The position numbers and the translations under genes were made by a program. From contig NC_013922.1 of NCBI RefSeq assembly GCF_000025625.1, forward strand, positions 1,488,001 to 1,552,000: DNA of 64,000 bases, given 5' to 3'. The notes below the pieces were generated by a model. That model was given only the letters and a program-made list of their open reading frames with translations, was not told the DNA's origin and did no database searches. The stretch comes from Natrialba magadii ATCC 43099 (lineage in GTDB: Archaea > Halobacteriota > Halobacteria > Halobacteriales > Natrialbaceae). How positions within the stretch are numbered: the first letter of the stretch is position 1; every line of letters starts with the position of its first letter. This document shows positions 1-64,000 of this stretch, one piece after another.

Positions 1-127
1 TTGCCGCGGTTCGTAACGGAACAGTCGTCGCGGCGGTCACAGGTTGGTGCTGTCGAGCAGTAGCCCACGGCTCGTCCAAACCGGTCCACATACAGCATTG
101 AGAAACAACGGACAGAGTGGTGGTGAC

Positions 128-1483
128 CTAGAACGTCTCGAGGTAGCGGTCGAGTTCCCACTGGGAAACGTCGATCAGGTACTCCTCGAACTCCTGGCGC
201 TTTGCCTTGACGAACTTATCTCCGACGTGTTCGCCAAGCGCCTCGTAGACGACGTCGTCTTCCTCTAAGGCGTCGATAGCGTCGCCGAGGTTCGACGGCA
301 GCGTCTCGATACCGTACTCCTTGCGCTTCTGTTCGTCGAACTCGTAGATGTTGTCACGCACTGGGTCGGGACAGTCGAGGTCGTTCTCGATGCCGTTCAG
401 TCCGGCGTGGATCATGACGGCGATCGCGAGGTACGGGTTACAGGACGGGTCGGGCGAGCGCAGTTCGACGCGCGAGGCAGCGGGCACGCGGGCGGCCGGC
501 TTGCGGATGAGCGACGAGCGATTGCGGTCGGACCAGGCGATGTAGACGGGTGCTTCGTAGCCCGGTACGAGGCGCTTGTAGCTGTTAACTGTCGGGTTTG
601 CGACGGCCGTGATTGCGGGTGCGTGCTCGAGGATGCCGGCGGTGAAGGCTCGTGCCTCATCCGACAGGTCGAACTCGTCGTCGCTGTCGTGGAAGGCGTT
701 TTCGCCGTCCTCGGTAAAGAGTGAGAGGTGCGTGTGCATACCCGAGCCGGCGACTTTTGCGATCGGCTTGGGCATAAATGTCGCGTGGTAGCCGTGTTCG
801 GCAGCGATTGCCCGAACGACGGTACGGAAGGTAGCGACGTTGTCGGCCGTCGAGAGCGCATCGTCGTACGTGAAGTTGATCTCGTGTTGGCCTTCGGCGA
901 CCTCGTGGTGGCTGGCCTCGATCTCGAAGCCCATGTCCTCGAGGCCGTAGATGATGTCACGGCGAACGTCGCTCGCGAGGTCCTTCGGTGCGAGGTCGAA
1001 GTAGCCGCCGGCGTCGTTGGTTTCCGTCGTCGCGCGGCCCTCTTCGTCCTCCTCGAAGAGGAAGAATTCCGGTTCCGGCGCGGCGTTGACCGTGTATCCC
1101 ATCTCCTCGGCGCGCTCGAGTGCACGTTTCAGTACGTAGCGTGGATCACCCTCGAACGGTTCGCCAGTCGAGGTGTTCACGACGTCACAGATGAGACGAG
1201 CGGATGCACCATCCTCGCGGTCACGCCACGGCAGGATGGCGAACGTATCCGGATCAGGAGTGAGTCGCATATCCGACTCCTGAATCCGAACGAAGCCCTC
1301 GATAGAAGAACCGTCGAAGTAGATACCCTCAGCGAAGGCCTTTTCGGCCTGTCGTGCCGGTATCGAGACGTTCTTGACAGTTCCGAGAATATCAGTAAAC
1401 TGGAGACGAAGGAAATCGATATCGTGTTCCTCGATCTCGTCGAGGACATCTTGTTCGACAGCCGTGATGTTTCCGCTTGTCAT
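128..1483 (-). CDS. glnA: Glutamine synthetase, type I
   Basis: Cytosolic ATP-dependent enzyme that makes glutamine from glutamate and ammonium, the entry point for nitrogen. The 451-residue product has the GSI landmarks in order: FDGSSIEGF, the metal-binding [39 protein letters not shown] and RNRSSLIR. The C-terminal region has no NLY-type adenylylation tyrosine, which fits the feedback-inhibited GSI-alpha class rather than the adenylylated bacterial form. I place the start at the ATG opening [11 protein letters not shown] seven codons upstream is possible but leaves little room to the AT-rich box at 1514-1525. The gene is divergent from an Lrp-family regulator, an arrangement that suggests Lrp control of nitrogen assimilation (inference). 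Identification is secure. Confidence 0.97.
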
Positions 1484-1504
1484 CTTTCTTGTCGTGGTAG
1501 CCAA

Positions 1505-1600
1505 GTAACTCCCCGATTAAAACCCTACTGTTCTGAGCAATTCTTCGCTCACCGGAGTGGAATTGAATATTCGTAAATTTCTAAAGGCCTCGATGAGTGG
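1505..1600. promoter_or_regulatory. Divergent promoter region glnA / lrp
   Basis: The intergenic stretch between glnA (minus) and lrp (plus) holds two AT-rich TATA-like boxes. One is TTTTAATC on the minus strand at about 1515-1524, roughly 35 bp before the glnA ATG. The other, around TAAATTT at 1574-1580, lies about 32 bp before the lrp ATG. Both distances fit archaeal promoters with short or no leaders. The region is a plausible Lrp target, but I see no clear operator palindrome. Confidence 0.5.
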
Positions 1601-1609
1601 GTGAACGTG

Positions 1610-2074
1610 ATGACGTACGAAAATCTCGATGCAAAACTAGTGAATGCCCTCCTCGGGGATGGGCGTGCGAGCCTGCGCAGCCTCGCAGAAGAACTCGACG
1701 TATCGGTCACGACGGTCTCGAATCACCTCTCGGATCTCGAAGACGAAGGTGTCATCGAGGGGTACACACCCAGAGTCGACTACGACGCCGTCGGCTACGA
1801 TGTGACCGCCGTCATTCAGCTTCAGGTCGAGGGGAACGCTCTCCCCGGCATCACGGATACACTGCGTGAACACCGCCAGATGATCAGTGTCTACGAGGTC
1901 ACCGGTGATTACGACGTGATCGCCATCGGCAAGTTCAAAGACACCGACGGCATGAACGACCAGATCAAAGAGCTGCTAACCGACCCCGACATCAAGGCCT
2001 CGAACACCAGCGTCGTGCTCAACGCCGTCTCCGAGAACGAACAGTTCGAACTCGATATCGACGAGGACGCCTGA
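1610..2074 (+). CDS. lrp: Lrp/AsnC family transcriptional regulator
   Basis: A 154-residue DNA-binding regulator of the Lrp/AsnC family. An N-terminal helix-turn-helix (about residues 5-50; [19 protein letters not shown]) is followed by the C-terminal RAM/AsnC ligand domain (about 65-145), with the typical ending [17 protein letters not shown] prefer the ATG at 1610 over the in-frame GTG at 1601 because the protein then begins [10 protein letters not shown], the usual start for this family, and the AT-rich box at 1574-1580 is better placed. Being divergent from glnA, it is probably a nitrogen-responsive regulator of that gene and of itself (inference from context). Confidence 0.93.
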
Positions 2075-2404
2075 TCGAGTAGCGAGACAGCCCGACAACG
2101 TAGATTGACCCACTACTGGTCGGCGGTAGTAGCCACTGAGCGTCATATAGCAGCCACTGAACGCCACCGTCAGTACGCACCCGATCGCACGAGGGCAGCG
2201 CGGTGCGAAGCGGACGCTGCGAGCGATAGCCGCTGACAAGGCAAGGGCACTCGGTGTACACCAGTTTCTGTTGTTGCCATCGAGAGAACCCGGGACCGCA
2301 CAGTCTTTGCTCGCTTTGGACTCCACTCGAGTACATTCACTCCGACCCGATCCGACTCGATCCCACTCACTCCGACCCCACTCGAATCGGTACAAACGAC
2401 ACGA
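2075..2404. other. Gene-free stretch with degenerate repeat ends
   Basis: No supported gene in 330 bp. It contains two adjacent copies of a sequence resembling the terminal 20 bp of the dispersed palindromic element found elsewhere in the window (2127-2145 and 2146-2166, both containing AGCCACTGA). There is also a simple-sequence patch of CACTCCGACC-like units at about 2335-2390. Open frames on the minus strand here only run on from the broken ABC exporter after its frame was lost. Confidence 0.5.
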
Positions 2405-3234
2405 CTACTCGAGTTCCTCTGTGACTGGCACCGACTCGAGGTGACCTGCCTGTGCCTTCCAGAGGGCCGCGTACCGACCGTCTGCATCGAGGAGGTCTTG
2501 GTGAGCCCCATCCTCGCGATGGCGTTCTCGAGGCGGGTGTTGAGCCGACCGACGGCAGAACGCTGGCGGACGTACCGGGGTTCGACGACGCGCATGAACC
2601 AGAGGGTAAAGAGCACCATCGCGGGCACCGCGAACAGGGTGACAAATGCGAGTTGCCAGTTCAGGTAGAACAGGACGCCGGCGATGCCGGCGACCATCAC
2701 GATGAGGCGCGCTGAGTTCATCAGCGCGTTGTCGAGGAAGAGTTCGAGGTTCTGCGTGTCGTTGTTGAGGACGGCCATGACCTCGCCAGTCTGCTTGTCG
2801 TCGAAGAAGGCCATATCCAGCCGCTGCATCTTTTCGAAGCACTCGACCCTGACGGTGTGCATCACGCTGTGGGCGAACAGGTTGGCGGTGACGCCGTAGA
2901 TCCAGGTGAAGACGGCGACGACGACGAACGAGACGGCGATGGCGACGATCGTGAACCAGAACTGGGCCATCGGCTCGGCCGGTAGCCAGGCGTCGGAGAC
3001 GAGCGGCAGTTCGAACGCGCCGTCCGCGTCGGTGAAGATCGCGTCGATGGCGACGCCGAGCAGGAGTGGCGGAACGAGACTCGCCATCCGCGCGACGAAG
3101 TTCGCAACCATACCCGCGGAGAACCAGCCCAATCGGCCCGGTGCGTACGACAGAAAGAGTCTCGAAATCGGCCGGTCGACGTCCTCACGATAGACATCGA
3201 ACGGCGTCTCGTCGGTCTCGGTAGTCACTGACAC
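2405..3234 (-). pseudogene. ABC exporter, internally deleted
   Basis: Remnant of a full-length ABC exporter (membrane domain plus ATPase in one chain, about 600-640 residues in intact relatives). From the ATG at 3234, residues 1 to about 240 encode a normal type-IV exporter membrane domain: helices near residues 30-55, 85-115 and 175-215, with KMQRLDMAFFDDKQTGEV and the NDTQNLE coupling region. At about 2515 the frame meets, out of phase, the extreme C-terminus of an ABC ATPase (EDGAHQDLLDADGRYA, then a normal ending and TAG at 2405-2407). Everything between, including late membrane helices, Walker A, the signature and Walker B, is missing. The result is about 345 residues lost plus a frameshift, so it cannot transport. 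Confident as a pseudogene. Confidence 0.9.
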
Positions 3235-3388
3235 CCGCTATTGTTTCGAATCGCAAATCCACATCGAACGAATACGCCGACGGAGGGCACCCGGTACGAC
3301 ACCGCCACGACGCGTGTATACTTTTCCAACGGACGACTATACCCGACTCTCGGGCTTTATGCAGCCGGCTGCCGTGATATTGTCCGTC
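3235..3388. promoter_or_regulatory. Promoter of the iron-type ABC importer
   Basis: A CTTTAT box at about 3354-3360 lies roughly 30 bp before the ATG at 3389. That spacing suits a leaderless archaeal transcript and argues against longer upstream starts for the binding protein. Confidence 0.5.
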
Positions 3389-4537
3389 ATGCACGGATCG
3401 GACGGGACTCGAGTACCTGGCCATGATCACGGCGGTCGACGCAGTCGCAGCTACGATCGGCGACGATTTCTCGCAGCAGCGGGGGTCGTCTCGGCGGGAG
3501 TCGTGAGCGGCTGTCTCGGACTCGGAGACGACGAATCGGACGTGCTCGGGGATCCCGAGTATCGGGAGGGGCGACCCGATCCGGGTGGTGTCTCGATAGA
3601 AGAGATGCCGGATCTGAACGGAGATTTGACGATCTACTCTGGGCGCAGCCAGCCGCGGATCGGCGAACTGATCGAGTACGTCGAGGCACAGTACGACGAA
3701 CTGACCATCGAGGTCAGATACGACGATACCGCGGACCTGATCAGTACGATCGAGACGGAGGCCGAAACGCCGGCGGACGTCTTCTACGGCAGCGAGACAC
3801 AGTCGATGACCCACCTCAAGGACGAGGGTTACACCGTCGAGTTGCCTGACGAAGTCATCGATTTGGTCGACACGGGCTCAATCGATCCGGACGGCCACTG
3901 GACGGGTTTCACCCGCCGATTTCGGGCGATGGCGTACAACAGAGACGCGTACGATGCGGACGAGCTACCGGACGACATCTTCGCCTATGCGGAGGACGAA
4001 CGATTCCAGGACGAGATCATGTGGCCGCCGGATCAGGGCTCGTTCCAGGCGTTTCTCACCTCGATGCGGCTGCTCCACGGCGAGGAGGAGACCCGCTCGT
4101 GGGTCCAATCGATGACCGACGACCAGGGTGTCGAGGCGTCTCCGGGCGGCGACAGCGCGCTGGCACAGGCCGTCGGCGACGGGGAGGTCAGCGTCGGGCT
4201 GACGAACCACTACGTCGTCCGCGACCACGGCGGCGACTCCGTCGGCCTGGCGTTCACCAGCGACGACGCGGGGGCGATGTACAACGTCACCGGCGGTGCG
4301 GTGATGGCCGACAGCGACGACACCGAGACCGCCGCGAACTTCGTCCAGCACATGCTCTCGGCGGAAGCCCAGGAGTACTTCGCGACGACCACCTGGGAGT
4401 ACCCCGTCATCGACGGCGTCGCCCCACTCGAGGAACTCCCTGGCACAGACGAGTTCGAGCCACCCGAGTTCGACCTGAACGAGCTCGACGATCCCGACCC
4501 GACGCTCGAACTCCTGCGCGAGGAGGACGTTCTCTGA
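3389..4537 (+). CDS. Fe(III)-type ABC transporter substrate-binding lipoprotein
   Basis: Exported solute-binding protein of the FbpA/AfuA class, which captures ferric iron or a similar ligand outside the membrane for the ABC importer encoded next. The 382-residue protein starts with a twin-arginine signal (DRRRFLAAAGVVSAG) ending in a lipobox, GCLG, so it is probably a lipid-anchored Tat substrate. The mature part opens with the family hallmark LTIYSGRSQPRIGELI and has DVFYGSET and GLTNHYV. The single tyrosine in NHYV sits where FbpA proteins often have a tyrosine pair for iron, so the exact ligand is open. The permease-ATPase gene follows 37 bp downstream. Confidence 0.88.
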   Translation: MHGSDGTRVPGHDHGGRRSRSYDRRRFLAAAGVVSAGVVSGCLGLGDDESDVLGDPEYREGRPDPGGVSIEEMPDLNGDLTIYSGRSQPRIGELIEYVEAQYDELTIEVRYDDTADLISTIETEAETPADVFYGSETQSMTHLKDEGYTVELPDEVIDLVDTGSIDPDGHWTGFTRRFRAMAYNRDAYDADELPDDIFAYAEDERFQDEIMWPPDQGSFQAFLTSMRLLHGEEETRSWVQSMTDDQGVEASPGGDSALAQAVGDGEVSVGLTNHYVVRDHGGDSVGLAFTSDDAGAMYNVTGGAVMADSDDTETAANFVQHMLSAEAQEYFATTTWEYPVIDGVAPLEELPGTDEFEPPEFDLNELDDPDPTLELLREEDVL

Positions 4538-4574
4538 GGACGCGGGAAACAACATCGACGTTCCGAGTGACGAC

Positions 4575-7500
4575 ATGGGACCAGATCCATTCCGGACGGA
4601 CGACGGCGTGACAGCGCCGGCGAGTGCCGAGCGAGCGCACGCAGTAGCCTCCGAGGACGAGGCCGCTACGGACGCCGAATCGGGGGACGAGCAGCGCTCG
4701 CGCCCGTGGGGACTCACCCTGCTGGCCGCCGCCGTCGCCGCCGTGATCGTTGTTCCGGTCGCCTGGATCGGCGTGATGGCGCTCACCGTCGATCTCGAAC
4801 GGGCGCTGTCGATCGTCTTCCGCCCGATGACGCTCGAAGTCCTCACGAACACGCTCGTCCTGATCGCGCTCGTCACCACCTTCTCGGTGCTCATCGGGGT
4901 GCCACTCGCGATACTGACGGTGCTGACGGACCTCCCCTGCAGGCGGTTCTGGCTGGCCGCACTCGCGCTCCCGCTCGTCATCCCGAGCTACACCAGCGCG
5001 TATGCCTTCATCTCCATCTGGGGGCCACACGGGCTGGCCCAGTCGCTCGTCGAACCGCTCGGCATTGCCTCGCTGCCCGAACTCTACGGCATGCCCGGCA
5101 CCGTCGCCATCCTCACGCTGTACAACTACCCGTTCGTCTTCATCACCACCGTCGCGGCGCTGCGCGCGTTCGACAAGACGTACATCGACGCCGCTCGCAC
5201 CCTCGAAGACAACCTGTTCGGCGTCTTTCGGGAGGTCGTCCTCCCGATGACGAAACCCGCCATCGCCGCCGGCGCGCTGCTCGCCGCCCTCGAGACGGCC
5301 GGCGACTTCGGCGTCCCCGCCATGTTGCGACTCAACGTCTTCACGCGCCAGATCTACGTCGAACACAACGCGCTCTCTCACGACTACGCCGCGATGCTCT
5401 CCTTGCACCTCGTCGCAATCACGCTCGTCATCCTCGTCCTCGAGTACGCCGTGCGCGAACACCGAACGATCCACGGTGGGAGTCGCGGCGGCTCGCGCTC
5501 GTACACGTTCCACCTCGGTGCCTGGAAGTGGCCGGCGCTGGCCGTCTGCGCCGCCATCGTCGGCCTCGCCGTCATCCTGCCGGTGTCGGTGCTGCTCTGG
5601 TGGCTCGTCCGCGGTCCCGAGACCTACGTCGGCGCGTTCGGCTTCCGACTCGAGTACGCGCTGAACTCGGTGTCGGTCTCGCTGCTGGCCGCGCTCGCGG
5701 CGGTCGTGCTCGCGCTGCCGGTTGCGTACCTCTCTGCCAGATACCGGTCGCTCGCGTCGACGGTACTCGAGCGCGCGACGTACGTCGGCTTCGCCGTGCC
5801 CGGCGTCGTCATCGGACTGAGCCTTGTCTACTTCGGATCGGCCTACGCACCGACGCTGTACCAGACGATTCCGTTGCTCGTTTTCGCGTACGTCGTGCTC
5901 TACCTGCCGCTTGCGGTCGGTGCGGCCAGGACGGCGTTTCTCTACGTCAACCCGCGGTTCGTCGAGGCCGCCCGGTCGCTCGGCTGTCCACCGCGCACAG
6001 CGTTCCGCCGGGTGACGCTCCCGCTGGTCGTCCCTGGACTCGTCGCCGGCGGCGCGCTGGTCTTTCTCCACGGGATGAAAGAGCTACCCGCAACGCTCCT
6101 CCTCCGCCCCGCCGGGTTCGACTCGCTCGCGACGTTCATCTGGATGGCCGAGCGCAACGCCTACTACGGCTATGCGGCGGTTCCCGCGCTCGTCCTCGTC
6201 TGCGTCTCAGCGCTGGCAATCGTCGGCGTGTTGCCTGGCAATGGCACCGAACTCTGGCGGCGTGTGCGTCGCCGTATCGGGACCAAACGTATGAACTCGC
6301 CAAATCAGAACGACGAGACGACCGACCGCGACGACACAGACCCGTTCAACCAATCCGGTGGTCCACCCACACGGACGCGGAGCGCGACTGACGGCGGGAA
6401 CCCCGTTCAAGACGACACACCCAACCGCTCTCGATCGGACAACGAGGAATCCAACCGTTCGCTATCGGACAGCGATGCGTCGCCCGTACTCGAACTCGAG
6501 TGCGTCACGAAATCCTACGGCGCGCGACCCGCCGTGTCGGACCTCTCGCTTTCAGTCCAGGAGGGCGAACTGCTCACGTTGCTCGGCCCTTCCGGCTGTG
6601 GGAAGACGACGACGCTGCGCCTGATTGCGGGACTCGTGCGACCCGATAGCGGCACCATCCGGATCCGCAACGACTCTGTGGCAGACGCCGCTGACGAGAC
6701 GTTCGTCCCATCCGAAGAGCGCGACGTCGGCATCGTCTTCCAGGATTTCGCGCTCTTCCCTCACAAGACGGTCGCGGAGAACGTCGCCTTCGGCCTCGGT
6801 GACCGTGATGGGGCCGGCGAGAATGGACGGCCTGCCGACGAAATTGTCGACGACCTACTCGAGTTAGTCGGGCTCAGTGACTACGGCGACCGGTTCCCGG
6901 ATGAACTCTCCGGCGGCCAGAAACAGCGCATCGCGCTGGCGCGGTCGCTCGCCCCTGAACCGGACGTGTTGTTGCTCGACGAACCGCTGTCGAACCTCGA
7001 CGCCGGCCTTCGCGTTCAGATGCGCGAAACCGTTTCGGAAATACTCGACCGGGTCGACGTGACGGCGGTCTGGGTGACCCACGACCAGACCGAGGCGCTC
7101 TCGGTTGGCGATCGGACCGCCGTAATGATCGACGGGGAGATTGCCCAGGCCGATTCCCCGAGAGCGCTGTTCATGCGCCCCGAATCGCGGGCGGTCGCCG
7201 ACTTTCTGGGACAGGCGAGCTACCTCCCCGGACGACAGAACGCCACCGGGGTCGTCGAAACGCCGATCGGAACGCTCGACGGAGATCGTGTAGCAGTGCA
7301 GTCCAGCGCTAAACGGGGTGGGTCTACGGACCAAGAGCAGGCACAGGAGCGCAACGACAGTGGCAACAGTAGTGACACCGACGCCGGTGCAGACGCCGAC
7401 GCCGACGCCACCAGCAACAACGAGGACAACAGCAGCACCACCCACAACCTCAACCTCGACCTCCTCCTCCGCCCCGACGACATCTCCATTACCAACAGCG

Positions 7501-7748
7501 CATCTGACACCGCCGACGGCCGAATCGTCCACCGCCAGTTCACCGGTTCGACAGTCCGCTACCGGGTGGTACTCGATTCTACACCCGGACTGGCAACCGC
7601 ACAGTCAGTCGACCAACGTGGCGAGGATATCGCCGATGGCGCGCCGGTACTCGAGTGTCGCTGCTCACACGAGACGTGGTACGAGGTCGGAACGCCGGTG
7701 TCGGTGTCGATTACGGCGAGTCATTCGGTGCCGGCGTTTCCGCAGTAG
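4575..7748 (+). CDS. Iron-type ABC importer, permease-ATPase in one frame
   Basis: One uninterrupted 1057-codon frame encodes both the FbpB-type permease and the FbpC-type ATPase. Residues about 45-565 are a duplicated permease (roughly 12 membrane helices, two binding-protein-dependent halves; IPSYTSAYAF and EAARSLG are typical). Residues 573-635 are a polar linker. The ATPase follows with Walker A GPSGCGKT (671-678), LSGGQKQR (from 778) and LLLDEP (Asp802), then a C-terminal TOBE-like domain interrupted by a Ser/Asp/Ala-rich stretch. In most relatives these are two genes. An internal ATG at 6291 (MNSPNQ) could start a separate ATPase, so either a true fusion or loss of the permease stop codon is possible. 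It forms an operon with the upstream binding protein. Confidence 0.88.
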   Translation: MGPDPFRTDDGVTAPASAERAHAVASEDEAATDAESGDEQRSRPWGLTLLAAAVAAVIVVPVAWIGVMALTVDLERALSIVFRPMTLEVLTNTLVLIALVTTFSVLIGVPLAILTVLTDLPCRRFWLAALALPLVIPSYTSAYAFISIWGPHGLAQSLVEPLGIASLPELYGMPGTVAILTLYNYPFVFITTVAALRAFDKTYIDAARTLEDNLFGVFREVVLPMTKPAIAAGALLAALETAGDFGVPAMLRLNVFTRQIYVEHNALSHDYAAMLSLHLVAITLVILVLEYAVREHRTIHGGSRGGSRSYTFHLGAWKWPALAVCAAIVGLAVILPVSVLLWWLVRGPETYVGAFGFRLEYALNSVSVSLLAALAAVVLALPVAYLSARYRSLASTVLERATYVGFAVPGVVIGLSLVYFGSAYAPTLYQTIPLLVFAYVVLYLPLAVGAARTAFLYVNPRFVEAARSLGCPPRTAFRRVTLPLVVPGLVAGGALVFLHGMKELPATLLLRPAGFDSLATFIWMAERNAYYGYAAVPALVLVCVSALAIVGVLPGNGTELWRRVRRRIGTKRMNSPNQNDETTDRDDTDPFNQSGGPPTRTRSATDGGNPVQDDTPNRSRSDNEESNRSLSDSDASPVLELECVTKSYGARPAVSDLSLSVQEGELLTLLGPSGCGKTTTLRLIAGLVRPDSGTIRIRNDSVADAADETFVPSEERDVGIVFQDFALFPHKTVAENVAFGLGDRDGAGENGRPADEIVDDLLELVGLSDYGDRFPDELSGGQKQRIALARSLAPEPDVLLLDEPLSNLDAGLRVQMRETVSEILDRVDVTAVWVTHDQTEALSVGDRTAVMIDGEIAQADSPRALFMRPESRAVADFLGQASYLPGRQNATGVVETPIGTLDGDRVAVQSSAKRGGSTDQEQAQERNDSGNSSDTDAGADADADATSNNEDNSSTTHNLNLDLLLRPDDISITNSASDTADGRIVHRQFTGSTVRYRVVLDSTPGLATAQSVDQRGEDIADGAPVLECRCSHETWYEVGTPVSVSITASHSVPAFPQ

Positions 7749-7841
7749 GAGGTTCGGACGTGGACGTAGACACAAACGTAGACGTGGACGTGGATGTTGA
7801 CATGGTGAGACGGGCTGTCGAGAACTGGGTCGAAAGTGGAC

Positions 7842-8135
7842 TTAGTCAGTCTCCGAAACTTCCGGCTCGGTTTGGTCCGCCTGCAACACGAACGTCCGCT
7901 CGGGCGGCGGCGCGAGGCGCAACTCGACGGCTGCCGTCAGCCGATAGTATTTGCGATTCCCACGCATGTACCAGTCGACCAGACCGGCTTCCTCGAGCGT
8001 CGAGAGGTGGTGAACCGCCGTCTTGCCGTCCATCCCGACCGCTTCCGTCAGTTCCGAGACGTACTTCGGCTCGCGGGACAGTTCGCGCAGAATCTCGAGT
8101 CTGGTCCCGTTTCCCAACGCCTCGATGAGTGACAT
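7842..8135 (-). CDS. ArsR-family winged-helix regulator
   Basis: A 97-residue DNA-binding protein consisting almost only of a winged helix: LGNGTRLEILRELS, then YVSELTEAVGMDGKTAVHHL as the recognition helix, and the wing WYMRGNRKYYRL. The frame is open upstream to 8318, but the ATG at 8135 gives the standard family start MSLIEALGN. It is divergent from the amphi-Trp gene at 8263 and convergent with the iron transporter. No metal-binding cysteine motif is visible, so the signal is unknown. Confidence 0.85.
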   Translation of the reverse strand: MSLIEALGNGTRLEILRELSREPKYVSELTEAVGMDGKTAVHHLSTLEEAGLVDWYMRGNRKYYRLTAAVELRLAPPPERTFVLQADQTEPEVSETD

Positions 8136-8262
8136 AGGACAGTCGTCGACGGCCGCCCACAGAAACGTTGTGTTGGTACGAACACCTGACAGACCAGATT
8201 TCGTGGTTGTCGGTTCAAAATTAGGTCCAGGTTTATGGCCATCCTCGTCGTAGTTCGAGGGC

Positions 8263-8571
8263 ATGAGTGACCGGGTCAACGTACCGGACGACCGCGAGCG
8301 CACGCAACGAACGATCACGGACGGCTTCTTCGAACGCGAGGTCTACCTCTCCCGCCAGGAGACCGCTGCCTTCCTCCGGGACCTCGCAGACCAGATCGAA
8401 GCCGACACGAACGTCACCGTCGCCGGCTCCGAGTGGGAGATTCCCTTCGAATACCGCGAACCGATCGAGGTGGAAATCGAGTTCACGAAACAGCGCGAAC
8501 GCGAACTCGAGATCGAACTCGAGTTCAGCGAGGCGACCGACGCCGGGGGGTCGGGACTGTCGGTCCGGTGA
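8263..8571 (+). CDS. Amphi-Trp domain protein
   Basis: A 102-residue very acidic cytosolic protein with the amphi-Trp domain pattern: EVYLSRQETAAFLRDLADQI, then SEWEIPFEYREPIEVEIEF and a strongly alternating charged strand (RELEIELEF). This small family is common in haloarchaea and has no established biochemical role. It shares an intergenic region with the divergent ArsR regulator, which may control it (inference). Confidence 0.85.
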   Translation: MSDRVNVPDDRERTQRTITDGFFEREVYLSRQETAAFLRDLADQIEADTNVTVAGSEWEIPFEYREPIEVEIEFTKQRERELEIELEFSEATDAGGSGLSVR

Positions 8572-8589
8572 GCCAAGCGTACAGCAGCG

Positions 8590-10026
8590 TCAGGCACGTC
8601 GGCTCTCGAGTACACCGCCCTGAACGAGCGCCGCGCGGAGTCGCTGCCAGTCGTCAGGTGTGTGCCACCCCCAGCCGTGTTTTCGGACGCCGTCGCTCCG
8701 GGCGAACTGATCAGTCGCGAGTCGAAGTGTTCGGTCGATCCGATCACGAGACTGCGCCTCATCGGCGCCCCCTACCCTCATCGTCCGGTCGGCAATCGCC
8801 GTCGCAACCGACGAGGGGCAGTGCTGCACCCATCCCCAGGTTGCCGTCACCGCCGCAAGAAATGCCCGGATCCGTGCCCGCGTCTCTGGATCAGTGAGCC
8901 CCTCGCGGCTGGCGACCAGTGCCGGACCGTACACTGGATACTGTTCCGCGATCGAAATCACGTCGACGGTCGCGCCGTTGCGCTCGAGTCGTGACGCATC
9001 CGCCGCCACGCCCGTGATCGCGTCGACGTCACCGGACTCGAGTGCGGTTCGTTCCTCGCCGGCCAGTTCGACGACGTCGACCGTGTCCCGGATTCCGGCC
9101 TGGGAAAGCAGCAGCTGGCCGAGAAGGCCGGTCTCCGACGCTGGCGGCATGCCGAGTCGACGGCCACGAAGCTGGTCGAGGCGCTCGAACGGCTCGCCGA
9201 ACACGGCCCGCGTCGTGTGAAGGACGACGGGTGAGCGCGGGAGGAGGACTGCAACTGGCACGACATCGCGGCCAGCGGCGCGCTCGCAGAGCACGGTCGC
9301 CGCGCCCGCGACGGCGAGGTCCGTTTCCTCGTCGTCGACGACCGTTTGGACGGCTGCACTCGAGCCGGCACAGGCGTGGAACCCAAGTCCGAGTTCGGAC
9401 TCAGTCTCGGGCTCGAGCCCGGGTTCAGGCTCAGGTTCAGGTTCGGGTTCGGATTCGGACCCAGTCGTACAGTTGAGTGTACCTGTACCTGACTCGTCAG
9501 CAGCAGCCGCAACCGGACCGAACAACGCCCCGTGGAAACCGTTCGGGTGCCAGTTGAGTGCGACGCGCACCCGTTGTGGGGTTTCGGTCCGGTGTTCCTG
9601 GTCTGAACCGATCGGCGTTCCGGTCCCGGTCCCGGTCCCGGTGCCGGTGCCGTCGTCGTCGAACCGCGCTGCCTGCCGGAGCAGACGATCAGCGTGCTCA
9701 TCGGCGACGTCCCGGGCAGTCGTCGCGAGTGAATCCACCGCGTGCCACGCGTTCGGCGGCCGCCCCGGCGATGAGGTCTGGACGGTCGTGCGTTCGACGA
9801 ATCCGCGCTTCTCGAGACGGTCGAGACTCGTCCGGGCGGCGTTCTTGCTCAGTCCCGTTCCGATATGGATCGCAGTCAGCGTCGCTGTGCGATCGAGGTC
9901 AGCCTCCCGACTTCGACACAGCAGGTACGCGAGGACGCGGCCGGTATTCTCGCCGAGGCCTGCCGCGAGCCGTGTGATGAGTGGCTCGTCTGCGTCCGTA
10001 AGCACCGGGAACGTTCGCCTGTCCAT
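8590..10026 (-). CDS. HTH protein fused to NMT1/SsuA-like ligand-binding domain
   Basis: A 478-residue protein with no signal peptide. Residues about 10-110 are a MarR/TrmB-like winged helix (GLSKNAARTSLDRLEKRGFVER). After a linker containing a Gly-Thr run, a domain of the NMT1/ThiY/SsuA periplasmic-binding class begins at VALNWHPNGFHGALFG and continues to the C-terminus (AGAATVLCERAAG, LGMPPASETGLLGQ, YPVYGPALVASREGL). A Glu-Pro repeat lies inside this domain. The layout suggests a one-component regulator that senses a pyrimidine- or sulfonate-like ligand in the cytosol; the ligand is not known. I use the ATG at 10026 (MDRRTF); an upstream start at 10068 is less likely. Confidence 0.75.
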   Translation of the reverse strand: MDRRTFPVLTDADEPLITRLAAGLGENTGRVLAYLLCRSREADLDRTATLTAIHIGTGLSKNAARTSLDRLEKRGFVERTTVQTSSPGRPPNAWHAVDSLATTARDVADEHADRLLRQAARFDDDGTGTGTGTGTGTPIGSDQEHRTETPQRVRVALNWHPNGFHGALFGPVAAAADESGTGTLNCTTGSESEPEPEPEPEPGLEPETESELGLGFHACAGSSAAVQTVVDDEETDLAVAGAATVLCERAAGRDVVPVAVLLPRSPVVLHTTRAVFGEPFERLDQLRGRRLGMPPASETGLLGQLLLSQAGIRDTVDVVELAGEERTALESGDVDAITGVAADASRLERNGATVDVISIAEQYPVYGPALVASREGLTDPETRARIRAFLAAVTATWGWVQHCPSSVATAIADRTMRVGGADEAQSRDRIDRTLRLATDQFARSDGVRKHGWGWHTPDDWQRLRAALVQGGVLESRRA

Positions 10027-10116
10027 GGTCTGGTGAGGTGCGTACCGAGCTACCACGGCGAGGCGCATAAAGTCGGAGCCGCCGGTCTCCAGGTCACATC
10101 GGCGTGGATCGCTCGC

Positions 10117-10257
10117 TCAACGGATATACAGGACGAGTATCCCCAGTGCGAGCAGTAACAGTCCCCACCAGAGCGAGTCGCCGGGGAGCACTTTCAGAAC
10201 GAGCGTGACGACGCCTGAAGAGAACAGCGACCAGCCGATTGTCGTTTGATATGCCAT
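10117..10257 (-). CDS. Small membrane protein
   Basis: A 46-residue protein starting MAYQTTIGWSLF, with two hydrophobic stretches (about residues 8-22 and 28-44) separated by LPGDSLWWG. It resembles the many tiny two-helix haloarchaeal membrane proteins with no assigned role. The frame is open upstream to 10365, but that extension is basic and low in complexity and does not look coding. Confidence 0.6.
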   Translation of the reverse strand: MAYQTTIGWSLFSSGVVTLVLKVLPGDSLWWGLLLLALGILVLYIR

Positions 10258-10365
10258 ACGGAACGGACGTGATCGAGACGCATAATTCACCAGCCTGCTG
10301 GGACCGGAAACGACTCGCGGTATCGATACCGATCGCGAGAGCACTGCTGGCGAAACAGGCGTCAC

Positions 10366-10556
10366 CTGGTGTGCGAAAAATGAACGGCGGTACTCGAGTC
10401 CGATCTGTACTCGAGTCCAATGGTGAGCGGACGGTTCGAGTGGGGCTGTACGGGTTGTACGTGTGCAGTGTACGGGTGTACGGGTGTACAGGCCTACGAG
10501 AGTGCGTGTACGCTGTACGGGAGCGCGGTTGGATGGGGTGTGTAACCTGAGTCGAG
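10366..10556. repeat. Intergenic simple repeats (GTACGGGT)
   Basis: Between the small membrane protein and the thermosome gene lies a run of imperfect GTACGGGT/GTGTACGG units (about 10445-10530), giving a low-complexity patch with no gene. It sits directly downstream of the thermosome stop codon. Confidence 0.6.
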
Positions 10557-12221
10557 TTACATCATGCCGCCCATGCCGCCGCCCATACCGCCCATGCCGC
10601 CGGCACCTGGGGCACCGCCTTCGTCGTCGCCCTTGTCGGTGGAGAGGTCACCGGCGGAGATGATGTCGTCGATCTTGAGCACGAGGTTCGCGGCCTCTGC
10701 GGCAGAGGTCACGGCCTGCTCCTTGGCGTGGGCTGGCTCGACGACACCGGCGTCGTAGGTGTCCTCAACGTTGCCCGTGAAGACGTTCAGGCCGGCCTCG
10801 ACGTCGCCGTCGTCGTGTGCGGCGCGGAGGTCGACGAGCGTGTCGATGGAGTCGAGTCCAGCGTTCTCGGCGAGCACGCGTGGGACGAGCTCGAGCGAGT
10901 CGGCGAAGGCCTCGACGGCCAGCTGCTCGCGACCGGAGACGGAGTCGGCGTAATCACGCAGGCGCGAGGCGAGTTCGACCTCGATCGCACCGCCGCCAGC
11001 GAGGGCGCGGCCGTCGGAGACGGTCTGCGCGACGACGTCGAGTGCGTCGTTGACACCGCGCTCGAGTTCGTCGACGACGTGGTCGGTGGAGCCACGGAGC
11101 AGGAGGGTGACGCCGTGGGCGTCCTCACCCTCGACGTAGAACAGTTCGTCCTCCTCGTCGCGGATGATGTCGCCGTGGCCGAGTTCCTCGTCGCTCACGC
11201 TGTCGAGGTCGGAGACGATGGCCGCGTTGACGACCTCCGAGAGGAACTCGAGGTCGGACTTCTTGGCGCGGCGGACGGCGAGGATGCCTTCCTTGGCAAG
11301 GTAGTGCTGTGCGAGGTCGTCGATGCCCTTCTGGCAGAAGACGACGTCAGCGTCGAGGTCAGCGATCTGCTGAACCTTCTCCTTAAGCTGCTCTTCCTCG
11401 CGGTCGAGGAACTGCTGGAGCTGATCTGGGTCCGTGACGGAGACCTCGGTGTCGATGTCGGTCTCTTCGACTTCGATCGGCTCGTTCAGCAGCAGAATGT
11501 CGGCGTCCTCGGCCGAGGTCGGCATGTTGTCGTGGACCGGGTCCTTGTCGATGATGCCGCCCTCGAGGAGGTCGGATTCGGAAACGCCGCGGCCGGTCTG
11601 GGTCTCGATGTTGAGGAACTCGAGGTCGACAACGTTGTTGCCCTCGTCGTCCTCGACGGTGACCTGGCGGACGGCCTCGACGATGAGCTCGGCGAGGTGC
11701 TCCTTGTTGACCTCGGTACCCTTGCCAGTCATCGAGGTTTCGGCGACCGAGCGCAGGAGGTCTTCGTCCTCGGTGTCGACGTCAACGGCGATGTCGTTGA
11801 TCTCTTCGCGAGCCTGCTCGCTCGCCATGTGGAAGCCCTTGATGATCGCCGTCGGGTGGATGTCCTGCTCGAGGAGATCCTCGGCGTTCTTGAGGAGTTC
11901 ACCGGCGATGGAGACGGCGGTCGTGGTGCCGTCGCCAGCCTCGTCCTCCTGGGTCTCGGCGACCTCGATGATCATTTCGGCCGTCGGGTTGTCGATGTCC
12001 ATCTCCTGGAGGATGGTGACGCCGTCGTTGGTGATCGTTACCGATCCCATCGAGTCGACGAGCATTTTGTCCATCCCTTTCGGGCCGAGCGTGGACTTGA
12101 CGGACTCAGCGACCGCACGGGCGGCGCTGATGTTGTAGTCCTGCGCGTCCTTGTCCTTGACGCGCTGGGAGTCCTCGCTCATCACGATCATCGGCTGTCC
12201 CTGCTGCATTCGCTGGCTCAT
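10557..12221 (-). CDS. Thermosome subunit (group II chaperonin)
   Basis: Subunit of the archaeal CCT-like chaperonin that folds proteins in an ATP-driven double ring in the cytosol. The 554-residue chain has the phosphate-binding DGTTT motif ([17 protein letters not shown]), [18 protein letters not shown], the apical domain, and the haloarchaeal Gly-Met-rich tail ending GGMGGMM. I choose the ATG at 12221 (MSQRMQQGQ) because the TATA box TTTATATAG, at about 12247-12256 on the minus strand, places the transcript start only a few bases upstream. Haloarchaea usually carry two or three paralogues; which one this is cannot be told here. Confidence 0.96.
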
Positions 12222-12239
12222 AGTCAGCCGAATCATTGA

Positions 12240-12262
12240 TTGTGATTCTATATAAAAGCACC
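12240..12262 (-). promoter_or_regulatory. Thermosome promoter (TATA box)
   Basis: On the minus strand the sequence TTTTATATAGAATC forms a strong TATA box about 30 bp before the thermosome ATG, as expected for a heat- or stress-inducible archaeal chaperonin gene with a very short leader. Confidence 0.6.
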
Positions 12263-12420
12263 GATTCAGAGAAGTCTGTGTCAGGAACAAACACCCTCCA
12301 GAAACGCAGGAAAACCACCGTAGAGCACGCCGATCCACTCAGAACGGTCGTCTCCCGTCGCATTCGTTAGATGCCCTCACAGGACGCGACATCCCACCAT
12401 CTTTAAGTATACCTTCTCGG

Positions 12421-13230
12421 TTAGCGTGACACCGGCTCGACCAACGAATTGGAGTCAACGCCTGGATCATTGACCGCACTCGAGACCGGATACGTACGCA
12501 TCTCCGCGGCGGGATACGGTGTGAACAGGTCCGCTGGGTCCTCGCCCGAGAGCCACCGTTGCTCGTCGGCGGGGTCGAGAATAACCGCCATTCGGTGGTG
12601 GAGGTCCGCAACGAGGTCGTTCGGCTCCGTCGTGATGATCGTGAACGTCTCGAGTGGCCCCCGGTCAGCACCACCAGTACCAGTGTCACTTTCGGTGACC
12701 CCGCCGCCGAACGCGTCGAGGCCGGCCTGGGTCGTCTCGTCCTGGGGCCGCTCGCGGCGAACCCAGAGCCCCGCCAATGCGAACGGCCGGTCGTCCTCAA
12801 AGGCAACTCTGTAGGGCTACTTTCCGTCGTCCGTCTCGACCCACTCGTAGAAGCCGTCGGCGGGGACGAGACAGCGCCCGGCCGCGGGCGTCTTGCGGTC
12901 ATGTGTGTCCTGCTCCATCTCTGCACTCTCTACACCCTCTGCATCCCCAACCGTCGCCTGCCGATATGCGTCCCGAAAACTCGGCTTCTCGTCGACCGTC
13001 TCCGCACGCGCGTTGATGATCCCACCGCTCGCATCGTCGGCCCACGTCGGCACCAGCCCCCACTCGAGTTCCCGGATCGTCGTCGGCGTCTCGTCGGTGA
13101 TCACCGGGAGGTGCTGGCCGGGAGCCATGTTGTATCGCGGGGAGAACTGCTCGCCATCCGATGCAAACCGCGCACCGAACCGGTCTTCGAGCTCGTCCTG
13201 TGCGAGCATGAGTGTGTAGCGACCGCACAT
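12421..13230 (-). pseudogene. SRAP/HMCES-type protein, interrupted by TAG
   Basis: Homologue of the SOS-response-associated peptidase family (YedK/HMCES), which crosslinks to abasic sites in single-stranded DNA through Cys2. All expected residues are present across the full frame: MCGRY, PRYNMAP, NARAETVDEKPSFRDA, FYEW and HHRMAVIL. However, codon 138 is TAG (12817-12819), in the same frame, between VETDDGK and PYRVAFEDD. Relatives commonly have Gln here, so a CAG-to-TAG change is likely. The 137-residue product would lack the second half, including the His motif. A sequencing error is the main alternative. Confidence 0.85.
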
Positions 13231-13482
13231 ACTGTTTCTCTTACCGGCGCGGATAAAGCGTTGTTCGCTCGGTGCCAGACAGGTTGAGGATCGGGAGTGA
13301 GAGTACCTGGGCCCAAGATTGCAGCAGAGTTGCTCAGTGCCCATCGTTGTGCCGTGCGAAACGAACGGTCCGCGACGTAGCGGGTGGCTACTTGCCGGTA
13401 CGCGCTGCGTACTGCCTTGATGAATGGTCGTAGGCCCATCGTTACGATAGCGGTTCTTTCCAGAGTGTGATCCGGGCCAACG

Positions 13483-13608
13483 ATGACGACAACTGGGTCA
13501 GACCGCTACGAAATGATCGTGTGTCAGGACGGAAAACTCGAGATCCGAGACCGCGAGAAGGCGAACTGCTGGATTGCGACGGATTCACCGATCGAACTCG
13601 AGCGGTGA
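13483..13608 (+). CDS. Small haloarchaeal protein, DUF7331-like
   Basis: A 41-residue frame beginning MTTTGSDRYE, with MIVCQDGKLEIRDREKANCW then IATDSPIELER and TGA. The acidic composition, the aromatic/charged pattern and the D-[GE]-x-L-x-I-x-D-R-E core match a family of about 40-60 residue haloarchaeal proteins I know as DUF7331; the name is from memory. It has no membrane segment. Function is unknown. Confidence 0.6.
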   Translation: MTTTGSDRYEMIVCQDGKLEIRDREKANCWIATDSPIELER

Positions 13609-13930
13609 GCGCGGTGAGCGCATCCGGTGGGACCACATCCGTCCGCTCGAGCCGCAGGTGTCGACGCTACTCGAGAGGGGCCTGCGAGAGTAGGATCGCC
13701 TGAACTCGCTGTATTCTGCCGATACGACCCCGTGAGCGTCACTGACTCGACACACTCGACAGAGCGACAGTAGACCACGGTGCGCTCCACATCGCTCTCG
13801 GTTTCAAATTCCGCATGTGACGTTTCCGGAGTTCGGTTAATTCGCGTCGCTACGCGTCTCGCGATTTCACCGCGTGACCGTCGTGGTGCGTCGCGCCACG
13901 CATCGCTCATCGGTGTTGAACTCCGAGAAA
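13609..13930. other. Gene-free stretch
   Basis: About 320 bp between the 41-residue gene and the tRNA. Frames on both strands are short and of biased composition. I see no RNA gene, no convincing promoter facing outward and no repeats. Confidence 0.4.
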
Positions 13931-14011
13931 CGCCAGGACTGGGATTTGAACCCAGAATCCCAAAGGGAACACGCTTTCCAGGCGTGCGCCTTACCGTTCG
14001 GCCATCCTGGC
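13931..14011 (-). tRNA. tRNA-Ser (GGA)
   Basis: Read on the minus strand, an 81-nt class II tRNA. The acceptor stem GCCAGGA pairs with TCCTGGC, followed by discriminator G. The anticodon stem-loop is CACGC-CTGGAAA-GCGTG with anticodon GGA. A long variable arm (TTCCC/GGGAT type) and the T arm CTGGG-TTCAAAT-CCCAG follow. CCA is not encoded and there is no intron. A TATA-like box (GTTAAAC, about 14036-14042 on the minus strand) lies about 28 bp upstream. Confidence 0.95.
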
Positions 14012-14146
14012 TCACCTTATCGTAACCACGTCCCTCGTTTAACTCTTACTTTTAGTCGTCGTCAGTGTCAGCCGTCGTCAGTGCCGGGTGTCTGCGGCCA
14101 TGTCCCTGATCGTGCACGTCTCAGTACCCTCTACCCACGCGCAAAG

Positions 14147-14374
14147 TCAGTCCTGCGTCCGCTCCGACGCTCGCTTCGCCGACCAGGCCGCCACCCGGTA
14201 CTCGAGTACGTACGCGCTCACAGCGGTCCCCACACCGACGAGGACTGCGACGACGAATCCCTGGACGATCGAGACCAGCGGCTCGACGACCAGCGCGTAG
14301 CCCTGGACGAGGACCAGAAACGCCATGAAGCCGACCGCGCCCCATAGCAGGGCAGATTTCGTTCGTGGGTTCAT
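14147..14374 (-). CDS. Small two-helix membrane protein
   Basis: A 75-residue protein starting MNPRTKSALLWG with two membrane helices (about residues 7-27 and 33-57) and a short basic cytosolic tail, RVAAWSAKRASERTQD. It resembles uncharacterised haloarchaeal membrane proteins. The start at 14374 avoids an upstream extension that would run into a tandem repeat. Confidence 0.65.
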   Translation of the reverse strand: MNPRTKSALLWGAVGFMAFLVLVQGYALVVEPLVSIVQGFVVAVLVGVGTAVSAYVLEYRVAAWSAKRASERTQD

Positions 14375-14385
14375 TTGTCGTTCAA

Positions 14386-14424
14386 CTCCGTCGTTCAACT
14401 CCGTCGTTCAACTCCGTCGTTCAC
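14386..14424. repeat. 13-bp tandem repeat, three copies
   Basis: The unit TCGTTCAACTCCG occurs three times head to tail, followed by a partial fourth copy, immediately upstream of the small membrane protein gene. It is a short slippage-type repeat. Confidence 0.8.
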
Positions 14425-14460
14425 ACTCCATCGTCCACTCAGGAGAGTGCAAAACGGCGA

Positions 14461-14841
14461 TTACTCGAGTGATGCGATCGCTTCGATTTCGATGCCAACA
14501 CCCTTCGGGAGTGCGGCGACCTCGATGGCGCTGCGGGCTGGTGGCTCGTCGTCGAAGTAGCTGGCGTAGGTGTCGTTCATCGCGTCGAAGTCCTCGATGT
14601 TGTCGAGGAAGACGGTGACCTTGAGGATGTCCGCGGGGGTTGCGCCGGCTTCGTCGAGGACGGCGACGAGGTTGTCGAGGGCCTGTTCGGCCTGGACATC
14701 GATCGGTTCGTCATCGAGGAGGTCGCCGTCAGGCGTCAGGGGAATCTGGCCGGCGGTAAACAGCAGGTCGTCGTTGGTTGTCGCCTGGCTGTACGCGCCG
14801 ACTGCTGCTGGTGCCTCGTCGGTGTCGATGATTCGCTTCAT
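14461..14841 (-). CDS. ridA: RidA family enamine/imine deaminase
   Basis: A 126-residue cytosolic Rid protein that hydrolyses reactive 2-aminoacrylate or 2-iminobutyrate to the keto acid. Visible hallmarks are AVGAYSQA near residue 15, TAGQIPLTPDG, the helix QALDNLVAVLDEAG, and the catalytic arginine in PARSAIEVAALPKG. Threonine ammonia-lyase, which generates exactly these intermediates, is encoded 171 bp upstream on the same strand, so the two probably act in sequence in isoleucine synthesis or threonine breakdown. Confidence 0.95.
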   Translation of the reverse strand: MKRIIDTDEAPAAVGAYSQATTNDDLLFTAGQIPLTPDGDLLDDEPIDVQAEQALDNLVAVLDEAGATPADILKVTVFLDNIEDFDAMNDTYASYFDDEPPARSAIEVAALPKGVGIEIEAIASLE

Positions 14842-15012
14842 ACCCGCTACTGCTTCCCGATTGATCTTAAATGCAGGCGAAACGCGATGGATTGTCGAGA
14901 ATCAGCGTGCGGGTGTGCGTCGTGAGCCACGCATACGGATTCCTGTACGTCAGTTCCTGCGCAACCGCCCATGGGTCGCGGTTGCGCCGGGAAATTGTTA
15001 CAGCAATCCGTA

Positions 15013-16224
15013 TCAGGCCAGAATATCGACCACGTACCCCTCCTCACGGAGGGACTCCAGAAACGCATCGACGTGGTCAGGGCCGCGCATCTCGAGTTCG
15101 ATCTCGACTTCCGTATCGCTCATCTCGACCTCGCGTGAGGTGCGATCGTGGTGAATCGCGTAGATGTTGACCTGATACTCGGTGAAAATCTCGAGCAGTT
15201 GCTCGAGTGCCCCTGGTCGATCCTTGAGCACGGTTCTGATCTTCAGATAGCGGCCGGTCTCGACGAGACCGCGGACGATGATGTTGGTGAGCGTGTTGAG
15301 ATCCACGTTACCCCCGGAGAGAATCGGGACGATCGTCTCGCCCTCCTCGTAGTCGAAGTGTTCGAACAAGAGCGCGGCGAGTGGCACCGCGCCAGCCCCC
15401 TCGACCAGCGTCTTCGAACGCTCGAGCAGGTAGACGATCGCGACCGCGATTTCGGAGTCCGAGACCGTGACAACCTCGTCGACGTACTCCTGAATGTGGG
15501 CGAACGGCTTCTCGCCGACGCTTCGCGTCGCGATTCCATCAGCAATGGTGTCGACGCCGTCGAGCGAAATTCGCTCGCCCTTCTCGAGTGAGGTCGCCGC
15601 GCTCGACGCGCCCTCGGCCTGGACGCCGATCACGCGCGTCTCGGGTCGCTTCTCCTTGATCGCTGCGGCAACGCCGCTGATGAGGCCGCCGCCGCCGATG
15701 GGGACGACGACCGTGTCGACATCGGGGCAGTCCTCGATGATTTCGAGACCGATCGTCCCCTGGCCGGCCATCACGTACTCGTCGTCGAAGGCGTGGACGT
15801 ACGTGCGATCTTCCGTCTCCTCGAGTTCGTGTGCGCGCTGGGCGGCCTCGTTGTAGTCTGTCCCGTCGAGGACGACCTCCGCGCCGTAGTTGCGGGTCGC
15901 CTTGACCTTCGAGATGGGTGCGTATTCGGGCATGACGATGGTCGAGTCGACGCCCGAGCGCGTGGCGGCGAGCGCGACACCCTGGGCGTGGTTCCCCGCG
16001 CTTGCGGTGACGACTCCTGCGTCTTTTTCCGCTTCCGAGAGCGTCGCGACACGGTTCGTCGCGCCGCGAATCTTGAACGAGCCCGTCCGCTGGAACGTCT
16101 CGAGTTTGAGGTGGACGTCGGCGTCGGTCATCGACGAATAGGTGTGTGAATATTCGAGCGGGGTATGTCTGGATGTTGCACGTACCCGGTCCTGGGCTTC
16201 GAGAACGTCAGCGAGTTCGATCAT
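15013..16224 (-). CDS. ilvA: Threonine ammonia-lyase with ACT domain
   Basis: PLP enzyme converting threonine to 2-oxobutyrate and ammonia. The 403-residue chain has the PLP lysine motif GSFKIRGA (about residues 49-56), the phosphate-binding SAGNHAQG, and the glycine-rich PIGGGGLISG. It ends with a C-terminal ACT domain (about 325-403; RTVLKDRPGALEQLLEIFTE) for amino-acid control. This short one-ACT form is typical of archaeal and catabolic-type enzymes, unlike the two-ACT biosynthetic IlvA of enteric bacteria. ridA lies downstream on the same strand. Confidence 0.94.
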   Translation of the reverse strand: MIELADVLEAQDRVRATSRHTPLEYSHTYSSMTDADVHLKLETFQRTGSFKIRGATNRVATLSEAEKDAGVVTASAGNHAQGVALAATRSGVDSTIVMPEYAPISKVKATRNYGAEVVLDGTDYNEAAQRAHELEETEDRTYVHAFDDEYVMAGQGTIGLEIIEDCPDVDTVVVPIGGGGLISGVAAAIKEKRPETRVIGVQAEGASSAATSLEKGERISLDGVDTIADGIATRSVGEKPFAHIQEYVDEVVTVSDSEIAVAIVYLLERSKTLVEGAGAVPLAALLFEHFDYEEGETIVPILSGGNVDLNTLTNIIVRGLVETGRYLKIRTVLKDRPGALEQLLEIFTEYQVNIYAIHHDRTSREVEMSDTEVEIELEMRGPDHVDAFLESLREEGYVVDILA

Positions 16225-16457
16225 ATACGTGCCTGTTCGTCATATATTGTAAGACTGTCGGGGACGATCGAGCGGGCGGACACCCCACCCCCACTACCCC
16301 GACAGGAACAGGAACGTGCTGCCAGCGGCAACACGACAGGGATACAGGGAATGCACGGCGTGTGACGTGCGAGTGTAGACGGGCACGCAGACACCATAAA
16401 ACCCACCCCTCCAGAGTGAAAGTGTAATCGCAAGCAGGCGCCGGGTTCGAACCGCCG

Positions 16458-17159
16458 TCAGACGTCCGGCGGACGAGTGTCATTCGCCAGCCGAACCACG
16501 ACATTGTGTGCCTCGATGTAGTCGCGAACACTGTCTTCGAACGTTGCTGCTCGGGGCCACTCGAGTGCCGACTCGATGCCGAGTCGATCGGGGTTGCCGA
16601 CGTAGGTCCAGACCGGGGGCTGACCGTCCTCGTCCACCGGACGGCTGTCCGCGTTCGCGCCTGCTCCCAGGTCAATATCCGCATCCGTGTCCAGGTCCGC
16701 ATCCGTGTCCTGGTCCACATCCGTGTCCTGGTCCACATCCGTGTCCTGGCCCACATCCAGATCCACATCCGCATCCACCTCCATACTCGTGAGCCACGGA
16801 ACGCGGACACGAACGTAGAGTCCACGCCCGACGCCTTCGTACCGATCGAGTCGGTCGAGCCCCGAGTCGGTGACGGCAAGGAGTGTTCCGATCGTTTCGC
16901 CGTCTGTCGTCCTGCCGTCCGTTGTCTCGCGGTCCGTCGTCTCGTCCACCATCGCTGCGTCCCCCGTCGTCGAACCACCCGTTACCGACCCGCCCGGCGC
17001 GAGCGTCGGATACTGGCCGTCGACCTGACGACAGCCCTCGAGAACGGCGTCGCCGACGATTTCAGTGTCTGGCCACTCGGTACCGAGGACGGCACTGGCC
17101 TGTTCGCGGTCGGTCAGCGTTCCGTAAACGAAAACGAAAGCGGAGGCGTGAGTGCACAC
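16458..17159 (-). CDS. Gamma-glutamylcyclotransferase-like (AIG2/GGCT) protein
   Basis: A 233-residue protein with the GGCT fold signature FVYGTLTD at residues 9-16, the central RLDRYEGVGRGLYVRVRV containing the usual catalytic glutamate, and WTYVGNP near the C-terminus. The family makes 5-oxoproline from gamma-glutamyl compounds, but the substrate here is unknown. Two low-complexity insertions expand it: TTDRETTDGRTTDGE (about 76-90), and a DVDQDTD-type acidic repeat (about 130-165) encoded by 18-bp tandem units. Both probably lie in surface loops. Confidence 0.8.
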   Translation of the reverse strand: MCTHASAFVFVYGTLTDREQASAVLGTEWPDTEIVGDAVLEGCRQVDGQYPTLAPGGSVTGGSTTGDAAMVDETTDRETTDGRTTDGETIGTLLAVTDSGLDRLDRYEGVGRGLYVRVRVPWLTSMEVDADVDLDVGQDTDVDQDTDVDQDTDADLDTDADIDLGAGANADSRPVDEDGQPPVWTYVGNPDRLGIESALEWPRAATFEDSVRDYIEAHNVVVRLANDTRPPDV

Positions 17160-17239
17160 GGGACGATCGAACCATCTCGAGGCGGCTACTTTTCGGTTGC
17201 GACGCGCTCGAGATGACTTCGCGACGAGCGATCACGGTG

Positions 17240-17305
17240 ATGGCAACCACAATCAAAACAAACCAAACAAACCAAACAAGCCAAACAAGCCAAACAAGCC
17301 AAACA
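17240..17305. repeat. Intergenic AACCAAACA-type tandem repeat
   Basis: Repeated 10-bp units AAACCAAACA, AAGCCAAACA and variants (about six copies), lying between the GGCT-like gene and the end of citrate synthase. The patch is A-rich and locally skewed compared with its GC-rich surroundings. No gene is supported across it. Confidence 0.75.
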
Positions 17306-17344
17306 CGGCAAGAGCAAGAAACCAAACCGCTCCACGGCGTGCCG

Positions 17345-18493
17345 TTACCGCTCCGAAATCGGCACGAACTCCTGGTCCTCCGGACCCGTATACCGGGCGC
17401 GCGGTCGAATCAGGCGATTATCGTCCTGGTACTCGAGTACGTGTGCGATCCAGCCGCCGGCACGGCTCATGGCGAAGATTGGGGTGTACATGTCGATCGG
17501 AATGCCGAGCTGGTAGTAGACCGAGCCGGAGTAGAAGTCGACGTTCGGGGCGATGCCCTTCTCGACGAGGCCCTTCTCTTCAGAGAGGTACTGTTCGATG
17601 GTCGTGGTGTAGTTGTACCACTTGTCGTCGCCGTTTTCGGCGAGTTCCTTGCTCCGTTCTTCGAGGATCTTCGCACGGGGGTCTTTGACGTTGTAGACGC
17701 GGTGGCCGAAGCCGGGGATGCGCCGGCCTTCGTCGGTGGCCTGTTCGACCCATTCGCGGTGGTCGAGGTCGCTCTCGTCGATTTCGATCAGGACTTCCAT
17801 GACGTCCTGGTTGGCGCCGCCGTGGAGCGGGCCGGAGAGCGCGCTGATGCCGCCGGTGACGGCGCTGTAGATGTCGGCCATCGTGGAGCCGATGACCATC
17901 GAGGTGAACGTAGAGGCGTTCAGGCCGTGGTCGGCGTGGAGGATGAGCGCCTGATCGAAGGTTTCGGCGGCGACGTCGTCGGGTTGCTCGCCGGTGAGCA
18001 TGTAGAGGAAGTTCGCGGCGAGTCCCAGATCCGGGTCGGGATCGACCGGCTCCTCGCCGAGTCGGTAGCGTTCGAAGGCGGCGAGTGCGGTCGGGATCTT
18101 GGCGGTAATTCGCCGGCCCTTTCGAAGTGTCGCGTCGAGATCATCGGGGTCGGCGTCGGTCTCGGGTTCAGTTGCCGAGAACATCGAGATAGCGGTTCGG
18201 AGGGCAGCCATGGGCTGCTCGCCGGCGTCGGCGAGACGCTCCATCGTCGCGAGCACGTCGTCGCTGACGGTGCGTTCCTCGGTGAGCGCTTCGGTGAACG
18301 ACGCGAGTTCGTCCTCGGAGGGGAGGTAGCCGTTCCAGAGGAGATAGAGGACTTCTTCGTAGCTTGCGCCACGGGCGAGGTCCTCGATCGCGTAGCCACG
18401 GTAGATTAACCGTCCCGCGTCACCGTCGATCGAGCTGAGGTCGGACTCTGCGACCAGGACACCCTCAAGCCCTTTTTTAAGGTCGTCTGCCAT
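17345..18493 (-). CDS. Citrate synthase
   Basis: Condenses oxaloacetate and acetyl-CoA to open the TCA cycle. The 382-residue length fits the archaeal/Gram-positive dimeric type. Catalytic regions are visible: LHADHGLNASTF (His), PLHGGANQD, and GFGHRVYNVKDPRAK with the second catalytic His and the downstream Asp region. The ATG at 18493 gives the typical start MADDLKKGLEGV. An upstream in-frame ATG at 18553 would add 20 residues that do not look conserved. No partner TCA genes lie nearby. Confidence 0.96.
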   Translation of the reverse strand: MADDLKKGLEGVLVAESDLSSIDGDAGRLIYRGYAIEDLARGASYEEVLYLLWNGYLPSEDELASFTEALTEERTVSDDVLATMERLADAGEQPMAALRTAISMFSATEPETDADPDDLDATLRKGRRITAKIPTALAAFERYRLGEEPVDPDPDLGLAANFLYMLTGEQPDDVAAETFDQALILHADHGLNASTFTSMVIGSTMADIYSAVTGGISALSGPLHGGANQDVMEVLIEIDESDLDHREWVEQATDEGRRIPGFGHRVYNVKDPRAKILEERSKELAENGDDKWYNYTTTIEQYLSEEKGLVEKGIAPNVDFYSGSVYYQLGIPIDMYTPIFAMSRAGGWIAHVLEYQDDNRLIRPRARYTGPEDQEFVPISER

Positions 18494-18724
18494 ACCGTGG
18501 AATTTCAGTCGCCGATGGAAAAGTATTGTCGTTTTCTCGCCGTGATCTGTCAATAGACGGGAGCCACTGCCTGACTGCAGATTTCCGACAGTGGTGTCTG
18601 CTCACAAAGCACTAGCGTGAGGAGACGGCTGGTGATCCGAACCCGTCGGTAGGAGTCGCCGAAAGACAGTATGGCCCGGTCACACGAGACCAATGCGGAC
18701 AGTCGCAAACAGTTTCGCGTAGAA

Positions 18725-19096
18725 CTATAGCTGTTCGACGAGTTCAACGACGTACCCGTCCGGATCTTCGACAAAGGCAACTCGACAGCCGATGTCGTCC
18801 ATCGTCGTCGGCTCCATCTCTACGGGTGGGTCCACCTGCTCGACCAACCGATCAAAGACATCATCGGTACTCTCGACCCCGACGGCGACGTGTGCCATCG
18901 TGCCAGGATCGATTTCGGGGCCGCCAGCAAGATCGTGTTTGAACTGGAACTCCGCGTTCTCACCCCCGATGTAGACGTTTTCGACACCATCGTCCGTCTC
19001 GAACGACCAATTTTCCGTCAGGCCGAGCGCGTCGACGTAGAAGGTTCGCGTTTGCTCGAGATCCGATACCCAGAGTGCCGTGTGAATAACGTCCAT
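18725..19096 (-). CDS. VOC family protein (glyoxalase-like)
   Basis: A 123-residue metal-dependent VOC-fold protein: IHTALWVSDLEQTRTFYVDA at the N-terminus, NAEFQFKHDL, MAHVAVGVES, and the ending FVEDPDGYVVELVEQ, which supplies the C-terminal metal ligand Glu. It is close to lactoylglutathione lyase-like proteins, but haloarchaea lack glutathione, so the true substrate (perhaps another hemithioacetal or an unrelated small molecule) is open. It is monocistronic. Confidence 0.85.
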   Translation of the reverse strand: MDVIHTALWVSDLEQTRTFYVDALGLTENWSFETDDGVENVYIGGENAEFQFKHDLAGGPEIDPGTMAHVAVGVESTDDVFDRLVEQVDPPVEMEPTTMDDIGCRVAFVEDPDGYVVELVEQL

Positions 19097-19302
19097 GCTA
19101 CCAGTGAGACGGACTATTGTAAGTCAGTTCCGGCGTCAGAGCAAGCGACCGCGAGTGTGTCGAGAGATGGGAGAGCAACTCGTCGCTCTATGATCGCTCT
19201 ATGGTCGCGTGAGCGCAGACTCCAAAGAACGCTGAACCGACAACGAACGCTGAACCGACACTGAAACAGACACGAAGGAGCGAGCGATACCGACGGCGAA
19301 CG

Positions 19303-19668
19303 CTACAACTGCTGGCCGAGTTTCTCGCGACTGATGTGTACACCAGTCGGTGTGATGATCATCTGATCTTCGCCCTTACGGACAATATCGCCGTCAACCT
19401 CCTGGGCGACCTGCCGAAGTTCGTCGACGATGTGCTCGACGGTGCTGTCTTCGGTTCGGAGCCGAGTGATATCCGCAATGACGATGTCGCCGTCGTAGAC
19501 GGCGTCCTTGATATCGATCGCGTCCGCCTGACTGCCAACTTCCGCGATGTGTACCTGCATCGCCGCCGCGTCGGCCGAACTCGCCGAAACGTCGTCGAGA
19601 TTCAGTTCGACGTAGTCCTCGGCGGTCCGCGACTGGTTGCCACCGAGAATCTTACTCATCAGTCCCAT
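19303..19668 (-). CDS. sepF: Cell division protein SepF
   Basis: Membrane-tethering division protein that links FtsZ (FtsZ2 in haloarchaea) to the membrane. The 121-residue product has the short N-terminal amphipathic anchor MGLMSKILGG, a linker, then the SepF domain (about 35-121) with VGSQADAIDIKDAVYDGDIVIADI and the ending DQMIITPTGVHISREKL. Residue 4 (MSKILGG) could be the true start. Archaea with SepF generally lack FtsA, consistent with SepF being the anchor. It is monocistronic. Confidence 0.93.
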   Translation of the reverse strand: MGLMSKILGGNQSRTAEDYVELNLDDVSASSADAAAMQVHIAEVGSQADAIDIKDAVYDGDIVIADITRLRTEDSTVEHIVDELRQVAQEVDGDIVRKGEDQMIITPTGVHISREKLGQQL

Positions 19669-19875
19669 TGCCGTTACCCACCGGGGCCGCCAGTATAGTT
19701 CTTACGTCAGACGGACAGTCAGTCAGCCAATGATATCAGCTGGTTGTCTCCCTCAGTAGTGCTACCACACTGGACCGTCAACGTCCAGCAACGCACGCCC
19801 AACTACTCACACCAGCAACCTCCGCATTAGCCGCTACCTCCACGCTTTTTGACTCTCAGTCCGTCACCCCAGCCA

Positions 19876-20637
19876 ATGACGTTCAGCATCTGCGTCCACG
19901 AATCCTACACGACCCCCGATGGCGAGGAACACGAGCGCTTCGGCGTCGCCGTCACAACCCGCCTCCCCGGCGTCGGCACGCTCTGTCCCTTCGTCAGCGA
20001 AACCGGTGCCGTCGCCACCCAGAGCCTCGTCAACGTCGACCTCGGCCGCACCGGCATCGAATACATCGATGACGGCCTCGGCGTTGGCGACGCACTCGAG
20101 TCCCTTCTCAACGCAGACGAGGGGGCACCCCAGCGCCAACTCCACGGCGTCGACGCCCAAGAGACGTTCGCCTTCTCGGGCGCGGAGTGTGGCGAGTGGT
20201 TCGGTCACCAGGAGGGAGAGCACTTCACCGTTGCTGGGAACCTGCTCACCGGCGAAGCGGTACTCGAGGAGACAGCCGCAACGTACGCGGACGTAGCGGT
20301 GCACGAGACGACGGACGAGACGGACGGGAGTCCGCGCGAGGGCGACGGTCCGGAGCCGCTCGCAAAGCGACTCATCGACGCGCTGGCAGCGGGTCATGAA
20401 CAGGGCGGCGACAAGCGCGAGGGGCTGACGGTCCAGAGCGCGGCTGTGGTCGTCGAGTCGACGGAGTCACACGACGTGACGAAGCCGTACAACGATCTGC
20501 GCGTGGACGCGACTGAGACGCCGATTGCGGACCTGCAGGAGACCTACAAGCTCGCGGTGGATGGATACGAAGCAACACTCGAGCGATACGCGGAGGCGTA
20601 CGAACAGGATTCGCTCGACGAAGCCACAGAGCGTTGA
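19876..20637 (+). CDS. DUF1028 family (Ntn-hydrolase-like) protein
   Basis: A 253-residue protein with the DUF1028 start TFSICVHES and the core FGVAVTTRLPGVGTLCPFVSE, then GAVATQSLVNVDLGRTGIE and FTVAGNLLTGEAVLEE. The family has an Ntn-hydrolase-type fold but no proven activity. The start at 19876 (MTFSIC) fits the family better than an in-frame ATG nine codons upstream. The C-terminus is acidic and helical (LAVDGYEATLERYAEAYEQ). Confidence 0.85.
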   Translation: MTFSICVHESYTTPDGEEHERFGVAVTTRLPGVGTLCPFVSETGAVATQSLVNVDLGRTGIEYIDDGLGVGDALESLLNADEGAPQRQLHGVDAQETFAFSGAECGEWFGHQEGEHFTVAGNLLTGEAVLEETAATYADVAVHETTDETDGSPREGDGPEPLAKRLIDALAAGHEQGGDKREGLTVQSAAVVVESTESHDVTKPYNDLRVDATETPIADLQETYKLAVDGYEATLERYAEAYEQDSLDEATER

Positions 20638-20990
20638 GTGGTGAACCGCCTGTAGATGGACGGAGACACCAGGTTTTGAGAGGCAGACAATTCTGAAAAT
20701 CGTCCACGGTCCACTCGGTTTTCGTTTAGCGACCCGCTCCCGGTCACCGAACTGGCATCCGACGACGAACACAATCCTGTCCGTAGAGTGTGGCGGCAGT
20801 TCGCCTGCAGGGAGATATAGTAACAACTGCAACTAGTTACACACTGATCGCACAGCAGTCGTGCGATCAGGTGTGTATCGACTTGCAGTGGCTACTATAG
20901 ATGACGGTACTGATGACTCACAACAAGTGGAGGGTCCAGTAGTTTATCCCGCCGCACACCATATAATCGCACAGCAAGTGGTGGACATTC
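20638..20990. other. Gene-free stretch carrying palindromic element copy A
   Basis: Downstream of the DUF1028 gene, with no supported gene in 353 bp. It holds one copy of the dispersed palindromic element (20816-20900) and the promoter region of the GvpH-like gene. Confidence 0.5.
20816..20900. repeat. Dispersed palindromic element, copy A
   Basis: An 85-bp imperfect inverted repeat. The left arm starts TATAGTAACAACTGCAACTA and the right arm ends CTTGCAGTGGCTACTATAG. The arms meet at a short loop around CACAGCAGTCGTGCGATC. Sequence and arm length match copies at 39797-40357 and 62423-62510. It encodes nothing, has no obvious target-site duplication, and looks MITE-like. Confidence 0.9.
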
Positions 20991-21542
20991 ATGGACAATG
21001 AAGATAAAAATGATCGCGAAAACAGCAACTCATCGAAATCCGATAGTCCACGAGAGGGGAACTCGCTTGGAGCCGCTCTTGAAGCCTCTCTACAGGCGGG
21101 GCTGCGATCAGTAGCCAATGGATTGCGGAATGCAGTTGAAGGGGACTCGAGTACAAGCGGGACAGCGCCCTCCAGAACACCGTCTCAACCACATCCGTCT
21201 GCTGATAGAAAGCAAACGAAGCAGAATCGTCGTGCAGAGGCCGTGAGGCGGAAGAAACGGACACACGAATCTAAATCTGAAGACTGCTTAATCGACACCC
21301 GCTTCACCGACGACGAGTTCATCATCATTGCTGATCTGTTTGGTGCCCGTTTAGACGACATCACGGTTGGTATCAACCCGAAAACAAACGAGCTCGTCAT
21401 CAAGAAGACTGAAACTGTTGTTGGACGAGTTGACCTTCCGTGGACCTCGCCCGAAATGCAGAACGCGTGGTTCAATAACGGGATCCTTGAAGTCCACATA
21501 AAATCAGACGACTCCGGTTCGATCAGCAACTCACCGTCTTAG
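20991..21542 (+). CDS. GvpH-like Hsp20-family protein (orphan)
   Basis: A 183-residue protein. The N-terminal 95 residues are polar and low in complexity with a basic stretch (RRAEAVRRKKR). The C-terminal half (about 100-175) is an alpha-crystallin-like domain: LIDTRFTDDEFIIIADLFGA, NPKTNELVIKK, VGRVDLPW and WFNNGILEVHI. The wording of this domain resembles haloarchaeal gas-vesicle protein GvpH more than ordinary Hsp20. No other gvp gene is in the window. Codon use and base composition are less GC-rich than the neighbours, and it lies beside a mobile-looking palindrome, so transfer or a detached cluster member is possible. Confidence 0.7.
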   Translation: MDNEDKNDRENSNSSKSDSPREGNSLGAALEASLQAGLRSVANGLRNAVEGDSSTSGTAPSRTPSQPHPSADRKQTKQNRRAEAVRRKKRTHESKSEDCLIDTRFTDDEFIIIADLFGARLDDITVGINPKTNELVIKKTETVVGRVDLPWTSPEMQNAWFNNGILEVHIKSDDSGSISNSPS

Positions 21543-21755
21543 ATGATCGAGTTGTGCAACCACTGTATTGATCTGGATACTACTCTGTGAGTTACTGGTT
21601 GACCGATCGTCCCTCCATCTGTACGACGCGGTCGACACGCTTCGTCGATGAACTCGGATCGAGTGCCACAGTCGTGTGCTGTATGTAGCACGGTTCCAAA
21701 AATCGACCCCCGTTCGGGAATCTCAACAAGCCCGACTGAAAGTGTGTGAGCTACG

Positions 21756-22235
21756 TTACGCCGTAAATCCGTACAACTCGTCGCCGACGTGGTGCAACGA
21801 ATCGACGACCTTCCCCTCGTTGCCAGCCATCTCCGAGCCCTCGACACGGGCACGGCCGATCGCCAGCACCTTGCCGTGGGACTCCTCCGCGATGACGACC
21901 AGGTCGTCCGGCGAAATGTCTGCCGTCGCCTCCGTGATCCCCGGCCGCATCACGTCCGCCCCGTCGCTGACGAACGAAATCGCACCAGCGTCGACCGTCA
22001 CCAACCGCCGTTCGGGCTCGTAGGCGTTCGCACCGCGAACCGTCAAAAACGGTACCTCGTCGAAGAACGCAACCTGTGGCTCGCCGTCGATGAGAATGAC
22101 CTCACGGTCCGCATCCTCGAACTCGACGCGCTCGTACGTGTCACCATCAGGTGAAACGCCCAACTTCTCAGAGAGATCGGACTCGAGTGCCGAGACGTCG
22201 TCGCTGCGAAGGTGGTGGCGAGATTTGACTTCCAT
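21756..22235 (-). CDS. PUA-domain RNA-binding protein
   Basis: A 159-residue protein with a C-terminal PUA domain (about 75-155): VTVDAGAISFVSDGADVMRPGI, DLVVIAEESHGKVLAIGRA and the ending VVDSLHHVGDELYGF. The N-terminal part (EVKSRHHLRSDDVSALESDL) matches the pre-PUA region of the MCTS1/archaeal PUA-only family linked to tRNA or ribosome binding. The start at 22235 (MEVKSRHH) fits the family; the upstream frame is short and non-conserved. Confidence 0.85.
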   Translation of the reverse strand: MEVKSRHHLRSDDVSALESDLSEKLGVSPDGDTYERVEFEDADREVILIDGEPQVAFFDEVPFLTVRGANAYEPERRLVTVDAGAISFVSDGADVMRPGITEATADISPDDLVVIAEESHGKVLAIGRARVEGSEMAGNEGKVVDSLHHVGDELYGFTA

Positions 22236-22399
22236 ACCCGTGCTACCGCACGAACCCATTTAATAGAATAGATTTGGTGCGGACTGCGGTCTCGTGGACT
22301 GCAGTCTCGTGAACTGCAGATAACGAGGATCGGTGCCTGCACACGAGTGCCCGCGAGTTGGCTGCGCATAATCATGGTTTCTGCCGGTGTACGGCAGCT

Positions 22400-23032
22400 A
22401 TGATCGACTCGCTCGGCGGCGAGGGAACGGACCGAATAGAGGGGTTGAGCGACGGGTTGTTCGCGATCGTGCTCACATTACTCGTGTTGCAGTTCGAGGT
22501 ACCGGAGGTCTCTGCGGGGGAGTTGCCGGGAGCGCTCGCAGAGCAGGAGACGCTGTTGTTCAGCTACCTGCTGAGCTATTTGGTGGTCGGGATCTACTGG
22601 ATCGTTCACCACAATCTCTTTCGGAACATCGTCGACCACGATCGGACGTTGCTGTGGTTGAATCTCCTGTTCTTGCTCTCAGTTTCGTTTCTGCCGTATC
22701 CGACGGAGATCATGGGACTGTACGGGACGCAGTTCGCCTGGACGCTGTATGCGATCAACGTCGTTCTGGTCGGAACGTTCCTGACGCTCGTCTGGAGTTA
22801 CGCCGCGCGGTCGGGCTTCACCGCAGACGATGTCGACGAACGGACGGCGCAGCTAGTAACGATTCGCGGGCTGATTGCGCCCGCCGTCTTCGTGCTTTCG
22901 ATCGGTGTTGCAGTTGTCGAACTCTGGCTCGCGTTCTTCGTTCCGATACTGATCGTACCTTTGCAGTGGCTGTGGGTGCAGTACTACCGCACCGACCGGT
23001 CCGATCGAGCGACCAATTCGAACGGCGACTAG
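22400..23032 (+). CDS. TMEM175-family (DUF1211) ion channel
   Basis: A 210-residue integral membrane protein with the TMEM175 signature at the first helix (RIEGLSDGLFAIVLTLLVLQ; FSDG-type motif) and about six membrane helices. The second is followed by YWIVHHNLFRNI. Prokaryotic TMEM175 proteins are potassium-selective tetrameric channels, so a role in K+ leak is likely for a salt-in organism (inference). The start at 22400 gives MIDSLGGEG ahead of the motif. Confidence 0.9.
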   Translation: MIDSLGGEGTDRIEGLSDGLFAIVLTLLVLQFEVPEVSAGELPGALAEQETLLFSYLLSYLVVGIYWIVHHNLFRNIVDHDRTLLWLNLLFLLSVSFLPYPTEIMGLYGTQFAWTLYAINVVLVGTFLTLVWSYAARSGFTADDVDERTAQLVTIRGLIAPAVFVLSIGVAVVELWLAFFVPILIVPLQWLWVQYYRTDRSDRATNSNGD

Positions 23033-23121
23033 TTCCTCCGCCGACCGATTCTCTGCGTAGACACTCGCGCTAAAACGAACGTGTGACAATTGCTAAGTAA
23101 CCACACAGCATTGAAGTAGCT

Positions 23122-23421
23122 ATGTGGCCATGGTCCTCCCGGTCCCCATCGGCGACGGTCACGTGTCTGGCCTGCGGCGAAGGCGTCTCGCGGTCCGCTG
23201 CCAGGGAGTACGACAAGTACGGTAACCAGTGGGACCGCCGCGACAAGGAGTTCGAACATCTCTGTCCGACCTGTCACAACGAGCTTTGTCACCAGCCGCG
23301 CGACGAACTCGAGGACATCCTCGTCGAACTACAGGCGGGCGAAGAAGAGACGGCAGCGTTTCTGTCGAGCTATCTGGCGACAGTCGAGGACCGCTATGGG
23401 CGCGTCGAAGAGGAGTCCTGA
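23122..23421 (+). CDS. Small zinc-ribbon protein, DUF7562-like
   Basis: A 99-residue protein with one paired-cysteine site: CLACG near residue 16 and CPTCHNELCHQPRDELE near residue 48, separated by REYDKYGNQWDRRDKEFEHL. This pattern matches a conserved haloarchaeal family I recall as DUF7562. The C-terminal part is an acidic helix. Likely a zinc-binding adaptor; function unknown. Confidence 0.75.
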   Translation: MWPWSSRSPSATVTCLACGEGVSRSAAREYDKYGNQWDRRDKEFEHLCPTCHNELCHQPRDELEDILVELQAGEEETAAFLSSYLATVEDRYGRVEEES

Positions 23422-23477
23422 GTGCGACGTGAGCCACAGCGGCTGCGCAGGCTGAATTACGCTGCGCGGCCCAGAAC

Positions 23478-24554
23478 TCACCGGAACTGATCCAGTCCAG
23501 ACTGCCGGCGACGGCGTCCCCGAGGCGACGCGCGCCAGGGTGTCTGCCGATCCCGTTCTGACTCGAGATCAACCTCGGGGGCAGTCGCCGATTTGTAACC
23601 CGGACAGTCGGGACCGCAATCCGCGTTCGCGTCAACGAGGTCGCCCGCCCACGTGCAGTGGGGGAGCGTCACACTCGCCTCGTCGGACGCGACACAGGAC
23701 GCACAGGCGGGGAAGTCGTACGTCCGCCAGCCCTTGCCGTAGGCTCGTTCGGCCAGTCGACGCCGCGCTCGTGCCTTTGCAGCGGCTGAAACGGGTTCGA
23801 TTTCGGTCCGGCCTGGTTCGAACGCAAGCGGTTCGATGCCCGGTTCGGCGGTCGGTAACGGTGTTGGCTCGCGGACGACTTCGATCTCGACTTCGACACC
23901 AGCCTCGACATCGACCTCGGCTTCGGCCCCGGCCCTGACCTTGGCCCCACGTTCCAGTGCTGAGGAATCAGTACTCTCTCGGTCCCGATGCACCCGCCAG
24001 ACGCCGACCGGATCAGGAAGTCGATGCAGGTGGGCCCGCGTGACGTAGCTCTCCGTCGCCAGAATCACTTCGTCGACGAGCGCCAGGCTCACGTCGGTTC
24101 GGAGTTGCATCTCGAGGTCGCCGGGCCGGCCAAGATCGGGTTTGTTCTCGATGGCGACGATGCGGTCGTACCAGTCTGGATACCGGGCGACCTGCCGGAC
24201 GTACTCGCGACCGTTGCGCCGCTCGGATTCGAAGAAGCCGATCTCGCAGGCTCGTTCCACCGCTCGGCGGGCATGGGATGGATGACAGTCGAAGGCGTCC
24301 TTCCAGTAACGCGCTCGGCCGGGACCGACGGCGGATTCGATTGCTGCGTCCGGAATGTCTGCGTCCGTAATCGCAGTTCGCTCGTCGAACTCGAGTCCTG
24401 GTTCGATGCAGACGAGGTCCAGAATCCGGCCGCCAGGATCAGCAACGCTTCCGCCGAGCTGGCGGGCGATGAGCGGGTTAGCGCCCACTACCGGCGGATT
24501 GGAGGATCGCTCGAGGTGCGCACAGAGCGCGAGTTCGAACGCGAATTCGGACAC
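23478..24554 (-). CDS. DUF5787 family protein (nuclease-fold candidate)
   Basis: A 358-residue soluble protein starting MSEFAFELALCAHLE. The core IVAIENKPDLGRPGDLEMQL followed by DEVILATESYV resembles the E-x-K and beta-strand pattern of PD-(D/E)XK-type folds, but catalysis is unproven. An acidic Ala/Glu/Val repeat (about 215-235) forms a linker. The C-terminus has Cys-rich motifs (CASCVASDEASVTLPHC, DCGPDCPG) that could bind metal. I recall this family as DUF5787, restricted to haloarchaea. Confidence 0.7.
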   Translation of the reverse strand: MSEFAFELALCAHLERSSNPPVVGANPLIARQLGGSVADPGGRILDLVCIEPGLEFDERTAITDADIPDAAIESAVGPGRARYWKDAFDCHPSHARRAVERACEIGFFESERRNGREYVRQVARYPDWYDRIVAIENKPDLGRPGDLEMQLRTDVSLALVDEVILATESYVTRAHLHRLPDPVGVWRVHRDRESTDSSALERGAKVRAGAEAEVDVEAGVEVEIEVVREPTPLPTAEPGIEPLAFEPGRTEIEPVSAAAKARARRRLAERAYGKGWRTYDFPACASCVASDEASVTLPHCTWAGDLVDANADCGPDCPGYKSATAPEVDLESERDRQTPWRASPRGRRRRQSGLDQFR

Positions 24555-24677
24555 ACTCGAGCAAGGCGCGCAAGCGAGAAAAGCGGTCGGATTCGGGTGG
24601 TAGACTACTCGGACGATTCGCGTCGCGGCAAGATCACGATCAGATCACTCTCGCGTCGAATCGCAGTCTGACCCGTC

Positions 24678-24848
24678 TCACAGCGAGCAGGCCCGAAACG
24701 AACAGGAAGTAGCTACCAAGAACACGCTGACAACGATCACAACGGGATGGTTCCCGACAGCGGTGGTGATTGTCAGCGCAGCGAGCACCGATGCCACGAT
24801 CAGGATCGCTAGCCTGAATGCAACGATGACCGCGTACTGAATTCCGTT
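24678..24848 (-). other. Hydrophobic open frame without start codon
   Basis: Directly after the TGA of the zinc-ribbon HTH gene, the same frame stays open for 56 codons. It encodes two convincing hydrophobic segments (QYAVIVAFRLAILIVASVLA and HPVVIVVSVFLVA). No ATG is present; only internal GTG or TTG codons could start it. It may be a truncated small membrane protein, as often found beside haloarchaeal HTH genes, or decayed sequence. Confidence 0.3.
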
Positions 24849-25769
24849 TCAGTCGCTGGTCGGACTGGTTTCGTGGGTCTCGAGAACCGTCAGATCGTCG
24901 TCTATCGTCACGTGTAGCGCATCTCCGTCGAGCGGAATGCGGATCTCGAGCTGGTACGGATCACGGTCGACGATGCGCGTGAACTCGTTGGAGACACACC
25001 ACGGCAGCGTCCAGTAGGGTTGGCCGTCGAGCGAGACGCCGCGGTCGCGGTGGAAGGTGACGACCTCGGAATGGTCGAGCAGTCGGAGGCCGGCGGCCGA
25101 ACAGAGGGTATGCGCACACTGCTGGCACTCGTGATCCACGCGAAGGGTGACGCCGAGACAGCAGTCGTCCTCTTCGACGATTCGGGTTTCCATCCGGCCG
25201 CTACACTCCGGACAGACACCGTCAGCTGCCAGACAGTGCAGATGTCGCACTCGTTGGTCGAACGCATCGGCGATTTCGGTTCGCGTCCGGTCGGCCAGGC
25301 CGCCGGGCGGAAACGCGTACTCGCCGTGGCCCTGGCCGCAACTCCGGCAATCGATGGCGAGCCGTTCGTCCTCGTACGTCGCCGCCAGTGGGCTGTCGCA
25401 GGCGAAACACGCGCCCGCAACGTCGAACGGTTCGATCGACGGGTGTTCGTTGAACGAGCCCGCGATCACCGACCGAACCACCTTCTCACCGGCGTGTTTG
25501 AACACATATCCATCCCCCTGTTGGGTGACGAAATGGCCCACCAACTTCTGGAGGTGGTAGTTGAACTGCGCCGAGTCGCGCATGCCAACCTCGCGTCACA
25601 GTTCCGAGAACGACACGGCCGACTCGTCGGCAGCCCACAGCGCCTCGAGAATCGAGAGTCGAACCTCGTTGCCGACCAGCGCGAACGCCTCGGCAGGGTC
25701 GAGACAGTCGGTGCACTCGAGTATCCCCTCGGCGTCCGGGGGCTTACTCGCGGTGTTTGACTTGCTCAT
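24849..25769 (-). pseudogene. Zinc-ribbon HTH regulator, interrupted by TGA
   Basis: A 306-residue frame from the ATG at 25769 (MSKSNTASKPP) broken by TGA at codon 58 (25596-25598). The N-terminal winged-helix part (AEAFALVGNEVRLSILEALW, AVSFSEL) and the continuation (REVGMRDSAQFNYHLQKLVGHFV) are in the same frame on either side of the stop and together form one ArsR-like HTH. The C-terminal half carries two CxxC pairs (CFACDS/CRSCGQ and CPECSG/CQQCAH). CGA-to-TGA is the simplest cause. Re-initiation at ATG 25583 would give a protein lacking half the HTH. A sequencing error is the alternative. Confidence 0.75.
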
Positions 25770-26096
25770 AGCGTGGTATACGTGAGTACGTACCAAAATC
25801 GTTCGCTCAAGTCATATTTTATAGCCCAGTTTACATTTCTGGCGGGGTAGTTGGGCGGTCAGATGAGGAGGTCAACCAATCAAAATCGTCGAGAACGGGA
25901 GCCGTCACGCCCGGATGGTGATCATTGAAGGGGGACACAGCTCGCCAGTACCTGTTGCAGCCTGCGAAATCGAGGAGATAAATCGCACGCCGAGACTACC
26001 AGACTGACAGGACGGTCACGGCGACGCAGACGCCTGCAGAACAGTAGGTTTATCAATCGCACGAGGGAAGGCCTACCTAAGATTACTCATCGTCTT
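25770..26096. other. Gene-free stretch upstream of aIF2-gamma
   Basis: A 327-bp region between divergent genes. It has an AT-rich segment with TTTTATAG (25816-25824) and a second TATA-like GTTTATC at about 26048-26054, about 45 bp before the aIF2-gamma ATG. No frame in between looks coding. Confidence 0.45.
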
Positions 26097-27326
26097 ATGG
26101 CAGGAACTCAACAACCGGAGGTGAACATCGGGCTCGTCGGCCACGTCGACCACGGCAAGACGACGCTGGTGCAGGCGCTAAGCGGCTCGTGGACGGACCA
26201 GCACTCGGAGGAGATGAAACGCGGAATCTCCATTCGGCTGGGCTATGCGGACGCAACGTTCCGCGAGTGTCCCGACCTGGAAGAACCCGAGCGTTACACG
26301 GTCGAGGAGGAGTGTGCAGACGGCTCAGAGAGCGAACCGCTTCGAACCGTCTCGTTCGTCGACGCACCGGGCCACGAGACCCTGATGGCGACGATGCTCT
26401 CGGGCGCATCGCTGATGGACGGCGCCGTGCTGGTCGTCAGCGCGAACGAACCCGTCCCACAGCCCCAGACCGAAGAGCACCTGATGGCGCTCGACATCAT
26501 CGGAATCGAGAACATCGTCATCGCCCAGAACAAGGTCGACCTCGTCAGCACCGAACAGGCACAGAACAACTACCAGCAGATCCAGGAGTTCGTCGAGGGT
26601 ACCGTCGCCGAAGACGCGCCGGTCGTCCCCGTCTCGGCCGGTCAGGAGGTCAACCTCGATCTGCTGATTCAGGCGATCGAAAACGAGATTCCGACGCCCG
26701 ATCGCGACCCTGACGTCGACGCACGGATGCACGTCGCCCGCAGTTTCGACATCAACAAGCCGGGAACCAGTGCTTCGAATCTCACCGGCGGCGTCCTCGG
26801 CGGCAGTCTCGTCGCGGGTGAACTCGAGTCCGGCGACGAAATCGAGATCCGACCGGGTCGCGAGGTCGAAGAGGGTGGCCAAACCGAGTACGTCCCGATT
26901 CAGACGACGATCCGCTCGCTGCAGGCAGGTGGCGAGACGGCCGATACCGTCACGCCGGGCGGCCTCCTCGGTGTCGGAACGGGGCTCGATCCCGCGCTGA
27001 CGAAGGGTGACGCCCTCGCCGGACGCATCGCGGGTCCACCTGGCTCGCTGCCGCCAACCTGGCAGCAGTTCACGATGGACGTCGACCTGTTAGAGCGCGT
27101 CGTCGGTACCGACGGCGGCGAGGTCGACGATATCAGTACTGGCGAGCCGCTGATGATGACCGTCGGCACGGCGACGACCGTCGGCGCAGTGACGAGCGCC
27201 CGCGAGGGCGAGTGTGAGGTCAATCTGAAGCGACCTGTCACCGCCGAACCGGGCGCAAAAATCGCGATCAACCGTCGCATCGGCGCTCGCTGGCGGCTGA
27301 TCGGTCTCGGAACGCTGCAGGAATAG
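26097..27326 (+). CDS. Translation initiation factor aIF2 subunit gamma
   Basis: GTPase subunit of the factor that brings initiator Met-tRNA to the small ribosomal subunit. The 409-residue chain has G1 [10 protein letters not shown] (about 14-23), DAPGHETLM (G3), QNKVDLV (G4) and EF-Tu-like domains II and III. The zinc-knuckle region after switch 1 keeps only two cysteines ([15 protein letters not shown]) where many archaea have four. It heads a plus-strand cluster with PIN nuclease, rpo7, spt4 and dephospho-CoA kinase, a gene order widely kept in archaea. Confidence 0.97.
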
Positions 27327-27365
27327 CACACTGGGCCGAAAACACTGCACGCAGATCACGACACG

Positions 27366-27752
27366 ATGAGCACCCGAGTTGCCCTCGACACGAGCGCGTT
27401 GATGATGCCAGTCGAACTCGACGTCCGGCTGTTCGATGAACTCGAGCGCCTACTCGATTCGTTCGAACCGACGGCACCGCAGGCCGTCATCGAAGAACTT
27501 CGCCGCCTCTCTGAGAAGGGCGGACGCGAAGGCACCGCCGCGAACGTCGGTCACGACCTGGCGACCGAGCGCTGTCTCGTCGTCGACACCGAGGCATCCT
27601 ACGCCGACGACGCACTCGTCGAACTCGCCCGCGAGGGCACCGTCGACTACGTCGTCACCAACGATCGGCCGCTGCGCGACCGGGTACTCGAGGAGCACAG
27701 ACCGGTAATTGCATTACGCGGGAGAAACAAGTTAGCGATCACTCAACCATAG
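27366..27752 (+). CDS. PIN-domain nuclease (Fcf1/Utp24-like)
   Basis: A 128-residue single PIN domain with conserved acidic residues: Asp in VALDTSALMMP, Glu in QAVIEELRRL, and YVVTNDRPLRDRV with the C-terminal Asp. Located between aIF2-gamma and rpo7, the position of the archaeal Fcf1-type PIN protein implicated in rRNA processing. That makes it a housekeeping nuclease rather than a VapC toxin, and no antitoxin gene is adjacent. Its stop codon abuts the ATG of rpo7 without a gap, so they are co-translated. Confidence 0.88.
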   Translation: MSTRVALDTSALMMPVELDVRLFDELERLLDSFEPTAPQAVIEELRRLSEKGGREGTAANVGHDLATERCLVVDTEASYADDALVELAREGTVDYVVTNDRPLRDRVLEEHRPVIALRGRNKLAITQP

Positions 27753-28322
27753 ATGTACAAACGGGTTAGATTGAAGGATACGGTGGAGGTACCGCCGGAG
27801 GAGCTCGGCGACGTGTCGCCGACGCTCGTCAAGCGACTGCTACAGGACAAACTCGAGGGACGCATGGACGAGGAGGTCGGAAGCATCGTCTCCGTCACCG
27901 AGGTTCGAGATATCGGTGAGGGAACAGTGCTGCCGAACCGACCAGGCGTCTACTACGAGGCCGATTTCGACGCTGTCACGTTCGATCCACAGATGCAGGA
28001 GGTCGTCGACGGCACCGTCGTCGAGGTCGTCGAATTCGGCGCCTTCGTCGGCATCGGTCCCGTCGACGGACTGCTCCACGTCTCCCAGATCAGCGACGAA
28101 TATCTGGCGTTCGACGCCGAGAACCAGCAGCTCGCCTCGAACGAGTCCAACCGCACGCTGGGTGTTGGCGATCCGATCCGCGCCCGCATCGTCACCAAGA
28201 GCATCGACGAGCGCAACCCGCGCGACTCGAAGATCGGGCTCACGGCAAAACAGCCCGGTCTCGGCAAGCACGACTGGCTCAAGAGCGAACACGAGCACCA
28301 AGAAGCAACCGCAGGTGAATAA
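27753..28322 (+). CDS. rpoE1: RNA polymerase subunit Rpo7 (E')
   Basis: Stalk subunit of the archaeal RNA polymerase, partner of Rpo4. The 189-residue protein has the N-terminal RNP-like domain (MYKRVRLKDTVEVPPEELG) and a C-terminal S1/OB domain (about 80-165; VVEVVEFGAFVGIGPVDGLLHVSQI). It starts right after the PIN stop codon and is followed 2 bp later by spt4. Confidence 0.96.
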   Translation: MYKRVRLKDTVEVPPEELGDVSPTLVKRLLQDKLEGRMDEEVGSIVSVTEVRDIGEGTVLPNRPGVYYEADFDAVTFDPQMQEVVDGTVVEVVEFGAFVGIGPVDGLLHVSQISDEYLAFDAENQQLASNESNRTLGVGDPIRARIVTKSIDERNPRDSKIGLTAKQPGLGKHDWLKSEHEHQEATAGE

Positions 28323-28324
28323 CG

Positions 28325-28522
28325 ATGGCAGCCGACCGTCTCGTCTGTCGTGAGTGTCACCGGGTCAACGACCCGGATAGCGAAACCTGTGATGCCTGTA
28401 ACTCCTCGTCGCTGACGGAGGACTGGGCAGGCTACGTCGTCATCGCCCACCCCGAAGACAGCGAAATCGCAAGCGAGATGCAGGTCACCGAACCTGGCGC
28501 GTACGCGCTCAAGGTCCGGTAA
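28325..28522 (+). CDS. spt4: Transcription elongation factor Spt4 (Rpo E'')
   Basis: A 65-residue zinc protein with CRECHRVNDPDSETCDAC, the four-cysteine zinc site of archaeal Spt4, and the conserved ending ITEPGAYALKVR-like (VTEPGAYALKVR). It pairs with Spt5 to keep RNA polymerase processive. It starts 2 bp after rpo7. Confidence 0.96.
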   Translation: MAADRLVCRECHRVNDPDSETCDACNSSSLTEDWAGYVVIAHPEDSEIASEMQVTEPGAYALKVR

Positions 28523-28535
28523 TCAGCCGATCGCT

Positions 28536-29138
28536 GTGACACCCGACGACACCAGTACGAACGCCGCAGGCCGTGACCGCAATCAGGAGTACGAGCAGCT
28601 ACTGGTTCTACCCGACGACCTCCGCCACGAACTCAAGGAGCCGATGGGCCCGATCGAAACCGACGCCGAGCAGCTACTCGAGTCCGTCGATGGCCCGCTC
28701 ATCGCCGTCGGCGACGTCGTCACCTACCATCTTCTACAGGCTGGGCGCGTCCCGGACGTGGCGTTCGTGGACGAGCGGACCAAGCGCGACGCCGTCGACG
28801 AAGAGATCCGCGACACCGTTGCGACGGAGCCGACCCACGAGGCAATCAACCCGCCGGCCGAACTCTCCGGCGACGTGATCCGCGCGCTCCGCGAGGGGCT
28901 CGACGACGAGGAGCCAGCGACAGTGCTGGTCGACGGTGAGGAGGACCTCGTCGCCGTTCCCGCAATCGCCGCCGCGCCCGAGGGTGCAAGCGTGGTCTAC
29001 GGCCAGCCCGACGAGGGGATGGTCCACGTACGGGTGACGAGCGAACACCGCACGGAGATGCGCGAGTTACTCGAGCGCTTCGACGGTGACGTCGAGCGAC
29101 TCTGGACGCTGCTCGAGTCACCGGTAGACGACGCATAG
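28536..29138 (+). CDS. GTP-dependent dephospho-CoA kinase
   Basis: Archaeal DUF359-type kinase that finishes CoA synthesis using GTP. The 200-residue protein has LIAVGDVVTYHLLQAG, VAFVDERTKRD, PAELSGDVIRAL and VLVDGEEDLVAVPAI, all family hallmarks. It begins with GTG 13 bp after spt4. In many archaea the next genes of this cluster encode S24e and S27ae; here the cluster stops and a convergent membrane protein follows. Confidence 0.92.
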   Translation: MTPDDTSTNAAGRDRNQEYEQLLVLPDDLRHELKEPMGPIETDAEQLLESVDGPLIAVGDVVTYHLLQAGRVPDVAFVDERTKRDAVDEEIRDTVATEPTHEAINPPAELSGDVIRALREGLDDEEPATVLVDGEEDLVAVPAIAAAPEGASVVYGQPDEGMVHVRVTSEHRTEMRELLERFDGDVERLWTLLESPVDDA

Positions 29139-29220
29139 CGGACGTTCGCAGCGAACTCTTCTGAGAACGCTCCACTCACGTCACAACACGTCACGACACG
29201 TCACGAAGGAGGAGACGCTA

Positions 29221-32200
29221 TTACGATTCCCTGCCAGATCCATTGTCGTGACTCGATCCGGTCTCGTCACCGTCGGCTTCGTCGCTCGAGGGCCAGTCGC
29301 TTGCGAACTCAGTATCGCCATCACTCGAGTGCCAACCGGTTCCGGAGGGAGACTCGTCACTGGTACTCGAGTCCCTGCCATCGGTCGGACCACTGCGGCC
29401 GGAATCGCGCGAGTCCACGGCTGTCGGTTCCTCGGACGCGGCGTCGTCACTGAATCGGCTCCCGTAGATGAGCAGCGGCCAACCGACGAGGCCAGCAGGG
29501 ACGAGCCCGACGACGGCGAAGAACAGGCCGGCCGGCCCGGCAGCGAGCACGCTACCGAGGACGACAACGGCTGGGATCGCGAGCAGCAGGTTTCGCATCC
29601 GCCGGCGACGACCGCGGTCGCGGTAGTGGCCGGCCGTTGCCAACAGGACGACTCCGCCCGCGAGCAGCGCGTTCTGGACGACGAACACGGTCGAGGAGGT
29701 GGCGGAGACGACGGCCGCGACGACGGCGGCGATCAGCGCGAGCGAGAGTCCGGTTCGGCCGCCGATCGTCGTCGATTCGCGACGAAAGAGCCGGGCCGTG
29801 AGCCAGCTCCCCACGACGGTGAATGCGATCCCGACCGGCGTAAGCAACGCCGAGAAGCCCCCGAGAAGCAGTTGCCGAGCGAATCCCCACTCGTCCTCGG
29901 CGATTGACTCAACGGCTGGTGACGAGATGGCGTAGTAGGTCCCGTTATCGACGACGATTCCAGGGTTCGGGACGCCCTCGTCGACCGTGTCGTCGGCGTT
30001 GGTCACGGACATCTCGTGGTCAGTCACGGGCATCTCGTCGTCGGAGTCGGGGTCAGTGTCAGTGTCAGTGTCAGGGTTGGGGTCAGTGTCGAGACCCGAG
30101 TCTCGAGTGTCGTCGACGACCTCTCGTTCCAGCTCATTCGCCTCACCGTAGGGCGTCGCAACGTCGTCCATGACGGTGCTGGTTGTCGTCGGTTCGAGTT
30201 CGATACGGAGTTCGCCGTCACCGTCGGCGACAGAACCCTCCCACTCGTAGTATTCTCCCTCGTAGACCGCGTACGATGGGGGCTCGCCGAACCACGTTAC
30301 CGTCGCGACCGCCTCGAGTTCGTCTGGATGGTCGCCGTCGGATTCGTAGGTACCGTTCGCGGCCGCCTCTTCGACCGCCCGTTCGACGTCGGCAGGCGCG
30401 TCGGTGAGTTCGTCCTCGAGATCGAGGACTGCGGGGGCGACGGCCGCCTGCGCGAGTTCCGTCTCGGGATCGAACGACTCCACCTCTGCGGGCTCGGACA
30501 TCGACAGCATGTCACCCATGATGATCCCGAACGAAGCGGTGAGAACGAGCCCGACGGCCAGAAGTCCGACCGCCGCAACGAGTCGTTTTCGCGAGTACGT
30601 TCCCGTCCGGATCGAGTCGGGCCCATCGGTCGGGTCCGAGGCCGAGCGCGGCCGAGACGGTGGCCGCTTCGCGACGTACCAGAGCCCGACGACCACGTTG
30701 ACCAGCCAGATCGCCGCGAGGACGACGACCGTCTTCCGGTATTTCGGCCAGCCGGCGGCCGATTGGGTTCCCTTCGAGTCCGCGTAGATGCCGATTGGAA
30801 TTCCGAGCCAACTCCCGATGAGGAGGCCGCCGAGCGTCATCTCCGAAACGAGTTCGATCTCCGCTCCGATGGCGACGAAGACCGCCGCCCAGAGGACGGT
30901 ACTGAGGAGAACGACCCAGCGCCAGTACGAGTGAGGCAGCATCGGCGGGCCGCCGGTTCCGTTCCCCGCGCCGCCGCCGTTCGGATCCGCGGACGCGCCG
31001 TCCGTTCCCGCGGTCGCGCTCGCGCTCGTGGTCGTGGTCGTGGTCGCGTCCGGAGACGCGGCCGCGGTCTTCAAACGGTCCGTCTCTGCAGCTGACGACA
31101 GCGTCCGCTCGTCGTCCTCATCCCCGTCGGTCCGCCCCGAGACGGTGTTTGCGGCCCGGATATCCGCCTCGGACGCTTCGACGGTCGCCGTGGGCATCGC
31201 CGACGCGTCCGTGAAGCCGCCGGACTCGGTCTCGAGTCCGGCCGGTCGGTCGTCGCCGGTCGGAGCGGGGTCCAGCCCGTACTCCCGCTCGAGTCGCTCG
31301 ATGCGATAGTTGATCGACGGCTCGATGATGGTCAGCCAGTTGAGCCGATCCGGGAGGACCGTGTCCTTCTTCGCTTCCGGAATGATACCGAGTTCCGACC
31401 CGATGCTACGATAGGCGGAGCGAACGGTGTCGGCTCCAAGGCGCTCGCTCGCAAACCGGTCCGAATGAACGACCCGGTTACGCCCTCTGTAGCTGTAGTA
31501 CAGGAACAACGGGAACGCAAGAACGAAGGCGGCGAACGCCGCGTCGACGAAGGCGTTCGCACCCGTATAGTATCCGAACGCACCGAGAACGATACCGACG
31601 AGGCCGACGGCCGCGACGAGTCGGAAATACGTCGGCAGCGTCGGTCCGCTCCTGCCTTCGGCCTGCGCGAGCGCGACCGCCAGTTCGTCGTCGGTGACGC
31701 GGTCGAGGAAGCCGTCGTGGACCCAGACGGCTCGCACCGCTTTGCGACCGACGACGCGGAGGGCGGTCTGTGGATCCGAACCGCTGAAGACGAACACTGA
31801 CCCCGGGTTGCACCCGAAGCGGTCGTAACAACGGTCGATGCGCGCGCGCTCGTCCTCGGTCGGATCTCGAACCGAGTCGGCCGTCACCGCCTGTAGCGGC
31901 TCGATCAGAGTGAGATAGCCCACCCAAACGACGATCGCTGCCGGAAACGTCCAGACGAAGTCGCCGGGAAGGAGCCCGTACCAGTCGAACTGGACGACTA
32001 GCGTCAGTGCGAACAGGGCGACCGTGTCGGCGAGCCACCGACGACGACGAAAGGCGGGGTCAACCGTGAGTGGCTCCTCCCGGAGCCACCTCCGGAACGG
32101 CCGCTGACCCCGACGGACGGCGAGCAGGCCGACCACCGCCGTTCCGGTCATGGCCGTCGCATTCGCGGCGGCGAGCAGTTCCGTACGGCCGGTATCAAGA

Positions 32201-32424
32201 CCGAGCTCCGTGACGAGAGTCGACGCGAGCGGATACAGCGCGTAGATCGCGAGCGTCCCCACTACGACGGTCCCGAACAGGAGTAGTCGGACGACGGCAT
32301 CGAGTCGCTGACGCTGGTCCGTCAGCACATCAGATCGACAGAGAACGACGGCACTGGCCCGAGCACCGGCGAACGCAGCGATCCATAGTCCCACCGACAA
32401 CCCAAGTGACAGAAGCGAATCCAT
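29221..32424 (-). CDS. Giant membrane protein with degenerate M48 peptidase domain
   Basis: A 1067-residue polytopic membrane protein. Residues 1-180 hold about five helices. Residues 190-330 look like an M48 (HtpX/Ste24-like) catalytic segment: VWVHDGFLDRVTDDELAVAL matches the run into the zinc site, but HExxH is replaced by Gln254-Ala-Glu-Gly-Arg, and the downstream glutamate ligand region reads HSDRFA. All three zinc ligands are therefore gone. Further helices lie at about 265-310, 510-600 and 635-660. A large acidic exported domain (about 665-850) has Asp-Thr-Pro repeats near its end. More helices (about 865-1000) and a Ser/Asp-rich tail follow. Probably a scaffold or regulator rather than a protease; its role is unknown. 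Confidence 0.75.
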   Translation of the reverse strand: MDSLLSLGLSVGLWIAAFAGARASAVVLCRSDVLTDQRQRLDAVVRLLLFGTVVVGTLAIYALYPLASTLVTELGLDTGRTELLAAANATAMTGTAVVGLLAVRRGQRPFRRWLREEPLTVDPAFRRRRWLADTVALFALTLVVQFDWYGLLPGDFVWTFPAAIVVWVGYLTLIEPLQAVTADSVRDPTEDERARIDRCYDRFGCNPGSVFVFSGSDPQTALRVVGRKAVRAVWVHDGFLDRVTDDELAVALAQAEGRSGPTLPTYFRLVAAVGLVGIVLGAFGYYTGANAFVDAAFAAFVLAFPLFLYYSYRGRNRVVHSDRFASERLGADTVRSAYRSIGSELGIIPEAKKDTVLPDRLNWLTIIEPSINYRIERLEREYGLDPAPTGDDRPAGLETESGGFTDASAMPTATVEASEADIRAANTVSGRTDGDEDDERTLSSAAETDRLKTAAASPDATTTTTTSASATAGTDGASADPNGGGAGNGTGGPPMLPHSYWRWVVLLSTVLWAAVFVAIGAEIELVSEMTLGGLLIGSWLGIPIGIYADSKGTQSAAGWPKYRKTVVVLAAIWLVNVVVGLWYVAKRPPSRPRSASDPTDGPDSIRTGTYSRKRLVAAVGLLAVGLVLTASFGIIMGDMLSMSEPAEVESFDPETELAQAAVAPAVLDLEDELTDAPADVERAVEEAAANGTYESDGDHPDELEAVATVTWFGEPPSYAVYEGEYYEWEGSVADGDGELRIELEPTTTSTVMDDVATPYGEANELEREVVDDTRDSGLDTDPNPDTDTDTDPDSDDEMPVTDHEMSVTNADDTVDEGVPNPGIVVDNGTYYAISSPAVESIAEDEWGFARQLLLGGFSALLTPVGIAFTVVGSWLTARLFRRESTTIGGRTGLSLALIAAVVAAVVSATSSTVFVVQNALLAGGVVLLATAGHYRDRGRRRRMRNLLLAIPAVVVLGSVLAAGPAGLFFAVVGLVPAGLVGWPLLIYGSRFSDDAASEEPTAVDSRDSGRSGPTDGRDSSTSDESPSGTGWHSSDGDTEFASDWPSSDEADGDETGSSHDNGSGRES

Positions 32425-32621
32425 ATACTCGTTACATTAATCGAAGACTATTCGGTATTATAACTATCGAGATGGTTGACAGAACGGTGAATGATCCCCC
32501 CACCTTCGTCAGCCGGCGCCTCGTGAGTGGTACAGAGGATCGCGGGCAATACCGCTGGCAGAAGTAGAGTACTCCGAGAGGGCAACGTTCGTACGACCAG
32601 CAGCGTGTTTGGGGAGACCGA
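32425..32621. other. Short gene-free stretch
   Basis: Contains an AT-rich stretch (TATTCGGTATTATAACTATC, 32450-32469) that, read on the minus strand, is a likely TATA/promoter for the giant membrane protein whose ATG is at 32424. Nothing else is recognisable. Confidence 0.4.
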
Positions 32622-33617
32622 TCACTCGACGACCGTGTGTTCGAGTACCCCGATCCCTTCAATCTCGAGGGCCACCGTATCGCCGTCCTCGAGCCACTGG
32701 CGGAGTTCGAGACCACAGCCCTCGCCGACGGTGCCGCTGCCGATGACGTCGCCGGGGTGGAGCGTCTCGGATTGTGAGACGTGTTCAATGATGTCGGCAA
32801 ACGAGTGGTACATCTCGTCGACAGTGCCCTCTGACCAGACCTCGCCGTTGACGCGGGCGGTCATCGGGGCCTCGAGCACGTCGATATCTCCGGCGGGGAC
32901 GAGGTAGGGGCCGAGCCCGTTCGCGAAGTCCTTTCCCTTCGCGGGTCCGAGTCGGGCCTCCATCTCCTCGCCCTGCGTGTCACGGGCGCTGAAGTCGTTG
33001 AAAACCGTGTAGCCCGCGATGTACTCCTCGGCTTTCTCGGCAGGGATATCCCGCCCGCGCGTGCCGATCACGGCGGCAATCTCCAGTTCGTAGTCCATGA
33101 TCCGCGAGTACTCGGGCCACTGGATGGTTTCGCCCGGTCGGACGACGCTGTCCGGATTACCCTTGTAGTAGACCGGCAGCTCGTACCAGACGTCGGCGAT
33201 GTCGCCGTCCATGCTATTTTCGACGTGCTCTTCGATCGCCATGAAATCCCGAAGCGAGTTCGGCCGCGGCAGCGGCGCGAGCAGGTCGTACTCGCCGGGT
33301 TCGTACTCGATCTTCGCACCGGCGGGGCCGCGTTCGGCGCTCGTCTCGGCGGCGTACTCGAGTGCCTCCCGGGCGTCCGCAATCGCGCGCTCGCCGCGTT
33401 CGAGGAAGGCGATCATCTCGGGTGGGATGTGGGCGTGTGCGAGGTCTGCGGGGGCGGGTTCGCCCTCGGACTCGAGTGCGGCGCTGTAGGCGGCGGTGAG
33501 GTCGACGAGGGTGGCCTCCCCGGCCCCATGGCTGTCTGTGTCGCTCGCCTCGGCGACGGCACCGATGCGTTCGACGGGGCCGACAGGGGTATCGACTTCG
33601 AAGGTCGCGAGTTTCAT
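32622..33617 (-). CDS. Fumarylacetoacetate hydrolase family protein
   Basis: A 331-residue member of the FAH superfamily, metal-dependent hydrolases or decarboxylases acting on C-C bonds of oxo-acids. The core has NSLRDFMAIEEHVEN, SRIMDYELEIAAVIG (metal-ligand Glu region), GYTVFNDFSARD, GKDFANGLGPYLV and GDVIGSGTVGEGCG. Length and motifs suit the fumarylpyruvate/acylpyruvate hydrolase-like branch as well as true FAH. Its start overlaps the end of the upstream cyclase gene by 4 bp (ATGA), so the two form a translationally coupled operon, probably for aromatic or tryptophan-type catabolism (inference). Confidence 0.88.
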   Translation of the reverse strand: MKLATFEVDTPVGPVERIGAVAEASDTDSHGAGEATLVDLTAAYSAALESEGEPAPADLAHAHIPPEMIAFLERGERAIADAREALEYAAETSAERGPAGAKIEYEPGEYDLLAPLPRPNSLRDFMAIEEHVENSMDGDIADVWYELPVYYKGNPDSVVRPGETIQWPEYSRIMDYELEIAAVIGTRGRDIPAEKAEEYIAGYTVFNDFSARDTQGEEMEARLGPAKGKDFANGLGPYLVPAGDIDVLEAPMTARVNGEVWSEGTVDEMYHSFADIIEHVSQSETLHPGDVIGSGTVGEGCGLELRQWLEDGDTVALEIEGIGVLEHTVVE

Positions 33618-34438
33618 GTATCCCTCCTCTCGGAGTCGTCCTCAAAAAGCGCAACGGGGCGCACCCAGCCCGCGCTGCCGTTCTCGATCGTGATGGGGAA
33701 CGCGACGAGCGGGATCTCCGTCCGCCGCGGGAGGGCGTCGAGGTTCGCCATCTTCTCGATCTGGCAGTACTCGACCTCCCGGCCCGCGAGGTGAGCGGGC
33801 CAGAGTTCGGCCTCGTCGCCGGTCTCCGCGTAGCGCTCGGCCATCGCCGTGAACGGCTTGTCGAACCCGTAAGCGTCCGTGCCGATCACGCGCACGCCCT
33901 GCTCGACGAGGAATTTCGTCCCCTCGGCGCTCATCCCAGGGAACTCCGTGAGATACTCGGGGCACCCCCAGTACTCGTCCGCACCAGTCTGGATGAGGAC
34001 GATCTCGCCCGGCGAGAGCTCGTGATTCAGGTCCGCGAGTTCGGCCTCAATCTCCGCGACCGAAATCTCGCTGCCCGCCTCCTTCCACCGGAAGTCGAGA
34101 ACGACCGCGTGACCGCGACACCACTCGAGTGGCACCTCCTCGATGGTCTTCGCCGGCTCTCCGTCGACCTCGAGGCCGTAGTGTGAGGGTGCGTCGAGGT
34201 GCGTACCGGCATGAGGAATCACGTTGAGTTCCTCCCAGGCCAGCCCCTTCCCGTCCGGGAAGTCTTCGGCCTCGATATCGTACCCCTGTTCCCGCAGCGT
34301 CGCGGCGAGTCGCTCGGCACCCGCCTCGTGGTCGAAGGCATCGATCCGGGGCGGTGTCGGTTCGCTCGGAACGCCGTCCTCGAGCCCGATACTGAGGTCG
34401 ATCAGCGTCCCGTCGGTGGCCGTGATCGCGTCGTGCAT
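33614..34438 (-). CDS. Cyclase family protein (kynurenine formamidase-like)
   Basis: A 274-residue metal-dependent hydrolase of the cyclase/KynB family. The signature HAGTHLDAPSHYG (zinc-binding His/Asp) lies about residue 75, with IDLSIGLEDG at the N-terminus, VLIQTGADEYWG, and GVRVIGTDAYGFDKP. I choose the ATG at 34438 (MHDAITA) because a TATA-like box read on the minus strand at about 34478-34486 would place the transcript start downstream of the alternative ATG at 34465. It is the first gene of a two-gene operon with the FAH-family hydrolase. Confidence 0.87.
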   Translation of the reverse strand: MHDAITATDGTLIDLSIGLEDGVPSEPTPPRIDAFDHEAGAERLAATLREQGYDIEAEDFPDGKGLAWEELNVIPHAGTHLDAPSHYGLEVDGEPAKTIEEVPLEWCRGHAVVLDFRWKEAGSEISVAEIEAELADLNHELSPGEIVLIQTGADEYWGCPEYLTEFPGMSAEGTKFLVEQGVRVIGTDAYGFDKPFTAMAERYAETGDEAELWPAHLAGREVEYCQIEKMANLDALPRRTEIPLVAFPITIENGSAGWVRPVALFEDDSERRDT

Positions 34439-34582
34439 ACGGTGGGAGACTGCGTCGGGGAACATAGTAGCTGGTGCCGCCTTTATGTACCACTTCCGAC
34501 ACTTTAGCAGGAAGACTACTATGTGCCAAGGGCTGCGTCAACGGCGAGAAACTCGCCAATCGTACGGAAGGCCTGACTGCAG

Positions 34583-35065
34583 TCACTCGCAAAGGCAGTC
34601 CTGCGTCCGAGTCAACTGAACAGTCTCGTCGTGGAGTTGCACTGCGAGGTCGTGAATCGTCCGTGCCCGGTACTCGCCGGCGACACCGGTCCGGTAGTAG
34701 GACTCCGACCGGTTCTCAATCCAGAGTTCTTTAAGCCGATCAGCGACGCCTCTCGAGAAGAGCCCTGCCCTCACACCCAGGTCGTACACTTCGGTGTGAC
34801 GCTGACCGGCGACATCGTATCCCTTCTCTTCGACGTAGAACTGGATCGACCGCTCGATAGCGACAAAGGAACTCTCGATGATGACCGTGTAATGGCCGTT
34901 CCGTGCAAGCAGAAAGCTGGCAGCGTCGAGGAGCCGGCACGCCTTCCGCAACTGTAGAACGGCCGGGTCGGTGACGTACTCGAGTCCAACCTCCGGCTGC
35001 TCGGGCTTTCGCTGGAACGCGTCTTCTGCGTCTGCGAGTGCTGCTTCGAGGTCTGTCGACGTCAT
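34583..35065 (-). CDS. HEPN-like partner of a MNT nucleotidyltransferase
   Basis: A 160-residue all-helical protein: CRLLDAASFLLARNGHYTVIIE and AIERSIQFYVEEKG fit a HEPN four-helix fold. The usual HEPN RNase motif Arg-x4-6-His is not intact; at that place the sequence is ENRSESYYRTG, with Tyr where the His would be. It overlaps the MNT gene by 4 bp and is translated after it, the gene order and coupling typical of MntA/HepT toxin-antitoxin pairs. Whether it is still a toxin is uncertain. Confidence 0.75.
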   Translation of the reverse strand: MTSTDLEAALADAEDAFQRKPEQPEVGLEYVTDPAVLQLRKACRLLDAASFLLARNGHYTVIIESSFVAIERSIQFYVEEKGYDVAGQRHTEVYDLGVRAGLFSRGVADRLKELWIENRSESYYRTGVAGEYRARTIHDLAVQLHDETVQLTRTQDCLCE

Positions 35066-35718
35066 CCGTCTACCCCGAAGACATCACGCTTCACCCGACG
35101 GAGCGTCTCGCTCTCGACGAGGGGAATTCCCTCTTGCAGAATAGGGCGCAAATCATCGCCGCGCTTGCGGGCGCTCTCGGGTGATTCAACGAAAACCTCG
35201 AACTCGTATCGATCACCGTCGACCGGTTCGGCTTCCAGATCTCGGACGATGTCCGAGACGGTCCGTCGCGCAGAAACCGGGTCTTCGTTTTCGCCGACGA
35301 GGACGAAGACATCGATGTCGCTCGCGCGGTCAGCCTCCCCCCGCGCCACGCTTCCAAAACAGAGGACTCCCGCGATCGATGCTACGTCGCCATCCATCCG
35401 CTCGACAAATTGTTTGAGAGGATCACGGAACTCGGCTTGGGGAATTTCGAGAAGCGGGTCATCGCCGTCTCGGAGTCGACGTTCGTCGATCCGGAAGAGG
35501 GTTCGATTCCCGGCGTCACGTCTAACGATGAGCCCCATCGCCTCGAGGAGCGCAAGCCCCTTGGAGACGCTGGGACCGCCGTATCCGGTTAGTCGCTGTA
35601 GCTCCCGGTTCGAGAACTCCTCGGTCGGGTTGCGGGCGAGTATCTCGAGTGCTTCATCCATTGCCGCGTACCGAAAGACCTGCTCGTCCGGGAGCGGCAA
35701 TCGTACTTCGACGGCCAT
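35062..35718 (-). CDS. MNT-type nucleotidyltransferase with winged helix
   Basis: A 218-residue protein. Residues about 20-75 form a winged helix (FSNRELQRLTGYGGPSVSKG). Residues about 100-190 form a minimal nucleotidyltransferase with the full active-site motif GSVARGEADRASDIDVFVL (GSx..G..SDxD). In MntA/HepT systems the MNT enzyme neutralises the HEPN toxin by adding AMP. The extra DNA-binding domain suggests it also represses its own promoter, where a palindrome sits at 35720-35738. Confidence 0.85.
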   Translation of the reverse strand: MAVEVRLPLPDEQVFRYAAMDEALEILARNPTEEFSNRELQRLTGYGGPSVSKGLALLEAMGLIVRRDAGNRTLFRIDERRLRDGDDPLLEIPQAEFRDPLKQFVERMDGDVASIAGVLCFGSVARGEADRASDIDVFVLVGENEDPVSARRTVSDIVRDLEAEPVDGDRYEFEVFVESPESARKRGDDLRPILQEGIPLVESETLRRVKRDVFGVDG

Positions 35719-35719
35719 T

Positions 35720-35756
35720 CGTTATATTCTATGTAACGCATTATGCCAGATATAAC
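35720..35756 (-). promoter_or_regulatory. Promoter and candidate operator of the MNT-HEPN pair
   Basis: An imperfect palindrome CGTTA...TAACG (35720-35738) lies immediately before the MNT ATG, and a TATA-like GTTATATC (minus strand, about 35749-35756) lies 31-38 bp upstream of it. An operator between TATA box and start codon is a common layout for autorepression, plausible here because the first gene carries a winged helix. Confidence 0.5.
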
Positions 35757-35892
35757 TATCGTCTACTAGCCGGAATCTCGGTAGTAGGTGTGACAATCTG
35801 TTTGAACTCGGGACGGCAACGGAGAACGCACACGACTGACCAAATCGAGACGTTCGACAGGATATTTACCGACCGCCGTGAACGTGACGGAC

Positions 35893-36978
35893 ATGTACGA
35901 TTTCGTCGTGGTGGGCGTCGGCCCCGCCGGCGCGCGGTTCTCTCGACGGGCTGCCGAGAAGGGATTCGACGTGCTCGCACTCGAGAAGGGTACCGTCGGC
36001 ACGCCGCTGGCCTGCTCGGGACACGTCAGCACCGACATCTGGGAGTTCACCGGCCCGGGTGCACGCGAGGACCTCTTCCAGAACGAGATTTACGGTGCGC
36101 GATTTCACGTCGGCGGGCCGAACAGCGACGAGTATCCGTTCTACAAGCGCGAGGTGGCCTCGAACGTCATCGACCGCGTCGGCCTGGATCGCCACCTCGC
36201 CGAACTCGCGCGCGAGGCTGGCGCGGACGTTCGTGAGGAACACACCGTCACTGACGTCCGTGAGCACCACGACCGCGTCGAGGTCGACGTGAGCGGTCCC
36301 AACGGTCCCGTTACGTTCGAGGCGAAGATGGTCGCTGGCTGCGACGGCCCGCGTTCGCGAGTTCGGGGCGAACTCGGCCTTCCCGAACCCGACGAGTTGC
36401 TCCACGGGGTGCTCGCGTTTTCTGACGAGGCGGACGACCAGGACTTCGTCGACGTCCACCTCACCGCACCGACGTTCTTCGCGTGGCGCATCCCGCGGGG
36501 TGACGCCGGCGTCGAGTACGGCCTCGCCGCACCACCGGGCGTCCAGGTCACGAAGCACTTCGAGGAACTGATCGACGGCTACGAGATCGACGTCTCGCAT
36601 CGCTGCTCGGGTGCGATTCCGATCGGTCCACCGGATCGCGTCACGAGTCGCCGTGGTTTCCTCCTCGGCGACGCGGCCGCCCAGACCAAGCCCTTCACCG
36701 GTGGCGGCATCCTTTACGGCATGACGAGCGCCGACCATGCGGCCCGCGAGATCGATCCCGATCGGCCGACAACGCTCGCCGCCTACGAACGCGCCTGGCG
36801 CAACGATATCGAACGCGATCAGGAACTCGGCCACTGGCTCCGCCGGGCGTACTCGCTGCCCGAACCGGTCCAGCACCTCGGACTCCGCGCGCTCTCGGGC
36901 GAAATCGGTGTCCACATGGATCGGCCGACGTCACTGGTGTCGGCGAAGCACCTCAAGACGGTCTTCTCCTGGCGCTGA
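35893..36978 (+). CDS. Geranylgeranyl reductase family flavoprotein
   Basis: A 361-residue FAD-dependent oxidoreductase: N-terminal FAD motif VVVGVGPAGARFSRRAAEKG, LACSGHVS, GCDGPRSRVR, and the second FAD motif GFLLGDAAAQTKPFTGGGI. The family saturates isoprenoid double bonds, for example in archaeal ether lipids or quinones. The substrate of this member is not clear from sequence. The ATG at 35893 (MYDFVVVG) is preferred over one five codons upstream. No membrane segment is seen; association with lipid is likely peripheral. Confidence 0.88.
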   Translation: MYDFVVVGVGPAGARFSRRAAEKGFDVLALEKGTVGTPLACSGHVSTDIWEFTGPGAREDLFQNEIYGARFHVGGPNSDEYPFYKREVASNVIDRVGLDRHLAELAREAGADVREEHTVTDVREHHDRVEVDVSGPNGPVTFEAKMVAGCDGPRSRVRGELGLPEPDELLHGVLAFSDEADDQDFVDVHLTAPTFFAWRIPRGDAGVEYGLAAPPGVQVTKHFEELIDGYEIDVSHRCSGAIPIGPPDRVTSRRGFLLGDAAAQTKPFTGGGILYGMTSADHAAREIDPDRPTTLAAYERAWRNDIERDQELGHWLRRAYSLPEPVQHLGLRALSGEIGVHMDRPTSLVSAKHLKTVFSWR

Positions 36979-37086
36979 GTCACGCTCCGGCGTTCGGTCG
37001 ATTCGTGGGTTCGTTGGTTCCGTGGGTTCGTGGATTCCGTGAGCCCGTCGCTTGACTCGCAGGTGGCGTACTGACCACCTGTCTGA

Positions 37087-37710
37087 TCAGGGCGACTCCG
37101 TCGGAGTCTGCTTTTCCCGCGGGGCGGGCGCTGCCGGCGTTCCGATACCGGCCAGATCCATCGCAATCGCACCGATTCCGACGTGAGTCACGACGAACGC
37201 GACTGCTGGCCCGACAGTGGGGACGAACGCGGTGCTCGCTGCGGCAACGACCGCAATTGCGAGGGCAACCGGCTGGCTGTCGGTGACGAGTCGGCCGACT
37301 GCCAGAAACCCAAGGGCGCTACCACAGAGTGCGACGACGAGATAGAGGACGAGCAGCGGAACCGACGCCCAGCCGATGAGTGGCAGTGCGGCCATGTAGC
37401 CGATAGCGATGACGAGGACGATACTGAGCAGTCCGTAGACGAACGCAAAGCCCGGACGTTTGCGGGCGAGACCGGTCAGTGCCCGGGTTGTGTCGGGCGC
37501 GAACGCGACCAGTCCGCCACCGACGAGTAGCGTCACGATCGCGAGTCGAACGTTCTCGGGGAAGAGCGAGGAGAAAATCGTCTCTGCGCCGACCTGTGCG
37601 GCGTCCGGGCCTTGTTGTGCGAGAACCGGTGTCGTGGCGGCAACTGTACCGGTGGCGGCGACGGCAGCGACCGCGGCGACAGCAGCGAGACGCGAGGAGG
37701 GCGGCTGCAT
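37087..37710 (-). CDS. Exported polytopic membrane protein, unknown function
   Basis: A 207-residue protein with a signal-like N-terminus (an alanine/valine-rich run ending ATTPVLAQQG) followed by about five membrane helices between residues 40 and 185, then a short Pro/Thr-rich tail. The start at 37710 (MQPPSSRL) gives the signal peptide. Composition resembles haloarchaeal families related to the bactofilin-neighbour or DUF-type membrane proteins, but I do not recognise it. It is divergent from the MATE gene. Confidence 0.65.
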   Translation of the reverse strand: MQPPSSRLAAVAAVAAVAATGTVAATTPVLAQQGPDAAQVGAETIFSSLFPENVRLAIVTLLVGGGLVAFAPDTTRALTGLARKRPGFAFVYGLLSIVLVIAIGYMAALPLIGWASVPLLVLYLVVALCGSALGFLAVGRLVTDSQPVALAIAVVAAASTAFVPTVGPAVAFVVTHVGIGAIAMDLAGIGTPAAPAPREKQTPTESP

Positions 37711-37891
37711 ACTGCGACAGTGCGACTGGACGGTATTAAATGTCTGTTTTACTGGCACGTTCGAGCAGTTGCGGTCCGCACTCCTGCACTGTGGGGACTG
37801 GTCCAGTCCCAGGAGCGCGGACGCAACCGGTAACCGGCAACCGAGTCGTCAAACGATAGACCGAAGGGAGCAGTCCCAAAACGACCACTCG

Positions 37892-39328
37892 ATGGCAGGG
37901 CGATACGCCGGCGTCGTCGCGTTCGTCGCGAGCGTGCTCGAACGCCTCGGAATCATCAGTGCCGAGCGTTTTCGCCCGACGATGGACCTCGCGTGGCCCC
38001 GCATCGTCACCGGCTTCGCGATCATGTCGAAACAGACGGCCGACCTGGCGATGGTCGGGCTGGCAGTCGGCGTCACCGGCACCGCCGGAATGGCCTATGC
38101 GCTCGCGTACTGGGAACTCGTCACGATGCTCGGACTCGGGCTCGCAAGCGGCACCGTCTCGCTCGTCTCCCAAAACTACGGGGGCGAGGCGACCGAGCGT
38201 GCCTCGCTCGTCGTCACCCAGAGCGTCCTGCTTGCCGTCGTCTTCGCGCTCCCGCTCATAGCCGTCTTTCTCCTCGCCGCTGCGCCCCTGATCGGACTAC
38301 TCGGCTCGAACCCGGAGGCCATCGAGCACGGCAGCACCTACCTCGTCTTCGTCGCGCCCGCTGTCCTGTTCGAACTCTGTAATCTGATCGCCAGCCGGAC
38401 CTACACCGGCGTCGGCGACACCTTCACCGAGATGGTCGCCCGCGCGGGCGGCGCGGTCCTCAACATCCTCCTGAGCGGCCTGCTGATCTTCGGCTTCGAC
38501 CTCGGCGTCGCGGGCGCAGCAATCGGGACGAGTCTCTCGACCGGCTTCGTGACGGTCGTCCTCGCCTGGGGAATGACCGGCCGCTCGTACGGCCGACTCG
38601 GCATGGAGCCGAGTCCGGTTCCGATCAGCCTGCGTGGACCGTGGTTCGACCTCAGCGTCGTCCGTGAACTCATCGAAATCTCGACGCCCGAAATCGGCCG
38701 TCGACTCGCGGGTGGCGTAGTCGTTTTCCCACTCCTCTGGATCGCCGGCAGCTTCGGTCCCGTCATCGTCACTGCACTCGAGGTCGGCCGTCGCGTCCGG
38801 AGCCTGATCAACAGCGTGAACTGGGGACTCTCGTTGGCTGCGAGCTCGCTCGTCGGCCAGCACCTCGGTGCAGGCGACGAGGACGAGGCGGGTGCCTACG
38901 GCGCGTCGATCATCCGACTCTCTACCGTACTCTACGTCGCGATTGCAGTGCTCGTGATCGCGTTCGCAGAGCCGATCGCGAGCGTGTTCGTCGAGGATGC
39001 GGGTGCAATCGAGGCTGCAGCGGTGTTCGTCGCCGTCGGCGCGGTGAGTGCGATCGGCTTTGGCATCGACGGCGCGGCAGCGGGCGCGCTACTCGGTGCG
39101 GGCGACACTCGTCTCCCGTTCGTCGCCTCGCTGGTCGGCCGCTACGTCTTCGCGCTGCCAGTGGCACTGCTTGGCATCGCCACTCCATTCGGCGTCGCCA
39201 CTCCACTTGGCGTCGTCGCGCTCTACCTCGCGCTGTTACTCGAGACGTTCGTTCCGGGCGGAATCAACTACGCGCTGTTCAGGCGCGGGCGCTGGAAGGC
39301 CGTGAGTCGGCGGTACCGGCCGTCGTGA
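37892..39328 (+). CDS. MATE family efflux transporter
   Basis: A 478-residue integral membrane protein with about 12 helices in two related halves. MATE landmarks are PRIVTGFAIMSKQTADLAMVG in helix 1, GTVSLVSQNYG, and the second-half counterpart SLAASSLVGQHLGAGDEDEA. The family exports organic cations or drugs using Na+ or H+; in a haloarchaeon Na+ coupling is likely (inference). The frame is open far upstream to 37460, but that part is antisense to the neighbouring gene; the ATG at 37892 (MAGRYAG) is the realistic start. Confidence 0.9.
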   Translation: MAGRYAGVVAFVASVLERLGIISAERFRPTMDLAWPRIVTGFAIMSKQTADLAMVGLAVGVTGTAGMAYALAYWELVTMLGLGLASGTVSLVSQNYGGEATERASLVVTQSVLLAVVFALPLIAVFLLAAAPLIGLLGSNPEAIEHGSTYLVFVAPAVLFELCNLIASRTYTGVGDTFTEMVARAGGAVLNILLSGLLIFGFDLGVAGAAIGTSLSTGFVTVVLAWGMTGRSYGRLGMEPSPVPISLRGPWFDLSVVRELIEISTPEIGRRLAGGVVVFPLLWIAGSFGPVIVTALEVGRRVRSLINSVNWGLSLAASSLVGQHLGAGDEDEAGAYGASIIRLSTVLYVAIAVLVIAFAEPIASVFVEDAGAIEAAAVFVAVGAVSAIGFGIDGAAAGALLGAGDTRLPFVASLVGRYVFALPVALLGIATPFGVATPLGVVALYLALLLETFVPGGINYALFRRGRWKAVSRRYRPS

Positions 39329-39346
39329 GTCGTGTCTGTCTCTGCA

Positions 39347-39736
39347 TCATGCGTCGGCGGCCCGGCCGACGAGTCCACAGGTAATCGACCGTGGCTCGAC
39401 TAGCTCCATCCCGTCGACGGCATCAGGAGTGAGCAATAACACGGTATCGTCCGGTAACTCCTCTTCCACCCGTACCGTTCGACCGAGGGCGTCCTCGAGT
39501 GCCTCCGGTGACGCGTCCGCCGCGAGATCGGTCGGCGGCTGGGGGAGGACGAACACGAGATCGGCGGGCCGGTCGTGCTCGGTCTCGGCCATTTCAAGAA
39601 GGTCGGCCAGCGCGTCAGTGTCGAGGGACTCGAGTGACCGGATCGTCACGCGTTCGGTGTCGGAGCCGGGAGCGTCGGCGGACTGTGTGCGGACGCGGTC
39701 TGCGAGGTCGGTGAAGTCAGTGTTCTCGAAGGTCAT
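39347..39736 (-). CDS. Small acidic haloarchaeal protein, unknown
   Basis: A 129-residue acidic soluble protein (MTFENTDFTDLADRV; DADLLELAE-like helix; DDTVLLLTPDAVDGMEL) with no recognised motif. Codon use matches neighbouring genes. It converges with the MATE gene, and its 5' side faces palindromic element copy B. Confidence 0.6.
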   Translation of the reverse strand: MTFENTDFTDLADRVRTQSADAPGSDTERVTIRSLESLDTDALADLLEMAETEHDRPADLVFVLPQPPTDLAADASPEALEDALGRTVRVEEELPDDTVLLLTPDAVDGMELVEPRSITCGLVGRAADA

Positions 39737-39796
39737 GTGCGTGGCGCCAGTGGCGGGTTCCGTAAGCGTGTGCCCGGCCAGTTCCAGTCGCGAGAA

Positions 39797-39837
39797 TATA
39801 GTAACAACTGCAACTAGTTACACACTGATCGCACAGC
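39797..39837. repeat. Palindromic element copy B, left arm
   Basis: Identical to the left arm of copy A over at least 38 bp (TATAGTAACAACTGCAACTA onward to GATCGCACAGC). The arm stops where the loop would be, and tandem repeats begin. Confidence 0.9.
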
Positions 39838-40124
39838 CCACTCACGGGTCACGTTGTTCCCCGTTCGCTGTGTCGCGGTTCTCACTCACTTCGTTCGCTC
39901 GCGGGTCACACTGTTCCCCGCTCGTCGTCCGCGGTTCTCACTCACTTCGTTCGCTCGCGGGTCACACTGTTCCCCGCTCGTCGTCCGCGGTTCTCACTCA
40001 CTTCGTTCGCTCGCGGGTCACACTGTTCCCCGCTCGTCGTCCGCGGTTCTCACTCACTTCGTTCGCTCGCGGGTCACACTGTTCCCCGCTCGTCGTCCGC
40101 GGTTCTCACTCACTTCGTTCGTTC
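39838..40124. repeat. 56-bp tandem repeat block
   Basis: A 56-bp unit starting CGCTCGCGGGTCACACTGTT repeats with exact 56-bp spacing at 39896, 39952, 40008 and 40064. A diverged first unit precedes it from about 39840, and the block ends at about 40119. The repeats have no spacers, so this is a minisatellite and not a CRISPR. Confidence 0.9.
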
Positions 40125-40308
40125 CGAACCGCGCTCGCTCCGAACCGCGCTCGCTCCGAACCGCGCTCGCTCCGAACCGCGCTCGCTCCGAACCGCGCTC
40201 GCTCCGAACCGCGCTCGCTCCGAACCGCGCTCGCTCCGAACCGCGCTCGCTCCGAACCGCGCTCGCTCCGAACCGCGCTCGCTCCGAACCGCGCTCGCTC
40301 CGAACCGA
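40125..40308. repeat. 16-bp tandem repeat block
   Basis: About eleven perfect copies of CTCGCTCCGAACCGCG in direct succession. The block joins the end of the 56-bp array via CTTCGTTCGTTCCGAACCG, suggesting the short unit arose from its edge. Confidence 0.9.
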
Positions 40309-40314
40309 GCGCTC

Positions 40315-40357
40315 GTCGTGCGATCAGGTGTGCAGTGACTTGCAGTGGTAACTATAG
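40315..40357. repeat. Palindromic element copy B, right arm
   Basis: GTCGTGCGATCAGGTGTG through CTTGCAGTGGTAACTATAG matches the right arms of copies A and C. With the left arm at 39797-39837 it brackets the minisatellites, so the array occupies the loop of the palindrome. Confidence 0.9.
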
Positions 40358-40536
40358 TACTACCTGCTTCTGCTCAGCACGGACAGACAAGACTTGCTCA
40401 AACCGCCTCTGGCTGTCAGTAGTAGGCGGACCGATCTATTCAAGTGGTAGCCGGGGGAAGTAGCAGCTATCTTCTCGTGGCTGGAGCAGCAGGACTGAGA
40501 CTCCAGCCGGTCGCCGCCCGGTAGCGGCTTTCAGCT

Positions 40537-41469
40537 ATGGACGACCAGATTGAGAAGATAGTCGCACAGTATAGTACTGCAAGTAGCGTCATCCGTGAAC
40601 TACACGACGTTCCGCCGTACCGTGTCTACGAAGTCGAGCTTGATACGCAACGTGCAGTGGTGAAAGTCGACGATCACCGACGAGGACACGCAGCCGACGA
40701 AGGTCGTGTTCACGAGTACGTCGCAACGGAGACAACAGCGTCCGTTCCCGAAGTGATCGCTGTTGGGTCTGACCACTATATTACAGTCTGTCGTGACGAG
40801 ATTGTGCGCGAAGCGACACAGATAGATCCCGGCTGGGCACACGCTGCAGGTGTCTGGATGGCCACGCTCCACGGTGACACTGCCGGTGCGTTCGATGGAT
40901 TTGGCCAGCCCCGAAACGATGGCACGAGTCTGTCGCTTGCAGCCCATGACACCTGGACTGACGCTGTCATCGAACGCAGTAGACATCATCGCCAGTACCT
41001 CGCGACGAAGGGGTACGCAGACGTTGCCGATGCTGTTGAAGCGTTCTTCCGGGATCATCCCTGTGTTTTCGATGGAGTCGGTGAGCCAGTGCTCTGTCAC
41101 GGCGACATTCACCCTGAACATCTCAGCCGAACGAGTGAGGGTGGGTGCATCGCGATCGATTTCGAACACGCACTCGTTGCACCGGCGGCGTACGACTACT
41201 GGCGGACAGTGATGCCGTACTTCGAAGCGTCCGATGCCGTTGACGAAACTGTTACGCGGGCGTTCCAGGACGGATACGAATCTGTCCGACCGCTTCCCAA
41301 TGGGTTCGAGGAGCGACGCCCACTGTACAGACTGCTCAACTGGGTTGCGTTCCTCGAATCACTCTATCTCCAACAGAACGTCGACCCGGACAAGCGCGAA
41401 GAGATCGGCGACTGGATGCAGACACGTGCATATGAGACGCTTTCGGAGGTGCGAGAGACAGTCGACTAA
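40537..41469 (+). CDS. APH-type phosphotransferase
   Basis: A 310-residue kinase-fold protein of the aminoglycoside/choline phosphotransferase family. The N-terminal lobe (YRVYEVELDTQRAVVKVD) supplies the ATP lysine. The catalytic loop is HGDIHPEHL (from His188, with catalytic Asp190), and the metal Asp is in AIDFEHALVAP (about 208). WVAFLESLYLQQ follows. Substrate unknown; such proteins phosphorylate sugars, amino alcohols or antibiotics. It stands alone on the plus strand, flanked by repeats on both sides (39797-40357 and 41537-41614). Confidence 0.85.
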   Translation: MDDQIEKIVAQYSTASSVIRELHDVPPYRVYEVELDTQRAVVKVDDHRRGHAADEGRVHEYVATETTASVPEVIAVGSDHYITVCRDEIVREATQIDPGWAHAAGVWMATLHGDTAGAFDGFGQPRNDGTSLSLAAHDTWTDAVIERSRHHRQYLATKGYADVADAVEAFFRDHPCVFDGVGEPVLCHGDIHPEHLSRTSEGGCIAIDFEHALVAPAAYDYWRTVMPYFEASDAVDETVTRAFQDGYESVRPLPNGFEERRPLYRLLNWVAFLESLYLQQNVDPDKREEIGDWMQTRAYETLSEVRETVD

Positions 41470-41536
41470 ACAACTGGGGTAAGCAATCGGGAGAGACACA
41501 GAGCAACGAAGCAACGAGAAGATGCCTCAGAAGCGC

Positions 41537-41614
41537 AACTACGGAACTACGGAACTACGGAACTACGGAACTACGGAACTACGGAACTACGGAACTACGG
41601 AACTACGGAACTAC
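41537..41614. repeat. 8-bp tandem repeat (AACTACGG)
   Basis: Nine to ten perfect copies of AACTACGG running directly up to and into the stop codon of the YgfZ/GcvT-like gene. Each unit on the minus strand contains TAG in one frame. It is a hypervariable-type microsatellite positioned at the 3' end of a gene. Confidence 0.9.
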
Positions 41615-42765
41615 GAGTAGTCCGGCAACCGATCCGACACATCCGAACCCTCGACGAACGGCAACTCGGTCCGCGTCGCCGGCACCTCCTCGCCGCCAAC
41701 TCGAACCGTGAACGACTCGCCCTCGTGGTCGTACTCGAGTAGCGCCAGTGCGATGGGCGTCTCCAGCAGTGGGCTCAGCCCGGCGCGGGAGATTTCGCCG
41801 ACGGAGGCGTCGCCGTCAAAGACGGCTGCGCCGGGGTTGGGGACGAGTTCGGCGGCGTCTGCGTCAGTGTGGGATTCGGGTTCTGCCTCGGCCTCAGGTT
41901 CAGACGCAGCATCCACCTCAATCGTCAACCCAATCAACCGCCGGCTCGGCTGGCCACGGTTCTCGACCCGCGAGACAACCTCCTGGCCGACGTAACAGCC
42001 CTTCTCGAAATCGAGCGCTGTTGTGAGACCGAGCACGTTCGGCACGGTTCCCTCGAGTTCGGTCTCGAACAGCGCCGACCCGGACTCGAGTGCGAGGCTG
42101 TCGCGCGTCCGGTAGCCGAATGGGGCGGCGTTGAGTCCCTGGTTGAGGAGGACGTCGTACACTGCTTCGACGTCGTCGATTCCGCAGATGACCTCGTACG
42201 TTTCCTCGCCGGTCAGCGCGTCGGTTCGGATGACGGAGACGCCGGCGTCACCCATCGTTCCGCGGACGAAGCTGTAGCGCTCGTCGGGCGATGCTGCGCC
42301 GTTGAGCACGGACGCGACCTTCTCCGTGGCCTGCGGGCCGTGGATACCGAAGATGGCGAACTCGTCGGTTGCAACGTCGATCTCGACGTCCTGGATGAAC
42401 ACCTTCTCGGACCAGTCAGCGGCCAGCTCTTTGGCCTCGCCCGGCGGCGTGAATAGCAGGATCCGCTCGCCTGCGTTGTAGATGTAGAGTTCGACTTCGA
42501 TACGCCCCTGTGGGCCGAGTACCAGCGCGTAACAGCCCTGTCCGTCGGTTTCAGGGACGTGGTTCGAGACCACGTTGTCGACGTAGTCCCGTCGGTCCTC
42601 TCCCGTGACGGTGATCACGCCGTAGGCCAGTTCGATGAGCCCGACGCCGTTGCGGACCGCGCGGTGGGTGCGCTCCGGGCGGCCGTAGTGTTCGACGATG
42701 GTTCGGCCGGCGCGCTCGCCGAACGTCGCCCCGTGGTCCTCGTGAATGGACGAGATAACGCTCAT
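41611..42765 (-). CDS. Folate-binding YgfZ/GcvT-like protein
   Basis: A 384-residue protein related to glycine-cleavage T protein and to the Fe-S repair factor YgfZ. The strongest signature, KGCYVGQEVVSRVENRGQPSRR, is the YgfZ motif with its cysteine. LGPQGRIEVELYIYNAGERILL and the aminomethyltransferase-like C-terminal barrel (about 320-384) support the assignment. An acidic insertion (about residues 285-310; Glu/Ala/Pro repeats) precedes that barrel. Start at ATG 42765 (MSVISSIHEDHGATF); the frame upstream is not conserved. No gcvH or gcvP is nearby, which favours an Fe-S-related role. Confidence 0.85.
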   Translation of the reverse strand: MSVISSIHEDHGATFGERAGRTIVEHYGRPERTHRAVRNGVGLIELAYGVITVTGEDRRDYVDNVVSNHVPETDGQGCYALVLGPQGRIEVELYIYNAGERILLFTPPGEAKELAADWSEKVFIQDVEIDVATDEFAIFGIHGPQATEKVASVLNGAASPDERYSFVRGTMGDAGVSVIRTDALTGEETYEVICGIDDVEAVYDVLLNQGLNAAPFGYRTRDSLALESGSALFETELEGTVPNVLGLTTALDFEKGCYVGQEVVSRVENRGQPSRRLIGLTIEVDAASEPEAEAEPESHTDADAAELVPNPGAAVFDGDASVGEISRAGLSPLLETPIALALLEYDHEGESFTVRVGGEEVPATRTELPFVEGSDVSDRLPDYS

Positions 42766-42853
42766 GTTGCTGTGGAAGGGCCAGGGACCCACAGGCGTTT
42801 CGATTCGATGGTTCGAACGGTGGTCCGAGAGGAGTACGCGCGGCGTTGGCGTC

Positions 42854-43153
42854 TCAGAAGGGGAAGCGATCCCGAAGCCAGTCGCCGATCGACTGCTCGC
42901 CGTCCTCTTCAACGGGGTCGTCGGGGATCACACGCTCGTCGGGTTTAATTACCGTCTCGCTGCCGTCCGTTTCGACGACGATGAGGTGGTCTTCTTTCAA
43001 CGTCGAGAGGGCCTCCTCGAGATCGTCGATCTCGGCTTCAACCGCGGCCCGGAGCTCGAGGACGGACATGCCGTCGTCGGCGCGGTCGACGAGTTCGTCG
43101 AGGACCGCCACCTGGGTCCGTTCCCGGTTCCGATACTCCGGCTTTGCTTTCAT
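42854..43153 (-). CDS. DUF6432-like winged-helix protein
   Basis: A 99-residue protein with a winged helix (RERTQVAVLDELVDRADDG, VLELRAAVEAEIDDLEEAL, then a two-strand wing LIVVETDGSETVI) and the ending SIGDWLRDRFPF. I recall it as DUF6432, a conserved haloarchaeal family. A DNA-binding role is likely; the target is unknown. It lies 88 bp upstream of the YgfZ-like gene on the same strand. Confidence 0.75.
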   Translation of the reverse strand: MKAKPEYRNRERTQVAVLDELVDRADDGMSVLELRAAVEAEIDDLEEALSTLKEDHLIVVETDGSETVIKPDERVIPDDPVEEDGEQSIGDWLRDRFPF

Positions 43154-43472
43154 CGATATGTCTCTTCGACGACCCGGGATTTGACGTTTGTCGTTCCCGA
43201 ACCGGTCGCGAGTCGTTGGCCATCGGGTGCTACTCGCCTCAGGTTGGCCTGCACCGCGGTACTGGAGCGACGTCGACCCATGGACCCGATGTGTTTTGTC
43301 GGTGTCATGAGTGCCGAGAGATCCCTGCGTTCTATGAGTGTCGTGAGTGTTTCGCGGGTGTGAGAGTGTAAACGCGAGATAAACGCCCGATCACATCTGT
43401 TCTATTACATATCATATGTTAGGACGTTCCAGGCGGTACGTTTTTTATGGCCAGGCTCGGTACGATGGGACA
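43154..43472. other. Gene-free stretch with promoter
   Basis: About 320 bp. A TTTTTTATGG box at 43441-43450 lies about 30 bp upstream of the next ATG. Upstream, a short GTG-initiated frame ending at 43371 encodes a CxCHxC...YECxxC pattern, possibly a remnant of a tiny zinc-finger protein; support is too weak for a gene call. Confidence 0.4.
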
Positions 43473-44681
43473 ATGGTCCTGCGATGTTCGCTGCTCGGGC
43501 ACGACTACGGGGAATCCGAGGTCGACCGCGAGCGCGAAGAACGGGGCAGTGAGGTCGTCGTCACCGTCCAGGAGTACGAAGAGTGTGTCCGCTGTGGTGA
43601 CAGACACGTCATCAGTGAGAACACTGAGGTAACGAGTCTCTCGGCCGCACCGGCGACTGAGTCGGACGCGGTTGCTGACGCAGCTGCCACAGCTGACACC
43701 GCTGAGACGACTGCGACGCAAGACGCCGACCTGCCCCACGACGACGTATCGACAGCCACGTCCACGCCGACGTCCCCCACGGACTCGACTGCGGCCGAGC
43801 AAGGCACAACAGAAGAACCCGCTGACGCGACGACAGTCGAGGCGGACGACGCAATTACCGACGACGCGACGATCATCGACGGTGATGGCGGTGACGATGG
43901 TGATGGTGTCAGTGACGGTGATGGTGACGGTGAAACTGAGCCTACGCGTGCACACAATGACGTCGAGTCACACGCCGCAGATACCGCCGCCACTGACGCC
44001 GAGACCGCACCCGCCTCTGACGGTGCGGACGAACTCAACGTCCCGACGGACGAGGACGGCAACCCAGTCACCGACGACGGCGAGATACTCGAGGACGAGC
44101 CAGCACACGCCAGCGCGGGTGGCGACAGCGACCGCGAGCACGGCGAGTGGCCAGACTCCGACGACGTCGGCCCGCCAGTCGACGAGGAAACAGATACCGA
44201 ACACGAAGAGTGGCCCGACACGGGCGAGCAGGTCGATGACGATGCAGTCGTTCTCGAACACGACTCGACGGCCTACGAAGATGACTCGGCAGCCGATGCC
44301 AGAACAGCGACCGTCGACGCCACTGACCACGAACAGTTCGGTGGATCGCAGGATGCCGGGCAGCGCGATGAGCCAGTGAGCGAATCGAACGCGACCGGGT
44401 TTGGGGCGACGGCCGGAACAGGTACCGATACTGGTGGCGGTGACACGACCGCCGCTGCAGCTGAAGCGGAGGCCGAGATGGCCGAAACAGGGAGCGGCAT
44501 CGAACGCGTCGGAGACGCCCCCGCCCCCGGCGACGCTACCCATCCAGACGACGACGTGCCGAGCGAGTTCTACTGTCCACGCTGTGAGTTCGTCGTGAGC
44601 AGCGACCGCGGCTCGCTTCGGGCAGGCGATATCTGTCCGGAGTGTCGGAAGGGATACCTCGGCGAACGGGCCAGACAGTAA
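43473..44681 (+). CDS. Acidic zinc-ribbon protein, DUF7093-like
   Basis: A 402-residue extremely acidic protein. The N-terminus (LRCSLLGHDYGESEVDRERE) and the CVRCGDRH site form one metal-binding element, and the C-terminus (FYCPRCEFVVSSDRGSLRAGDICPECRKGYL) forms a zinc ribbon. About 300 residues of Asp/Glu/Thr/Ala-rich, probably disordered sequence lie between them. The family, which I recall as DUF7093, is confined to haloarchaea. The ATG at 43473 is 30 bp after a TATA box, so the mRNA is nearly leaderless. Confidence 0.8.
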   Translation: MVLRCSLLGHDYGESEVDREREERGSEVVVTVQEYEECVRCGDRHVISENTEVTSLSAAPATESDAVADAAATADTAETTATQDADLPHDDVSTATSTPTSPTDSTAAEQGTTEEPADATTVEADDAITDDATIIDGDGGDDGDGVSDGDGDGETEPTRAHNDVESHAADTAATDAETAPASDGADELNVPTDEDGNPVTDDGEILEDEPAHASAGGDSDREHGEWPDSDDVGPPVDEETDTEHEEWPDTGEQVDDDAVVLEHDSTAYEDDSAADARTATVDATDHEQFGGSQDAGQRDEPVSESNATGFGATAGTGTDTGGGDTTAAAAEAEAEMAETGSGIERVGDAPAPGDATHPDDDVPSEFYCPRCEFVVSSDRGSLRAGDICPECRKGYLGERARQ

Positions 44682-44971
44682 CCGACAATCGCGTTCATCG
44701 CTTGCTGCAGTTTCACTCTCGGAATCGATGACGGGCAATGCACGCCGTCGGTTTTATTTTTCTCACGAGGTCGGACTGGCGCATCACGTACGGACAGCGT
44801 ACTATCCGACAGCAGACCGTCCGAGGCGTCTGCTGGCCGCCGAGATGGCTGCGAAAAGACACCGTCTGTGAGCACGTGTGGGAACGCCCACTTCGTGTTC
44901 GCGCGACCTGTTGGGCACCAATAACGTCGGCTATGAAAAGAGGTAAACACTCCGCCGTGTATCTCCAAGCC

Positions 44972-45355
44972 ATGAAGGAGTACAAGATGCGTCGCGGTGA
45001 ATATCTCGAGGAGCGAATCCCCGACATGGAGTCGACCGTCGTGGACTACTTCGGTCCAATTACCGAAACGCAGGAGTTCAAGGGCAGCGACCTCTTCGTC
45101 ATCGGCGAACCCGACAACCCCGTCTTCGAGAAAATCGTCGTCGGTACCGTCGAGTACTCCGGCAAGAAGGATAAACTCGCCGTCGAATTCCACGAGCGCG
45201 ACCCGACCGAACTCGGTCCGGACGAACTCGAGGCCGCAGGCGAGGCCGTCGACGCAAAGAACGACTTCCTGCTCGAGGCGACCGGCCGTGACGCCAAGGC
45301 TCGTCGCGATTCGCTGAAGCGCTCGGTCGAAGACGACCCGGACCACGACTTCTAA
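44972..45355 (+). CDS. DUF5611-like conserved protein
   Basis: A 127-residue soluble protein starting MKEYKMRRGEYLEERIPDME, with YFGPITETQEFKGSDLFVIG and KIVVGTVEYSGKKDKLAVEF. A compact alpha/beta domain without recognised catalytic residues, conserved across haloarchaea (DUF5611 from memory). The in-frame extension upstream of 44972 is atypical and not included. Confidence 0.8.
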   Translation: MKEYKMRRGEYLEERIPDMESTVVDYFGPITETQEFKGSDLFVIGEPDNPVFEKIVVGTVEYSGKKDKLAVEFHERDPTELGPDELEAAGEAVDAKNDFLLEATGRDAKARRDSLKRSVEDDPDHDF

Positions 45356-45657
45356 CAACCGATTTACTGTGGGTGCGCCAGAGGCGCACCTCGACAAACC
45401 GTTTCTGAGAGACACTCCACTCGCTGTTCCGGACACGTAGCGTTCTCCGGGTATCGTCGACCCGCTTGCCCCACACAGCACACAGTCGGTGCGATGACGA
45501 TCCGTCCCCGTTCTGTCGCGTCGGGAAGTCTCTGTGAATTCGCAAGCCGTTTGCACGCCATCGTGAAATTGAGGGCAGTCACCGTGAGCGGACGTGCCGA
45601 GCGAATCCGAATCCAAGTTCGAAATCGCTATTTGGCTCACGTCGAAGCATACAGATA
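45356..45657. other. Gene-free stretch
   Basis: About 300 bp between the DUF5611-like gene and a 60-residue membrane protein gene. A 72-codon minus-strand frame (45364-45582) has several cysteines but no recognisable pattern and no upstream promoter; I do not call it. Confidence 0.4.
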
Positions 45658-45840
45658 ATGGATCTCGCAGCGTTCCTGCTCGCGACGGCGGTCGCACACG
45701 TCGGCTTTGCGATATTCGTCGCCGCACACGCCCGTCTGACTGACCAATCAGCCGGAAACTGGCCGTACATCACGCTCGCACTCGGTCTGGCAGGTATCGC
45801 CGGCTATTTCTTTTACGACGGGAGCGACGGCGCGATCTAG
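45658..45840 (+). CDS. Small two-helix membrane protein
   Basis: A 60-residue protein (MDLAAFLLATAVAHVGFAIF) with two membrane helices (about 4-25 and 36-52) joined by AHARLTDQSAGNWPYI. It resembles other short haloarchaeal membrane proteins of unknown role, and the frame has normal composition. Confidence 0.65.
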   Translation: MDLAAFLLATAVAHVGFAIFVAAHARLTDQSAGNWPYITLALGLAGIAGYFFYDGSDGAI

Positions 45841-45941
45841 CGATAGCGAGCAGTCGTCTGTCACGACCGATCCATCAACCGCGTCTATCCACTTACTGAT
45901 CATCGCCGAGACGGCAATATGTCTGGAAAAGCGCGCGTCAC

Positions 45942-47495
45942 TCAGGCCAGGAAGACGTGTCGCGGTCGGTCCGCGAGCACGTCGCGACCGAACTCGACGG
46001 TCTCTGCGAACTCGTCGCTACGGAAGAACTGCATGGCGTCCTCGCGGGAGTCCCAGCGACTGGCGATGAACATGTCGTTCTCGTCCTCACGGTTCACGAG
46101 CAGGTCGGACTTGCGGTGACCGTCCATCTCCGCGAGAATCGACGCTGCATCGTCGAAGACGCCGATGAAGTCCCCACGGTGCTCGGGCTTGACGGTGTAG
46201 AACATCCCCATCGTGCCCCAGGAATCGTCCTCGTCGTCACCAGCCTGGCGAACGATATCCGGCAGGTCAGCGAGAAAGCCGGCCGCCGTGTTTGCCGCAC
46301 GGTCTGTCTCCCAGAGGCTGACGACCGCGGTTTCCGCGTCGGAGTCGTCGTTCTGGGGCTCGTAGACGGCCGTTTTCACGTGCGTATCGTAGTGATCGAA
46401 GTTCGTCCGTAGCCCCTCAACCTCCTCGAAGAGTTCGCCTGCGTCGGCCGCGGAGTAGAGCACGACCGCGTGGACATCCTCGCCATGTGGCTGGCCCGCG
46501 TAGACGCCGAGTTCCTCGAGTTCGCTTCGGACGCTCTCATCGTCCTCGTCGGCGCCGGCGTCATCGTGCGGATCGCCGGAGCCGTGGCCGTGGCCGTGGC
46601 CGTGGCCGCTATCACCGTGGTGGTGGCCACTCGAGTCGCTACCATGGCCGTGGCCATTCCCATTCCCATGCCCATGCCCACCTGCATGCTGATGACCGGA
46701 CGTCTGTTCCTGCGGGACCTCCTCACCCGCAAGGAACGCACCCAGGTTTGCCGGCGGGAACCGCCGCGCCGAGAGGAATCGACCGAACTCGGCGAAAGCT
46801 GAACTCGAGGGATCGAAGCGCATCTCGGTGAGCAGTTCCTTCACGTCCGTTGGGTCGTCCGCAAAGAGGGTCACACCCCACTCGAAGTCATCCAGGCCCA
46901 CACTTCCCGAGATGATCTGGGTCACGCGCCCGGCGTAGTTCCGACCGAGTTCGCCGTGACTCGAGAGGTGGTCTGCACGCTCGTCGAACGGCAGGTCATA
47001 CCAGTTGTGCTCCGGGCCGCGGCGCTTGTCCATCGGATAGAAGCTGACGAACTCGCTGTCCGGAATCGTCGGCTTCAGGCGGGACTCGATATAGCGCTTC
47101 GTGCCAGTGTCCTCGATCTCGCCGTCCTCCTCGAAGTACTCCTGGGACATGTAGCCTGAGACCTCGGTCACGGAGAGATACGAGTCTGCGCGCTCGGTGA
47201 ACTCGGCGAGCGCAGTCTGCTCAAACTGGCGCTCGAGTGTATCAAGCGCTGCGAGCGTCGGACGGAGGTGCAGGAGCAGCAGGTCAGCCTTGTGGCCGAG
47301 TACGGAGAACACTGCAGAGTCACCCTCCTCGGCGTCTGCAACGTCGTTTGCGGCCGTAAGATAATCGATACCTTCCTCGAGTGCTCGGGAGCGGCGGTGT
47401 TCGGGGGCGTCGCGCCAGGCGTCCCAGTCGATCGAGCGGAAATCGTGCAGGACGTACCAGCCTTCGTCGGTCTGTGGCGGTTGGCGTCGTTCCAT
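45942..47495 (-). CDS. hemQ: HemQ/PitA: chlorite dismutase-like protein fused to ABM domain
   Basis: A 517-residue haloarchaeal fusion (known as PitA). Residues about 1-255 are a chlorite-dismutase-like heme/coproheme domain (GWYVLHDFRSIDWDAW, YLSVTEVSGYMS, FYPMDKRRG, NWYDLPFDERADHLSSHGELGR). A His/Gly-rich linker spans about 265-320. The C-terminal half contains ABM-like ferredoxin folds (VHAVVLYSAADAGELFEEV; FIASRWDSREDAMQFFRSDEF). The N-terminal domain most likely decarboxylates coproheme to heme b using peroxide. The His-rich linker may bind metal. It is divergent from a PadR regulator. Confidence 0.92.
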   Translation of the reverse strand: MERRQPPQTDEGWYVLHDFRSIDWDAWRDAPEHRRSRALEEGIDYLTAANDVADAEEGDSAVFSVLGHKADLLLLHLRPTLAALDTLERQFEQTALAEFTERADSYLSVTEVSGYMSQEYFEEDGEIEDTGTKRYIESRLKPTIPDSEFVSFYPMDKRRGPEHNWYDLPFDERADHLSSHGELGRNYAGRVTQIISGSVGLDDFEWGVTLFADDPTDVKELLTEMRFDPSSSAFAEFGRFLSARRFPPANLGAFLAGEEVPQEQTSGHQHAGGHGHGNGNGHGHGSDSSGHHHGDSGHGHGHGHGSGDPHDDAGADEDDESVRSELEELGVYAGQPHGEDVHAVVLYSAADAGELFEEVEGLRTNFDHYDTHVKTAVYEPQNDDSDAETAVVSLWETDRAANTAAGFLADLPDIVRQAGDDEDDSWGTMGMFYTVKPEHRGDFIGVFDDAASILAEMDGHRKSDLLVNREDENDMFIASRWDSREDAMQFFRSDEFAETVEFGRDVLADRPRHVFLA

Positions 47496-47638
47496 ACGCG
47501 CGGCTTGGGGCGGCGAAGCCAAGAAGGAACGGGTTTCGTTCGCGCAAAAACGGTCCGAGGCGATACCCGGCCGCGAAACCGGCGACCAAACCCGGCGACC
47601 GAAACCCTTTACGTATATCCGTTTAAATCTCGTGTCAT
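47496..47638. promoter_or_regulatory. Divergent promoter region hemQ / padR
   Basis: A 143-bp spacer between divergent genes. TTTACGTATATCC (47608-47620) lies about 25 bp upstream of the padR ATG and is a good TATA candidate. A PadR-family repressor commonly acts at its own divergent promoter, so hemQ may be its target (inference). Confidence 0.45.
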
Positions 47639-48166
47639 ATGCGGAAAAGTGGACCGCCGAAGGGACTCATCGCCTACCTCGTTCTCGAGTTACTCGAGGA
47701 GAAGCCTCGGTACGGGTACGAAATTCTCAAAGAGATTCGCGACATCAGCGGCGGTCACTGGGAACCATCCTACGGCTCCGTCTATCCGATTCTCTACAAG
47801 TTCGAAGAGAAGGGGTGGGCCGAGCGTATCGAGCGCGAGGACGAGCCCGACCGCAAGTACTTCGAACTCACCGATTCGGGCTACGAGGAACTCGAGGAGC
47901 GACGCGAGAGCAGCACCGAGAAGGCACGCGATTTCGCGGACGTGATCCTCGGTTTCTTCCACGTCTATGCGGCGTTTTCGACGGACGAACGATTCGAAAT
48001 TCCCGATGTAGAGGGCGAGTGGCAGTTCAACGAGGACTTCAGCCGCTGGGTCGTCGAGCAGGTGGTCCGACACCACGAGCACTATTTTGATACCGAGTTC
48101 GAGCGCATCGAGGCGACGCCCGAGGAGTTCTACGAACGCCGGGGAATCGAGACGGACGGCAAGTAG
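47639..48166 (+). CDS. PadR family transcriptional regulator
   Basis: A 175-residue DNA-binding protein: PadR winged helix (GLIAYLVLELLEEKPRYGYE, GSVYPILYKFEEKGW, RKYFELTDSGYEEL) plus a C-terminal helical dimerisation region (about 95-170). PadR proteins usually repress a neighbouring gene until a small molecule binds. The divergent hemQ/pitA gene is the obvious candidate, suggesting heme- or stress-related control (inference). Confidence 0.9.
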   Translation: MRKSGPPKGLIAYLVLELLEEKPRYGYEILKEIRDISGGHWEPSYGSVYPILYKFEEKGWAERIEREDEPDRKYFELTDSGYEELEERRESSTEKARDFADVILGFFHVYAAFSTDERFEIPDVEGEWQFNEDFSRWVVEQVVRHHEHYFDTEFERIEATPEEFYERRGIETDGK

Positions 48167-48311
48167 CGAACGGCAAGTAGCGGGCGGCGTGGAGCAGTAC
48201 GTCCGTCGGGCGGAATTGTTGCTGGAGGCGGTGTTGGTGTCGGTCAAACTCGAAGAGACAAGAGCAAGACTGCGTACACGTGCAACGAGCTGTGACGGCG
48301 AGCTGTGACGA

Positions 48312-50150
48312 TCAGCCCGCCAACCAGCCCTGCGCGAACAACATCGCGAGGAAGCTGATCAACATCGTTAGCCCCACAGAGGTGGTCACGATGCGAACCA
48401 TCCCACGGTTCGCCTCAATTGGCAGTCGGGAGATTACCGCCTCTGTACTGGTCCGAAGGATGTGCCCGCCATCGAGCGGGAACGCCGGAATGCAGTTGAA
48501 GAACCCAAGCTGAACGTTGATCCAGCCGGTCCAGAACAGCAGGTTCGCGAGGACGAATATCGTCCCGTCACCCAGCGCGGCGAGCGACCCCTGCACCTCA
48601 TAGAAGTTCTGCACACCGCCGGTGAAGCCGGCGAAATTGAACGGGAGAATCCCGACAACGCCGATCAGTGGCAACAGGAGTGCGAGACCGATCTTCCCGA
48701 GGAACGTGTCCGTCACCGCGCCGTAGCTGCTCTCACCGCCTCCGCCGAGGACGGCGAGGTACTCTTCTGCGGGGTAGAGCTGTACGCCGAGGTCGTTCAA
48801 CTCGAGTCCAGACGTTCCCAGCGCGCCCTGGATTCCCAGGAACGCGCTGCCGGGCTGTTGTGGGTGCTCGCCGAGGGTGACTTCTGCCTCATCGCGTTCG
48901 CCGTCGGCGTAACTCACGACGGACAGTTCGTCGCCAGGCTCGGCATCTGCGAGCTGGGACTCGAGTCCCGCGTAGTCGTGGACGCGTTCGTCGCCGATGG
49001 TGGTGATGATGACGACGTTTCCGGCCTGGCCGGTTGCGTCGTCGAGCGGTTCGCCGTCGGCGACCTCGACCGCTGCGCCGATCGGTACCTCGGTGTCGGT
49101 TTGCTCGTCGGTGTCCGCCGGCTGGACGGTGAGCGTCGCGGTGTGGTCATCGCCGACAGCGTCGATGAAGCCCTGTTCAGTCCCGACGGCGTCGCCGTCG
49201 ACGGCGACGATCTGATCGCCGGTCGAGAGGTCAGCCGGACCGCCGTCGATCGCAGCGGTGACGAGCAACGAGCGGTCGACAGAGACTGTTTCCTCGCCGT
49301 CGAGTTCGACGGTCACTTCGTCACCGCCGGACTCGAGTTGCGCCATGAGGTCGTCGTTGTCATCTACTGCGTCGCCGTCGATGGCGGTGATCCGGTCGTT
49401 CGGCTCGATACCGGCGTCTTCGGCGGGTGAGCCAGGTGCGACGCCGCCGACGGCAGCACCGGGGGCGACGGCGATCGCGCCGACAATAGGACCGAAGAGG
49501 AGCGCGAAGGCGATGATCGTGACGGCGAAGTTGTTCGTCACGCCAGCCGCGAACATCCGCGTCTGGCCGCCACGGGAGGCGTCCTTGCTACTCTCCTGGT
49601 CGGGCTCGACGAACGCGCCGAACGGGATGATCGCGAGCATCGCGATTCCCATCGAGTTGATGTCGATGTCCTCGACGCGACAGAGCAGTCCGTGACCACC
49701 CTCGTGGACGACGAGACCGACGAGCAGGCCGAAAACGATACCCGGCGTCGCAGAGAGCGGCAGGAAGTCATTGACGCCCGGGATAACGAGGACGTTCCGT
49801 GGCTGCTGGACGCCGCCAGTGGGCTGTGGCGTCGTGAGAGCAGCGACTGCCGCGAGCAACAGGAAAACGAACATCGTCGCCATGACGACGACGGCGATCC
49901 CGATACCGATATTCGCCCACGCCCGCCAGAACCGTTTCGGCCCGGAGAGCCAGTCGAGAAACTCCCGACCGCGTTTCGTATGGAAGGTAAGAATCGGACC
50001 CTGTGCTCCGACGAATGCGGGGAGCAGATCCAGTTTCCGGAGTGCGATAATCCCGGCCCAGTAGAGCAAGAGCCCCACGACGACCCACGTGAGTAGCTCC
50101 GACCCGAAGAGTTCGGGAACCGAGACGACAGCTGGCGTGCCGTAATCCAT
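48312..50150 (-). CDS. Site-2 protease (M50) with PDZ domains
   Basis: A 612-residue intramembrane zinc metalloprotease. Helices near residues 15-35, 75-105 and 130-165; the last carries the zinc motif HEGGH (from His149). Two tandem PDZ-like domains (about 235-430; GVAPGSPAEDAGIEPNDRI and a second diverged copy) follow. The second metal-ligand motif, NCIPAFPLDGGHIL, lies near residue 560. Such proteases cut membrane-anchored regulators after a first cleavage. Arrangement is as in archaeal S2P with PDZ inserted. Substrate unknown. Confidence 0.92.
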   Translation of the reverse strand: MDYGTPAVVSVPELFGSELLTWVVVGLLLYWAGIIALRKLDLLPAFVGAQGPILTFHTKRGREFLDWLSGPKRFWRAWANIGIGIAVVVMATMFVFLLLAAVAALTTPQPTGGVQQPRNVLVIPGVNDFLPLSATPGIVFGLLVGLVVHEGGHGLLCRVEDIDINSMGIAMLAIIPFGAFVEPDQESSKDASRGGQTRMFAAGVTNNFAVTIIAFALLFGPIVGAIAVAPGAAVGGVAPGSPAEDAGIEPNDRITAIDGDAVDDNDDLMAQLESGGDEVTVELDGEETVSVDRSLLVTAAIDGGPADLSTGDQIVAVDGDAVGTEQGFIDAVGDDHTATLTVQPADTDEQTDTEVPIGAAVEVADGEPLDDATGQAGNVVIITTIGDERVHDYAGLESQLADAEPGDELSVVSYADGERDEAEVTLGEHPQQPGSAFLGIQGALGTSGLELNDLGVQLYPAEEYLAVLGGGGESSYGAVTDTFLGKIGLALLLPLIGVVGILPFNFAGFTGGVQNFYEVQGSLAALGDGTIFVLANLLFWTGWINVQLGFFNCIPAFPLDGGHILRTSTEAVISRLPIEANRGMVRIVTTSVGLTMLISFLAMLFAQGWLAG

Positions 50151-50309
50151 CGACAGTAATTCAGCGCGGTGTTCTCAAAGGGCTTTTGTCTGGCGTTGCC
50201 TCACCACATCTGATAGTTTTCACCGCGTTTGTGAAGAAGCGAGCTGCCAGAATGGGGTCGGCTCGTACCCGGATCCCGTCGAGCGCTGGTGAGAACCGTC
50301 GAATGTCGT

Positions 50310-52016
50310 CTAGCGCTCCCGGCGAAGCCGCGCGACGACGAACTCCTGGTCTACTTTCGCCAGGAACGGCCCGAGCTTCGGACCCTGCTCCTCGTCGAAG
50401 AACAACCGGTAGCCCGCACCGAAGAACTCGCCGGTGTCGATGTCGTTGCGCTTTGCCGTCTCGTAGATTTCGCCCTGGATTTCCTCTGGGTCGTGACCCG
50501 CCTCGATGAAGTCCGCGAGTTCGGCGAGGGCGTCCTCAGTCTCGGCGTCGAACTCGTGATCTGGAATCTCGGTGCGCTTGAGTTCGTAATCGAACTCGTT
50601 CTCGGTTCGGCGCGCCCAGTTGCGGGCGCGCTCGACTCGCGCGAGCGCCTGTTCGACCGCCCACTCGGGCGCGTCGTCCGGAATGTGTCCCTCGCGGCGG
50701 GCGATTTCCTCGCGCAGGTCCGGATCGTCCGTCATGCCAAGCACCGCAGCGAAGGTGTAGGGGAGACGGATGCGCTCCTCGCGAACCTCCTCTACGACGA
50801 GCGGGTAGACACGGTCAGCGAAGGCCTGTTCGTCCTCAGTCGCCTCCGCAACTTCGCCGAAGTAGGTCGCCTCGAAGCGGTCGAACTCGTCGACCAACTG
50901 GTCGAGGCGTTCGATGCTGAAGTCCCGCGCTCGCGAGGGATCCTTCGCAAAGAAGTACCGGAGGACCTCCGGCTCGAGTAACTCGAGTACGTCCGAGACG
51001 AGAATTACGTTCCCTTCGGAGGAGGAGAACGGCTCGCCGTCTAAGGTGAACCACTCGTAGACCATCGGAACGGGCGGCTCGATATCGAGGACGTTGCGAG
51101 CGACATCGTCGCCGCTCGGCCAGGAGCCTTCGGCGTGGTCCTTGCCGAAAGGTTCGAAGTCGACGCCGAGGACGCCCCACTGGCCGGGCCACTCGAAGCG
51201 CCAGGGCATCTTGCCCTCGCGAATGGTGGCGGTTCCCTCGTGACCACAGCCGTCGATGGTGCGGTCGCCGGCGTCCATGTCGGTACAGCGGTAGTCGACG
51301 GTTGGGAGGTCGCTCTCTTCCGGCTCCAGCGTGACATCCGTCACCGTCTCCGTAACCTTGCCACACTCCTCGCAAATCGGGTTGAACGGGATGTACTCCT
51401 CGTCGACCTTGTCCTGATACTCGGCGAGGACTTCCCGTGCGCGGTCACGATTTGCCAGCGCGTGACGAGTGACGTCGTCGAACGTGCCGTCCGTGTAGAG
51501 GTCTGTCGTCGAGACCATGTCGATCGGCACGTCGACGGCGTCGGCGCTGTCCTGGATAATCGTCGAGAAGTGGTCGCCGTAGGAGTCACAGCAGCCGAAG
51601 GGGTCCGGAATGTCGGTATATGGGTGGCCGAGGTTGCGACCGAGCGCACCGGCGTCGACATCGCCGAGGTCGACGAGGTTTCCATCCAGGTCACAGAGTG
51701 TGCGTGGAAGCTTTCGCAGCGGGTCGCGGTCGTCGGCAGTGAAGACCTGCCGGACCTCGTGACCGCGTTCGCGCAGGACCGCGGCGACGAAGTAGCCTCG
51801 CAGGATCTCGTTGACGTTGCCGAGGTGTGGAACGCCGGAGGGCGAGATGCCGCCCTTGATGACGATTTCCGGCTCGTCCTCGTCCGGGTGCTGGTCGGCG
51901 ACGCGCGCTTCGACCTGGTCCGCGACGGTGTCTGCCCAGAAGGCATAGCGCATCTCGTCGTCGTCCTGCTGGAGGATGTACGGACTACGGCCGTCGGCGA
52001 GGTCGTCCTCACTCAT
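50310..52016 (-). CDS. lysS: Lysyl-tRNA synthetase, class I
   Basis: Charges tRNA-Lys; archaeal class I form (LysRS-1), unrelated to bacterial class II LysRS. The 568-residue chain has the HIGH-type motif SPSGVPHLGN (about 49-58), a zinc-like CEECG...C...CG region, and the KMSKS counterpart FSSSEGN. It ends in the C-terminal anticodon-binding helices. The start ATG at 52016 (MSEDDLADG) overlaps the end of pyrH by 8 bp, so the two are co-transcribed. Confidence 0.96.
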   Translation of the reverse strand: MSEDDLADGRSPYILQQDDDEMRYAFWADTVADQVEARVADQHPDEDEPEIVIKGGISPSGVPHLGNVNEILRGYFVAAVLRERGHEVRQVFTADDRDPLRKLPRTLCDLDGNLVDLGDVDAGALGRNLGHPYTDIPDPFGCCDSYGDHFSTIIQDSADAVDVPIDMVSTTDLYTDGTFDDVTRHALANRDRAREVLAEYQDKVDEEYIPFNPICEECGKVTETVTDVTLEPEESDLPTVDYRCTDMDAGDRTIDGCGHEGTATIREGKMPWRFEWPGQWGVLGVDFEPFGKDHAEGSWPSGDDVARNVLDIEPPVPMVYEWFTLDGEPFSSSEGNVILVSDVLELLEPEVLRYFFAKDPSRARDFSIERLDQLVDEFDRFEATYFGEVAEATEDEQAFADRVYPLVVEEVREERIRLPYTFAAVLGMTDDPDLREEIARREGHIPDDAPEWAVEQALARVERARNWARRTENEFDYELKRTEIPDHEFDAETEDALAELADFIEAGHDPEEIQGEIYETAKRNDIDTGEFFGAGYRLFFDEEQGPKLGPFLAKVDQEFVVARLRRER

Positions 52017-52737
52017 CTTCGTCCTGTGCCCAGTAGGTTGGTTCCTCGCCCGCACTCTCGGGAACCACGTCCGTCCCGTCGTGTTCGCCGTAGCGAACTG
52101 CCTTCGCGATCCGATCCGGGTCCGTCCCGTCGAGGACGATCGTGCGCATGCCCGAGCGCTCGATGATCTTCGCCGCGAGCAGGTCGACCGGTGCAGACGC
52201 ACCGGCGTTCATCTCGAGTCCGGCGATGACGTCGACGAGTTCGTCCGCGCGAAGGTCGTCGTACTTCGTCGCGTCGTCGTCTTCCTTCGGGTCGGCGCTG
52301 TAGACGCCGGGGACGCTCGTCGCGTAGACGAGCAGGTCGGCGTCGATGTACTCCGCGAGCGCGGCACCGACGGCGTCGGTCGTCTGTGCCGGTGCAACGC
52401 CGCCCATAACGGAGACGTCGCCACGGCGAAGCGCCTCGCCGGCCTCGTCGTAGTCTTCGGCGGGCGCGGTGACGGCGTCCTCGCCGAGCGCGGCGATGAG
52501 CAGGCGCGCGTTCAGGCGCGTCACGTCGATGCCGAGCTGGTCCAGTTCGATCTCGTTTGCCCCCAGTCCGCGGGCGGCGCCGATGTACTCGCGTGCGACA
52601 CCGCCGCCCCCGACGACGGTGCCGACACGACAGCCGTCCGCGACGAGGTCCTCGACGACGGCCGCGTGTTCGGCCACCCGATCGGTCCCGAGCTCCGGGA
52701 CGAGCACGCTGCCGCCGATAGAAACGACCACTTTCAT
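52009..52737 (-). CDS. pyrH: UMP kinase
   Basis: Phosphorylates UMP to UDP in pyrimidine synthesis; archaeal-type amino-acid-kinase fold. The 242-residue protein has VVVSIGGSVLVPE at the N-terminus, VVGGGGVAREYIGAAR, and GGVAPAQTTDAVGAALAEY. It starts at 52737 (MKVVVSIGG). It overlaps lysS by 8 bp, a frequent haloarchaeal pairing. Confidence 0.95.
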   Translation of the reverse strand: MKVVVSIGGSVLVPELGTDRVAEHAAVVEDLVADGCRVGTVVGGGGVAREYIGAARGLGANEIELDQLGIDVTRLNARLLIAALGEDAVTAPAEDYDEAGEALRRGDVSVMGGVAPAQTTDAVGAALAEYIDADLLVYATSVPGVYSADPKEDDDATKYDDLRADELVDVIAGLEMNAGASAPVDLLAAKIIERSGMRTIVLDGTDPDRIAKAVRYGEHDGTDVVPESAGEEPTYWAQDEDE

Positions 52738-52954
52738 GCTAACCCGGTGTAACCGGGTTGCTATCTTAAGGGTTGCCAACTCCGCGGCGACTGTGGGGTT
52801 CCAGCACCGCGAACGCGTCGGTATTTCGATGGGTTCAGCCGACTCGTCAGATCCCCAACCAGGTTTCCATCAGGTTCCTATTAGGCCCACACTGGGCACC
52901 CGTCAAGTCCCTATTAGGCCCACACCAGGCCCGTATCAAGCCCACACCAGCCCC
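52738..52954. repeat. Intergenic region with CTATTAGGCCCACAC direct repeats
   Basis: Between capA and pyrH, both on the minus strand. It contains two copies of CCTATTAGGCCCACAC-like sequence plus a related AAGCCCACACCAG unit (about 52875-52950), about 37 bp apart. No gene is supported. TAGG/GCCC motifs give weak hairpins. Confidence 0.55.
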
Positions 52955-53971
52955 TCACCCAGTGTCGAGTTCGAGGACCAGATCCGCGCCATCCTGCTCG
53001 AACGTCGTTCCGTAGCGCGCCGACAGCGACCGCATCCGTTGCCGGGCCCACGTCGCTGCCTCCGCACTCGCCGTCGAGACAGTACACTCGCTGATCTCGG
53101 TCGGGACAAGCCGAAGTTCGACCGGCTCGCCCACATCGGTCACCGAAAGCACGAACAGGAAGCTCCGGTCGTTTTGTAGCTCCGGATCGACGGCGTAGTC
53201 GTCGACGAAATCGCCCGCATCGTAGACGATCGGCCGACCGTCGTGGAGCTCGATACCGTGGAAGACGTGGGCGCTATGGCCGTGGACGAGGTCGACGCCC
53301 TCCTCGACCAGCCAGCGGCCGAACTCACGGAACGACGCAGACGGTTCGGTAACCATGTTCGGCCCCCAGTGAAGGGACGCGACGAGGAGGTCAGGATTCG
53401 ATCGGCGCGCGCGGTCCAGTGCCTCTCGGACGCGCCGTTTCGTCTCCTCGTCCCCGACATCGATTTCGATCCACGCCGTGCCGGGCGTCTCCTCGTCGGC
53501 CGCATACTCCGGCGTATTGTCGGTGAACGAGACGACGGCAATCTCGCAGTCGCCGATAGATCGCACGGCCGGCTCGAGTGCCTCGTCGATCGTCTCACCA
53601 GCACCCGCGTGTGCGATGCCCGCCTCGTCCAGCGTGGCAAGCGTGTCCCGCAGCGCGATCGTCTCGTAGTCGAGGACGTGATTGTTCGCCAGCGCACAGA
53701 CGTCGACGCCGACGGACTCGAGTGCGGGAATCGCCCAGTCGGGGTCCGCACGGAAGTGAAACGGTCGATAGGTTCGCTGCCACTGCCGGCCGCGCGTCGA
53801 GAGACAGCACTCGAGATTGATTACGAGTCCGTCGAGTTCGCGGAGCTGGTCGCTGACGGAGCCCCAGACAGCATCCGGGGCGCGACGACGTGTCCGCTGA
53901 CGGGTGTCGACGAGCCGCCCGAGCATTACGTCGCCCGTAAAACCGATTCGAGTCGGCGATTGCTGGCCCAT
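52955..53971 (-). CDS. CapA family protein (metallophosphatase-like)
   Basis: A 338-residue protein of the CapA/PgsA family, related to calcineurin-like phosphoesterases. Metal-binding motifs are in order: GFTGDVMLGR, VINLECCLS, ALANNHVLDYE, ASLHWGPN and HGHSAHVFHGIEL. Bacterial CapA supports poly-gamma-glutamate synthesis or release. Some haloarchaea make poly-gamma-glutamate, but no capBC genes are nearby, so the role here is uncertain. No signal peptide is visible, suggesting a cytosolic protein. Confidence 0.88.
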   Translation of the reverse strand: MGQQSPTRIGFTGDVMLGRLVDTRQRTRRRAPDAVWGSVSDQLRELDGLVINLECCLSTRGRQWQRTYRPFHFRADPDWAIPALESVGVDVCALANNHVLDYETIALRDTLATLDEAGIAHAGAGETIDEALEPAVRSIGDCEIAVVSFTDNTPEYAADEETPGTAWIEIDVGDEETKRRVREALDRARRSNPDLLVASLHWGPNMVTEPSASFREFGRWLVEEGVDLVHGHSAHVFHGIELHDGRPIVYDAGDFVDDYAVDPELQNDRSFLFVLSVTDVGEPVELRLVPTEISECTVSTASAEAATWARQRMRSLSARYGTTFEQDGADLVLELDTG

Positions 53972-54056
53972 AGTCGACCGTCGACGCGAACGGACAAAGC
54001 GCCGGGGGACGCCTGAACTGGGCTGCGGCGACAGCTACAAAGTCAGACCGGACTAT

Positions 54057-55004
54057 ATGTCGACCATGCACGTACTCGGGATCCTCGATCACGGCGTCGA
54101 CGAGACGACGCTCAACAGCGTCGTCGATCGAGCCGTCGACGAACTCTCACAGGCTGGCCGCGTCGGCGTCGTCCGCTACGACGCGACGATCGCTGACGGC
54201 ACCCACGAGACGCTCACCATCGGCGGCGACGTCACGTATGGGCTCGGTGCTGACGGCGACTGGACCGCAACTGGCACCGGACTCTCCGTTCAAGACGCAG
54301 TCGACCAGCTCGCAATCAACTGCGACTACGGCGTCGTTGTCGGTGTTCCATCGCTCCAGCGGCGGTATCCGACGCTCGTCGTTGGTGGTGGCGATAGGAG
54401 CAGTGATGGCAGCAACAACGAATTACGCGACGCCAATCGCGGCCGCAACCGCGACCACGACCAAGGCCAAGGCCAAAGCCACGATCACGATCACGGCCAC
54501 GACCACGAGCACATCAAAAACACGCTCGCAACAATAAACACCGCAACCGATCTCAACACGCTCGATCTCACCGCCGCACTCGAGTCCACCGAGCCACACC
54601 GGACACTCGAGTCCCTCGTCGCCGAGGTCAAACAGTCACCTCAAGCGCCTCGCGCCGGCGCAATCGCGACGTTTACGGGTCGTGTCCGGCAGAAGGACGC
54701 CGAAGACGACACGCCGACGGAGTACCTCGAGTTCGAGAAGTACGAGGGCGTAGCGGACGAGCGCATGGCTGCACTCGAGTCGGAACTCGAGGCGCGTGAG
54801 GGCGTGTTTGCAGTCGAACTCTACCACCGGACTGGCGTCGTCGAGGACGGTGAGGATATCGTCTTCGTCGTCGTCCTTGCAGGACATCGCGAGGAGGCGT
54901 TTCGGACCGTCGAAGATGGAATCAATCGTCTGAAGGACGAAGTGCCCCTGTTCAAGAAAGAAGTGACGCTCGAAGACGAGTTCTGGGTTCACGAACGCTC
55001 GTGA
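54057..55004 (+). CDS. moaE: MoaE with N-terminal MobB-like domain
   Basis: Large subunit of molybdopterin synthase, which adds dithiolene sulfur to precursor Z with MoaD. The 315-residue chain has an N-terminal MobB-like part (HVLGILDHGVDETTLNSVV; about 1-100) without a clear P-loop. A His/Asp-rich linker (about 135-165) leads to the MoaE domain (about 190-315) with GAIATFTGRVR, YHRTGVVEDGEDIVFVVV and catalytic-lysine region PLFKKEVTLEDEFWV. The start could be 54057 or the ATG at 54066. Fusion of the two molybdenum-cofactor domains is known in haloarchaea. Confidence 0.88.
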   Translation: MSTMHVLGILDHGVDETTLNSVVDRAVDELSQAGRVGVVRYDATIADGTHETLTIGGDVTYGLGADGDWTATGTGLSVQDAVDQLAINCDYGVVVGVPSLQRRYPTLVVGGGDRSSDGSNNELRDANRGRNRDHDQGQGQSHDHDHGHDHEHIKNTLATINTATDLNTLDLTAALESTEPHRTLESLVAEVKQSPQAPRAGAIATFTGRVRQKDAEDDTPTEYLEFEKYEGVADERMAALESELEAREGVFAVELYHRTGVVEDGEDIVFVVVLAGHREEAFRTVEDGINRLKDEVPLFKKEVTLEDEFWVHERS

Positions 55005-55295
55005 GAAGAGGGGACATTATTACACGTATATACCGTTCGAATCCACAGTGAATCGAGTTCAGTCAGGAGCAGAATACCGTCCCCATCTATCAGTACTGAA
55101 GGTGGTTTACGATGTCGGTAACGAAACGAGATAATACGTTAGCAGCCGTTTTAAAATTTCTAGAGCATTTTGAGAGAGTCTCGCGACCCATCGGTAAACC
55201 AAGGTGAAACGTTACAGCGGACTCGTCACACTGAACGCAACCGAAATTTCACTAACCATCCACCCTTTATAACATGTTACCGGAGATAGTGGTTG
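55005..55295. other. AT-rich intergenic stretch
   Basis: About 290 bp, clearly richer in A+T than its surroundings. It contains TTTTAAAATTTCTAGAG (55149-55165) and the TATA box CTTTATAAC at 55265-55273, about 25 bp before the next gene. No frame is convincing; a 31-codon frame from 55112 is too short to call. Confidence 0.45.
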
Positions 55296-55541
55296 ATGTC
55301 GATGAGCACGACAGCCCAACCCTCCACGGAAAGCAAAGAACACCGCCTGAAGCGATACCTTCGCGAGCGCGCCGAAGACGGCGAGCTCTACTTCAAAGGG
55401 AAGTTCATCGCCGACGACGTCGGCATGTCCCCGAAGGAAATCGGCGCGCTCATGGTCAAACTCTCGGAGTCGGCAAACGACCTCGAGATTGAGAAATGGT
55501 CCTACACGAGCGCGACCACGTGGCGCGTCGAACCTGCCTGA
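55296..55541 (+). CDS. DUF7123-like small protein
   Basis: An 81-residue cytosolic protein (MSMSTTAQPS) with a winged-helix-like core: HRLKRYLRERAEDGELYFKG, FIADDVGMSPKEIGALMVKL and the ending KWSYTSATTWRVE. I recall it as DUF7123, widespread in haloarchaea. A TATA box at 55265-55273 makes the transcript essentially leaderless at 55296 or at the ATG at 55302. Confidence 0.8.
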   Translation: MSMSTTAQPSTESKEHRLKRYLRERAEDGELYFKGKFIADDVGMSPKEIGALMVKLSESANDLEIEKWSYTSATTWRVEPA

Positions 55542-55977
55542 GTCGATCTCCCGTCGACACAGCGGCCACCTGTTCCCGGGTCGAACGGGTTTCGCTCGGA
55601 GTTCGGTCCCCACCTCCGGCGTGTCCCCGCTTTACACCCGTTCGCCGTGATCCACGGTACGAACCCGGAACTGAACAACCGCACCTGTTCGGACTGCAGA
55701 CACCCCACAGGCACACCACCAATCCGTCGCGTGCCACCACGACAGACACACCCCAGACGCGAGCCAGATCGGTCCCTCGACCAGGTCCGGGCTCGCGTCA
55801 CCATTCTCGCATGTGCGTACCAGACACGAGTACAGCGACAGCGGTCTCACCCTGGTGCGTGCCAGCGGTAACGCCAACGGCAACCCCAAAACGAGGCCGC
55901 CGCCGAAGATGGGACGCGGCTAACAGGAACTGACCAACTGCAGTCGATTTATACGAACCCGTGATGAATCACTGGTG
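55542..55977. other. Gene-free stretch
   Basis: About 436 bp between the DUF7123-like gene and the second site-2 protease. Frames on both strands are Arg/Pro-rich and lack start signals or known motifs. I see no structured RNA and no repeats longer than 12 bp. TTTATACG at 55949-55956 is a likely TATA box for the protease gene. Confidence 0.45.
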
Positions 55978-57156
55978 ATGGACGACCGCGCTTCGTCCGA
56001 GCCCGACTCTGGCCCCAATCCAACACGTCGAGCGACGGCTACGAACGGGCAGACCGTCGACGGCCCCCCAATCGAGCGCATCGAATCCGTGTTCGCAGTC
56101 TACGACGTCCACATCGACGGCGATCAGCTCGTCTACTACGGTGATCCCCTCGAGCCGCCCGAGGAGTTACTGGAAGAGCTGTGGCCTGTCTTCCGCTCGC
56201 ACGGCTACGAACCGCGCTTTTCGACACGCTACGGCGAGTACGTCCTCGTCGCCGAGCCAACAAGTGTTGGAATCAACGGCATTCCATGGACGAACATCCT
56301 GCTACTGCTCGCAACCGTCGTCTCGACCCTGTTCGCCGGCTCGATGTGGTACCACATCGATCCCATCTCGAATCCGACAGAGATGTGGCGCGCCTGGCCG
56401 TTCACCGTCGCGATTCTGGGTGTCCTCGGCGTCCACGAGATGGGCCACTACGTGATGAGCCGCTACCATCAGGTCGACGCCTCACTGCCGTACTTCATCC
56501 CCGTTCCGACACTCATCGGAACCATGGGCGCGGTCATCAAGATGAAAGGCCGAATGCCCGATCGTAAGGCCCTGTTCGATATCGGCGTCGCCGGCCCGCT
56601 CGCCGGACTGATCGCCACCATCGGTGTCACCATCGTCGGCCTCCACCTCCCGCCGACGGTCGCCCCCGATAGCGTCGTCCAGGATACCAATGCGATCCAG
56701 ATCCAGCTCGGCTACCCACCGCTACTCGAGTTACTCGCCGCTGCCTTCGATCAGCCGTTGTACCGTGACGATCCGGCACGAGCGGTGAACCCGGTGGTCA
56801 TCGGCGGCTGGGTCGGGATGTTCGTCACGTTCCTGAACCTGATTCCGGTGGGCCAACTCGATGGCGGGCACATCCTGCGCGCGATGACAGGGCGGTTCCA
56901 GGAGACGATCGCGGCGCTGGTTCCGGGCGTTCTGTTCGGCCTTGCGGCGTACCTCTACTACGTCAGCGGGCACAGCGGGAACTCGGTGCTCATCTGGGCT
57001 GTCTGGGGGCTGTTTACGGCGGTACTCGCCTCCGTCGGGCCCGCCCATCCGGTGCGTGACGACTCGCTCGGGACTGGCCGATTCGTCCTCGGCCTCATTA
57101 CGTTCGTCCTCGGCGTGCTCTGTTTCATGCCGGTGCCGATCGAGATTATCGAGTGA
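55978..57156 (+). CDS. Site-2 protease (M50 family)
   Basis: A 392-residue intramembrane metalloprotease of the group with an N-terminal cytosolic domain (about 30-95; YDVHIDGDQLVYYG) and about six to seven helices. The zinc motif HEMGHY starts at His153. The second motif is NLIPVGQLDGGHIL (about 290). PYFIPVPTLIGTMGAVI is the typical loop of this branch. Unlike the protease at 48312 it has no PDZ domain. Substrate unknown. Confidence 0.9.
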   Translation: MDDRASSEPDSGPNPTRRATATNGQTVDGPPIERIESVFAVYDVHIDGDQLVYYGDPLEPPEELLEELWPVFRSHGYEPRFSTRYGEYVLVAEPTSVGINGIPWTNILLLLATVVSTLFAGSMWYHIDPISNPTEMWRAWPFTVAILGVLGVHEMGHYVMSRYHQVDASLPYFIPVPTLIGTMGAVIKMKGRMPDRKALFDIGVAGPLAGLIATIGVTIVGLHLPPTVAPDSVVQDTNAIQIQLGYPPLLELLAAAFDQPLYRDDPARAVNPVVIGGWVGMFVTFLNLIPVGQLDGGHILRAMTGRFQETIAALVPGVLFGLAAYLYYVSGHSGNSVLIWAVWGLFTAVLASVGPAHPVRDDSLGTGRFVLGLITFVLGVLCFMPVPIEIIE

Positions 57157-57217
57157 GACGACTACTGTTGACACTGTGTGCCAGTAGAAACGCAGTGTTC
57201 CATCATCGACTCCAGAA

Positions 57218-58105
57218 CTAGTCGCAGCCGTGCGTAAAGCCTCGATCCGGCAGCGCCTCTCCGTCCATCGTAATTCCGTCCTCGCGTGGAACCGCTGAAC
57301 CGAGCACCGAAATCGATACGGGCGTCACCTCGCGAACCCCCGCTAACGCCCCCTCGGGAATCGTCGCGACGAGTTCGAAGTCCTCCCCGAACGTGGTCGC
57401 CTGCTCCAGCGCTTCCTCGTCAGTGTCGGTGACCTCGCGCAGTGACTCCGCGATCGGAACACGGGACGCGTCGACTTCGAATCCGCACCCGCTCGCCTCT
57501 CCCAGCTGATGGAGCGAGCGCGCGAGCCCGTCACTCGAGTCCATCATCGCCGTGGCGTGGAGTGCCAGCGCGCGCCCAGCCTCGATTCGCGGCTCGAACT
57601 GGAACAACTCGTTCGCGCGCTCGTGCTTGTTCTGCCCGAAGTACTCGAGTGCGGCGGCGCTGCGGCCGAGGGTGCCGGTGACGCAGAGAAGATTGCCCGA
57701 GTTCGCGCCGCTTCGTGGGACCGGCTGGCCGTCAAAGCGACCGATCGCAGTCGTCGTCACTGTAAACTCGTCGTGCCCGTCGAGGTCGCCGCCGACGTAG
57801 TCGGCACCGACGAGGTCACAGACATCGCGCGCGCCGCGAACGAAAGCGAGGAGTTCCTCGCCGTCGAACTCGGGAGCAGCGTAGGCGGCGACCGCAGCAA
57901 CCGCCTCAGCACCCATCGCGGCCACGTCCGAGAGCGAGGCCCCGACGGCGCGCCAGCCGGCTGTGTAGCGGGTCGTCCCCGCCGGAAAGTCCGTCGTCTC
58001 GTGGAGCATATCCGTCGTCACCACGAGGTCGTCGACCACGGCGGCGTCGTCGCCGGCGTACTCGAGTTCGTCCGCGAGTAGCGCCAGGGCGGCGCGTTCG
58101 TCCAT
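57218..58105 (-). CDS. thiL: Thiamine-monophosphate kinase
   Basis: Phosphorylates TMP to thiamine diphosphate. A 295-residue PurM-fold ATPase: YAGDDAAVVDDLVVTTDMLHE (metal/ATP aspartates), VGADYVGGDL, AMMDSSDGLARSLHQL, and FGEDFELVATIP. It starts at 58105 (MDERAALALL). It is divergent from rps19e, a neighbour arrangement seen in haloarchaea. No TPP riboswitch-like structure is evident upstream. Confidence 0.93.
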   Translation of the reverse strand: MDERAALALLADELEYAGDDAAVVDDLVVTTDMLHETTDFPAGTTRYTAGWRAVGASLSDVAAMGAEAVAAVAAYAAPEFDGEELLAFVRGARDVCDLVGADYVGGDLDGHDEFTVTTTAIGRFDGQPVPRSGANSGNLLCVTGTLGRSAAALEYFGQNKHERANELFQFEPRIEAGRALALHATAMMDSSDGLARSLHQLGEASGCGFEVDASRVPIAESLREVTDTDEEALEQATTFGEDFELVATIPEGALAGVREVTPVSISVLGSAVPREDGITMDGEALPDRGFTHGCD

Positions 58106-58245
58106 ACGCCTCGTTTCTACTCGAGTGCGAAAAACCGTCCGGGTTTCGGGTGTGGTCGGTGGATCGGTCGATGGGCGTGTGAACCGACATCCCGCTCGGA
58201 TCGGATACGATGGTCTTAAATGCCGCGACAGGGAACCAAACGGCA

Positions 58246-58701
58246 ATGGCTACGATGTATGACGTTCCGGCGGACGACCTCATCGAGGCGCTCGCTGAGG
58301 ACCTCGCGGACCGACTCGACGAACCGGACTGGGGAGAGTTTGCAAAGAGCGGCGTCGACCGAGAACTCCCACCAGAACAGGAAGACTTCTGGGCAACCCG
58401 CGCTGCAAGCCTCCTTCGCAAGGTCGCAGACCGCGGCCCTGTCGGTGTCGAGCGACTCTCGACCGAGTACGGCGGCGGCAAGAACGGTTCGAACCGCTAC
58501 CAGGTCGCACCGGACAAGCGCGCTGACGGCTCGAAGAACCTGATCCGAACGATTCTCCAGCAACTCGAAGAGGAGGACCTCGTCGAAACCGCAGAGGGTG
58601 AGGGTCGCCGAATCACCGCCGAGGGCCGCAGCCTGCTCGACGACACTGCCGGCAACGTCCTCGAAGACCTCGACCGTCCGGAACTCGAGCGCTACGCGTA
58701 A
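58246..58701 (+). CDS. rps19e: Ribosomal protein S19e
   Basis: A small-subunit ribosomal protein of archaea and eukaryotes. The 151-residue protein has MATMYDVPADDLIEALAEDL, the core DFWATRAASLLRKVADRGPVGVERL, and YGGGKNGSNRYQVAPDKRADGS. Length and sequence are standard. The start at 58246 is preferred to an ATG 12 codons upstream. pdcd5 follows 205 bp downstream. Confidence 0.97.
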   Translation: MATMYDVPADDLIEALAEDLADRLDEPDWGEFAKSGVDRELPPEQEDFWATRAASLLRKVADRGPVGVERLSTEYGGGKNGSNRYQVAPDKRADGSKNLIRTILQQLEEEDLVETAEGEGRRITAEGRSLLDDTAGNVLEDLDRPELERYA

Positions 58702-58906
58702 GTACGGTTTACGCTGATCGAGATTTTTGCAGTCCAGGATGAAGTTGTGAGCCGACGCTGTGGCTTCCGAACTGCGGCTGTGCTGTCTCTCTGCGTCCGA
58801 TCGGGAGACGCAACGAAACCGGACCGCACCGAACCGCACAAACGCAGCGTCAGCGGCCGCGTCCGAAATCATTTTCCACCTTGCAGGACAAGCTGTTCGT
58901 ATAGCT

Positions 58907-59257
58907 ATGAGCGGCTCACCAGACGAGGAGAAACTCGAGGAGCTTCGCCAGAAGAAGATGGAACAGCTCCAGGACCGCGCCGATTCCCAGCAAGGGGGCG
59001 AAGAACAGGAAGCCGCCCGCCAGCAGGCGGAAGCCCAGAAGAAGGCCGTCCTGCGCCAGCATCTGACCGACGACGCCCGCAAGCGGCTCAACACGGTCAA
59101 GATGAGCAAGCCACAGTTCGGCGAACAGGTCGAACGCCAGGTCATTAGTCTCGCCCGCAGCGGCCGTCTGCAGGGCAAGATCGACGACGAGAAGATGAAA
59201 CAGCTCCTGCAGGAACTCAAGCCCGACTCGAAGAGTTTCGACATCCAGCGCCGCTAA
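58907..59257 (+). CDS. PDCD5 family DNA-binding protein
   Basis: A 116-residue basic/acidic helical protein of the archaeal PDCD5 (TFAR19) family: KKMEQLQD, then [22 protein letters not shown] and [19 protein letters not shown]. Thought to bind nucleic acid or the chaperonin; role in archaea not settled. It sits in the conserved stretch rps19e, pdcd5, PP-loop protein. Confidence 0.93.
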
Positions 59258-59270
59258 CGTGGGAGCAGGC

Positions 59271-59861
59271 ATGGACCTCGGACTGCTCTACAGCGGAGGG
59301 AAAGACTCGACGCTCGCCGCGCTTCTCCTCGACGAGTTCTACGACGTCACCCTCACCACGGCACACTTCGGCATTAGCAACGACTGGAAACACGCCCGCG
59401 AAACCGCCCGCGCCACCGGCTTCGAGTTCGAGCGCCTCGAACTCGATCCTGACGTAGCCCGCGAGGCCGTCGACCGGATTCGGGAGGACGGCTTCCCGCG
59501 CAACGGCATCCAGCACGTTCACCAGCACGCACTCGAGACGCTCGCCGCAGGACGGTTCGATGCGATTGCAGATGGTACCCGGCGCGACGATCGGGTCCCT
59601 ACTGTCTCGCGCGCACAGGCCCAGAGCCTCGAGGACCGCCACGGCGTCGATTACATCGCGCCGCTGTCCGGCTTCGGTCGGACGGCCGTCGATCGACTCG
59701 TGGAGGATCGCCTCGACGTGACGGTGGGTCCAAGTGAGGAGATCGACCGCGCAGACTACGAGGCAGAACTTCGGGACCTCATCGCCGAGAAAGACGGGCC
59801 GACTGCGGTTACGGACGTGTTTCCGGACCACGAGCAGACGTACGTGACCGACGTTCGGTGA
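59271..59861 (+). CDS. PP-loop ATPase (Dph6/DUF7411-like)
   Basis: A 196-residue protein with the PP-loop GLLYSGGKDSTLAALLL at the N-terminus, then HFGISNDWKHARETARATG, HQHALETLAAGRFDAIADGT and IAPLSGFGRT. The family is an adenine-nucleotide alpha hydrolase. Relatives include diphthamide synthetase and tRNA-modifying enzymes, but the exact reaction is not settled. I start it at 59271 (MDLGLLYSGG). It follows pdcd5 by 13 bp and is likely co-transcribed. Confidence 0.85.
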   Translation: MDLGLLYSGGKDSTLAALLLDEFYDVTLTTAHFGISNDWKHARETARATGFEFERLELDPDVAREAVDRIREDGFPRNGIQHVHQHALETLAAGRFDAIADGTRRDDRVPTVSRAQAQSLEDRHGVDYIAPLSGFGRTAVDRLVEDRLDVTVGPSEEIDRADYEAELRDLIAEKDGPTAVTDVFPDHEQTYVTDVR

Positions 59862-59942
59862 CGAGCCGGCCACACTGGGACCGAGATTCGGGCAAGGCCA
59901 GTTTCGGCGTCGTGCCTGGTTTCCAACAGGTTCAGATGTCGA

Positions 59943-60518
59943 CTACACGTCGTGAATCGAAACGATCGTCTCATCCTCGAGGTCGACCCGGACGACGTGC
60001 GAAGGAGTCCGTTCGTTGACGCCACGGAGTTCGACGATTGCTCTGTCAGTCCGATACGAACCATCTCGAGTGACAACGATGGAATCAGTGGATTCCGTCA
60101 CTTCGAAATCGATCTTCTCGGTGTCGTCGGTCTCGTTCAGGGACAGCGCTACCTGTTCGACCGGTGAGACGGACAGTTCGTAGTCGTCGCGTTCGTGAAG
60201 ATACTGCTGGACAGTATCGTTGCTCGTTGCAGTTTCGATCGCTTGTTCGCGGTCATCGGCGTGTATCGGCTCTTGCTCTTCGGTCGTAATCGTATATTCG
60301 CCGTCGGTTTCGACGATTTCTACGGTCGTCACGTTCGATAAATCGTCACTGACAGTGTAGGATTCACCACCCTGGGACAGCGTCATGTGCTCGTTCGTGA
60401 CCGAAATCTCGGTGTGATCTCCACCCGAACTGGCGATTGCAAGCGCTGTCCCCGTCCCAGCAATTGCCACTACCAGAATGGCCACTCCGAGAACGGTAGT
60501 GCGAGTGGGTTCGATCAT
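59943..60518 (-). CDS. Exported or membrane-anchored protein, PepSY-like
   Basis: A 191-residue protein with one N-terminal hydrophobic segment (TVLGVAILVVAIAGTGTALA) and an acidic exported domain. The motif pattern (REQAIETATSNDTVQQYL, YELSVSPVEQ, VVRVDLEDETIVSIHDV) resembles PepSY-type domains, but the match is weak. Start at 60518 (MIEPTRT). Divergent from a membrane-anchored winged-helix protein, with which it shares a 121-bp AT-rich spacer. Confidence 0.6.
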   Translation of the reverse strand: MIEPTRTTVLGVAILVVAIAGTGTALAIASSGGDHTEISVTNEHMTLSQGGESYTVSDDLSNVTTVEIVETDGEYTITTEEQEPIHADDREQAIETATSNDTVQQYLHERDDYELSVSPVEQVALSLNETDDTEKIDFEVTESTDSIVVTRDGSYRTDRAIVELRGVNERTPSHVVRVDLEDETIVSIHDV

Positions 60519-60639
60519 ACCAACGTATCGACCGGAACAGTCAATCAACGTTTCGAGAAACAGGTATGAAACAAGTTGGAAACTAGTTGTAGCGCCGTTT
60601 CACGAAGACTATTAGAGGGACTTGATCGATACGGCGTCT

Positions 60640-61233
60640 ATGAGAAATATATCCGGCTGGCAACTACTTGCAGCTGTCATATTTCTAGCGGCGACACTCG
60701 TTTTCACGGTGCAACTTATCAATCCGACACCAGTCGTGGTCTCGGTCGGCGACAACGGATCGGACGTCGTCGAAGCGGGTGAACAGTTTCGTTACACCGA
60801 AGTCGGGATTATCACGGTCGCCGCATGGCTTATGGGAGCGAGTATGCTGTATCTCGTCGTCAGTGTGGAACGCGATACGATACTGACGAAACCGACGACC
60901 GCCACATCATCAGCGGCATCGTCCGTGGGGTCCGACGGTGCAGAACGATCCGTCCACCTCGAGTTTGCGGACGATACGAACTCTCCAGTCGAACAACATC
61001 GAACTCAGTTCAACGAAACGACCGACCGACTCGACAATACTGAACGGGAGATTTATTCTATGGTCCTCGATGCCGACGGCGAAATCCAGCAACGAAACAT
61101 CGTCGCTAACACCGATTTCTCGAAAGCGACGGTCACGCGGACGCTCGACTCCCTCGAGGCGAAAGGCTTACTCGAACGGAAACGACAGGGTGTTGGAAAC
61201 GTCGTCGTCCTCCAGGAAACCGTCTCACCGTGA
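60640..61233 (+). CDS. Membrane-anchored winged-helix regulator
   Basis: A 197-residue protein: helix 1 (about 6-26; WQLLAAVIFLAATLVFTVQL), an extracellular loop of about 30 residues (PTPVVVSVGDNGSDVVEAG), helix 2 (about 56-76; IITVAAWLMGASMLYLVV), then a cytosolic linker and a C-terminal MarR-like winged helix (about 128-190; DREIYSMVL-type helix, FSKATVTRTLDSLEAKGLLE, RKRQGVGNVVVL). It combines a surface sensor loop with DNA binding in one chain. The likely targets are the divergent exported protein and the downstream secreted protein (inference). Start at 60640 (MRNISGW). Confidence 0.78.
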   Translation: MRNISGWQLLAAVIFLAATLVFTVQLINPTPVVVSVGDNGSDVVEAGEQFRYTEVGIITVAAWLMGASMLYLVVSVERDTILTKPTTATSSAASSVGSDGAERSVHLEFADDTNSPVEQHRTQFNETTDRLDNTEREIYSMVLDADGEIQQRNIVANTDFSKATVTRTLDSLEAKGLLERKRQGVGNVVVLQETVSP

Positions 61234-61572
61234 ATGGCGTCGCAAATCTGGATCGGCAGGTTACACTCACCAAAACCTCCACATTCTCGCTCCATACGGT
61301 CCTCAAGCCGCAGATACACAGGTGTGGAACCAGTTTATAACCAGTTCTATTTTGTTACCAATCAAGACTTATCATGTCTTTCAGTCAACGATCTCTCGAG
61401 AGCGATTCGATAGAGTCCCCTCGCACGTCGACTTCGGTTGCTGCCGGACAAGCCACTGTACAGACCGGTCGCACTCGAGACGCGATCGGGTGTGTGCTAA
61501 CGGTGTCTGGTAGTGAGACGTCACAGGAGACCCGCCAGAGATCGCTCTCGTGACACCCCACAGTAAGAGACC
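61234..61572. other. Leader region of the secreted acidic protein
   Basis: About 339 bp. GTTTATAACC (61333-61342) is a TATA candidate. It lies about 35 bp before the ATG of a 59-codon frame (61374-61553; MSFSQRSLES...), which ends 19 bp before the secreted-protein ATG. The short frame is Ser/Thr-rich and unrecognised. It may be a small gene or just the untranslated leader. Confidence 0.45.
61374..61553 (+). CDS. Possible 59-residue leader ORF
   Basis: Starts MSFSQRSLES, contains one cysteine and many Ser/Thr, and ends QRSLS. Position after a TATA box and just ahead of the secreted-protein gene suggests it could be translated from the same mRNA. There is no homology I recognise and no membrane segment. 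Low support. Confidence 0.3.
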   Translation: MSFSQRSLESDSIESPRTSTSVAAGQATVQTGRTRDAIGCVLTVSGSETSQETRQRSLS

Positions 61573-62253
61573 ATGAAAAAAGTACTGACAATCACACTGG
61601 CGCTTACGATGTTGCTCGCAGTCGCTGCGGGCGGCGCTATAGCGACAGAACAGACGACTGAATCACAAACGATCGAGTTCGGCGAGTTCGAGATCGATCT
61701 CGTGCAATCGGACACAGACTCGACCGAAACGGAGTCAGACGAGACGACATCGGTCGATCTGAACGAGTGGAACAACGATAGTAACGACGCAGACTCGCCC
61801 GATGGAAGCACGAACGGGTTACAGACGGTCTCGATCGACGAGCTCGACCTCGATCTGATCGAGGCAGACGATGGCTCCTCCGAACCGGTCGAATCCACGA
61901 TAATCGACCTGGAAGAGTGGACCGCCGCGGAGAAACCGACCGAGGCAATCGGTCCCGACTCGTTCAGTTTCTCGGATGCGGTCGAACCGGACGAAGCGAA
62001 CCTTCACGGTTCGTTCACGTGGAGCGAAGGGGAACGCGTCGAGATTCCCGTCCAGTGGACGCCAGCCGACCAGGACATCGTCGTCGGAATCGTCGACCTC
62101 GACCAAGGCGAAGGTCCCGGCGCAGTCGTCAGCAATGGAGCCGACACGGTCGAGTTGACGGTCCCCGAAGACAGCGACGAGTGGGCAGTTATGATCGGTA
62201 ACCCCGGCGAGAACGCCGGTACGGTGTTCTATAGCGGTAGCGTCGAGGCGTAA
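61573..62253 (+). CDS. Secreted acidic protein with internal duplication
   Basis: A 226-residue exported protein. A signal peptide (MKKVLTITLALTMLLAVAAG) cleaves after AIA. Two related acidic units of about 45 residues follow: FEIDLVQSD...SVDLNEWN (about 37-70) and LDLDLIEAD...IIDLEEWT (about 92-117). A C-terminal beta-rich domain (about 125-226; LHGSFTWSEGERVEIPVQW, DIVVGIVDLDQGEGPGAVV) resembles carbohydrate-binding or pre-peptidase-type sandwich domains but is not identified. No catalytic motif is seen. Probably a surface or secreted factor controlled by the upstream membrane HTH protein (inference). Confidence 0.7.
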   Translation: MKKVLTITLALTMLLAVAAGGAIATEQTTESQTIEFGEFEIDLVQSDTDSTETESDETTSVDLNEWNNDSNDADSPDGSTNGLQTVSIDELDLDLIEADDGSSEPVESTIIDLEEWTAAEKPTEAIGPDSFSFSDAVEPDEANLHGSFTWSEGERVEIPVQWTPADQDIVVGIVDLDQGEGPGAVVSNGADTVELTVPEDSDEWAVMIGNPGENAGTVFYSGSVEA

Positions 62254-62578
62254 CGAGGTCCCGTCCCCGCTGACGCGTTTCGAGACGACAGGGCCATACC
62301 GGCCACTGTCGGTTCAGTGCCGGGTTCGTGTTCGTTTCCAAATTCTCATCACGATAATCGCGCCCCGTCCTGCGGTCGCGCCGGAAATGACTTACAGCAG
62401 ACCGTAGCAGGCCGGGAGCGCCACTATAATAACAACTGCACCGATTCACACACTGATCGCACAGCTGTTGCACGATCAGGTGTGCAGTGACTTGCAGTGG
62501 CTACTATAGTTGTCGTACTTCTCGTATCGATCGAGCCAGAGGAAAGGATAGAAGTCCGCCCTCGGCGAACCACCAGTC
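62254..62578. other. Intergenic region with palindromic element copy C
   Basis: Holds element copy C (62423-62510) and then about 68 bp leading to hisS. The hisS promoter must lie inside or next to the right end of the element. No gene is supported. Confidence 0.5.
62423..62510. repeat. Dispersed palindromic element, copy C
   Basis: An 88-bp imperfect palindrome beginning ACTATAATAACAACTGCA and ending GCAGTGGCTACTATAGT, with the centre at about CACAGCTGTTGCACG. The right arm is nearly identical to those of copies A and B; the left arm differs by a few changes near CCGATTC. It lies 68 bp before hisS and may affect its transcription. Confidence 0.9.
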
Positions 62579-63877
62579 ATGTACGACCGGATCAAGGGCT
62601 TTCGTGACTTCTATCCCGGCGAGATGGCCGCCAGACGGGCGACCATCGACACGCTGGAGGACACCGCCCGCGGCTACGGCTTCCGCGAGATTGGCACGCC
62701 CGCACTCGAGCGCGCCGAAATGTGGACCGACAAGAGCGGTGACGACATCGTCGACGAACTCTACGCCTTCGAGGACCAGGGCGGCCGCCACGTCACCCTG
62801 ACCCCCGAACTGACGCCGACCGTCGCGCGGATGGTCGTCGCCAAGCAACAGGAACTCTCGAAACCCATCAAGTGGTTCTCGACGCGCCCGTTCTGGCGCT
62901 ACGAGCAGGTCCAGCAGGGCCGCCAGCGCGAGTTCTACCAGACCAACGTCGACATCTTCGGCTCCTCGGAGCCCGAAGCAGACGCCGAAATTCTCGCCTG
63001 GGCCGCAGACGCGATGACCAACCTCGGACTCACCGGCGAGCACTTCGAGTTCCGCATCTCCCACCGCGATATTCTGGGCGGGGTTCTAGAGAGCTACGAC
63101 GCCGACGTCGACACCGAGGATGCCATCCGTGCGGTCGACAAGTCGGACAAACTCTCGACCGTGGAGTACCATGACCTGCTGATCGGCGCGGGACTCACGG
63201 CCGACCAGGCCGTCGAGTTTGACGATCTCATCGCCGGCGGCGACTTAGAGGACGTCCGGGAGTTCGCAAACACCGAACGCGTCGACGCCGCGGTCGACAA
63301 CCTCCAGAACGTCCTCGCGGCAGCCGACGACTTCGGCGCGCGCGAGTTCTGTACGATCTCACTCGAGACGGCCCGCGGGCTGGACTACTACACGGGCGTC
63401 GTCTTCGAGTGCTTCGACTCCGCAGGCGAGGTCTCGCGGTCGATCTTCGGTGGTGGGCGCTACGACACTCTCATCGAGTCCTTCGGTGGCCAGCCAACGC
63501 CTGCGGTCGGTGTCGCACCCGGTCACGCGACGCTCTCGCTGCTGTGCCAGCGCGCTGGTGTCTGGCCCGCAGAGGAGGTCACGACGGACTACTACGTGCT
63601 CCAGATCGGCGACACGCGGACAGAAGCCGCACAGATAACCCGAGAGCTGCGCGAGCGCGGGCACGTCGTCGAGACCGATGTCGCCGGCCGGTCGTTCGGT
63701 TCGCAACTGAACTACGCGGACTCGATTAACGCCGAAACGGTCGTCATCGCAGGCGAACAGGACCTCGCAAACGACGAGGTGACGATCAAGGATATGGCGT
63801 CGGGCGATCAGTTGCAGGTTCCGGTCGAGTCGTTCCCCGGTGAGCACGAGCAGCCGACGCTCGCCGACTTCGAATAA
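62579..63877 (+). CDS. hisS: Histidyl-tRNA synthetase
   Basis: Class II synthetase charging tRNA-His. The 432-residue chain has motif 1 (YDRIKGFRDFYPGEMAARRA), motif 2 (WFSTRPFWRYEQVQQGRQREFYQ), the histidine-specific region ARGLDYYTGVVFECF, and motif 3 (GGGRYDTLIESFGG.PTPAVG). A C-terminal anticodon domain follows (YYVLQIGDTRTEAA; VETDVAGRSFGSQLNYAD). The start ATG is 68 bp after the palindromic element copy C. Downstream sequence to the window end (63878-64000) shows no complete gene. Confidence 0.97.
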   Translation: MYDRIKGFRDFYPGEMAARRATIDTLEDTARGYGFREIGTPALERAEMWTDKSGDDIVDELYAFEDQGGRHVTLTPELTPTVARMVVAKQQELSKPIKWFSTRPFWRYEQVQQGRQREFYQTNVDIFGSSEPEADAEILAWAADAMTNLGLTGEHFEFRISHRDILGGVLESYDADVDTEDAIRAVDKSDKLSTVEYHDLLIGAGLTADQAVEFDDLIAGGDLEDVREFANTERVDAAVDNLQNVLAAADDFGAREFCTISLETARGLDYYTGVVFECFDSAGEVSRSIFGGGRYDTLIESFGGQPTPAVGVAPGHATLSLLCQRAGVWPAEEVTTDYYVLQIGDTRTEAAQITRELRERGHVVETDVAGRSFGSQLNYADSINAETVVIAGEQDLANDEVTIKDMASGDQLQVPVESFPGEHEQPTLADFE

Positions 63878-64000
63878 CGACGGGACCCACACGCTGTGAT
63901 TTCGTATGGAACGGCTGGGGAAGTCTTTCTGATGGGAGATCGCTGTCACCACCTCCTCCGTACCACCGCAAAAGCAAGAGTTACGTTCCCCATTTCCGAA

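What the first reader, a model, noticed from the sequence alone, without database searches (positions are those of the whole stretch)
59943..62253. Divergent membrane-HTH / exported protein cluster: candidate envelope-signalling system
A two-helix protein with an outside loop and a cytosolic winged helix faces an exported PepSY-like protein. It is followed by a TATA-driven leader and a secreted acidic protein with internal duplication. The set has a sensor, a potential periplasm-side modulator and a secreted effector. It looks like a self-contained surface-response module that I do not recognise.
Basis: inference. Interest (0 to 1): 0.58.

Follow-up and report, generated by a model that had tools for sequence, protein, structure and literature searches.

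The report
Haloarchaeal membrane-regulator module with operator arrays
Three neighbouring genes in a salt-loving microbe (a DNA-binding protein fixed in the cell membrane, an exported partner and a secreted protein) travel together across many haloarchaea and share an unusual repeated DNA switch found almost nowhere else in those genomes, so they look like a self-contained, undescribed cell-surface signalling unit.

Summary
The window is Natrialba magadii. Gene A (60640-61233) is a two-helix membrane protein with a cytosolic winged helix, B (59943-60518, minus strand) an exported cystatin/PepSY-like protein, C (61573-62253) a secreted acidic protein. A occurs in 78 of 391 class genomes and B in 72; 71 have both. 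Of 80 A loci, 75 carry B alongside and 71 carry both B and a secreted C, in two gene orders.

The new finding is a shared operator: GAAAC/GTTTC half-sites repeated every 11 bp between B and A (or B and C), with weaker copies before C. A 23-bp operator pattern hits 90 positions in 75 A-bearing genomes; 84 lie within 1 kb of A. In N. magadii it hits once in 4.44 Mb, between B and A. C also has a long, hairpin-forming leader.

Best reading: a membrane-tethered one-component regulator with an extracytoplasmic partner, controlling only its own module. It works like a transmembrane transcription regulator (ToxR/ToxS, ArnR) but is not a member of those families. Signal, direction of regulation and B-A contact are inferred.

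The parts
59943..60518 (-). Gene B: exported, probably membrane-anchored protein, 191 aa; N-terminal beta region plus C-terminal cystatin/PepSY-like domain (predicted)
   Evidence: ORF, 72 of 391 genomes, alignment A2, AlphaFold model pLDDT 74, VIA-align Z 6.8-8.0 to cystatin/PepSY-like domains
60550..60601 (.). Operator array between B and A: GAAAC at 60557, 60568, 60579 (11-bp steps), GTTTC at 60550 and 60597
   Evidence: 5 exact half-sites in the 121 bp between B and A against 0.27 expected from the window's rate; only hit of the 23-bp pattern (up to 2 mismatches) in the 4.44-Mb genome
60640..61233 (+). Gene A: two transmembrane helices with a conserved outside loop of about 25-30 residues, variable linker, C-terminal winged helix (DUF7343/MarR-type); 197 aa
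   Evidence: Pfam, hydropathy, alignment A1, 78 of 391 class genomes
61326..61382 (+). Promoter/operator block of C: degenerate half-sites GGAAC 61326, ATAAC 61337 (11 bp), GTTAC 61354, then CTTTC 61378 exactly 24 bp on
   Evidence: AACNAGTTNNNAACNAGTT has two exact matches in the window, 60570 and 61328 (pattern made after seeing the sites); half-site-24-CTTTC geometry in 22 of 43 type I C promoters; L061 has no exact half-site here
61384..61572 (+). Leader of C with complementary arms GAGAGCGAT (61398-61406) and ATCGCTCTC (61541-61549)
   Evidence: Sequence and fold; window z only -1.8, 28 leaders mean z -2.7; compensatory changes in 12 relatives
61573..62253 (+). Gene C: secreted acidic protein, 226 aa: signal peptide, duplicated acidic segment, C-terminal beta jelly-roll domain
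   Evidence: ORF, duplication, model: residues 117-226 mostly confident, 1-105 under pLDDT 50, jelly-roll/PPC-like matches

Best explanation
The three genes form one autoregulated module. A is a membrane-tethered one-component transcription regulator: two helices with a conserved outside loop sense the cell surface, and the cytosolic winged helix binds arrays of GAAAC/GTTTC half-sites spaced 11 bp apart, so that neighbouring A subunits sit on one face of the DNA, as expected for a protein fixed in a flat membrane. The arrays lie between B and A (or between B and C) and, more weakly, before C, and almost nowhere else, so A's regulon is essentially its own module. B is the extracytoplasmic partner that reads the signal and acts on A's loop. 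C is the secreted output; because C in most loci resembles B in profile, secreted C may also compete with B and close a feedback loop. Shown by sequence: co-inheritance, operator-like arrays and their restriction to the module, protein architecture. Inferred: that A binds the arrays, that it activates (the arrays lie upstream of the TATA-like region), that B contacts A, what the signal is, the C feedback.
For: A in 78 and B in 72 of 391 class genomes, both in 71 (Fisher p about 1e-68, not corrected for phylogeny). B beside A in 75 of 80 A loci and B plus C in 71 of 80, in two layouts: 50 divergent, 25 co-directional. The layout label needs 2 changes on the A tree. Half-sites: 193 in 50 B/A regions against 18.9 in shuffles, 133 in 25 C/B regions against 12.5, 100 in 43 A/C regions against 16.9; dominant same-strand spacing 11 bp in the first two (66 and 49 pairs). 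Operator pattern: 54 of 75 A genomes have it in the module; 84 of 90 positions within 979 bp of A; reversed-pattern control 0 of 75. B and C share the promoter geometry half-site-24 bp-CTTTC: B type I 17 of 50, C type I 22 of 43, C type II 15 of 25. B and C profiles match at 96% probability. A and B trees correlate (r 0.63, 0 of 500 permutations).
Against: No binding, expression or interaction data. 21 of 75 A genomes have no match to the operator pattern inside the module, among them G003, G004, G005 and G006 of the window's genus (G005 has one stray hit elsewhere); N. magadii's second copy matches only at 7 mismatches although a phased GTTTC array is visible. The window's C promoter has no exact half-site and its pattern was defined after seeing it. 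In type II the array serves C and B, and A is reached only through B. The 24-bp geometry is nearly absent on the B side of type II (3 of 25) and on the A side of type I. The window's C is not of the common C type. The B-C profile match may be helped by shared acidic composition. Five of 80 loci lack a B match and 9 lack a C match by HMM. The A-B tree correlation is not corrected for species relatedness.
Confidence: 0.6

Rival explanations
1. A regulates the module, but B is not a co-sensor: B and C are both surface/secreted effectors (for example envelope-binding or protease-modulating proteins) that are co-expressed, and A senses by itself.
For: B and C share promoter geometry and profile similarity, as expected for two co-regulated products; A has its own conserved outside loop.
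Against: B follows A almost perfectly (71 of 72 genomes) while C type is swapped between loci (64 C2/C4, 7 C3 of 80), so B behaves like part of the regulatory core; the lone B copies look like strays.
Confidence: 0.2
2. A secreted antagonism system: C is a secreted effector against neighbours, B the membrane-bound protection, A the regulator.
For: C is the part whose type changes between loci and is exported; the module is patchy (78 of 391) and A relatives sit on plasmids in 16 records.
Against: C has no catalytic or toxin family match above cut-off in Pfam, and B and C have no PADLOC match; B and C resemble each other in profile, unusual for toxin and immunity; no B/C specificity pattern was tested.
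Confidence: 0.1
3. Same module, but A is a repressor of an otherwise constitutive surface operon; A on the array and on the CTTTC element near the start site blocks TFB/RNA polymerase. (A sub-question of the best explanation: its confidence is not exclusive of it.)
For: CTTTC sits at a fixed 24 bp (or 35 = 24+11) downstream of the last array half-site, on the promoter side of the TATA-like region; MarR-type wHTHs are often repressors (recalled).
Against: Most half-sites lie upstream of the TATA-like region, the position of the ArnR boxes (within -43 to -84) of a known membrane-bound archaeal activator (passages of PMC6396743).
Confidence: 0.35
4. Chance neighbours; three unrelated hypothetical genes.
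For: Neither B nor C has a named family.
Against: B and C accompany A in 71 of 80 loci with different outer neighbours, and share an operator-like array.
Confidence: 0.01

Closest known systems
Transmembrane transcription regulators with a small membrane partner (ToxR/ToxS, TcpP/TcpH, CadC), as a class (PMC10269533, passages read)
   Same: One-component DNA-binding protein held in the membrane; an associated membrane or periplasmic protein is listed for several (ToxS, TcpH).
   Different: A has two N-terminal helices and a C-terminal MarR/DUF7343-type wHTH; ToxR-type proteins carry an N-terminal OmpR-type wHTH and one helix (recalled). B is not a ToxS relative by any search made. The operator arrays and the secreted third gene are additional.
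ArnR/ArnR1 of Sulfolobus (PMC6396743, passages read)
   Same: Archaeal membrane-bound one-component regulator with two transmembrane helices; binding boxes upstream of BRE/TATA.
   Different: ArnR has N-terminal HTH, HAMP-like and sensing domain and C-terminal helices; its boxes are two inverted repeats TCGAC-N5-GTCGA; targets are pili/archaellum genes, not its own module.
RseB / PepSY-type periplasmic regulators (YpeB)
   Same: Weak fold resemblance of B: RseB is Foldseek rank 1 but not significant (E 0.068, prob 0.20); C-terminal half matches YpeB C-terminal domain at Z 6.8 (3.4 A, 67 residues) and the same region of amine oxidases at Z up to 8.0 (3.4 A, 79 residues).
   Different: No sequence relation found; E-values not significant; partner is a wHTH membrane protein, not an anti-sigma factor or lytic enzyme (roles of RseB and YpeB recalled).
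Lrs14-like / MarR wHTH regulators
   Same: Same winged-helix type (PDB 6cmv E 2e-4, 8aga E 0.002).
   Different: These are soluble (recalled); A keeps only the wHTH and replaces the rest by a membrane hairpin and linker.

Membership tests
Transmembrane transcription regulator (TTR), broad class | predicted DNA-binding domain | tested here: met
   DUF7343, MarR, MarR_2 above Pfam cut-offs
Transmembrane transcription regulator (TTR), broad class | at least one predicted transmembrane region in the same chain | tested here: met
   two hydrophobic segments by hydropathy, conserved in 17 aligned sequences
Transmembrane transcription regulator (TTR), broad class | acts on transcription from the membrane | not testable with these tools
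   needs localisation and binding assays
ArnR family | N-terminal HTH, HAMP-like and sensing domain, two C-terminal helices | tested here: not met
   A has helices at the N terminus and wHTH at the C terminus; ArnR layout from passages of PMC6396743
MarR family (full-length) | wHTH sequence | tested here: met
   MarR_2 28.2 bits, cut-off 27; MarR 25.1, cut-off 24.6
MarR family (full-length) | flanking helices forming the soluble dimer domain (recalled definition) | tested here: not met
   match covers residues 144-183 only; the rest is membrane hairpin and variable linker
PepSY family (gene B) | Pfam PepSY sequence match | tested here: not met
   no PepSY family among the 25 of 28 families listed at E up to 0.1 for 41 B proteins, nor for the window's B
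PepSY family (gene B) | PepSY/cystatin-like fold | tested here: inconclusive
   VIA-align Z 6.8 to YpeB C-terminal domain, Z up to 8.0 to an amine-oxidase domain; no significant Foldseek match
RseB | two-domain LolA-like fold binding an anti-sigma factor (recalled) | tested here: inconclusive
   Foldseek rank 1, E 0.068, prob 0.20
PPC / bacterial pre-peptidase C-terminal domain (gene C of the window) | jelly-roll fold of that type | tested here: inconclusive
   5sv5 Foldseek E 9e-4, Z 8.7; many other jelly rolls tie; no Pfam match

The most novel reading that the evidence does not exclude
A distinct archaeal signalling principle: a membrane-bound winged-helix regulator lines up along an 11-bp-phased operator array lying flat against the membrane, is gated by a PepSY-like exodomain protein (B), and is reset by a secreted soluble relative of that protein (C), making a closed module that reports on protein or polymer state outside the cell and whose only target is itself.
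Probability: 0.2. Interest if true: 0.85.

Novelty: new variant of a known kind. Interest (0 to 1): 0.66.

Why it matters
Little is known of how haloarchaea sense what happens outside their single membrane (general knowledge). This would be a compact, widespread membrane-to-DNA pathway with a predicted binding site, present in Haloferax mediterranei and Haloarcula hispanica, which are genetically workable laboratory species (recalled) and where the genes are annotated only as 'MarR family' and 'hypothetical'. The restriction of the operator to the module makes the prediction sharp, and the phased arrays offer a test of how a membrane-fixed protein can bind DNA.

Tried and rejected
Chance neighbourhood: rejected. 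Defence system: PADLOC matches of A (18 families, best E 6e-6, mostly Csa3/CasR/CARF-type) fall on its wHTH region; none for B, C or one B-like C. Toxin or enzyme activity in C: no family above a curated cut-off. PepSY by sequence: none listed. A wider regulon: only 6 of 90 operator positions lie elsewhere; I fetched 4 of the 6 (G195, G298, G292, G228) and found two with the same site in an intergenic region near a ferredoxin-like gene, two inside predicted genes; G005 and G296 were not looked at. Among 38 A-less genomes 4 had one hit each, and 3 had one hit of the reversed control. Drift of iterated B/C profiles: later rounds gained more than one ORF per locus in the B and C2 searches, and the window-type C (C3) spread from 10 to 93 hits, so only single-pass profiles were counted. 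Consensus RNA folding of 24 leaders of 75-125 nt gave no structure; 12 of those leaders that align better gave a 14-pair outer helix with changes on both sides in 6 pairs (the structure was taken from 8 of the same rows); a second alignment (A6) misplaced a row and was not used. The 'relatives' search with A at E 0.001 gives 54 of 61 genomes, but most of those are wHTH-only matches and were not counted as A. L079 and L080 were fetched as weak matches and left out of the counts. Promoter scans for sigma-70 sites were not run (wrong domain of life). Families that the fold searches did not list are not excluded.

Print: no description of this module was found in eight searches of an open-access library that lacks most subscription papers; 'DUF7343' returned no paper. 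Papers seen as passages only: PMC10269533, PMC13286277, PMC4158269, PMC3403918, PMC6396743; all others as search listings with the start of the abstract.

Full report
What was checked. The window is Natrialba magadii ATCC 43099: the source genome has 4,443,643 bases with a 3,751,858-base contig, which are the total and the large-chromosome size in Table 1 of PMC3403918 (passage; the total is my sum of that table). The trio lies between a DUF7411 gene (59271-59861) and a gene at 62579-63877 that I read as hisS from its sequence (not searched).

The proteins. A has two hydrophobic segments (about 3-34 and 55-76), a linker of variable length and a C-terminal winged helix. In 17 aligned sequences the outside loop (consensus QLxNPxPVVVSVxxxGxxVxxLGxxFxYRxVG) and the wHTH are conserved while the linker is not. 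B has an N-terminal hydrophobic segment and an exported part; in 41 aligned B proteins no column is invariant. Its model (pLDDT 74, under 50 over most of the first 21 residues) has no significant Foldseek match; the best-ranked is RseB at E 0.068. VIA-align places the C-terminal half on an amine-oxidase domain (Z up to 8.0) and the YpeB C-terminal domain (Z 6.8), which I know as cystatin-like and PepSY folds (recalled); the tool warns that such Z may mean only a common arrangement. C has a signal peptide, a duplicated acidic stretch and a jelly-roll domain at 117-226; the first 105 residues have no confident model.

Conservation. Among 61 close genomes 18 loci match A at E below 1e-20. In a draw of 391 class genomes 78 have A at E 1e-15 or better, in 30 of 86 genera, and 72 have B at E 1e-6 or better; 71 have both. 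The exception G392 carries a B piece without A. A without B are G027, G059, G120, G248, G365, G367 and G394, of which G120, G248, G365 and G367 are partial matches. One search listed 84 places; I fetched and counted 80 (L061-L078, L153-L214) and dropped four partial ones (G367, G248, G365, second G114); one partial, G120 (L214), was kept. Of the 80, 75 have B adjacent and 71 have B and C. Of the nine without a C match, L063 ends soon after A (contig edge), L180 and L190 have a secreted ORF in C's place, L078 and L205 have B-like or C-like ORFs by position, and L191, L074, L213 and L214 are unclear or broken (the output was cut in the middle). A second named set, L081-L122 (42 loci), gives B in 40 of 42; the two without are a Nitrososphaerales match to the wHTH only and a weak match. 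These named loci overlap the unnamed ones and are not added to the counts.

Two gene orders. In 50 loci B is divergent from A, typically with C after A; in 25 loci B precedes A on the same strand, typically with C divergent upstream of B. One locus (L071) counted as divergent has B and C in another order. On the A tree the label needs two changes. The outer neighbours differ between most of the 18 loci displayed, so the trio is kept together beyond plain synteny. C falls into a B-like family (64 of 80) and the window type with jelly roll (7 of 80). The B and B-like C profiles match at 96% probability over 87 columns. N. magadii has two copies; the second (L062) also has B and a window-type C.

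Operator arrays. Reading the B/A intergenic regions showed GAAAC and GTTTC repeated with an 11-bp step. Counted: 193 half-sites in 50 B/A regions (shuffles 18.9), 133 in 25 C/B regions (12.5), 100 in 43 A/C regions (16.9); background 0.51 per 230 bp; 46 of 50 B/A, 22 of 25 C/B and 18 of 43 A/C regions have three or more. The commonest same-strand spacing in B/A and C/B is 11 bp, then 22. The pattern GAAACNNGTTNGAAACNNGTTTC with up to two mismatches was sought in 75 A-bearing genomes: 55 have it, with 0 of 75 for the reversed control; 84 of 90 distinct positions, in 54 genomes, lie within 979 bp of A. In 38 A-less genomes 4 have one hit each and 3 one control hit. In N. magadii the sole hit is at window 60568-60590. 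The pattern was derived from these loci, so in-module hits are partly built in; the scarcity elsewhere and the control are not. In type I the array lies between B and A, and C has its own, weaker sites; in type II it lies between C and B, with A behind B. B (type I) and C (both types) share a fixed step of 24 bp, or 35, from an array half-site to a CTTTC element: 17 and 15 of 50, 22 and 4 of 43, 15 and 10 of 25; shuffles of the B set reach at most 2. The window's C promoter follows this geometry with degenerate sites (61354 to 61378).

C leader. Between the CTTTC element and the C start lie stretches that fold into long hairpins in many loci. For 28 leaders of 60-200 nt mean fold z is -2.7 (18 below -2) against -1.1 for the start of C's coding region; the window's own is -1.8; five of the leaders examined were too short for the set. 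On 12 leaders chosen because they align, 9 of 23 pairs have changes on both sides (shuffle mean 4.1; 1 of 500 as high) and sliding the partner drops pairing from 81% to at most 51%. This supports a leader hairpin, but with a structure derived from the same sequences.

Mechanism. Shown by sequence: a co-inherited trio; a membrane wHTH; an operator-like array nearly confined to the trio. Inferred: A binds the array; the 11-bp step puts its subunits on one DNA face, which suits a protein fixed in a flat membrane; the arrays lie upstream of the TATA-like region, the position of the ArnR boxes in Sulfolobus (within -43 to -84, passages of PMC6396743), hence activation is somewhat more likely than repression; B acts on A's loop as ToxS and TcpH act on their regulators (listed as associated proteins in Table 1 of PMC10269533, passage); C is the output and may compete with B.

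Known or new. The class 'transmembrane transcription regulator' is known and broad (PMC10269533, passages). A fits the class but not the ArnR layout, and only its wHTH is MarR-like. Public annotation calls A 'MarR family transcriptional regulator' in most plasmid records and B and C 'hypothetical protein' in the two records I opened. Eight literature searches found no description (see Tried and rejected). I therefore rate it a new variant of a known kind: an undescribed family of self-targeted membrane regulators with a conserved exodomain partner and phased operator arrays.

Noticed in passing
L112 about 5418-7067 (Halorientalis regularis): The C gene is split into two matching parts about 1.65 kb apart, as if by an insertion.
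   Followed up: no
L216 4534-5139 (G122 contig C2): A lone B copy without A or C matches, beside genes that look like an IS200/IS605-type transposon (transposon named from sequence by eye).
   Followed up: partly
L217 and L218, 1501-1523 (G195:C10, G298:C1): The same stray operator-like site in two genera, in an intergenic stretch near a ferredoxin-like gene.
   Followed up: partly
L062 (G000:C1:2233158-2245697): Second copy of the module in N. magadii, next to an ABC-type ATPase gene; its relatives L073 and L075 also have a transporter-like substrate-binding protein gene beside C.
   Followed up: partly
window 59271-59861: DUF7411 / PRK14561 protein with weak Asn-synthase and QueC-like similarity next to gene B.
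   Followed up: no
L120 1765-2262 (Nitrososphaerales MAG): A relative of A's winged helix only, outside haloarchaea, without B or C matches nearby.
   Followed up: no
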